Part shown: positions 1 to 32,547 of the stretch, in pieces
Layout: the number at the start of each line of letters is the position of its first letter
How positions within the stretch are numbered: position 1 is the stretch's first letter
Source of the DNA: Ramlibacter sp.
GTDB lineage: Bacteria; Pseudomonadota; Gammaproteobacteria; Burkholderiales; Burkholderiaceae_C
Length of the DNA: 32,547 bases
Direction of reading: 5' to 3'
Assembly (NCBI GenBank): GCA_022844525.1
Contig: JALHLO010000015.1
Location: 1-32,547 of the forward strand
Program-made: the position numbers and the translations under genes
Notes under the pieces: model-generated
The model's input: only the letters and a program-made list of their open reading frames with translations
Database searches by the model: none
Told to the model about the DNA's origin: nothing

Positions 1-568
1 CCACCGTCGTTCCCGGACGGGCGGCGGACGCAGCGCGGCCGCCGGGGCCGGAGAACAGTTCGCGGATCAGCGCGAGCTTGGGCTGCACCGCGGTGTTGCC
101 GGAATCGAGCTGCAGGGCGCGGCTGTAGGCCTGGCTGGCCAGCTTGGCGTAGACGTCGCCGAGGTTCTCGTGCGCCGTGGCGTAGCTGGGGTTGGTGCGG
201 ATCGCCATCTCCAGCGCCGCGCGCGCCTTGTCGAAGGCGGCCTGGCCGGCGTACAGCACCGCCAGGTTGTTGTAGGGCTCGGGCAGCTCCGGGTAGTCCT
301 CGGTGAGCTTCTGGAAGGTGGTGATCGCCTCGTTGGTGCGGCCGGCTTCCGTGAGGACCACGCCGCGCAGGAAGCGCATCTGCGGGTCCTTGGGCTTGCC
401 GGCCAGGTACTGGTCGGCCCTGGTCAGCGCCTCGGCGTGCTTGCCGGAGCGCAGGAGCTGGTTCACGTCGCCGTACTCGTCGGCGCGTGCGGCGCCTCCC
501 GCCAGCAGGGCGGCGGCGAGGACGGCGAGTCCCAGGGTGTTCGGAATCTTCTGGCGCGCGAGCTTCAT
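1..568 (-). CDS. Tetratricopeptide-repeat protein, partial (3' end outside window)
   Basis: Reading leftwards from ATG at 568-566, an open frame runs off the left edge after about 189 codons. The first ~29 residues form a signal peptide (basic MKLARQK start, then an Ala/Leu-rich core ending GGAARA), so the protein is probably periplasmic. Residues ~30-160 contain TPR-like helical pairs with the typical Ala/Gly/Tyr spacing (for example PEPYNNLAVLYAGQ and TAHENLGDVYAKLA). TPR domains bind other proteins; no catalytic motif is visible and the partner is unknown. It is transcribed divergently from cysS across a 154-bp gap. The assignment to the TPR family is firm; the specific role is not known, and the C-terminus lies outside the window. 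Confidence 0.85.
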   Translation of the reverse strand, partial: MKLARQKIPNTLGLAVLAAALLAGGAARADEYGDVNQLLRSGKHAEALTRADQYLAGKPKDPQMRFLRGVVLTEAGRTNEAITTFQKLTEDYPELPEPYNNLAVLYAGQAAFDKARAALEMAIRTNPSYATAHENLGDVYAKLASQAYSRALQLDSGNTAVQPKLALIRELFSGPGGRAASAARPGTTV

Positions 569-587
569 GAGGCCTCTGGTCCAACGC

Positions 588-619
588 TTGTGAATTGCCG
601 CGAAAGGGGGCTATATACT
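588..619 (+). promoter_or_regulatory. Weak candidate cysS promoter
   Basis: The gap between the TPR gene and cysS is locally AT-richer than its surroundings. It holds a -10-like TATACT at 614-619 with a TTGTGA at 588-593; the 20-bp spacing is longer than the sigma-70 optimum of 17. The overlapping TATATA could also serve the divergent TPR gene. This is a motif match only. Confidence 0.3.
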
Positions 620-722
620 GCGTGCCGATTGTAGCCGTGGGGCCGCGCGGCGGCTCAACTTCTCCCCTCAGAACAACACCCGGCGCGCGGCCGGCGGCGC
701 GCCGCCGCGCACCCTGGACCCA

Positions 723-2096
723 ATGAGCCTGCGCATCTACAACACGCTTTCGCGTGCGATGGAGGATTTTTCCCCCCTCGAGCCCGGGCATGTCCGGATG
801 TATGTCTGCGGCATCACCGTCTACGACCTGTGCCACGTGGGCCATGCCCGCGCCGCCGTCGCCTTCGACGTGGTGCAGCGCTGGCTGAAGGCGAGCGGGT
901 ACCGCGTCACGTTCGTGCGAAACATCACGGACATCGAGGACAAGATCATCCGCAGGTCGGTCGAAAACGGGGAGACTGTCCGCTCCCTCACCGACCGCAT
1001 GATCGCCGAGATGTACCGGGACTTCGATGCGCTCGCCATCGAACGCCCGACCCACGACCCCCGCGCCACCGACTACGTGCCCCAGATGCTGGACATCGTG
1101 CGCAAGCTCGAGGACAAGGGCCTTGCCTACCGGGCGGGGGGCGACGTGAACTACGCGGTGCGCCGCTTCCCCGGCTACGGCAAGCTGTCCGGCAAGTCGC
1201 TCGACGAGCTGCATGCCGGCGAGCGCGTCGCGGTCCTGGACGGCAAGGAGGACCCGCTGGACTTCGTGCTGTGGAAGGCCGCCAAGCCCGGGGAGCCGCC
1301 GGACGCGCAATGGGACAGCGACTACGGGCGCGGCCGCCCGGGCTGGCACATCGAGTGCTCCGCCATGGCCTGCGCGCTGCTGGGGGAAACCTTCGACATC
1401 CACGGCGGCGGCGCCGACCTGCCGTTCCCGCACCACGAGAACGAGATCGCGCAGAGCGAGGGCGCCAACGGCGTGCCGCTGGCGAAGGTGTGGATGCACA
1501 ACGGCTTCGTCAACATCGACAACGAGAAGATGTCGAAGTCGCTCGGCAACTTCTTCACCATCCGCGAGGTGCTGGAGAGGTTCGACGCCGAGACCCTGCG
1601 CTTCTTCATCGTGCGCGCCCACTACCGCAGCCCGCTCAATTACAGCGACGTGCACCTGGACGACGCCCGCGGCGCGCTCAAGCGCCTGTACACGGCGCTC
1701 GATGCCGTCGCCCCGGCGGATGTGCAGGTCGACTGGAACGAGCCCCATGCGGCGCGCTTCAAGGCGGCCATGGACAGCGACTTCGGCACGCCGGAAGCGG
1801 TGGCCGTGCTGTTCGAGCTGGCGGCGGACGTGAACCGCACGAAGTCGGCGCAGCGCGCCGGGCTGCTCAAGGCGCTGGGCGCCACGCTGGGCCTCCTGCA
1901 GGGCGACCCCCGGGCCTTCCTGCAGGCCGGCGCCGCGCTCGACGAAGCCACCATCCGGCAGAGGATCGAGGCGCGCGCGGCCGCCAAGAAGTCGAAGGAT
2001 TTCGCCGAGGCCGACCGGATCCGCAAGGAGCTCCTGGACCAGGGCATCGTGCTCAAGGACTCGCCCGCCGGCACCACCTGGGAAGCGAAACAGTGA
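723..2096 (+). CDS. cysS: Cysteinyl-tRNA synthetase
   Basis: Class I aminoacyl-tRNA synthetase that charges tRNA-Cys with cysteine in the cytoplasm. It is 457 aa, close to the 461 aa of the E. coli enzyme. The N-terminal catalytic fold shows the [10 protein letters not shown] segment with the zinc-binding Cys29, the HIGH-type motif HVGH at residues 38-41, WHIECSAM and [10 protein letters not shown] (the other zinc ligands and the cysteine pocket), and KMSKS at ~269-273. The C-terminal part is the helical DALR-type anticodon-recognition region. The ATG at 723 sits just before the conserved N-terminus. The TGA overlaps the GTG start of the next gene, implying an operon with translational coupling. 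Confidence 0.98.
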
Positions 2097-2731
2097 CCGA
2101 CGGCATCGAGCTGGTCACCCCGGAATACTGGGACGAGGCACGCAAGTACCTCACGCGGCGCGACCGCGTGATGAAGCGCCTGATCCCGCAGTTCGGCAAC
2201 GCCTGCCTGCAGTCGCGCGGCGACGCCTTCACCACGCTGGCGCGCAGCATCGTCGGCCAGCAGATCTCGGTGAAGGCGGCCCAGAGCGTGTGGGACCGGT
2301 TCTCCGCGCTGCCCCGGCGCATGACGCCGGCCAACGTGCTGAAGCTGAAGGTGGACGACATGCGCGCGGCCGGCCTGTCGGCGCGCAAGATCGAGTACCT
2401 GGTGGACCTCGCCCTGCATTTCGACTCGGGCGCGATCCACGTGGACGCCTGGCGCGAGATGGACGACGAGGAGATCATCACCGAGCTGGTGGGCATCCGC
2501 GGCATCGGCCGCTGGACCGCCGAGATGTTCCTGATCTTCCACCTGATGAGGCCGAACGTGCTACCCCTGGACGACGTGGGCCTGATCACGGGCATCAGCC
2601 GGAACTACTTTTCCGGCGATCCGGTCTCCCGGAGCGACGCGCGGGAGGTGGCGGCCGCCTGGAATCCCTATTGCTCGGTCGCGACTTGGTATATTTGGCG
2701 ATCGCTCGACCCGCTGCCCGTGGCCTACTGA
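2093..2731 (+). CDS. DNA-3-methyladenine glycosylase II (AlkA superfamily)
   Basis: Base-excision repair glycosylase that removes alkylated purines such as 3-methyladenine. It starts at a GTG (2093) that overlaps the cysS stop as GTGA, giving 212 aa. The helix-hairpin-helix motif [16 protein letters not shown] lies at ~131-146. It is followed by PLDDVGL, whose second Asp (~161) aligns with the catalytic Asp238 of E. coli AlkA, and by the conserved [16 protein letters not shown] stretch matching the AlkA C-terminus. It lacks the extra N-terminal domain of E. coli AlkA, as is usual for short bacterial relatives. Coupled to cysS upstream; accA follows 40 bp later. Confidence 0.92.
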
Positions 2732-2771
2732 CCGCGGCGAACAGGCGGGCGGCACACAGAGGAGCAAACGC

Positions 2772-3749
2772 TTGGCGAAACGAACCTTCCTGGACTTCGA
2801 GCAGCCGATCGCGGAGCTGGAGACGAAGATCGAGGAACTGCGCTACGTGCAGACCGAATCCGCCGTCGACATCTCCGACGAGATCGACCAGCTGGGGAAG
2901 AAGAGCCTCCAGCTCACCAAGGACATCTACAGCCAGCTGTCGCCGTGGCAGATCACCAAGATCGCGCGCCACCCGGAGCGGCCGTACACCATGGACTACC
3001 TCAACGAGATCTTCACGGATTTCGTCGAGATGCACGGGGACCGCCACTTCGCCGACGACCAGTCGATCGTGGGCGGCCTGGCCCGCTTCAACGGCAGCCC
3101 CTGCATGGTGCTGGGCCACCAGAAGGGCCGCGACACCAAGGAGCGGGCGCTGCGCAACTTCGGCATGAGCCGCCCCGAGGGCTACCGCAAGGCGCTGCGC
3201 CTGATGAAGACCGCCGAGAAGTTCAAGCTGCCGGTGTTCACCTTCGTCGACACGCCCGGCGCCTACCCCGGCATCGACGCCGAGGAACGCGGCCAGTCGG
3301 AGGCCATCGGCCGCAACATCTACGAGATGGCGCAGCTGGAAGTGCCGATCATCACCACCATCATCGGCGAGGGCGGCTCCGGCGGCGCGCTGGCGATCTC
3401 GGTGGCCGACCAGGTGCTGATGCTGCAGTATTCGATCTACTCGGTGATCAGCCCCGAGGGCTGCGCCTCGATCCTCTGGAAGTCTTCCGAGAAGGCGCAG
3501 GACGCGGCCGACGCCATGGGCATCACGGCGCACCGCCTGAAGGCCCTGGGCCTGATCGACAAGATCGTGAACGAGCCCGTGGGCGGCGCGCATCGCGACC
3601 ACAAGCAGATGGCGGCTTTCCTCAAGCGCGGCCTGAACGACGCGTGGCGGCAGGTGAGCGACCTGAAGGTGCGCGAACTGCTGGACCGGCGCTACGAGCG
3701 GCTGCAAAGCTATGGCCGCTACTCCGACACCAAGGCGGAATCTGCCTGA
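2772..3749 (+). CDS. accA: Acetyl-CoA carboxylase carboxyltransferase subunit alpha
   Basis: Alpha subunit of the carboxyltransferase half-reaction of acetyl-CoA carboxylase, moving CO2 from biotin-carboxyl carrier protein to acetyl-CoA to give malonyl-CoA, the first step of fatty acid synthesis. It is 325 aa; the family is ~320. The N-terminal helix [17 protein letters not shown] is typical, followed by the crotonase-like fold with [16 protein letters not shown] and [11 protein letters not shown] (oxyanion and CoA-binding loops). The start is a rare TTG at 2772 preceded by AGAGGAG at 2758-2764, which fixes it; no ATG is available at that place. The TTG may limit expression of this dosage-sensitive subunit. 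Confidence 0.97.
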
Positions 3750-4689
3750 TCTTCCCGGCAACCCGGCGGCCGCAGCGCTGGCCGGGTTGCAGCTGCCCCT
3801 GCCGCTGGCCGTGGCCTACAGCGGCGGCGCCGATTCCACCGTGCTCCTGCTGGCCGCCGTGCAAAGGTGGCCGGACCAGGTGCAGGCCATCCACGTCCAC
3901 CACGGGCTGCAGGATGCCGCCGACGCCTTCGCTGAACATTGCCGGCAGGTCTGCGCGCAGCTCGGAGTGCCGCTGCAGGTGCGGCGGGTCAACGCCCGGC
4001 ACCTGCCCGGCGAAAGCCCGGAGGACGCCGCGCGGCAGGCGCGCTACCAGGCGCTGGCGCGCGCCGCGCGCGATGCGGACTTGAAGGCGGTGCTGCTCGG
4101 ACAGCACGCCGACGACCAGGTGGAGACGCTGCTGCTGGCCCTGAGCCGCGGCGCGGGGCTGCCGGGCCTGGCGGCGATGCCGCCGGTGTTCCAGCGCGAC
4201 GGCATGGTGTTCGTGCGGCCGCTGCTGGCGCTGGGCGCGCAGGCGATTCGCGATTGGGTCGCGGAGCAGGGGATCGCGGTGGTGGAGGATCCCACCAACG
4301 CCGACACCTCCTTCACGCGCAACCGCATCCGGCACGTGCTGCTGCCGGCGCTGCAGGAGTGCTTCCCGCAGTACCGCGAGACCTTCGCGCGGTCCTCGCG
4401 CCATGCCGCGCAGGCGCAGGAACTGCTGGAGTCCGTCGCCGGGGAAGACCTCGCGCGCATGGGCGGCACGCCGGCGATCACGGCGCTGCAGGCGCTGCCG
4501 CGCGCGCGCCAGGGCAACGTGCTGCGGCACTGGCTGCGCAGTGCGCATGCGGCGAGCGCGAGCGCCGCGCAGCTCGAAGAGTTGCTGGACCAGGTGGCGG
4601 ACTGCACGACGCGCGGGCACCGCATCCACATCAAGGTGGGCGAGGGCTTCGTGGTGCGGCACGGCGAGCGCCTGACGTACCAGTCCTGA
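3712..4689 (+). CDS. tilS: tRNA(Ile)-lysidine synthetase
   Basis: Converts the wobble C34 of tRNA-Ile2 (CAU anticodon) to lysidine with ATP and lysine, so that it reads AUA. The PP-loop ATPase signature SGGADS is at residues 37-42, [28 protein letters not shown] follows (~120-150), and the NRIRHVLLP motif characteristic of TilS lies near 205. The protein is 325 aa and lacks the long C-terminal domain of the 432-aa E. coli enzyme; shorter TilS proteins are known in other bacteria. The ATG at 3712 lies inside accA (38-bp overlap). No later ATG precedes the P-loop, so this start is the simplest, but its ribosome-binding site is poor. Confidence 0.93.
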
Positions 4690-4707
4690 GGCGGCGGGGC
4701 CCCTAGG

Positions 4708-4713
4708 TATAAT
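4708..4713 (+). promoter_or_regulatory. Candidate -10 element for lysC
   Basis: A perfect TATAAT, preceded by GG, at 4708-4713 in the 99-bp tilS-lysC gap. No convincing -35 hexamer is seen 16-18 bp upstream. It would give a ~70-nt leader before the lysC ATG at 4789. Confidence 0.5.
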
Positions 4714-4788
4714 CCCGCGGTTCCGCTCGCCCGTGCGTGCGGGACCTCCGCCTCCGGCCGCCCTGCGGCCTCCTCACTCCCCGTTCCG

Positions 4789-6057
4789 ATGGCATTGATC
4801 GTTCACAAATACGGCGGCACGTCGATGGGCTCGACCGAGCGCATCCGCAACGTCGCCAAGCGCGTCGCGAAGTGGGCGCGCGCCGGCCACCAGATGGTCG
4901 TGGTGCCCAGCGCCATGAGCGGCGAGACCAACCGCCTGCTCGGCCTGGCCAAGGAGCTCCAGCCCGCCCGCGCCGACGACGCCGTGCTGCGCGAGCTCGA
5001 CATGCTGGCTTCCACCGGCGAACAAGTCTCCGTCGGGCTGCTGGCCCTGGCGCTGCAGGCCGAGGGCGTGCCCGCCGTGAGCTACGCCGGCTGGCAGGTT
5101 CCGGTGCGCACCAACAGCGCCTACACCAAGGCCCGCATCGAGTCGATCGACGACGCGCGCGTGCGCAAGGACCTGCAGGCCGGCAAGGTGGTGATCATCA
5201 CCGGCTTCCAGGGCGTCGACGACGCGGGCAACATCACCACGCTGGGCCGCGGCGGCAGCGACACCTCCGCCGTGGCGGTGGCGGCGGCGCTCAAGGCGGC
5301 CGAGTGCCTGATCTACACCGACGTGGACGGCGTCTACACGACCGACCCGCGCGTGGTGCCGGAAGCGCGGCGCCTGTCCACCGTCAGCTTCGAGGAAATG
5401 CTGGAAATGGCCTCCATGGGGTCCAAGGTCCTGCAGATCCGTTCGGTCGAATTCGCGGGCAAGTACCAGGTTCCGCTGCGCGTGCTCTCCAGCTTCACCC
5501 CGTGGGACATCCCCATCGAGGAGGAGGCGACCTCCGGCACGCTGATCACTTTTGAGGAAGACGAGAAAATGGAACAAGCCGTGGTCTCCGGCATCGCGTT
5601 CAACCGCGACGAAGCCAAGATTTCCATCCTGGGCGTGCCCGACCGCCCCGGCATCGCGTACCAGATCCTCGGCGCCGTGGCGGACGCCAACATCGAGGTG
5701 GACGTGATCATCCAGAACGTCTCCCACGACGGCAAGACCGACTTCAGCTTCACGGTGCACCGCAACGACTACGCGCGCACGGTGGACGTGCTCAAGAGCA
5801 AGGTGGTCCCGGCGCTGGGCACCGACCGCGTCGAGGGCGACACCCGCATCTGCAAGGTGTCCATCGTCGGCATCGGCATGCGCAGCCACGTCGGCATCGC
5901 CTCGCGCATGTTCCGCGCGCTGTCGGAAGAGGGCATCAACATCCAGATGATCTCCACGAGCGAGATCAAGACTTCCGTCGTGATCGACGAGAAGTACATG
6001 GAGCTGGCGGTGCGGGCGCTGCACCGCGCCTTCGACCTGGACCAGCCGGCCGGGTAA
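4789..6057 (+). CDS. lysC: Aspartate kinase
   Basis: Phosphorylates aspartate to aspartyl-phosphate, the entry to lysine, threonine, methionine and diaminopimelate synthesis. It is 422 aa, a monofunctional enzyme. The kinase domain begins KYGGTSMGS (7-15), with GRGGSDTSAVAVA and YTDVDGVYTTDPR further on. The C-terminal ~160 residues are two ACT domains (SILGVPDRPG and SIVGIGMRSHVG) that bind effector lysine/threonine. The in-frame Met261 (ATG 5569) begins the segment MEQAVVSGIAF. This is the position where the separate beta subunit starts in Corynebacterium and Bacillus lysine-sensitive kinases, and it has an upstream GAGGA. It has its own candidate promoter and is followed by tRNA-Ser. Confidence 0.97.
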   Translation: MALIVHKYGGTSMGSTERIRNVAKRVAKWARAGHQMVVVPSAMSGETNRLLGLAKELQPARADDAVLRELDMLASTGEQVSVGLLALALQAEGVPAVSYAGWQVPVRTNSAYTKARIESIDDARVRKDLQAGKVVIITGFQGVDDAGNITTLGRGGSDTSAVAVAAALKAAECLIYTDVDGVYTTDPRVVPEARRLSTVSFEEMLEMASMGSKVLQIRSVEFAGKYQVPLRVLSSFTPWDIPIEEEATSGTLITFEEDEKMEQAVVSGIAFNRDEAKISILGVPDRPGIAYQILGAVADANIEVDVIIQNVSHDGKTDFSFTVHRNDYARTVDVLKSKVVPALGTDRVEGDTRICKVSIVGIGMRSHVGIASRMFRALSEEGINIQMISTSEIKTSVVIDEKYMELAVRALHRAFDLDQPAG

Positions 6058-6080
6058 ACGCCCCGGGCGCCTGCCCGGCC

Positions 6081-6100
6081 GTCCCCGCGCAGGCGGGGAC
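6081..6100. repeat. Perfect 8-bp-stem palindrome between lysC and tRNA-Ser
   Basis: GTCCCCGC, loop GCAG, GCGGGGAC forms a perfect hairpin with no T-tract, so it is not a standard terminator. A second hairpin (CCGGGC-GCCT-GCCCGG) lies immediately upstream at 6063-6078. They may limit read-through from lysC or protect its 3' end. Confidence 0.55.
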
Positions 6101-6114
6101 CCGGGAGGTTCGGG

Positions 6115-6120
6115 TATCAT
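6115..6120 (+). promoter_or_regulatory. Candidate -10 for tRNA-Ser
   Basis: TATCAT at 6115-6120 lies 10 bp before the first base of the mature tRNA, a distance expected for a tRNA promoter with a very short leader. No clear TTGACA-like -35 is present in the GC-rich upstream sequence. Confidence 0.4.
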
Positions 6121-6130
6121 CCAAGCCTTC

Positions 6131-6224
6131 GGAGCGATGACCGAGTGGCCGAAGGTGCTCCCCTGCTAAGGGAGTATGCGGGCAAAAACCTGCATCGAGG
6201 GTTCGAATCCCTCTCGCTCCGCCA
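6131..6224 (+). tRNA. tRNA-Ser (anticodon GCU)
   Basis: The cloverleaf can be folded by eye. The acceptor stem pairs GGAGCGA (6131-6137) with TCGCTCC (6214-6220), followed by discriminator G6221 and an encoded CCA (6222-6224). The anticodon stem is CTCCC/GGGAG (6158-6162 and 6170-6174) with loop CTGCTAA; the anticodon GCT at 6165-6167 reads AGC/AGU serine codons. A long variable arm follows (class II tRNA), as required for serine. The T-loop GGTTCGAATCC is at 6200-6210. Confidence 0.98.
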
Positions 6225-6232
6225 AGACACAG

Positions 6233-6259
6233 AACCCGCCGCAAGGCGGGTTTTGTTTT
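6233..6259 (+). terminator. Rho-independent terminator after tRNA-Ser
   Basis: AACCCGCC, loop GCAA, GGCGGGTT followed by TTGTTTTG: an 8-bp stem with a stable GNRA loop and a T-rich tail, 9 bp after the tRNA CCA end. Confidence 0.9.
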
Positions 6260-6285
6260 GGGCGGCCGATCCGCGAGACGACATG

Positions 6286-6316
6286 ACCCGCCGTGCAGGC
6301 GGGTTTTTTGCTTTTT
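6286..6316 (+). terminator. Second terminator hairpin in series
   Basis: ACCCGCC, loop GTGCA, GGCGGGT followed by TTTTT-G-C-TTTTT. The stem sequence is nearly the same as that of the first terminator, suggesting duplication. It gives back-up termination before the cytochrome locus. Confidence 0.8.
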
Positions 6317-6439
6317 GGCTTCGCCTCGACGAAACCTGCCATCTGGCGGGTTTCGGTGGCTGGAGGGCCTGCCCGCATTCCCGTTCTTGACGATGGCGTT
6401 CCCGTTTTCGGGAGTGTGGCCTTCCTGCGGCGAAGGTAG

Positions 6440-6453
6440 CTGACCCACATCAA
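6440..6453 (+). promoter_or_regulatory. FNR/Anr-like box upstream of the decaheme cytochrome gene
   Basis: CTGACCCACATCAA matches the FNR consensus TTGAT-N4-ATCAA at 8 of 10 positions, with a perfect right half. It resembles the better site before the monoheme cytochrome: 13 of 15 bases are identical when the following G is included. A -10-like TTATCT at 6493-6498 would place the box near -58, roughly a class I position. Functional status is inferred. Confidence 0.45.
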
Positions 6454-6546
6454 GCAAGTGGCAAAAGCTGGGCCGGAGCAGCACTGGTTTTCTTATCTCT
6501 GCCTTAAGGTGCACGGTAACAAGTGGCGACAAGGAGCGAGGTGACC

Positions 6547-7548
6547 ATGAACAACATCCGAAAGGCGCTGGGGGTGCTCGCACTCCTGTTCGGCGCCGCA
6601 AGCACGGCGCCGGCCCTGGCCGCACCCAACAACCTGCCCGAACTCGGCGCGGGTCCGGCGGCCAAGGCCGCCATCGCGCAGGACAAGCTGCGCAAGGACG
6701 CCGTGTGCACCCGCTGCCACGACGAGACGGAGCAGGCACCGATCCTGTCCCTGTACCAGACCAAGCACGGTGTGCGCGGCGATGCCCGCACGCCCTCGTG
6801 CCAGTCCTGCCACGGGGAGAGCGACGCGCACGTCAAGGCACCCAGCGGCGGCGGCACCGGCGGCAAGCGACCGCCGCCGGACGTGCAGTTCAAGAAGGGC
6901 GGCGCCTACCCGGTGTCGCACGACAAGGCGCGCGGCCAGACCTGCCTGACCTGCCACGACGGCGGCAACCGCACCCACTGGGACGGCGCGCAGCATGACC
7001 GCAGCGGCGTCGCCTGCAACGACTGCCACCAGGTGCACAAGCCGAAGGACCGGATGCTGGCCAAGGCCACGCAACCGGAGGTCTGCTACACCTGCCACAA
7101 GAAGCAGCGCGCCGAAACGCACCGGGTGTCCACGCATCCGATCGACGCCGGCAAGGTCACCTGCTCGGACTGCCACAACCCGCACGGTTCCACCGGCGAG
7201 AAGCTGGTGAAGAAGAACAACGTCAACGAGACCTGCTTCAGCTGCCACGCCGAGAAGCGCGGCCCCTTCCTGTGGCAGCACACCTCGGCCAACGACGACT
7301 GCATGAACTGCCACACGCCGCACGGCTCCACGGTGTCGCCGCTGCTGAAGGCGCGCGGCCCCTGGCTGTGCCAGCAGTGCCACGGCGAGGTCGCCCAGCA
7401 TCCGGGCGCCATCTACAGCGGCGCCAGCATCCCCGGCGGTCCGCAGGGAGCCCAGCCGCCCTCGCAGATCGCCTTCCGCGGCTGCGTGAACTGCCACAAC
7501 GCGATCCACGGGTCCAACCACCCGGCCGGCCGCTCGTTCCTGCGCTAG
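6547..7548 (+). CDS. mtoA: Decaheme c-type cytochrome, MtrA/MtoA/DmsE family
   Basis: Periplasmic multiheme cytochrome that sits inside the outer-membrane porin and passes electrons across the outer membrane. It is 333 aa, the same length as Shewanella MtrA. The signal peptide is residues 1-~25 (NNIRKALGV...PALA). Ten CXXCH heme sites start at residues 54, 85, 133, 157, 180, 206, 230, 252, 275 and 313. The ATG at 6547 is preferred over the GTG at 6523 because it begins the signal peptide and has GAGG five bases upstream. The porin gene follows 29 bp later. DmsE-type paralogs serve extracellular DMSO reduction, but no dmsAB lies here. With the linked cymA and monoheme genes the closest named layout is mtoA-mtoB-cymA-mtoD. 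Direction of electron flow cannot be read from sequence. Confidence 0.95.
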   Translation: MNNIRKALGVLALLFGAASTAPALAAPNNLPELGAGPAAKAAIAQDKLRKDAVCTRCHDETEQAPILSLYQTKHGVRGDARTPSCQSCHGESDAHVKAPSGGGTGGKRPPPDVQFKKGGAYPVSHDKARGQTCLTCHDGGNRTHWDGAQHDRSGVACNDCHQVHKPKDRMLAKATQPEVCYTCHKKQRAETHRVSTHPIDAGKVTCSDCHNPHGSTGEKLVKKNNVNETCFSCHAEKRGPFLWQHTSANDDCMNCHTPHGSTVSPLLKARGPWLCQQCHGEVAQHPGAIYSGASIPGGPQGAQPPSQIAFRGCVNCHNAIHGSNHPAGRSFLR

Positions 7549-7577
7549 CGCACGGCAAGAAAGACAGGAGAAGAGAA

Positions 7578-9926
7578 ATGGCACACAACCACAGGCCGCC
7601 CCTGGCGCTTCGCGCCCTGGTCGTCGCGCTCCACGGAGCGCTGGCCCTGTCCGCATCCGTCGGCTACGCGCAGGCGCCCGCCCCGGCCGGGCAGGCCCCG
7701 TCCGGGCCGTCCTTCGACGATCCGGCCGTGCAGGAACTGGTCCGCCCGACCAACACCATCGAAGCCGGCGTGATCGCCGTCGACAGCCCCTCCTTCAAGT
7801 TCGGCGAGTACAACGGCCTGCACCGCGAGGGCGTGCGCCCGCTGCTGGACTTCGACGTCCGAGGCGGCGGCGCCTACCGGCCCGAAACGGGCAGCACCCA
7901 GCGCTGGCAGGTCTACGGCTCGCGGCTCGGCCTGCCCGTGCGCAACTTCGGCGGCGAGTTCGCCGAGCAGGGCTCGTGGCGCATCGGCTTCGACTACGAC
8001 GAGCTGCAGCGCAACTTCGCCGACGACTACCTCACGATCTATCGCGGCGCCGGCACGGCCACGCTCACGCTGGCGCCCGCCTTTCCGGGCAACAACAACA
8101 TCCAGACGGCCGCGACGGCCGCGAGGATCGCGACGGACTCGACCCGCCACGACCTGCAGACCCAGCGCCGCCGCCTGGGCCTGTCCGGCGAGGTGATCCT
8201 CTCGCCGGTGTGGAGCCTCAGCGTGGGCGCCCGCCACGAGAAGAAGGACGGTACCAAGTTCACCGGCGTCGCCTACGGCGGCCAGCGCGGGACCTTCCTG
8301 CCCGAGCCGATCGACTACGAGACCAACATCGTCGAGACGGCACTGCGCTATCGCCGCGGCAACGACGCCCACCTGACCCTGGGCTACAACATCTCGCTGT
8401 TCACCAACCGCACGGATGCCTGGAGCGCGCAGAACCCCTTCGCCAACAACGCCACCTTCAACAACCGGGTGGTGATGAGCGGGGCGCCGGACAACTCGAT
8501 GCACCAGCTCACCGCGGATGGCGGCTGGCGCTTCAGCCCGGCCACGAAGCTGTCCGTCTCCGCGGCCTACGCGAAGATGAAGCAGAACGAGGACTTCCGC
8601 TTCCAGCAGCATCCCGGCCAGATCGTCAACAACGGCGCCACCCGGGTCGACGCCGAGCAAGTGCAGCAGAACTTCCTGGCGCGCCTGAACCACGCGGTGT
8701 CGCGCGCCTTCGACGTGACCGGCCTGTTCCGCTATGAACACCGGGACACGCGCACGCCCGTCGGCACCTACGCGTTCGCCGCGGCCGACCCGACCGCGAC
8801 ACCGCCCCTGGCGGCGAACCGCGTCGTGAACAACCTGCCGCAGAACCGCCGGCAGTCCACCTTCGCGGTGGACGGCAGGTACAACCTCCAGCCGGGCAGC
8901 ATCGTCACCGCCGGCGTCGAGCACCAGCGCATCCACCGCAGCGTCGACGGCCCGGTCAACCCCCTGGTTTCTCAGGAGAACCCCTTCCTGTCCGGCGAGG
9001 CGACGCAGAACACGGTGCGGGTGGGCTACCGCCAGTCCTTCAACGAAGCCCTGAACGGGCAGATCAACGTGTCCCATTCGCGCCGCGAAGCCGGCCCGTA
9101 CTTCGACTTCCCGCCGACCGGCACGGCGGCCGCCCCGGTGTTCCCGCAGGTGCCCGGCTTCCGCCAGTTCTTCCTGGCGTCGCGCGACCAGGACAAGGTG
9201 CGCGCCTCGGTCGACTACCAGGCGACCGAAGCCTGGTCGGTGCAGGGCTCCCTCGAGTACCAGCAGGACCGCTACCGGGAGTCGACCTATGGCCTGCAGC
9301 GCTCCGGCATGACGACGCTGACGCTGGACAGCACCTACGCGGCCAGCGACAAGCTCAGCTTCAACGGCTTCGTCTCGCTGGAAGACGGCGAGACCCGCGC
9401 GCGGTACTACCACCTGGCGAGCGGCACGGCCACCCTGGGCTATACCGTCAACCCGGCGTGCCCGGCGACCCTGCCGGCGGGCGGTCCTTCCGGCAACATG
9501 GCCGACCCCTGCCGGCAATGGAGCGTGACACAGGGCGACCGCGTCTGGACCTTCGGCCTGGGCGCGAAGTCGGCGGGACACCTGGGCGGCAAGCTGACGC
9601 TGACGGGCGACGTGCAGCACTCCCGTGCCCGCACCGACATCCTGTTCAGCGGCGGCACCTACTCCAGCGCCCGGGTGTTCCAGCCGGCGTTGAACATGCC
9701 GACCATCACCAGCCGGATGACCGACTTCCAGTTCGGCGCCCGCTACGAGCTGAAGAAGGAATCGGCCGTGCGCCTGGGCTACCTGCACCGCCGCCTGCAC
9801 TCGTCCGATCCGCAGTTCGACCTGTTCGGGCTGACCACCGTCAACAACTTCATCGGTAACGGCATGAACTCGCCCCGTTACAAGGTGCATGCAATCAGCG
9901 TGAGCTATGTCCACACCTTCCGATAA
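7578..9926 (+). CDS. mtoB: Outer-membrane beta-barrel porin of decaheme conduit, MtrB/MtoB/PioB family
   Basis: Large outer-membrane barrel that sheathes the decaheme cytochrome. It is 782 aa from ATG 7578 (AGGAGAAGAG just upstream). A signal peptide ends near SVGYAQA (~residue 34). The rest shows alternating aromatic/polar strands with Gly/Asn/Asp turns, recurrent motifs such as LTADGGWRFSPATKLSVSAAYAKM, and a C-terminal strand ending YVHTFR. The MtrB/PioB signature region near the mature N-terminus is present (TIEAGVIAVDSPSFKFGEYNGL). The N-terminal CXXC pair of Shewanella MtrB is absent; the only cysteines visible flank one loop near residues 635-655. Its end overlaps the next gene by 20 bp. 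Confidence 0.93.
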   Translation: MAHNHRPPLALRALVVALHGALALSASVGYAQAPAPAGQAPSGPSFDDPAVQELVRPTNTIEAGVIAVDSPSFKFGEYNGLHREGVRPLLDFDVRGGGAYRPETGSTQRWQVYGSRLGLPVRNFGGEFAEQGSWRIGFDYDELQRNFADDYLTIYRGAGTATLTLAPAFPGNNNIQTAATAARIATDSTRHDLQTQRRRLGLSGEVILSPVWSLSVGARHEKKDGTKFTGVAYGGQRGTFLPEPIDYETNIVETALRYRRGNDAHLTLGYNISLFTNRTDAWSAQNPFANNATFNNRVVMSGAPDNSMHQLTADGGWRFSPATKLSVSAAYAKMKQNEDFRFQQHPGQIVNNGATRVDAEQVQQNFLARLNHAVSRAFDVTGLFRYEHRDTRTPVGTYAFAAADPTATPPLAANRVVNNLPQNRRQSTFAVDGRYNLQPGSIVTAGVEHQRIHRSVDGPVNPLVSQENPFLSGEATQNTVRVGYRQSFNEALNGQINVSHSRREAGPYFDFPPTGTAAAPVFPQVPGFRQFFLASRDQDKVRASVDYQATEAWSVQGSLEYQQDRYRESTYGLQRSGMTTLTLDSTYAASDKLSFNGFVSLEDGETRARYYHLASGTATLGYTVNPACPATLPAGGPSGNMADPCRQWSVTQGDRVWTFGLGAKSAGHLGGKLTLTGDVQHSRARTDILFSGGTYSSARVFQPALNMPTITSRMTDFQFGARYELKKESAVRLGYLHRRLHSSDPQFDLFGLTTVNNFIGNGMNSPRYKVHAISVSYVHTFR

Positions 9927-10524
9927 GAACGACCTCCCCGCCGGCGGGAAGAAGCCCGGGTTCTTCGCGCGCATGCGCACGGGCACGAAGCTGTCCATGC
10001 TGCTCGTGCCGGTGGCGTTCTTCCTGGGCGGCATCATGTTCTGGGGCGGATTCAACTGGGGGATGGAAGCCACCAACACCATGGCGTTCTGCACCGGCTG
10101 CCACGAGATGCGCGACAACGTGTACGCCGAGTACAAGGACACCATCCACTACAGCAACCGCACCGGCGTGCGGGCGAAGTGCTCGGACTGCCACGTGCCG
10201 CACGAGTGGGGGCCCAAGATGGTCCGCAAGATCCAGGCGAGCAAGGAGATCTGGGGCAAGCTCACCGGCTACATCGACACCAAGGAGAAGTTCGAGAAGC
10301 ACCGCATGGAGATGGCCACCCACGAGTGGGAGCGCATGAAGCGCAACAACTCGCAGGAGTGCCGCAACTGCCACAGCTTCGAGGCCATGAGCAAGGACCT
10401 GCAGAAGGCCACGCCGTACAAGAAGCACATGCAGGGCCAGAAGGAGGGCAAGACGTGCATCGACTGCCACAAGGGCATCGCGCACGCGCTGCCCAAGGAA
10501 TACAAGGATCCGGAGGAAGAGTAA
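9907..10524 (+). CDS. cymA: Tetraheme NapC/NirT-family cytochrome c (CymA-type quinol dehydrogenase)
   Basis: Inner-membrane-anchored cytochrome that exchanges electrons between the quinone pool and periplasmic carriers. It is 205 aa. A single membrane segment spans ~31-50 (SMLLVPVAFFLGGIMFWGGFN), then the periplasmic domain with four CXXCH sites at 62, 92, 152 and 184. The ATNTMAFCTGCHEM and YSNRTGVRAKCSDCHVP blocks are typical of NapC/NirT proteins. Its ATG lies within the last 20 bp of the porin gene, so the two are probably translationally coupled. It could also serve other periplasmic reductases, but the context points to the decaheme conduit. In an Fe(II)-oxidising system it would run in reverse, reducing quinone. 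Confidence 0.94.
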   Translation: MSTPSDKNDLPAGGKKPGFFARMRTGTKLSMLLVPVAFFLGGIMFWGGFNWGMEATNTMAFCTGCHEMRDNVYAEYKDTIHYSNRTGVRAKCSDCHVPHEWGPKMVRKIQASKEIWGKLTGYIDTKEKFEKHRMEMATHEWERMKRNNSQECRNCHSFEAMSKDLQKATPYKKHMQGQKEGKTCIDCHKGIAHALPKEYKDPEEE

Positions 10525-10548
10525 AGCACGGGCAGGGATGGGCCGCGG

Positions 10549-10562
10549 CTGATCGACATCAA
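10549..10562 (+). promoter_or_regulatory. FNR/Anr box, class II geometry, upstream of monoheme cytochrome
   Basis: CTGATCGACATCAA matches TTGAT-N4-ATCAA at 9 of 10 informative positions. A -10-like TAGACT at 10584-10589 follows, placing the box centre (10555.5) at about -40.5, close to the -41.5 of class II FNR-activated promoters, which lack a -35 element. The gene starts at 10617. This is strong positional support for anaerobic or micro-oxic activation, though unproven. Confidence 0.65.
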
Positions 10563-10616
10563 GTGGACCGTGCCCCTCCTGGCTAGACTCGATCCCGAAC
10601 CAACTGGAGTGCCAAC

Positions 10617-10976
10617 ATGCAACATGTCCGTTTACTGCTCGTGACCGCCGCCGCGTTCGCCGGCCTGGCCCTGCCGCTGGCCAGCCAGGCCGTCGACGTG
10701 GAAGCCGCACTCGCGCTGCAGCGCCAGAACAACTGCAACAAGTGCCACCACATGGAGCGCGAGAAGGAAGGCCCGTCCTTCCGCAAGATCGCCGAGAAGT
10801 ACAAGGGCAAGCCCGACGCCGAAGCCAAGCTGGTGTCGCACCTGACCAGCTCGCCCAAGGTCAAGCTGGCCGACGGCACCGAGGAAGAGCACAAGGTGAT
10901 CGCCACCCGTCCCGCCAAGGACATGGCGCAGGTGAAGAACCTGGTGCAGTACATTCTGGAACAGACCAAGAAGTAA
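10617..10976 (+). CDS. mtoD: Monoheme class I cytochrome c, MtoD-like periplasmic electron shuttle
   Basis: Small soluble periplasmic cytochrome, 119 aa. The signal peptide ends at LASQA (~25). One CXXCH site, CNKCH, is at 40-44, followed by GPSFRKIAEKYKG, a class I cytochrome c core resembling c551/c4 domains, and a C-terminal helix NLVQYILEQ. The residue usually providing the distal Met (the PMPP-type loop) is not recognisable. The equivalent stretch reads EEHKVIATRP, with His92 as a candidate ligand and Met103 as an alternative inside the helix. It follows cymA by 92 bp with its own FNR-type promoter. In Sideroxydans a monoheme cytochrome in this place, MtoD, carries electrons between the outer-membrane conduit and inner-membrane partners. 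ACTGGAG before ATG supports the start. Confidence 0.9.
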   Translation: MQHVRLLLVTAAAFAGLALPLASQAVDVEAALALQRQNNCNKCHHMEREKEGPSFRKIAEKYKGKPDAEAKLVSHLTSSPKVKLADGTEEEHKVIATRPAKDMAQVKNLVQYILEQTKK

Positions 10977-10997
10977 GGCGTCCCGCCGCATCACGCC

Positions 10998-11026
10998 GGG
11001 CCGCCTTGCGCGGCCCTTTTTCCTTT
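10998..11026 (+). terminator. Terminator of the cytochrome locus
   Basis: GGGCCGC (10998-11004), loop CTTGC, GCGGCCC (11010-11016), then TTTTTCCTTTT. This is a canonical intrinsic terminator 22 bp after the mtoD-like stop codon, closing the electron-transfer unit. Confidence 0.92.
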
Positions 11027-11042
11027 TCGCTCCCTCCCGCCC

Positions 11043-11225
11043 ATGCCGACCGACTTCGCCAGCATCCTGCTGCTGGTGGTGACTTCCGCCATCACCTTCA
11101 CCGTGGCCCGCCTGCTGTCGCGCAACTGGCGCCGCAAGCGGCGCGAGAAGGAGGAAGCGGCGCGCCGCGCCACGGAGACGCGGCAGGTGCGGCGCGCGCG
11201 CGAGCGGCGCCAGGGCTCCAGATAG
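11043..11225 (+). CDS. Hypothetical 60-aa single-pass membrane protein
   Basis: I do not recognise this gene. It encodes 60 aa: a hydrophobic segment (~6-24, ASILLLVVTSAITFTVARLL) followed by a strongly basic tail rich in Arg, Lys and Glu (RRKRREKEEAARRATETRQ), predicted to be a cytoplasmic helix. It begins 17 bp after the cytochrome terminator with no good ribosome-binding site upstream (CTCCCTCCCGCCC), which lowers confidence. It ends directly at a hairpin. It may be an inner-membrane microprotein; alternatively it is a chance frame in GC-rich DNA. Confidence 0.4.
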   Translation: MPTDFASILLLVVTSAITFTVARLLSRNWRRKRREKEEAARRATETRQVRRARERRQGSR

Positions 11226-11253
11226 AAAAAGAAAAGCCGCCCCGAGGGGCGGC
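11226..11253 (-). terminator. Terminator for the leftward transport genes
   Basis: Read on the minus strand: GCCGCCC stem, CTCG loop, GGGCGGC, then TTTTCTTTTT. It lies 25 bp past the stop of the small leftward ORF (11278) and at the end of the TRAP permease unit. On the plus strand the hairpin touches the stop of the 60-aa ORF but has only a weak T-tail. Confidence 0.85.
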
Positions 11254-11277
11254 CCTTCACTCCCGAACGCGTCCTTG

Positions 11278-11454
11278 TTATTTCTGCGCGGAGGGCTTGT
11301 CGCCCGCCTTGCCGCGGCCATTGCGCCGGCGCTCGCCGGCTGCCTCGGGCCTGCGCGTTCCGCCGGCCCGCAACTCCAGGCCATAGGAACTCGCCGTCAC
11401 CGCCAGGATGACCGGCACCCGCTGCAGGATGGTCGTCGTTCTCGTCTCGTTCAT
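11278..11454 (-). CDS. Hypothetical 58-aa protein downstream of TRAP permease
   Basis: I do not recognise this gene. From ATG at 11454-11452 it encodes 58 aa: MNETRTTTILQRVPV with a short hydrophobic stretch (VPVILAVTASSYGLEL), then an Arg/Gly/Ala-rich basic tail ending PSAQK. It lies 106 bp beyond the TRAP permease stop on the same strand, and the terminator follows 25 bp after its own stop, which supports it being part of a transcript. The open frame extends upstream to an ATG at 11577, overlapping the permease end, but that extension is low-complexity and Arg-rich. Only AAGAAG precedes the chosen ATG. Confidence 0.5.
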   Translation of the reverse strand: MNETRTTTILQRVPVILAVTASSYGLELRAGGTRRPEAAGERRRNGRGKAGDKPSAQK

Positions 11455-11560
11455 CTTCTTGTCGTCCCTGTACTTCTGTCGTCTCTTCGTGTGACTGCGG
11501 TGCGGGGGAGTATGGGTGCCTCGGCGGGGGCGACCTGCCAGCTTCGGGCGCCTGCGCAGG

Positions 11561-13786
11561 TCAGCGGTATCTGACATCCAGCTCGGCCGCGGAGGGCGGC
11601 AGCAGGGCCCGCCTGCGCGCGGCGAGCTGCCGCACGAGCACGGGAAGCACCAGCGCCGCGCCCGCCAGCGTCACCCAGAGCCCGGGCGCGATCAGCAGCA
11701 CGGCGGCCGCGAGGCACAGCAGCTGTTCCCAGCGCTTCATCTCGGCCAGCATGAAGCGGCTGAGCGCGGCGGCCAGCACCGTGATGCCCAGCACGCAGCC
11801 GATGAAGGTGATGGCGAAGTCCTGCAGCGTGAACCCCCTGGCCACCAGCAGCAGCGAGGGCGAGAACACGAACACGAAGGGCACCAGGGCCTTGGCGAGC
11901 CCCAGGCGGAAGGCGGTGTTGCCGGTCTTGAACGGGTCGCTGCCCGCCATGCCGGCGGCCGCGTACGCGGCCAGCGCCACGGGTGGCGTGATGTCCGCGA
12001 GCACGCCGTAGTAGAAGACGAAGAAGTGCGCCACGAGCGGCTCCACGCCCAGCTGCACCAGCGTCGGCGCTGCGACCGTCACCATGATGATGTAGTTGGC
12101 CGTGGTCGGGATGCCGCAGCCCATGAGGATGCACACGAGCCCGGTCATCACCAGCGCGGCGAACAGCGTGAGGGTCCTCATGTCCGCCATCACGGACGGG
12201 ATCACGGCCGAGAGGCCGCCCGCGATCGCCTGCGCCCAGCCGGTGATGATGAAACTGATCTTGAAACCGACGCCGGTGAGCGTCACCACGCCGATGACGA
12301 TGCCCACGGTCGCCGCCGCGGCCCCCACCGCCAGCGCGTACTTGGCGCCGGTCTCGAGCGCTTCCACCAGCACGCCGTGGCCGATGCGGCCCGTGATGCC
12401 GGCCAGCTTCCAGGCAGCCAGCGCGATCGCCACGCCGGCGGCGAACAGCGCCATCTTCAGCGTGTCGGTGTTCACGCCGAGGTCGGCGAACACGATCACG
12501 CCGAGCAACGCGTGCAGCACCGCGCACAGCGCCCAGTTGGCCGTCCGGTTGCCGCTCACGCGCGTGGTCAGGCCCACGATCACGCAGGAGGTGATGCCGC
12601 TGAAGGCAGCGAGGTAGGGGGTGCGGCCCGACACCAGGATGAAGATCAGCAGGAACAGCGGGATCAGCGTCGGCCAGCGCTGCCGGAGCGATTCGCGCAG
12701 CTTCGGCATCTCCTCCTCGGTGAGGCCGCGCAGGCCGTGCCGCCTGGCCTCGAAGTGCACCTGCATGAACACGCCGAAGAAGTGCATGAAGGCCGGCACC
12801 ACCGCCGCCGCGATGATGGTCTGGTAGGAGACGTTGAGGAACTCCACCATCAGGAAGGCCGCCGCGCCCAGCACCGGCGGCGTGATCTGCCCGCCGGTGG
12901 AGGAAGCCGCTTCCACCGCGCCGGCGAACTCGCGCCGGTAGCCCACGCGGATCATGGCGGGAATGGTGAGCGAGCCCACCGTCACCGCGTTGGCCACCGA
13001 GGACCCCGACAGCATGCCGAACATCGCGGAGCCGAACACGCTCACCTTGGCGGGGCCGCCGGCGTAGCGGCCGGCGATGGTGGCGGCGATGTCCAGGAAC
13101 AGCTGTCCGAGGCCGATGCGCGTGGCCAGCACGCCGAACAGCACGAAGTGGAAGACGTAGGTCGCCACCACCCCGATCGCGACGCCGTAGATGCCCTGGC
13201 TGGTGAGGTACTGGTGGTTGATCATCTGGCTCCAGCTGGAGCCCGCGTGCTTGAGCAGCCCGGGGAACAGGGGGCCGGCCATCGCATAGGCGGTGAAGCC
13301 CAGCGCGATCAGCGGCAGCGGCCAGCCCATGGAGCGGCGCGTCGCCTCCAGCAGCGTGAGGAACAGGACGGACCCCATCACCACGTCCAGCGTGTCCGGG
13401 TTGCCGACGCGGAAGGCGAGGTCGTCGAACACCCAGGGGATGTAGAGCACGCTCAGTGCGCAGGCGATGGCCAGCGCCCAGTCCGTCAGCGGCACGCCGC
13501 CCGGCGAATGCCAGCCCGCGGCCACCGGGCTGTCGTAGGTGCGGCGGCTGCGCGGGAACACCAGGAAGATCAGGCCCAGAACGAAGGCCATGTGCACGCC
13601 GCGGTGCGTGGTCTCGCGCAGCAGGCCGAAGCCGGCCGTGTAGTAGTGGAAGAGGGACAGCGCGATCAGCAGCGCCATCACCAGCCAGGTCGCCGGCGGC
13701 ACGGTGGGCCGGAACCGGATCTCCGGATCGAACTTCTCCTCCAGCTCCTGCAGCTTGCGCTCGTCCAGCGCCATGGCGGTCGTCAT
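11561..13786 (-). CDS. TRAP transporter fused permease subunit (4TM/12TM, TAXI-associated)
   Basis: Membrane component of a TAXI-type TRAP transporter, fusing the small (4-TM) and large (12-TM) subunits; it uses an ion gradient to import the organic acid delivered by the periplasmic receptor. It is 741 aa with many hydrophobic segments. Typical DctM-like motifs are SGSSVANAVTVGSLTIPAMIRVGYRREFAGAVEAASSTGGQITPPVLGAAAF near 220-300 and GCGIPTTANYI plus ADITPPVALAAYAAAGMAGSDPF in the C-terminal half. The N-terminal ~30 residues are cytoplasmic. ATG 13786 has AGAAGGA upstream; the internal Met5 (13774) is an alternative. The substrate is unknown. It is preceded by the receptor gene with a hairpin between. 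Confidence 0.95.
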   Translation of the reverse strand: MTTAMALDERKLQELEEKFDPEIRFRPTVPPATWLVMALLIALSLFHYYTAGFGLLRETTHRGVHMAFVLGLIFLVFPRSRRTYDSPVAAGWHSPGGVPLTDWALAIACALSVLYIPWVFDDLAFRVGNPDTLDVVMGSVLFLTLLEATRRSMGWPLPLIALGFTAYAMAGPLFPGLLKHAGSSWSQMINHQYLTSQGIYGVAIGVVATYVFHFVLFGVLATRIGLGQLFLDIAATIAGRYAGGPAKVSVFGSAMFGMLSGSSVANAVTVGSLTIPAMIRVGYRREFAGAVEAASSTGGQITPPVLGAAAFLMVEFLNVSYQTIIAAAVVPAFMHFFGVFMQVHFEARRHGLRGLTEEEMPKLRESLRQRWPTLIPLFLLIFILVSGRTPYLAAFSGITSCVIVGLTTRVSGNRTANWALCAVLHALLGVIVFADLGVNTDTLKMALFAAGVAIALAAWKLAGITGRIGHGVLVEALETGAKYALAVGAAAATVGIVIGVVTLTGVGFKISFIITGWAQAIAGGLSAVIPSVMADMRTLTLFAALVMTGLVCILMGCGIPTTANYIIMVTVAAPTLVQLGVEPLVAHFFVFYYGVLADITPPVALAAYAAAGMAGSDPFKTGNTAFRLGLAKALVPFVFVFSPSLLLVARGFTLQDFAITFIGCVLGITVLAAALSRFMLAEMKRWEQLLCLAAAVLLIAPGLWVTLAGAALVLPVLVRQLAARRRALLPPSAAELDVRYR

Positions 13787-13803
13787 GCGTTGCGTCCTTC
13801 TCC

Positions 13804-13834
13804 AAACGAAAACAGGGAGGTGCTGCCTCCCTGT
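13804..13834 (-). terminator. Hairpin with T-tail between TAXI receptor and TRAP permease
   Basis: On the minus strand ACAGGGAGG, loop CAGCA, CCTCCCTGT is followed by TTTTCGTTT. This is a 9-bp perfect stem with a T-rich tail, 19 bp after the receptor stop and before the permease ribosome-binding site. It should act as a partial terminator and 3'-end protector, giving more receptor than permease mRNA. Confidence 0.8.
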
Positions 13835-13853
13835 CGTGCTCCCCGCGCAGGCC

Positions 13854-14807
13854 TTACTTCAGCAGGCCCGCTTCCTTGTAGAACTTCTCGGCACCCGGGT
13901 GGAAGGGGATGCCCACGCCCTGCACCGCATTCTGCTTGGTGATGAACTTGCCCTTGGCATGGCCGGCGGCCAGCGACTTCTGGGTCTGGTCGCTGTACAT
14001 GGCCTTGGTGATCTCGTAGACGGTGTCGGCCGAGACCTTCGCGCTGGTCACCAGCTGCGCGCCGACGGCGAGCGTCTGCACCGCGGGCACGTCCTTGTAG
14101 GTGTTGGCGGCGATGTTGTCCACCGCGAAGTAGGGGTTCTGCTTGCGCAGGGCCTCGGCCGGCGCGCCGGTCAGCGGCACCAGTTCGATGCCGACGCCGC
14201 TGGAGGCGAGTTCGGCGATGGCGCCGGCGGGCGCGCCGCCGACGAAGAAGAAGGCGTCGAGCGAGCCGTCCTTGAGCTTGTCGCCGGCCTGGTTCGGCTT
14301 GATGAAGTCCGGCTTGATGTCGGACTCCTTGACGCCGTAGGCGGCCAGCACCATGCGGGCGTTGATCAGCGTGCCGGAGCCGGGTTCGTCCAGCGCCACG
14401 CGCTTGCCCTTGAGGTCGGCGACGCTCTTGATGCCCGAGCCCTTCTTCACCACCAGGTGGATGCTCTCGGGATACAGGTTGGCGATCATGCGCAGGTCGC
14501 CGACCTTGGGCTTGCCTTCGAAGGCGCCGGTGCCGGTGTAGGCCCAGGTGGCGACGTCGGACTGCGAGAAGCCCGCTTCCATCGAGCCGCTGGCGACCGC
14601 GTTGACGTTGGCGAGCGAGCCGTTGCTGGCCTGCGCGGTGGCGATGATCTTGCCCGGCTGCGACACCGCGTTGGCGATCATGCCGCCCACGGGGTAGTAG
14701 GTGCCGGCGGTGCCGCCGGTACCGATGCGGAAGAACTGCTGCGCGTGCGCGCTTGAGGCGAAGGCCAGCGCGGCGACGGCGGCCGCGGCCCACTTCTGGA
14801 TGCTCAT
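13854..14807 (-). CDS. TAXI-family TRAP transporter solute receptor
   Basis: Periplasmic binding protein of the TRAP-TAXI system, 317 aa. The ATG at 14807 is supported by AGGAG six bases upstream. A further Met ten codons upstream (14837) is unlikely, because the signal peptide MSIQKWAAAAVAALAFASSAHA begins here. The mature protein opens QQFFRIGTGGTAGTYYPVGGMIANAVS, the hallmark of TAXI receptors. Further typical segments are AQASNGSLANVNAVASGSMEAGFSQSDVA, LYPESIHLVV and FHPGAEKFYKEAG near the C-terminus. The ligand cannot be predicted; characterised TAXI systems include glutamate and 2-oxoglutarate receptors. It is transcribed with the fused permease. Confidence 0.96.
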   Translation of the reverse strand: MSIQKWAAAAVAALAFASSAHAQQFFRIGTGGTAGTYYPVGGMIANAVSQPGKIIATAQASNGSLANVNAVASGSMEAGFSQSDVATWAYTGTGAFEGKPKVGDLRMIANLYPESIHLVVKKGSGIKSVADLKGKRVALDEPGSGTLINARMVLAAYGVKESDIKPDFIKPNQAGDKLKDGSLDAFFFVGGAPAGAIAELASSGVGIELVPLTGAPAEALRKQNPYFAVDNIAANTYKDVPAVQTLAVGAQLVTSAKVSADTVYEITKAMYSDQTQKSLAAGHAKGKFITKQNAVQGVGIPFHPGAEKFYKEAGLLK

Positions 14808-14932
14808 GGAAAACTCCTGGTGACGACAGGTCGGCAAAGCAGGGAGTAGACCATCGCCGAGATGCGGTCCGGCCTAGTGGAAGCACCAAGCTGCTTCGTC
14901 ATCCGCGCGCAGGCGGGCATGACGCAGAGGCG

Positions 14933-15364
14933 TCACTTCTTCGGCGTTTCGTCGTCCAGCGACGCACTCCACCGATCCCCCCACCCGTGCCGCTGCGCGT
15001 CATCGAGCTCGCGCCGTCCCCGCTTGGTGGGCCGGCCATGCCCGATCGCGAGCGCGGGTTCGGGCGCGTAGCGCCGCTGTTCCGCCGCGCGTTCGCGCTC
15101 CTGCAGGCTTTCCGCCGTTTCCTCGTACAGCCGCTGCGCCACCGGTGCCGGCCCGCGCACGTCCGACACGCCCTTGACCACGACGGTGCGGGTCAGGCCC
15201 TCGCGGCGCAGGGCCACGGTGTCGCCGACCTTCACCTCGCGCGCGGGCTTGACCTCCTGGCCGTTGACGCTCACCCGGCCCTTGTCGATCTCGTCCGTCG
15301 CCAGGCTGCGCGTCTTGTAGAACCGCGCCGCCCACAGCCATTTGTCGATTCGCAATCTGTCCAT
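14933..15364 (-). CDS. S4-domain RNA-binding protein, Hsp15 family
   Basis: Small RNA-binding protein, 143 aa. The N-terminus MDRLRIDKWLWAARFYKTRSLATDEIDKGRVSVNG is the S4 fold shared with Hsp15 (HslR), which in E. coli binds 50S subunits carrying stalled nascent chains and helps recycle them. The C-terminal ~60 residues are charged, with a TKRGRRELDD stretch also seen in relatives. The ATG (15364) directly abuts the stop codon of the tctE-like kinase (TGA-ATG), so the gene probably rides on the two-component operon although its function is unrelated. The length is close to that of E. coli HslR (133 aa). Confidence 0.93.
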   Translation of the reverse strand: MDRLRIDKWLWAARFYKTRSLATDEIDKGRVSVNGQEVKPAREVKVGDTVALRREGLTRTVVVKGVSDVRGPAPVAQRLYEETAESLQERERAAEQRRYAPEPALAIGHGRPTKRGRRELDDAQRHGWGDRWSASLDDETPKK

Positions 15365-16777
15365 TCAGGACGGATTCTGCGCCAGCGGCAGCCGCACGGT
15401 GGCGTCGAGCCCGGCCGTACGCCGGTCCTTTTCACGGTTTTCCAGCTCGATGCTGCCGCCCAGCGCCCGCACGATCTCCAGGCAGATCGCCAGCCCCAGT
15501 CCCGAGCCGCTGCGCACGTCGCCGGCCGAGAAGGGCTGGAAGAGCCGGCCGCGAAGCTCTTCCGGGATGCCCGGGCCGCTGTCGCTGACCACCAGCGCCG
15601 CCGTGTTGCCGTCCGCCACGACGCGCACCGACAGCGAGCCGCCCGCCGGGGTGTGCCGGATGGCGTTGTGCAGCAGGTTGCGCGAGAGCTCGCGCAGCAT
15701 CCATTCGTGCGCGCGCACCGGCGCGGGCCGCGTCTCGATGTCGAACTCGATGTCCTTGTCGGCCACCAGCGGCGCCAGCTCCAGCGCCATCGCCCGCACT
15801 TCCTGCGACAGGTCGTTCACCTGGGCCCCGGCCTGCTCGCGCAACTGCTCCACCTTCGCCAGCGACAGCATCTGGTTGGCCAGCACCGTGGCGCGCTCCA
15901 CGGTGGCGTTGATCTCCTGCAGCGCCTGGCGCGGCTCCAGGTCGCCGCGCAGGGCGGACTGCACCTGCGCCTTCAGCACCGCCAGCGGCGTGCGCAACTG
16001 GTGCGAGGTGTCGCGCACGAAGCGCTTCTGGTTGTCCAGCAGCTGCGACAGCCGCGCCATGACCTGGTTGGTCGCATCCACCAGCGGCACGAGTTCGCGC
16101 GGCGCATCGGGAGCCGCCAGCGGCGTGAGTTCGCCTTCCGGGCGCGCCTGCAGTTCGGCGCTGAGCCTGCGCACCGGGCGCGTCGCGCGCTGCACCACGA
16201 CCACCACCACCAGCGCGATGACGGCCACCAGCAATGCCTGCTGCCACAGGAAGTCGAGCAGGATGCGGCGCGTCAGGCGCTGGCGCAGCTCCAGCGTCTC
16301 GGCGACCTGGATCACCGCCATGCCGAGGCCCTCGGGGCTGGCCACGGGCTGCAGCAGGACCGCCACGCGCACCTGGCTGTCGCGGAAGCTGGTGTCGTAG
16401 AAGTCGACCAGGGCCGCGTAGGGCGGCTGCGCGGGGATGCTGCCGCGCCAGAACGGCAGGTCGGCGAAGCCGGACACCAGCTGCCCCTGCAGGCTGGAGA
16501 CGCGGTAGTACATGCGCGTCTGCACGTCGGCCTCGAAGGCCTCCAGCGCGGAGTAGGGCACGGTGGCGCGCAGGACGGCCCGCTCCTCGAAGCCGCGCAC
16601 GTCCAGCTGTTCGCCGATGGACTTGGCCGAGGCGAGCAGCGTGCGGTCGTAGGCGGTGTTCACCGCCTGCAGCGTCTTGCGGTAGAGCGTGACGGCGTTG
16701 ACCGCCACGACGATGCCCACCGGCAGCAGGATGCCGGCCAGCAGGTAGCTGCGCAGGGAGACCGGGCCCAGCTTCAT
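15365..16777 (-). CDS. tctE: Sensor histidine kinase, TctE type
   Basis: Inner-membrane sensor kinase, 470 aa, partner of the adjacent response regulator. The first transmembrane segment is ~12-28; a periplasmic sensor domain of ~145 residues with a TctE-like N-terminal 2CSK domain follows; the second transmembrane segment (QQALLVAVIALVVVVVVQ) is near 180. The phospho-acceptor box SHQLRTPLAVL, N-box RNLLHNAIRHTPAGG, and G-boxes DSGPGIPEEL and GSGLGLAIC are all intact. The start ATG overlaps the regulator stop (ATGA). By homology with the Salmonella TctDE pair it should sense a carboxylate and control the divergent tctCBA genes, but the TAXI-TRAP genes next door are an equally close potential target. 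Confidence 0.95.
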   Translation of the reverse strand: MKLGPVSLRSYLLAGILLPVGIVVAVNAVTLYRKTLQAVNTAYDRTLLASAKSIGEQLDVRGFEERAVLRATVPYSALEAFEADVQTRMYYRVSSLQGQLVSGFADLPFWRGSIPAQPPYAALVDFYDTSFRDSQVRVAVLLQPVASPEGLGMAVIQVAETLELRQRLTRRILLDFLWQQALLVAVIALVVVVVVQRATRPVRRLSAELQARPEGELTPLAAPDAPRELVPLVDATNQVMARLSQLLDNQKRFVRDTSHQLRTPLAVLKAQVQSALRGDLEPRQALQEINATVERATVLANQMLSLAKVEQLREQAGAQVNDLSQEVRAMALELAPLVADKDIEFDIETRPAPVRAHEWMLRELSRNLLHNAIRHTPAGGSLSVRVVADGNTAALVVSDSGPGIPEELRGRLFQPFSAGDVRSGSGLGLAICLEIVRALGGSIELENREKDRRTAGLDATVRLPLAQNPS

Positions 16778-17445
16778 TCGCCCGCTTTGAGCAGGTAGCC
16801 CAGCCCGCGCAGGGTCACCAGCTTCGCGCCGGTGGGCGCGAGCTTCTTGCGCAGGCGGTAGACCACGACCTCGATCGCCTCGTACTGCACCTCGGTGGCT
16901 CCCGGGAAGACGAGCTCGAACAGCCGCTCCTTGGGCACCGCATGGCCGGGGCGGGCGAGCAGCGCCTGCAGCAGCGCCGCCTCGCGCGGGGCCAACTCCA
17001 GGATCTCGCCGCGCCAGTGGATCGCTCCGCTCTCGCGGTCCCAGTGCAGGCCGCCGATGCCGTCCTCGGCGGCGGGGCCGGCGGGCGCGCGGCGCCGGTG
17101 CAGCGCCCGCAGGCGCGCCTCGAGCTCGTCGAGGTCGAAGGGCTTGGGCAGGTAGTCGTCGGCGCCGGTGTTCAGGCCGATGATGCGGTCGCCGACCGTG
17201 CCGCGCGCGGTGAGGATCAGCACCGGCGTGCCCAGGCCGCCGCGGCGCGCCTCCTCCAGCACCCGCAGGCCGTCCATGCCCGGCAGCGTGAGGTCGAGCA
17301 GCACCACGTCGGGCGGCGCGTTCCTCCAGCGCTCCAGGGCCTGGCGCCCGTCGCCGCACAGCTCGACGTCCATGCCCCGGTTCTGCAGCGTGCGCCTGAG
17401 CGTCGCCTGCATCGAGGGGTCGTCTTCCACCAGCAGCAGCTTCAT
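16774..17445 (-). CDS. tctD: Response regulator, OmpR/TctD type
   Basis: DNA-binding response regulator, 223 aa. The receiver domain has the acidic pair EDD (7-9), phospho-acceptor Asp in VVLLDLTLPG (~51), and conserved Lys in LPKPFDL (~101). The C-terminal winged helix (~125-220) ends VVYRLRKKLAPTGAKLVTLRGLGYLLK, typical of OmpR-family members. The ATG at 17445 begins the standard MKLLLVEDDP; an in-frame ATG at 17457 would add four residues. It lies divergent to tctC with 111 bp between, so autoregulation and control of tctCBA from the shared region is likely. It overlaps the kinase gene by 4 bp. Confidence 0.96.
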   Translation of the reverse strand: MKLLLVEDDPSMQATLRRTLQNRGMDVELCGDGRQALERWRNAPPDVVLLDLTLPGMDGLRVLEEARRGGLGTPVLILTARGTVGDRIIGLNTGADDYLPKPFDLDELEARLRALHRRRAPAGPAAEDGIGGLHWDRESGAIHWRGEILELAPREAALLQALLARPGHAVPKERLFELVFPGATEVQYEAIEVVVYRLRKKLAPTGAKLVTLRGLGYLLKAGE

Positions 17446-17556
17446 CCCTTCCACCATAACGCCGATTCGCATCAGCACTTTCCCTAGGTCGCCAGGACAG
17501 CCGATTGACAGCGGGCGGCCGCAACATCGGCCTGTTCTTTTCCAGGAGACAAGACC
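17446..17556. promoter_or_regulatory. Divergent control region tctD / tctC
   Basis: This 111-bp region should hold both divergent promoters and any TctD sites. It contains a perfect TTGACA at 17505-17510 facing tctC, but no good -10 at 17 bp; the nearest AT-rich candidate, TGTTCT, is at 17533-17538. A weak -10 would suit an activator-dependent promoter. AGGAG at 17544-17548 is the tctC ribosome-binding site. Confidence 0.4.
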
Positions 17557-18516
17557 ATGCGTCGCGACGAATTCCTCAAGAGCCTGGCGGCCCTCGCAGC
17601 CGCCGGCGCGCTGCCGCTGTCCGCCCAGGCGGCCACCACGCTGAAGATGATGATCCCCGCCAACCCCGGCGGCGGCTGGGACACCACCGGCCGCGCCCTG
17701 GGCAAGGCGCTGACCGACGCCAAGGTCGCCGACAACGTGACCTACGAGAACAAGGGCGGCGCCGCCGGCGCGCTGGGCCTGGCGCAGTTCGTCAACGGCA
17801 GCAAGGGCGACCCGAATGCGCTGATGGTCATGGGCGCCGTGATGCTGGGCGGCATCATCACCGGCAAGCCGCCGGTGAACCTGTCGCAGGCCACGCCGAT
17901 CGCGCGCCTGACCAGCGAGTACAACGTGTACGTGCTGCCGGCCAACTCGCCCTTCAAGACCATGGCCGACGTGGTCGCGCAGCTGAAGAAGGACCCCGGC
18001 AGCGTCAAGTGGGGCGGCGGTTCGCGCGGCTCCACCGAGCACATCGCCGCGGCCATGCTGGCGCGCGAAGTGGGCGTGGACCCGGCGCGCATCAACTACG
18101 TGGCCTTCCGCGGGGGCGGCGAGGCCACGGCGGCCATCCTGGGCGGCAACGTCACGGTGGGCGGCAGCGGCTACAGCGAGTTCGCCGAGTACATCAACGC
18201 CGGCAAGATGCGCGCGATCGCCGTCACCTCGCCGCAGCGCCTCAAGGGCATCGCCGTGCCCACGCTCAAGGAGCAGGGCATCAACGTCGAACTGGGCAAC
18301 TGGCGCGGCGTGTACGGCGCCCCCGGCATCAACGCCGAGCAGCGCAAGGTGCTCACGAACATGGTGCTGGCCGCCCTCAAGACCAAGTCCTGGCAAGAGG
18401 CGCTGGAGAAGAACGCGTGGACGCCGGCGGTGCTGGCCGGCCCGGAGTTCGAGCAGTTCGTGGACAACGAGTTCGCCCTGCTGCGCGCCACCATGGCCAA
18501 GGCCGGCATGCTCTGA
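17557..18516 (+). CDS. tctC: Tripartite tricarboxylate transporter receptor (Bug family)
   Basis: Periplasmic substrate-binding protein, 319 aa, of a TTT importer. The signal peptide is ~1-25 (RRDEFLKSL...SAQA) and begins with an RR pair, but without a full twin-arginine motif. The mature protein carries the Bug/TctC pattern: IPANPGGGWDTTGRALGKAL, VTYENKGGAAGALGLA and GGGSRGSTEH. The ligand is probably a di- or tricarboxylate or another carboxylated compound; the family is broad, so no specific substrate is claimed. ATG 17557 has AGGAG 8 bases upstream. It is followed by a strong hairpin and then tctB and tctA. Confidence 0.96.
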   Translation: MRRDEFLKSLAALAAAGALPLSAQAATTLKMMIPANPGGGWDTTGRALGKALTDAKVADNVTYENKGGAAGALGLAQFVNGSKGDPNALMVMGAVMLGGIITGKPPVNLSQATPIARLTSEYNVYVLPANSPFKTMADVVAQLKKDPGSVKWGGGSRGSTEHIAAAMLAREVGVDPARINYVAFRGGGEATAAILGGNVTVGGSGYSEFAEYINAGKMRAIAVTSPQRLKGIAVPTLKEQGINVELGNWRGVYGAPGINAEQRKVLTNMVLAALKTKSWQEALEKNAWTPAVLAGPEFEQFVDNEFALLRATMAKAGML

Positions 18517-18534
18517 CGCCCCGGCGTCGGCAGT

Positions 18535-18563
18535 ACGCCCGGCTCGCCCGGGCGTTTCTTTTT
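18535..18563 (+). terminator. Hairpin with T-tail between tctC and tctB
   Basis: ACGCCCGG, loop CTCGC, CCGGGCGT followed by TTCTTTTT, 18 bp after the tctC stop. It is a good intrinsic terminator, yet tctB starts 26 bp further on with a strong ribosome-binding site, so it is probably partial and raises the receptor-to-permease ratio. Confidence 0.85.
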
Positions 18564-18589
18564 CCGGCCGCGCCGGGAGGGAGGATTCC

Positions 18590-19099
18590 ATGACCGAGAC
18601 GACATCCCGCCGCACGCCGCAGCTGCTGGTGGGCGGACTCGTGCTGCTGACCGGCCTGGGGCTGGCCGGCGGCGCGCTGAAGATCCCGGGCGAGGCCGGC
18701 TACGGCGGCGTCGGGCCCAACTTCCTGCCCTGGGTGGTGGCGGCGGTGCTGACGCTGTGCGGGATCCTGATCGTGCGCGAGGCGCTCACCGGCGGCTTCC
18801 GCGACATGGAGGAGCCCTCGGGCGCGGACCGCGCCTGGTGGCCGGGGCTGGTGTGGGTGTCGGCGGGCATGCTCGCGAACGCGGCGCTGATCACCACCAT
18901 CGGCTTCATCCTCAGCTGCACCCTGTGCTACCTGCTGGCGGTGCAGGGCTTGCGCCGCGCGCAGGGGCAGGGGACCACGGCGCGCAGCCTCGCCGCCGAC
19001 CTGGTCACCGGCCTTCTGCTGTCCGCGCCCGTGTACTGGATGTTCACCAAGTTCCTCGCGATCAACCTCCCGGGCCTCACGGCCACCGGCTGGATCTGA
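18590..19099 (+). CDS. tctB: Tripartite tricarboxylate transporter small membrane subunit
   Basis: Four-helix small permease subunit, 169 aa. Hydrophobic segments lie at ~10-30, ~43-62, ~82-105 and ~130-150, matching the four-helix TctB topology, with YGGVGPNFLPWVVAAVLTLCG as the family-like segment after the first helix. GGAGGGAGGA precedes ATG 18590, a very strong ribosome-binding site that may offset the upstream hairpin. The stop is one base from the tctA ATG. Confidence 0.94.
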   Translation: MTETTSRRTPQLLVGGLVLLTGLGLAGGALKIPGEAGYGGVGPNFLPWVVAAVLTLCGILIVREALTGGFRDMEEPSGADRAWWPGLVWVSAGMLANAALITTIGFILSCTLCYLLAVQGLRRAQGQGTTARSLAADLVTGLLLSAPVYWMFTKFLAINLPGLTATGWI

Positions 19100-19100
19100 C

Positions 19101-20633
19101 ATGGACATCTTCTCCGCGCTCCTGCAGGGCTTCGCCACGGCGATCAGCCCGATCAACCTGGTGTGGGCCTTCGTCGGCTGCGTGCTGGGCACGGCCGTCG
19201 GCGTGCTGCCCGGCATCGGGCCGGCGGTGGCGGTGGCGATGCTGCTGCCGATCACCGGCAAGGTGGACATCACCGCCTCGATGATCTTCTTCGCCGGCAT
19301 CTACTACGGCGCGATGTACGGCGGCTCCACCACGTCGATCCTGCTGAACACGCCCGGCGAGACCGCGAGCATGGTCACGGCGATGGAGGGCAACAAGATG
19401 GCCAAGAGCGGCCGCGCCGGCCAGGCGCTGGCAACGGCGGCCATCGGCTCCTTCGTGGCGGGAACGATCGCGACCGTCATCGTCACCCTGTTCGCGCCGA
19501 CGGTGGCCGAACTCGCGGTGAAGCTCGGGCCGCCCGAGTATTTCCTGCTGATGGTGCTGGCCTTCACCACGGTCAGCGCGGTGCTGGGGCAGAGCACCTT
19601 GCGCGGCATGACCTCGCTGTTCCTCGGGCTGGCGCTGGGCCTGATCGGGCTGGACCAGATCTCCGGCCAGGCGCGCTACACCGGCGGCGTGCCGGAACTG
19701 CTGGACGGCATCGAGATCGTGCTGGTGGCCGTGGGCCTGTTCGCCGTGGCGGAGATCCTGTACTTCGCGCTGTTCGAAGGCCGCGTGAGGGAGACGCAGA
19801 ACAGGATGAGCCGCGTCTACATGTCGGCGCGCGACTGGAAGCGCTCGGTGCCGGCCTGGCTGCGCGCGACCTTCATCGGTGCGCCGTTCGGCTGCATCCC
19901 GGCCGGCGGCACCGAGATCCCGACCTACCTCAGCTACGCGGTGGAGAAGAAGCTGGCCAAGGGCGAGGACAGGAAGGAGTTCGGCACCACCGGCGCGATC
20001 GAGGGCGTGGCGGGCCCGGAGGCGGCGAACAATGCGACCGTCACCACCGCGCTGATCCCGCTGCTGACGCTGGGCATCCCGACCTCCAACACCACCGCCA
20101 TCCTGCTGGGCGCCTTCCAGAACTACGGCATCCAGCCGGGGCCGCAGCTGTTCACCACGTCGGCGGCGCTGGTGTGGGCGCTGATCGCCTCGCTCTACAT
20201 CGGCAACGTGATGCTGCTGATCCTGAACCTGCCGCTGGTCAAGCTGTGGGTGCAGCTGCTGAAGATCCCCAAGCCGCAGCTTTACGCGGGCATCCTGATC
20301 TTCGCCACGGTGGGGGCCTACGGCATGCGCCAGAGCGCGTTCGACCTGGTGCTGCTGTGGGTGATCGGCCTGGCGGGGCTGGTGATGCGGCGCTTCGACT
20401 TCCCGACGGCGCCGGTGGTGGTGGGCATGATCCTGGGCCCGCTGGCCGAAGCGCAGATGCGCAACGCCGTCTCGATCGGCGAGGGCAGCTTCCTGGTCTT
20501 CGTGCAGCGGCCGATGTCGCTGTTCCTGGTGGTGGTGATCCTGGCGGTGCTGCTGCTGCCGCGGATCTACAAGCGGGTGCAGCGGCGGCGGCATGGGGCG
20601 GGCGTGCTGCCGCATGGGGGTGTGGAGCCCTGA
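19101..20633 (+). CDS. tctA: Tripartite tricarboxylate transporter large membrane subunit
   Basis: The translocating permease of the TTT system, 510 aa with about twelve membrane segments. The family motif [17 protein letters not shown] is near 35-51, followed by [22 protein letters not shown] (~70-92), and the repeated half has [13 protein letters not shown] and [15 protein letters not shown]. TctA uses a cation gradient to move the ligand handed over by TctC. It ends 7 bp before a REP-type inverted repeat that could stabilise or terminate the transcript. Confidence 0.97.
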
Positions 20634-20640
20634 GGGGAGT

Positions 20641-20733
20641 GTCGCGGTTCGGCGCTGCGCGCGCTCACCACGACCTACGCCGGGGTGCCCCGGCGACCTG
20701 TAGGTCGGGGTGAGCCCGCAGGCGAACCTCGAC
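20641..20733. repeat. REP-type inverted repeat pair (REPIN/BIME-like), locus 1
   Basis: Two related arms face each other. The left arm is 20641-20678 (38 bp, reading ...CACCACGACCTAC at its inner end). The right arm is 20700-20733 (34 bp, starting GTAGGTCG). Between them lies a small GCCGGGG/CCCCGGC hairpin. Each arm is a GTAG head followed by an imperfect palindrome, as in REP sequences mobilised by RAYT transposases. The left arm is identical, 38 of 38 bases, to the inverted arm at 31883-31920. No transposase gene lies in the window. Confidence 0.85.
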
Positions 20734-20804
20734 ACCGCAGGGCCGGGTCAAGCCCGGGATGACATGGGTGGGCAGGGCGCCGGGCCGGCGCTAGGATCGG
20801 GCCC

Positions 20805-22246
<1,442 letters not shown>

Positions 22247-22253
<7 letters not shown>

Positions 22254-22307
22254 TTTCCAGGCAACTGTCCGGAAACCAGACACCGCCGTTTGTACGGAAA
22301 GCAGACA
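22247..22307 (+). promoter_or_regulatory. Three upstream activator sites (GGAAANCAGACA)
   Basis: A 12-bp motif occurs three times: TGTCTGATTTCC at 22247-22258 (inverted), GGAAACCAGACA at 22271-22282 and GGAAAGCAGACA at 22296-22307. Spacing is 24 and 25 bp. The first two form an inverted repeat with a 12-bp gap. They lie at about -131, -107 and -82 from the predicted sigma-54 start site, the normal range for enhancer sites. The first overlaps the activator's own stop codon. Confidence 0.75.
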
Positions 22308-22357
22308 GTCCATCGCTTCAGCGCTGAAAAATCATTACGCGACAAGCACTTGCGTGT

Positions 22358-22373
22358 TGGCATGCACCGTGCA
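22358..22373 (+). promoter_or_regulatory. Candidate sigma-54 (-24/-12) promoter
   Basis: TGGCATGCACCGTGCA compared with consensus TGGCACG-N4-TTGCA: the invariant GG and GC are present at the correct distance, with two mismatches elsewhere. The predicted start is near 22384, a 35-nt leader before ATG 22419. An ATGCAC-C-GTGCAT palindrome overlaps it and is an alternative explanation for part of the conservation. Confidence 0.65.
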
Positions 22374-22418
22374 TCCTGCGCGCCGGCTCACCCTCAAACG
22401 AAGTACAGGAGACAAGAA

Positions 22419-23609
22419 ATGCATCGACGCATCTGGGTCGCGGCCGCCGCCATCGCGGCCTCCACGCTCGCGACCCCGCTGGCCTGGTCGCAGGCAAAGG
22501 AAATCCGCATCGCCCACGTCTACAGCCGCACCGGCCCGCTGGAAGCCTACGGCAAGCAGACGCAGACCGGCCTGATGATGGGCCTGGAGTACGCCACTGG
22601 CGGCACCATGGCCATCAACGGCCGCAAGATCGTCGTGATCGAGAAGGACGACCAGGGCAAGCCCGACCTGGGCAAGTCGCTGCTGGCCACCGCCTACTCC
22701 GACGACAAGGCCGACATCGCCATCGGCCCGACCTCCTCCGGCGTGGCGCTGGCCATGCTGCCGGTGGCCGAGGAGTACAAGAAGGTGCTGCTGGTGGAGC
22801 CGGCCGTGGCCGACTCGATCACCGGCGACAAGTGGAACAAGTACATCTTCCGTACCGGCCGCAACAGCTCGCAGGACGCGATCTCCAACGCCGTGGCGCT
22901 GGACAAGCCGGGCACGACCATCGCCACGCTGGCGCAGGACTACGCGTTCGGCCGCGACGGCGTGAAGGCCTTCAAGGAGTCGGTGAAGAAGGCCAAGATC
23001 GTCCACGAGGAATACCTGCCCGCCAACACCACCGACTTCACCGCCGGTGCGCAGCGCCTGATCGACAAGCTGAAGGACCAGCCGGGCCGCAAGGTGATCT
23101 GGGTCGTGTGGGCCGGTGCCGGCAACCCGTTCAAGATCGCCGACATGGACTTGAAGCGCTACGGCATCGAGATCGCCACCGGCGGCAACATCCTGCCGGC
23201 GATGGCCGCGTACAAGAACTTCCCCGGCATGGAAGGCGCCACCTACTACTACTTCGGCATCCCGAAGAACCCGGTGAACGAGGCGATGGTCGCCCAGCAC
23301 TACAAGCAGTTCAAGGCGCCGCCGGACTTCTTCACCGCCGGCGGCTTCTCCGCCGCGATGGCGGTGGTCACGGCGCTGAAGAAGACCAACGGCGACGCCA
23401 AGGCCGACAAGCTGATCGCCGCCATGGAAGGCATGTCCTTCGACACGCCCAAGGGGAAGATGACCTTCCGCAAGGAAGACCACCAGGCCATGCAGAGCAT
23501 GTACCACTTCAAGATCAAGGTGGACCCGGCCTTCGCCTGGGGCGTGCCGGAGCTGGTGCGCGAGATCAAGCCGGAAGAGATGGCCGTTCCGATCCGGAAC
23601 AAGCGCTGA
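22419..23609 (+). CDS. Branched-chain-amino-acid-type ABC transporter substrate-binding protein
   Basis: Periplasmic receptor of the LivK/Peripla_BP_6 family, 396 aa. The signal peptide is ~1-25 (HRRIWVAAAAIAASTLATPLAWSQA), then KEIRIAHVYSRTGPLEAYGKQTQTGLMMGLEYA, a typical opening of this family. GPTSSGVALAMLPVAEEYKKVLL and DFTAGAQRLIDKLKD are further family-like blocks. Such receptors bind amino acids but also aromatic and aliphatic carboxylates, so the ligand is open. ATG 22419 has AGGAGA upstream. First gene of the apparent sigma-54 operon, followed by a hairpin and the PHB depolymerase gene. Confidence 0.94.
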   Translation: MHRRIWVAAAAIAASTLATPLAWSQAKEIRIAHVYSRTGPLEAYGKQTQTGLMMGLEYATGGTMAINGRKIVVIEKDDQGKPDLGKSLLATAYSDDKADIAIGPTSSGVALAMLPVAEEYKKVLLVEPAVADSITGDKWNKYIFRTGRNSSQDAISNAVALDKPGTTIATLAQDYAFGRDGVKAFKESVKKAKIVHEEYLPANTTDFTAGAQRLIDKLKDQPGRKVIWVVWAGAGNPFKIADMDLKRYGIEIATGGNILPAMAAYKNFPGMEGATYYYFGIPKNPVNEAMVAQHYKQFKAPPDFFTAGGFSAAMAVVTALKKTNGDAKADKLIAAMEGMSFDTPKGKMTFRKEDHQAMQSMYHFKIKVDPAFAWGVPELVREIKPEEMAVPIRNKR

Positions 23610-23620
23610 CCGGCTGACGC

Positions 23621-23641
23621 GGGGCGGCTTGCCGCCGCCCC
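23621..23641 (+). other. Stem-loop after the ABC receptor gene
   Basis: GGGGCGGC, loop TTGCC, GCCGCCCC: an 8-bp GC stem starting 11 bp after the receptor stop. The tail GGCTTTCC is only weakly T-rich, so this looks more like an mRNA-stabilising or attenuating hairpin than a full terminator. It matches the position of hairpins after the other two receptor genes. Confidence 0.7.
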
Positions 23642-23724
23642 GGCTTTCCGCAGTTCGAGAGAGCCCCCCGGGCAATGGGGGCAGGGGATTCGCGCGTCCG
23701 AAGAACCACAGGAGACACTCGAAG

Positions 23725-25221
23725 ATGATCCGCAACCTGCGCCTGCTCGCCGTGGCCGCGGCCCTGGCCGCTACCGCCTCCCATGCCGCCGTGCCGCTGC
23801 CCAAGTACAACGTCGACCGGTCGCAGACGACCGTCTCCGGCCTGTCCTCCGGCGGCTTCATGGCCAACCAGCTGGGCTGGGCCCACTCCTCGCTGTTCCG
23901 CGGCGTCGGCATCTTCGCCGCCGGCCCCTACCTGTGCGCCGGCCACAACAACTACACGGCCTGCATGTACAACGCCACGATCGGCAGCGCGCAGCTCGCC
24001 ACGATGCAGAACAGCATCGACAGCTACGCGGCGAGCGGCGCGATCGACCCGAAGTCGGGCGTGGCCTCGCAGAAGGTCTACCTGTTCGTGGGCAGCAGCG
24101 ACTTCACCGTCGGCCCCAACCCGATGACCGCGCTGCGCACGCAATACACCAACAACGGCGTGCCCGCGGCCAACCTCGAGTACGTGCAACGCGCGAGCAC
24201 CGCGCACGTGTTTCCCACCGACTTCGACGCCACCGGCAACAACGCCTGCAACTCGAGCGCCTCGCCCTACATCAGCAACTGCGGCTACGACGGCGCCAAG
24301 GCGGTGCTGACGAAACTGTACGGAACGCTCAACGCGCGCAACAACGCGCCGGCCGCGGGCAACTACATCGAGTTCGACCAGCGGGCCTTCACTTCCAACG
24401 CCGGCGTGGCGCCCACCGGCTGGGTGTACGTGCCGGCGAACTGCGCCGCGGGCGCGCAGTGCCGGGTGCACGTGGCGCTGCACGGCTGCCAGCAAAGCTA
24501 TTCGAAGATCGGCGACAAGTTCATCAAGAACACCGGCTACACGCGCTGGGCCGACACCAACAGCATCATCGTGCTGTTCCCGCAGACGCAGGTGGACAAC
24601 ACCAGCCGGCCGACCGCCGCGAGCGGCTCGCTGGCCAACCCGAACGCCTGCTGGGACTGGGTGGGCTGGTACGGCAACAACTTCGCGCAGAAGGCCGGCA
24701 CGCAGGTCGCCGCCATCAAGGCGATGGTGGACACGCTGTCCTCGGGCGCGGGCTCCGGCGGTGGGGGCGGCGGCGGCACCCTGCCGGCGCCGACCGGCGT
24801 CAGCGTCTCGGGCGCGACCAGGAGCTCGATGAACGTCGCCTGGTCCGCCGTGACCGGCGCCTCGGGCTACAACGTGTTCCGCAACGGCACCAAGGACAAC
24901 GCCCTGGCCATCACGGGCACGACGTACACGGACACGGGCCTGGCCGCGGCGACCACCTATTCGTGGACGGTGGCGGCGCTCGACGCCGGCGGCGTGCAGG
25001 GCGCGCAGTCGGCGCCGGTGAGCGGCACCACCACGGGCACCGCCGCCACGTGCTACACCGCCACCAACTACGCCCACACCACGGCCGGCCGCGCCTACAC
25101 CGCAGGCGGCTACACCTATGCCAACGGGTCCAACCAGAACATGGGCCTGTGGAACGTCTTCGTCACGACCACCCTGAAGCAGACCGGTCCCAACTACTAC
25201 GTGATCGGCACCTGTCCATGA
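23725..25221 (+). CDS. phaZ: Extracellular poly(3-hydroxybutyrate) depolymerase
   Basis: Secreted serine esterase that cuts PHB/PHA polyester, 498 aa from ATG 23725 (AGGAGA upstream; a start at 23629 would bury the signal peptide). The signal peptide is ~1-21. The lipase box GLSSG is at 39-43 (Ser41 nucleophile), well before the oxyanion segment HVALHGCQQS (~255); that order is the type 2 catalytic-domain arrangement. A Gly-rich linker (~345-352) leads to a fibronectin type III domain (~355-435; APTGVSVSG...STWTV-like), then a C-terminal ~58-residue Cys-bounded module (CYTATNYAHTTAGRAY...YVIGTC), probably a polymer-binding domain. Its place between an ABC receptor and its ATPase is unusual. 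Confidence 0.92.
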   Translation: MIRNLRLLAVAAALAATASHAAVPLPKYNVDRSQTTVSGLSSGGFMANQLGWAHSSLFRGVGIFAAGPYLCAGHNNYTACMYNATIGSAQLATMQNSIDSYAASGAIDPKSGVASQKVYLFVGSSDFTVGPNPMTALRTQYTNNGVPAANLEYVQRASTAHVFPTDFDATGNNACNSSASPYISNCGYDGAKAVLTKLYGTLNARNNAPAAGNYIEFDQRAFTSNAGVAPTGWVYVPANCAAGAQCRVHVALHGCQQSYSKIGDKFIKNTGYTRWADTNSIIVLFPQTQVDNTSRPTAASGSLANPNACWDWVGWYGNNFAQKAGTQVAAIKAMVDTLSSGAGSGGGGGGGTLPAPTGVSVSGATRSSMNVAWSAVTGASGYNVFRNGTKDNALAITGTTYTDTGLAAATTYSWTVAALDAGGVQGAQSAPVSGTTTGTAATCYTATNYAHTTAGRAYTAGGYTYANGSNQNMGLWNVFVTTTLKQTGPNYYVIGTCP

Positions 25222-25237
25222 ACGCAACTTCCCATCC

Positions 25238-26014
25238 ATGAGCCAGCTCGCCACGCACGACCTGACGGTCCGGTTCGGCGGCCACGTCGCGGTCAACGGT
25301 GTCACCTGCGCCTTCGAGCCGGGGACCCTGACCGCGATCGTCGGCCCGAACGGGGCCGGCAAGACGACCTACTTCAACCTGATCTCCGGGCAGCTCAAGG
25401 CCAGCAGCGGCACCGTCACGCTGGGGGGCCGCGACCTTTCGGGCGCCTCCGCTTCCGAGCGCACGCGCGCCGGGCTGGGACGCGCCTTCCAGCTCACCAA
25501 CCTGTTCCCGCGCCTGACGGTGCTGGAGAACGTGCGGCTGGCGGTGCAGGCCACGCGCGAAGGCCCGCACCGCCGCGGCCTGAACCTGTGGAGCGTGTGG
25601 AGCAACCACGGCGACCTGCTCGCGCGGGCCGACGCGCTGCTGGCCGAGATCGCGCTGAAGGACAAGGAGGACGAGCTGGTCGCCAACCTGCCGCACGGCG
25701 ACCAGCGCAAGCTGGAGGTGGCGCTGCTGATGGCAATGGAGCCGCAGGTCTACATGTTCGACGAGCCCACGGCGGGCATGAACCACGCGGAGGCGCCGGT
25801 GATCCTGGACCTGATCCGCAGGCTGAAGGCGGACCGGACCAAGACCATCCTGCTGGTGGAGCACAAGATGGACGTGGTGCGCGAACTGGCGGACCGCATC
25901 ATCGTGCTGCACAACGGGTCGCTGGTGGCGGATGGGGAGCCGGCGGAGGTGATTGCTTCGCCTGTCGTGCAGGAAGCGTACCTGGGGGTCTCCGCCCAGA
26001 AGGAGGCCGCATGA
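25238..26014 (+). CDS. livG: Branched-chain-type ABC transporter ATP-binding protein LivG
   Basis: Cytoplasmic ATPase of the ABC importer, 258 aa. Walker A GPNGAGKTT (36-44), Q-loop GRAFQLTNLFPRLTVLENV, signature LPHGDQRKLEVALLM, Walker B VYMFDEPTAGMN and the switch His in LLVEHKMDVV are intact. The insertion between the Q-loop and the signature (GPHRRGLNLWSVWSNHGD) is typical of LivG. The start is 16 bp after the depolymerase stop, so the two genes are very likely cotranscribed. The gap to livF carries a repeat pair. Confidence 0.96.
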   Translation: MSQLATHDLTVRFGGHVAVNGVTCAFEPGTLTAIVGPNGAGKTTYFNLISGQLKASSGTVTLGGRDLSGASASERTRAGLGRAFQLTNLFPRLTVLENVRLAVQATREGPHRRGLNLWSVWSNHGDLLARADALLAEIALKDKEDELVANLPHGDQRKLEVALLMAMEPQVYMFDEPTAGMNHAEAPVILDLIRRLKADRTKTILLVEHKMDVVRELADRIIVLHNGSLVADGEPAEVIASPVVQEAYLGVSAQKEAA

Positions 26015-26030
26015 CGTCCCGGTCTTGCTC

Positions 26031-26113
26031 CCTCCCCCTCCGGGGGAGGGCTGGGGTGGGGGCACTCCCCCGCCGCACCGCCCCCATCCCGACCTTCCCC
26101 CAGAGGGGGAAGG
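26031..26113. repeat. REP-like inverted repeat pair inside the livG-livF gap
   Basis: The left arm 26031-26062 (CCTCCCCCTCCGGGGGAGGG followed by a G/T-rich tail) and the right arm 26081-26113 are inverted relatives of each other, each with its own CCCCCTC/GAGGGGG palindrome. The right arm's outer end runs into AGGAGG (26111-26116), which serves as the livF ribosome-binding site. I recall similar intergenic elements in Comamonadaceae genomes, but cannot check here. Confidence 0.75.
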
Positions 26114-26123
26114 AGGAAAACCA

Positions 26124-26849
26124 ATGAGCGACAACCTCCTCACCCTTTCCGGCGTGCACACGCACATCGGCGCGTACCACATCCTGCACGGCGTCGACCT
26201 GGCCGTGCCGCGCGGGCAGCTGACCATGCTCCTCGGGCGCAACGGCGCCGGCAAGACCACGACGCTGCGCACCATCATGGGCCTGTGGCGCGCGTCGCAG
26301 GGCCGCATCGCCTTCGGCGGCCAGGACATCACGCAGGCCCCGACGCCCCAGATCGCGGGCCTGGGCATCGCCTATGTGCCGGAGAACATGGGCATCTTCG
26401 CCGACCTCACGGTCAAGGAGAACATGGTGCTGGCCGCGCGCGGCGCGAAGAACGCGAGCCAGATCGACGGCGAGCGGCTGCAGTGGATCTTCTCGCTGTT
26501 CCCCGCCGTGGAGAAGTTCTGGAACCACCCGGCCGGCAAGCTGTCCGGCGGCCAGAAGCAGATGCTGGCGGTGGCGCGCGCGATCGTCGAGCCGCGCGAA
26601 CTGCTGATCGTCGACGAGCCCAGCAAGGGCCTGGCGCCCGCGATCATCAACAACATGATCGGGGCCTTCGAGCAGCTCAAGGCCAGGGGCGTGACCATCC
26701 TGCTGGTCGAACAGAACATCAACTTCGCCAAGCGCCTGGGCGACACGGTCGCCGTGATGGACAACGGCGTGGTGGTGCACGCGGGCTCCATGAAGGAACT
26801 CGCCGAGGACGAGGAGCTGCAGCACTCGCTGCTGGGGCTGGCGCTATGA
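26124..26849 (+). CDS. livF: Branched-chain-type ABC transporter ATP-binding protein LivF
   Basis: Second ATPase of the importer, 241 aa. Walker A GRNGAGKTTT is near 38, Q-loop YVPENMGIFADLTVKENM, signature KLSGGQKQMLAVARAI, Walker B LLIVDEPSKGLAP, and switch region LLVEQNINFA. ATG 26124 follows AGGAGG at 8 bp; the frame is open upstream into the repeat, but that stretch is repeat-encoded and not credible protein. The stop overlaps livH (ATGA). Confidence 0.96.
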   Translation: MSDNLLTLSGVHTHIGAYHILHGVDLAVPRGQLTMLLGRNGAGKTTTLRTIMGLWRASQGRIAFGGQDITQAPTPQIAGLGIAYVPENMGIFADLTVKENMVLAARGAKNASQIDGERLQWIFSLFPAVEKFWNHPAGKLSGGQKQMLAVARAIVEPRELLIVDEPSKGLAPAIINNMIGAFEQLKARGVTILLVEQNINFAKRLGDTVAVMDNGVVVHAGSMKELAEDEELQHSLLGLAL

Positions 26850-27829
26850 ACCTGCTGAAAGACTTCGACTGGAAGCCGCTGGCGCTGGTGCCCGTGCTGG
26901 CGCTGCTGGTGCTGCCCTTCATCGGCTCGCCTTCCACCTGGGTGACGCTCACGGTGGCGGGCCTGGCCATGGGCATGATCATCTTCATCATCGCCTCGGG
27001 CCTGACGCTGGTGTTCGGCCTGATGGACGTGCTGAACTTCGGCCACGGCGTGTTCATCGCGCTGGGCGCCTTCGTCGCCACCAGCGTGCTTGGCGCGATG
27101 GGCGACTACACGGCGTCGGCCAGCCTGTGGATGAACCTGCTGGCGGTGCTGCCCGCGATGGTGGTGGCGATGCTGGTGGCCGGCGCCATCGGCCTGGCCT
27201 TCGAGCGCTTCATCGTGCGGCCGGTGTACGGCAACCACTTGAAGCAGATCCTGATCACCATGGGCGGGATGATCATCGGCGAGGAGCTGATCAAGGTCAT
27301 CTGGGGCCCGCTGCAGATCCCGCTGCCGCTGCCCGCGGGCATGCGCGGCAGCCTCTACCTGGGCGACGCGGCGGTGGAGAAGTACCGCCTGATCGCCGTG
27401 GTGGTGGGCGTGCTCGTGTTCGCGCTGCTGCTGTGGACGCTCACGCGCACCAAGATCGGCCTGCTGATCCGCGCGGGTGTGCAGGACCGCGAGATGGTGG
27501 AGTCGCTCGGCTACCGCATCCGCGTGCTGTTCGTCGGCGTCTTCATGGTGGGCAGCGCGCTGGCCGGCCTGGGCGGCGTGATGTGGGGCCTGTACCAGCA
27601 GAACGTGGTGCCGCAGATGGGCGCGCAGGTCAACGTGCTGATCTTCATCGTGCTGATCATCGGCGGGCTGGGTTCGACCACGGGCGCTCTCGTCGGCGCC
27701 TTGCTGGTGGGCCTGATGGCCAACTACACCGGCTTCCTGGTGCCCAAGATGGCGCTGTTCTCCAACATCCTGCTGATGATGGCCATCCTGCTGTGGCGTC
27801 CGCAGGGCGTCTATGCCCTGAGCAAGTGA
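26846..27829 (+). CDS. livH: Branched-chain-type ABC transporter permease LivH
   Basis: Inner-membrane permease, 327 aa, about eight hydrophobic segments. Family motifs are ASGLTLVFGLMDVLNFGHGVFIALGAF (~49-75) and the cytoplasmic coupling loop RAGVQDREMVESLGYRI (~210-226), followed by GGLGSTTGALVGALLVGL. It overlaps livF by 4 bp and is followed by livM after 7 bp, so the membrane subunits are made together. Confidence 0.96.
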   Translation: MNLLKDFDWKPLALVPVLALLVLPFIGSPSTWVTLTVAGLAMGMIIFIIASGLTLVFGLMDVLNFGHGVFIALGAFVATSVLGAMGDYTASASLWMNLLAVLPAMVVAMLVAGAIGLAFERFIVRPVYGNHLKQILITMGGMIIGEELIKVIWGPLQIPLPLPAGMRGSLYLGDAAVEKYRLIAVVVGVLVFALLLWTLTRTKIGLLIRAGVQDREMVESLGYRIRVLFVGVFMVGSALAGLGGVMWGLYQQNVVPQMGAQVNVLIFIVLIIGGLGSTTGALVGALLVGLMANYTGFLVPKMALFSNILLMMAILLWRPQGVYALSK

Positions 27830-27836
27830 CCACGCC

Positions 27837-28985
27837 ATGCTGACCCGGCTTCTCTCCAATGATTTCCCGCGCAGCCGCGTGCTGGCGGCCGTGCTGGTGC
27901 TGATCTTCCTGGCGCTCGCGTTCACGCCCTTCCTGTTCCCCGGCGTCAAGGCCTTGAACGTGGCCGCCAAGGTGCTGGTGTTCATCGTGCTGGTGGCGAG
28001 CTTCGACCTGCTGCTCGGCTACACGGGCATCGTGAGCTTCGCGCACACCATGTTCTTCGGCATCGGCGCCTACGGCATCGCCATCGCCTCCACGCGCATG
28101 GGCCCCGGCTGGACCTCGCTGCTGGTGGGCACGGTCGCCGCGCTGGCGGTGTCCTTCGTGCTGGCCGCGGCGATCGGCCTGTTCTCGCTGCGCGTGCGCG
28201 CGATCTTCTTTTCGATGATCACGCTGGCCTTCGCCGCCGCCTTCCAGACGCTCGCCTCGCAGCTGTCGGAATTCACCGGCGGCGAGGACGGCCTGACCTT
28301 CAAGATGCCCGAGGTGCTGTCGCCCAGCTTCGAGTTCTCGGAAACGCCGTTCCTCGGCGTGTCGCTGGACGGGCGCCTGCTCTGCTACTACCTGCTGTTC
28401 GTGGCGGCGCTGGTGCTGTTCCTGGCCATGCTGCGCATCGTGAACTCGCCCTTCGGCCGGGTGCTGCAGGCGATCCGCGAGAACGAGTTCCGCGCCGAGG
28501 CCATCGGCTACCGGGTGGTGGTCTACCGCACCGTCTCCAGCATCCTGTCGGCGCTGTTCGCGACGCTGGCCGGCGCCATGCTGGCGATCTGGCTGCGCTA
28601 CAACGGGCCCGACACCACGCTGTCCTTCGAGATCATGCTGGACGTGCTGCTGATCGTGGTGATCGGCGGCATGGGGACGATCTACGGCGCGGCCATCGGC
28701 TCGGGCCTGTTCCTGGTGGCGCAAAGCTACCTGCAGGACCTGCTGAAGCTCGCCAGCGACGCGGTCTCGGGACTGCCCTGGCTGGCCGCGCTGCTCTCGC
28801 CGGACCGCTGGCTGCTGTGGCTGGGGCTGCTGTTCGTGCTGTCCGTCTACTACTTCCCAACCGGCGTCGTCGGGCGTCTGCGCGCCCTGCGGGCGGTGGC
28901 TGCGCACCGCAAGCCTTCCGCCACGCCGGCCTCCTCGGCGGCGGCCACCCCCGGCGTGCAAGGAGACTGTGTTGAGAGCAACTGA
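27837..28985 (+). CDS. livM: Branched-chain-type ABC transporter permease LivM
   Basis: Second permease, 382 aa. Typical segments are LLLGYTGIVSFAHTMFFGIGAYG (~60-82), the coupling loop RVLQAIRENEFRAEAIGYRV (~208-228) and GGMGTIYGAAIGSGLF (~277-293). The last ~35 residues form a hydrophilic Ala/Pro/Ser-rich tail without family similarity that I can see. An AAGGAG within its end (28960-28965) is placed to start the downstream hydrolase. Confidence 0.95.
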   Translation: MLTRLLSNDFPRSRVLAAVLVLIFLALAFTPFLFPGVKALNVAAKVLVFIVLVASFDLLLGYTGIVSFAHTMFFGIGAYGIAIASTRMGPGWTSLLVGTVAALAVSFVLAAAIGLFSLRVRAIFFSMITLAFAAAFQTLASQLSEFTGGEDGLTFKMPEVLSPSFEFSETPFLGVSLDGRLLCYYLLFVAALVLFLAMLRIVNSPFGRVLQAIRENEFRAEAIGYRVVVYRTVSSILSALFATLAGAMLAIWLRYNGPDTTLSFEIMLDVLLIVVIGGMGTIYGAAIGSGLFLVAQSYLQDLLKLASDAVSGLPWLAALLSPDRWLLWLGLLFVLSVYYFPTGVVGRLRALRAVAAHRKPSATPASSAAATPGVQGDCVESN

Positions 28986-29022
28986 TCCTGCCGGCGGGAC
29001 TCCTGGCCGCCCGAGGGGCCCC

Positions 29023-29892
29023 ATGGACTTCACATCGAACTACGTCACCTGCGCCGGCCGCGAGCTCCACTACACGGAGTGGGGCAGCGGCCACGCCGGC
29101 ACGGTGATCGCGTGGCACGGGCTCGCGCGCACCGGGCGCGACATGGACGAACTGGCGGCTTCGCTGGCGGACCGCTGGCGGGTGGTCTGCCCGGACACGC
29201 TGGGCCGCGGCTACAGCCAGTGGAGCCCGGATCCGGGCAACGAATACAGGCTCGAGTTCTACGCGCGCCTCGCCGCGGAGCTGATGGACCGGCTGGACAT
29301 CGCGCGGGCGCACTGGGTCGGCACCTCCATGGGCGGGGCGATCGGCATGGTGTGTGCCGCGGGGCTGTTCCAGCCGCGGCTGCAGGACCGCATCCAGAGC
29401 CTCGTGCTCAATGACAATGCGCCCCGGCTGGCCGCCGCCGCCGTGGAGCGCATCCGCAGCTACGCGGGCAGCCCGCCCGCGTTCGCGACCATGGCCGAAC
29501 TGGAGGCCTTCTTCCGGCAGGTCTACAAGCCCTATGGCTGGCTGTCGGATGCGCAGTGGCGGCGGCTGACCGAAACGTCCACCCGGCGCCTGCCGGACGG
29601 GCGGGTGACCCCGCACTACGACCCCGCGATGGTGCGCCAGTTCATCGACCATCCGCACGACTACGACCTCTGGGAGCACTACGACCGGCTGCGCATCCCG
29701 GTGCTCTTGCTGCGCGGCGCCGAGTCCGACCTGGTGCTGCCGGACGCCGCCGCGGAGATGATGACGCGCGGGCCCGGGGCGCTGGGACTCACGCAGGTGG
29801 TGGAAGTGGCGGGCTGCGGGCATGCGCCGGCGCTGAACGTGCCGGCGCAGCTGGGACTGGTGCGGGCGTTCATCGAGGCGGCGGAGCGGTGA
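29023..29892 (+). CDS. Alpha/beta-fold hydrolase
   Basis: Cytoplasmic alpha/beta hydrolase, 289 aa from ATG 29023 (MDFTSNYVTCAGRELHYTEWG). Oxyanion segment WHGLARTGRD, nucleophile elbow GTSMGG, acid in RGAESDLVLP and His in GCGHAPAL form a full catalytic set. Upstream in-frame GTG 28969 and TTG 28972 are better placed for the AAGGAG at 28960-28965 and would add 17-18 residues while overlapping livM, so the true start is uncertain. It is the last gene of the ABC operon. An ester or short oligomer hydrolase acting on imported material fits the linked depolymerase, but the substrate is not predictable. Confidence 0.9.
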   Translation: MDFTSNYVTCAGRELHYTEWGSGHAGTVIAWHGLARTGRDMDELAASLADRWRVVCPDTLGRGYSQWSPDPGNEYRLEFYARLAAELMDRLDIARAHWVGTSMGGAIGMVCAAGLFQPRLQDRIQSLVLNDNAPRLAAAAVERIRSYAGSPPAFATMAELEAFFRQVYKPYGWLSDAQWRRLTETSTRRLPDGRVTPHYDPAMVRQFIDHPHDYDLWEHYDRLRIPVLLLRGAESDLVLPDAAAEMMTRGPGALGLTQVVEVAGCGHAPALNVPAQLGLVRAFIEAAER

Positions 29893-29914
29893 TGGGGTGT
29901 CGTCCTCATTCGCC

Positions 29915-31018
29915 CTAACGCAGCGCCCCCAAGGCCACCGCCCGCTCCTTTTGCGCCTTCAACGCATCCGGGTCCGCCGCCGCCTGTGTCGGCCACCCCG
30001 CGAGGTGCTGCTGCGCGATGCCTCCCAGGGCGCGGATCCATTCGGTGTCGTCGTTCAGGCACGGGATGTAGTGGAAGCTGCGCCCGCCCGCGGCCAGGAA
30101 GGCGTCCCGCCCCTCCATCGCGATTTCCTCCAGCGTCTCCAGGCAGTCGCTGGTGAAGCCCGGGCACACCACGTCGACGCGCCGCTTGCCGTCGCGCGCC
30201 AGCGCCTGCAGCGTCGGCTCGGTATAAGGCTCCAGCCACTTCGCCTTGCCGAAGCGGGACTGGAAGGTGAGGGTCCATTCGTCCGGCGCCAGCTCCAGCA
30301 GCTCCGCGAGCAGCCGCCCGGTCTTGCGGCATTCGCAGTGGTACGGGTCCCCGAGGTGCAGCGTGCGTTCCGGCACGCCATGGAAGCTCATGACCAGGTG
30401 GTCGGGACGTCCGTGTTCGCGCCAGTGCCGCTGCACGCCGTGCGCCAGCGCCTGCAGGTAGCCACGGTCGTCGTGGTAGCGGTTCACGAAGCGCAGTTCC
30501 GGCACCGCGCGGCGCGTCTGCGCCCACTGCGCCACGGCGTCGATCACGCTGGCCGTGGTGGTGCCCGAATATTGCGGGTAGGCCGTCAGGACCAGGATGC
30601 GGTCGGCGCCCGCGTCGGCCAGTGCTTCCAGCTCCCCGGCGATGGACGGGTTGCCGTAGCGCATCGCATACACGACGCGCACGCGGTGCCCGTGCTCGCC
30701 CAGCCAGCCCTGCAACCGCTTGGCCTGGCGTTCCGTCCACACCTTCAGGGGCGAGCCCTCCGGCGTCCAGATGGTGGCGTACTTGGCGGCGGACCTGGCC
30801 GAACGCAGCGGCAGGATCACGCCGTACAGCAGCGGCAGCCAGGCCAAGCGCGGGATCTCCACCACGCGCGGGTCGCCGAGGAATTCGGCGAGGTAGCGGC
30901 GCACGGCGGCGGGCGTGGGTTCATCGGGCGTTCCCAGATTGCACAGGACGACGGCGGTGAAGGGCGCCTGGCCGTGCCGGTGCGCGGGACGGGCGGGGGA
31001 GCTGGCGTTCGCGGGCAT
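29915..31018 (-). CDS. hemH: Ferrochelatase
   Basis: Inserts Fe(II) into protoporphyrin IX, the last step of heme synthesis. It is 367 aa. N-terminal VVLCNLGTPDEPTPAAVRRYLAEFL and QAKRLQGWL are typical. The catalytic His is in MSFHGVPERT, the Glu in GFTSDCLETLEEI, and YHCECRKT and FQSRFGKAKWLEPYT are conserved blocks. The first ~17 residues are a non-conserved lead. Convergent with the hydrolase gene (22-bp gap, no clear terminator) and divergent from the HAD gene (17-bp gap), so its promoter must overlap the HAD start region. A heme-biosynthesis gene near a 16-heme locus is compatible but not evidence of linkage. Confidence 0.97.
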   Translation of the reverse strand: MPANASSPARPAHRHGQAPFTAVVLCNLGTPDEPTPAAVRRYLAEFLGDPRVVEIPRLAWLPLLYGVILPLRSARSAAKYATIWTPEGSPLKVWTERQAKRLQGWLGEHGHRVRVVYAMRYGNPSIAGELEALADAGADRILVLTAYPQYSGTTTASVIDAVAQWAQTRRAVPELRFVNRYHDDRGYLQALAHGVQRHWREHGRPDHLVMSFHGVPERTLHLGDPYHCECRKTGRLLAELLELAPDEWTLTFQSRFGKAKWLEPYTEPTLQALARDGKRRVDVVCPGFTSDCLETLEEIAMEGRDAFLAAGGRSFHYIPCLNDDTEWIRALGGIAQQHLAGWPTQAAADPDALKAQKERAVALGALR

Positions 31019-31035
31019 GAGGTATTCTCGCCGCC

Positions 31036-31728
31036 ATGCTGGACACGGGGAAAATCAGGGCCATCACCATCGACCTGGACGACACGTTGTGGCCCATCTG
31101 GCCCACGATCGAACGGGCCGAAAAGGCGCTGCACGACTGGCTGACGGAGCACGCACCCATGACCTCGGCGCTGTTCGCCAATGCGGCGGCGCTGCGCGAG
31201 ATCCGCGGCGAGATGACCACCGCGCGTCCGGACCTGAAGCACGACATGAGCGCGCTGCGCCGCGAGTCGATCCGCCTCGCCCTGTACCGCGCGGGGGAGG
31301 ACCCGCTGCTGGCCGAGGCGGCCGTCGAGGTCTTCTTCGCCGAGCGCCAGCGCGTGACGCTGTTCGAGGATGCGCTGCCCGCCCTGGAGTACCTGGCGGG
31401 CCGCTTCCCGGTGGTGGCGCTGTCCAACGGCAACGCGGACGTGCAGCGCGTCGGGCTCGAGCGCTTCTTCCGCGCCAGCGTCTGCGCGCGCGAGTTCGGC
31501 GTCGGCAAGCCCGATCCGCGGATCTTCCACGCCGCCGCGGGCGCGGTGGACACCATGCCGGAGTTCATCCTGCACATCGGCGACGACGCGACGCTCGACG
31601 CGCTGGGCGCGCTGAACGCGGGGATGCAGGCCGCCTGGCTGAACCGGTCGGACGCCTTGTGGCCGCACGAGCAGGAGCCGCACGTCACGCTGACGCACCT
31701 GGGCGAGCTGCGCGATTTGATCGGCTAG
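31036..31728 (+). CDS. HAD-superfamily hydrolase (subfamily IA)
   Basis: Probable phosphatase, 230 aa. Motif I is DLDDTLW (13-19; nucleophile Asp13), motif II LSNGN (~134), motif III GVGKPDPRIF (~156, with the Lys) and motif IV HIGDDATLDALGA (~179). The cap is the helical C1 type. It resembles YigB/FMN-type phosphatases but substrate calls in this family are unreliable. It begins 17 bp from the hemH start on the opposite strand; a TATTCT only 8 bp ahead of its ATG would imply an almost leaderless mRNA, so the promoter probably lies inside hemH. Confidence 0.9.
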   Translation: MLDTGKIRAITIDLDDTLWPIWPTIERAEKALHDWLTEHAPMTSALFANAAALREIRGEMTTARPDLKHDMSALRRESIRLALYRAGEDPLLAEAAVEVFFAERQRVTLFEDALPALEYLAGRFPVVALSNGNADVQRVGLERFFRASVCAREFGVGKPDPRIFHAAAGAVDTMPEFILHIGDDATLDALGALNAGMQAAWLNRSDALWPHEQEPHVTLTHLGELRDLIG

Positions 31729-31736
31729 GGGCGGAC

Positions 31737-31872
31737 GTCGCGGTTCGCCTGCGGGCTCACCACGACCTACGGAAGCTGGCGGGCGGCGTCGCGGTTCGCC
31801 TGCGGGCTCACCACGACCTACGGAAGCTGGCGGGCGGCGTCGCGGTTCGCCTGCGGGCTCACCACGACCTAC
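31737..31872. repeat. Tandem 51-bp repeat (about 2.7 copies) of a REP arm
   Basis: The 34-bp arm (GTCGCGGTTCGCCTGCGGGC followed by TCACCACGACCTAC) occurs at 31737-31770, 31788-31821 and 31839-31872, separated by two identical 17-bp spacers (31771-31787, 31822-31838). Copies are perfect, indicating recent expansion. It is not a CRISPR because the spacers are identical. The arm matches the reverse complement of the right arm at 20700-20733 with 2 mismatches. Confidence 0.92.
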
Positions 31873-31882
31873 GGGGCCGCTC

Positions 31883-31920
31883 GTAGGTCGTGGTGAGCGC
31901 GCGCAGCGCCGAACCGCGAC
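31883..31920. repeat. Inverted REP arm closing locus 2
   Basis: The 38-bp arm starts with the GTAG head and is the exact reverse complement of 20641-20678. With the tandem arms before it, it makes a REPIN-like inverted pair with a 10-bp spacer. It sits between the 3' ends of the convergent HAD and hpnE-like genes. Confidence 0.9.
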
Positions 31921-31937
31921 GCTGCCCCGGCTGACGG

Positions 31938-32547
31938 TCATCCGTCGCCGAGGGACTGCGCCGCCGCGATGCCGGCGCGCACCGCGCCTTCGAGCGTCGC
32001 CGGATAAGGACCTTCCACGTAGTCGCCGCAGGCCCACAGGCCCGGTGCGATCACCTGGGGCGGCCGGCGCAGGCCCGGCACGCAGGCGAAGGTCGCCCGC
32101 TTTTCCACGATGGTCTGCAGCGGCTGCACCTGCCAGCCGAGGCCCGCGGCCTGCGCGAGCACTTCGCGTTCCAGGCCTTCCTTTTCCGTGGAACTCGCGC
32201 TCACCACGAAGGCGAGCAGCCCCGGCGGGCCCCCCAGCTGGCCGCGGTCGAACACGAACTGCGCCGGGGCGCCGGGCCCGCAGCGCAGCGCCAGCATCGG
32301 CAGCGCCAGCCTCGGCCCGCCCGTCACGTACACGGTGGCGATCGGCTCGAAGCCGAAGCCGCGGGCTCGCGCGAGCCAGTCGGCGGCGGCGGCGCCGAGC
32401 GCCGCCGCCAGCCGCGCCGCCTCCGGCGGCGGCGTCGCGAGGATCGCGTGGTCGAAGCGTTCGCCGTCGACCGACCAGCCGCCGTCCGCATGCGGCGCCA
32501 GCCGCGGGCGCTGCCCCATGCGTACCTGCGCGCCGTGCGCCAGCAGC
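31938..32547 (-). CDS. hpnE: FAD-dependent hydroxysqualene dehydroxylase HpnE-like, partial (5' end outside window)
   Basis: The C-terminal ~203 residues of an amino-oxidase-type flavoprotein; the frame is open to the right edge of the window. The segment DHAILATPPPEAARL is typical of the substrate-domain return to the FAD fold. The C-terminus LWACGDYVEGPYPATLEGAVRAG is the FAD-binding motif of the phytoene-desaturase/HpnE group. In hopanoid producers HpnE, with HpnC and HpnD, makes squalene from farnesyl diphosphate. The N-terminal GxGxxG is outside the window, so other members of this oxidoreductase family remain possible. Confidence 0.78.
   Translation of the reverse strand, partial: LLAHGAQVRMGQRPRLAPHADGGWSVDGERFDHAILATPPPEAARLAAALGAAAADWLARARGFGFEPIATVYVTGGPRLALPMLALRCGPGAPAQFVFDRGQLGGPPGLLAFVVSASSTEKEGLEREVLAQAAGLGWQVQPLQTIVEKRATFACVPGLRRPPQVIAPGLWACGDYVEGPYPATLEGAVRAGIAAAQSLGDG

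Follow-up and report, generated by a model that had tools for sequence, protein, structure and literature searches.

A putative Mto-type electron conduit with a rearranged gene order in a Ramlibacter genome

Introduction

The window analysed here, a stretch of 32,547 nucleotides from the draft genome of a Ramlibacter sp., contains a run of cytochrome and porin genes. Do these genes encode a conduit that carries electrons across the outer membrane, and if so, in which direction? Taken together, the sequence data lead us to propose that the locus codes for a conduit of the Mto type, which in this Ramlibacter would carry electrons across the outer membrane, mainly inward; to this reading we assign a probability of roughly two in three (0.68). 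The assignment to the Mto type is based on a predicted barrel fold that resembles a chain of the Mtr complex, on the similarity of the monoheme cytochrome to MtoD of Sideroxydans ES-1, and on the lack of any MtrC-family or DmsA match over cut-off.

Gene content and layout of the locus

The cluster occupies positions 6547-10976 of the plus strand and consists of four co-directional genes (Table 1). Their products are, in this order, a decaheme cytochrome, an outer-membrane barrel, a tetraheme protein of the NapC/NirT type and a cytochrome with a single heme; a terminator-like hairpin comes after the last gene. All four products were present on this strand as the original prediction had described them, and so was the closing terminator with its T-run; over the whole region, nine terminator-like sites were found as against 4.5 expected from shuffled sequences. 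The locus had been placed from position 6440 onwards, but the ATG of its first gene is at 6547. The ATG of the tetraheme gene (9907) overlaps the 3' end of the barrel gene (9926).

Table 1. Features of the cluster and of its upstream flank, as positions in the window
Feature	Positions	Strand	Size and evidence
tRNA-Ser (gct), in the flank between lysC and the cluster, outside the system	6131..6224	+	
mtoA-like, decaheme periplasmic cytochrome	6547..7548	+	333 aa, 10 CXXCH; TIGR03508, 6r2q chain A
mtoB-like, outer-membrane barrel	7578..9926	+	782 aa; PF11854, TIGR03509, AlphaFold2, Foldseek
imoA-like, tetraheme NapC/NirT quinone oxidoreductase	9907..10524	+	205 aa, 4 CXXCH; PF03264, CXXCHXM, tree
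mtoD-like, monoheme class I cytochrome	10617..10976	+	119 aa; PF00034, 4xxl_A, His44/His92
Terminator-like hairpin and T-run at the end of the cluster	10998..11016	+	sequence scan

The cluster is preceded by lysC and a tRNA-Ser (gct) gene and followed by a convergent TRAP/TAXI gene pair. The same four genes, in identical order and in the same place between lysC/tRNA-Ser (gct) and TRAP/TAXI, were found in R. montanisoli B156, with identities to the window of 90% for the decaheme, 75% for the barrel (over 451 columns), 87% for the tetraheme and 82% for the monoheme protein. This agreement in order, place and sequence indicates that the arrangement seen in the window is not due to chance. The tRNA-Ser gene (6131-6224) stands directly upstream of the window cluster; tRNA genes are a common kind of integration site.

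It could be argued that the cluster is no more than a remnant, in decay or not expressed. In R. montanisoli B156, mtoB reads in three frames (L050, about 9000-11411), most congeners are devoid of the genes, and a simple scan of the cluster for a sigma-70-like promoter found none. Among 60 genomes of the genus, any decaheme match was obtained in 17, and one of at least 60% identity in five, the host included. However, the four open reading frames picked in the window are all open, their heme motifs are intact and their third-position G+C is 0.89-0.96. As Oxford Nanopore MinION reads underlie the R. montanisoli assembly (PMC9705899, partial text), the frame changes in its mtoB may be sequencing errors, or else the gene may be broken in that strain. 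For the window cluster we regard decay or silence as very unlikely.

The decaheme and barrel proteins

The decaheme protein scored 272 bits against TIGR03508 (cut-off 192). Its match to chain A of 6r2q ('Structure of the Mtr complex') reached 224 bits, and 317 bits in a profile search; this chain, which bears a different molecule name in the structure listing, we take to be MtrA. All ten CXXCH motifs were invariant in an alignment of 12 sequences. The first heme cysteine is residue 54, and the 53 residues which precede it have, as judged by eye, a signal-peptide-like N-terminus. An AlphaFold2 model of this protein had a mean pLDDT of 39 and was set aside.

The barrel protein scored 392 bits against PF11854 and 346 bits against TIGR03509 (cut-off 240). 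Its AlphaFold2 model (mean pLDDT 79) contains 26 strands of at least eight residues, the strand number of the MtrB barrel. In a Foldseek search with this model the best match was 6r2q_B, presumably MtrB, with an E value of 2.3e-43 and a TM score of 0.90 by target length; the runner-up was at 2.2e-10. In the solved Mtr complex, chains A and B are accordingly the nearest structural relatives of the two proteins, and they, together with the family scores, support the earlier description of the pair as an MtrAB/MtoAB-type conduit.

Since the NCBIfam name of the decaheme model (TIGR03508) is 'DmsE family', a DmsEF-type conduit that works for a terminal reductase outside the cell was also considered. 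That name presumably spans the whole MtrA/MtoA group and does not discriminate within it. No DmsA (TIGR02166) was found over cut-off in any of four genomes, namely the host, R. montanisoli, R. albus and the Ramlibacter genome G010, the best score being 194 against 778 bits; weaker molybdopterin relatives were present in this search, and one control genome did exceed the cut-off. No reductase is encoded among the four cluster genes, and the partners of the conduit are of the MtoD and ImoA types. A DmsEF function is, in our judgement, extremely improbable.

In a decaheme tree of 101 rows, which included Sideroxydans sequences but not ES-1 itself, the window protein formed one clade (100/99) with that of R. 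montanisoli and the two R. albus copies. This clade fell outside a 49-row clade (99/96) holding Sideroxydans, Gallionellaceae and canonical Comamonadaceae sequences as well as a fourth Ramlibacter decaheme, that of G010. It also fell outside a 13-row clade (94/90) containing those congeners whose decaheme genes have 10-heme, MtrC-sized neighbours. Joining the Ramlibacter decahemes to 12 members of the 49-row clade was not rejected (p-AU 0.44), in a test which used a quick tree and 92 of the 101 rows, nine long-branch or fragmentary rows being left out by choice and the group being chosen once the tree had been seen.

Two side observations were made among the relatives. A locus on a contig titled Desulfovibrionaceae (L103) has the order mtoD-mtoA-imoA-mtoB, and its decaheme pairs with a betaproteobacterial one (100/99), which may reflect a transfer or a binning error. 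In a further congener (G012, L048), two open reading frames with overlapping ends (7582-9642 and 9558-13871; 686 and 1437 aa) contain 24 and 52 CXXCH motifs, the latter in near-identical repeats; both encode giant multiheme cytochromes.

The tetraheme protein

The tetraheme protein, which matched PF03264 with 249 bits and has a hydrophobic stretch at its N-terminus, had been predicted to be of the CymA type. Its heme I motif is CXXCHXM, as in 33 of the 39 NapC-type proteins examined, its own included. This motif is present in ImoA and not in CymA (PMC13390432), whose heme I lacks the methionine that the window protein has, so that the gene is better described as imoA-like. In an ImoA tree, the protein fell within an Mto clade of 17 rows (98/95), most of them from Comamonadaceae.

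The trees suggested that the cluster might be a mosaic, with the decaheme and the ImoA and MtoD proteins drawn from different lineages, as the Ramlibacter rows lie outside the canonical clade in the decaheme tree (99/96) and inside it in the ImoA tree. This idea was not upheld: of the alternative placements of the decaheme and of MtoD that were tested, none was rejected (p-AU).

The monoheme protein and the position of its gene

The monoheme protein matched PF00034 with 31 bits. Its best match among solved structures was MtoD of ES-1 (4xxl_A, 113.6 bits; the next match scored 73.8 bits), and its His44 and His92 align with the MtoD heme ligands His47 and His95, the second of which is kept in that alignment column in 69 of 74 MtoD-like rows. 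Its naming as mtoD thus stands. In MtoD trees, the window and R. montanisoli proteins grouped with those of MtrC-cluster types (96 SH-aLRT in a quick tree, 98/86 in a careful one). Constraining them to 16 canonical rows gave a p-AU of 0.41, and to 13 MtrC-cluster-type rows one of 0.12; neither was rejected. These tests kept 69 of 78 rows, nine having been excluded beforehand, and the groups were named after the trees had been seen.

The order mtoA-mtoB-cymA-mtoD had been equated with that of Sideroxydans. In ES-1 the order is in fact mtoD (Slit_2498), mtoA (2497), mtoB (2496), cymA/imoA (2495) and pmcA (2494) (PMC4412085, partial text; PMC13390432). Gene order was surveyed in 96 sources, made up of the window, 15 loci from other relatives and 80 named loci (L050-L129), the last being the best-scoring 80 among 565 relatives. 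L031 and L032, copies of L050 and L051, were left out, as was L048, which is not a cluster; L044 had no decaheme by the filter applied. The survey yielded 98 clusters, a few of them weak. An MtoD-like gene occurred within 67 of these, and mtoD stood immediately before an mtoA in 53; in one locus (L078) it lies between two mtoAB pairs. In only two of the 98, those of the window and of R. montanisoli, did mtoD immediately follow a NapC-type gene, the R. montanisoli cluster being scored as B-A-B-N4-D owing to its split barrel gene. A bare mtoA-mtoB pair made up 25 clusters, nine of which had less than 1 kb of contig on one side. The R. albus locus (L051:4306-12073) consists of mtoD, a tandem mtoA-mtoB-mtoA-mtoB and imoA.

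A NapC-type gene followed mtoB in 28 cases, in 23 of which at least 800 bases lay beyond it. Open reading frames for c-type cytochromes (at least 70 aa, same strand, within 1.5 kb past imoA) were seen in two of these 23, namely, as before, in the clusters of the window and of R. montanisoli. As the remaining 21 had none, a PmcA gene after imoA is a mark of ES-1 and not a general feature of the family. No PmcA-type (His/Met) monoheme gene follows imoA in the window cluster, where the sole monoheme protein is of the MtoD type, and the locus, which had been called complete, is in this respect a cluster devoid of PmcA.

This bears on the possible path of electrons in the periplasm. In ES-1, PmcA binds both MtoA and ImoA, and MtoD bound neither (PMC13390432, 2026), which suggests that MtoA and ImoA may have a partner other than MtoD, the only shuttle encoded in the window cluster. 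In Shewanella, MtoD could take electrons from CymA and hand them to MtrA (PMC13390432). Either the Ramlibacter MtoD behaves differently from that of ES-1, or another periplasmic cytochrome acts as the shuttle. A cluster that is without PmcA and keeps MtoD could serve as a test of the ES-1 model, in which PmcA and not MtoD is the partner of MtoA and ImoA (PMC13390432), and a comparison of the proteins from ES-1 and Ramlibacter would show if MtoD truly belongs to the pathway.

Genome context

The host genome is a 4.2-Mb draft in 384 contigs, 92% complete and with 5.4% contamination, and absences from it are accordingly soft. The predicted lack of an outer-surface MtrC/OmcA agreed with our search, as no match to the MtrC family (TIGR03507) exceeded the cut-off in this 92% complete draft, in a search that had no positive control among its 14 control genomes. 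An 18.5-bit match to TIGR03507 was rejected as an MtrC candidate; its site is a 361-aa open reading frame with four CXXCH motifs, on a contig with genes which by resemblance are of the cytochrome-maturation type. For menaquinone the search covered the MenD route, and no MenD match exceeded the cut-off in any of the same four genomes; no NiFe hydrogenase was found in them either.

The window had been taken to come from an organic-acid-using heterotroph; the rest of the genome does not bear out a purely heterotrophic life. Another contig of the host (C114, L135) encodes the large and small chains of RuBisCO, a phosphoribulokinase, a LysR regulator and an AAA protein taken as CbbX, and SoxB was found in three of the four genomes, the host included. 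C114 appears native, given that its G+C content (69.8%) is close to that of the window (69.3%) and that its RuBisCO large chain is 98% identical to a congener's. This capacity for carbon fixation is invisible from the window alone. Only the host among the four genomes has RuBisCO and phosphoribulokinase. Of the other carriers searched, the three nearest (G014, G016 and G010) had no RuBisCO and a fourth (G066) gave only a lower-scoring, 243-bit family match; carbon fixation thus does not travel with the locus. Of 59 genomes sampled across the genus, 19 gave a RuBisCO-family match over cut-off. The presence of SoxB makes thiosulfate another possible electron donor, also for carbon fixation.

Proposed function and direction of electron flow

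Judging from homology and from the lack of an MtrC-family or MenD match over cut-off, we propose the following complex, route, direction and donors. The decaheme MtoA would be held inside the 26-strand MtoB barrel and would accept electrons from an external donor at the cell surface, for which Fe(II), mineral-bound Fe(II), Mn(II) and reduced humics are candidates. Periplasmic cytochromes would relay these electrons onward from MtoA; MtoD, the sole monoheme protein encoded in the cluster, might pass them to acceptors of high potential, a terminal oxidase for example, and the ImoA-type tetraheme protein, anchored in the membrane, may exchange electrons with the ubiquinone pool. The description of R. 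montanisoli B156 as oxidase-negative (PMC9705899, partial text) lends no help to a path that would lead from MtoD to a cytochrome oxidase.

An inward direction is favoured by the combination of ubiquinone as the probable sole quinone and the lack of an MtrC match over cut-off. In the available part of its description (PMC9705899), R. montanisoli has ubiquinone-8 as its sole quinone and is strictly aerobic. MtoA of ES-1 has been linked to magnetite oxidation (PMC12016527, partial text). The RuBisCO contig of the host and the lack of a NiFe hydrogenase in the four genomes also speak for the proposed reading. On the other side, MtrAB cores can run either way, and MtoA and PioA form no function-specific clade (PMC8805035, partial text); SoxB as a source of another donor, the patchy occurrence of RuBisCO among carriers and the position of the decaheme outside the clade with Sideroxydans likewise count against it.

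One possible alternative is that the conduit works outward, the ImoA-type protein oxidising ubiquinol and MtoAB then reducing external humics, Fe(III) or Mn(IV) under low oxygen. In Shewanella, ImoA can stand in for CymA and supply current to an electrode (PMC13390432). Respiration without oxygen would also be possible in view of a host contig (C226) with a molybdopterin protein, taken as NapA, beside a second NapC-type gene, and in view of the nitrate reduction described for R. montanisoli (PMC9705899, partial text). Against this stand the searches for an MtrC-family protein and for MenD, neither of which gave a match over cut-off, and the fact that R. montanisoli, the nearest described relative, did not grow anaerobically (same source, partial text). 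We consider outward flow unlikely, and prefer the inward reading.

A broader scenario, which we put forward tentatively and hold to be doubtful as a whole, is that the host is a facultative lithoautotroph that obtains external electrons through MtoAB, with MtoD as the sole dedicated shuttle and no PmcA. MtoD, whose gene lies behind imoA in the slot that pmcA has in ES-1, might then have taken over the role of shuttle to a high-potential oxidase in aerobes that have only ubiquinone.

Comparison with known systems

The inward conduit proposed here would extend the Mto type to Ramlibacter, a genus described as aerobic and with ubiquinone-8 (PMC9705899, partial text); one carrier, R. montanisoli, is present in culture collections. 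Electron-transfer proteins have been mentioned for Ramlibacter, and rbcL/S for a Ramlibacter MAG (PMC11366258, partial text). In the open-licence literature, screened mostly at the level of listings, no report of a rearranged Ramlibacter Mto cluster devoid of PmcA was found.

PioAB of Rhodopseudomonas palustris TIE-1 is likewise a two-part conduit without MtrC that serves electron uptake. PioA differs in having a long N-terminal extension, which is removed (PMC6831781, partial text), whereas only 53 residues precede the first heme of the window decaheme; no PioC-like gene is found among the four cluster genes. Within the genus itself, the mtrCAB genes of R. lithotrophicus RBP-2, like those of other Burkholderiales, encode an MtrAB-type core, often with mtoC/mtoD neighbours, and in RBP-2 were expressed with Mn(II) in coculture (PMC8805035, partial text). 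Clusters of this type possess an outer-surface MtrC, in contrast to the host, whose draft genome has none over cut-off. In five congeners the decaheme gene has 10-heme neighbours of MtrC size, as judged from heme number and length alone; these five decahemes make up a clade (100/100) separate from that of the window.

The cluster of R. albus GTP1 (L051) comprises the same gene types and is, by tree path, the nearest named relative after R. montanisoli for both MtoA and ImoA. Its order is similar to that of ES-1 with a tandem mtoAB, mtoD being first where in the window it is last, and it adjoins response-regulator-like and, by resemblance, cytochrome-maturation-type genes, not lysC as in the window.

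Also among the closest known systems is the Mto cluster of Sideroxydans lithotrophicus ES-1 (slit_2494-2498), which shares with the window a decaheme and an MtrB-type barrel, an ImoA-type protein with the CXXCHXM motif, a bis-His MtoD and a cluster without MtrC. ES-1 has no menaquinone genes (PMC13390432), and the window genome likewise has no MenD over cut-off. The two differ in that mtoD comes first in ES-1 and last in the window, and in that ES-1 has a pmcA gene which the window cluster lacks; ES-1 also has Cyc2. Betaproteobacterial Mto clusters and Ramlibacter mtrCAB having already been published, the window cluster is a further example, with a rearranged gene order.
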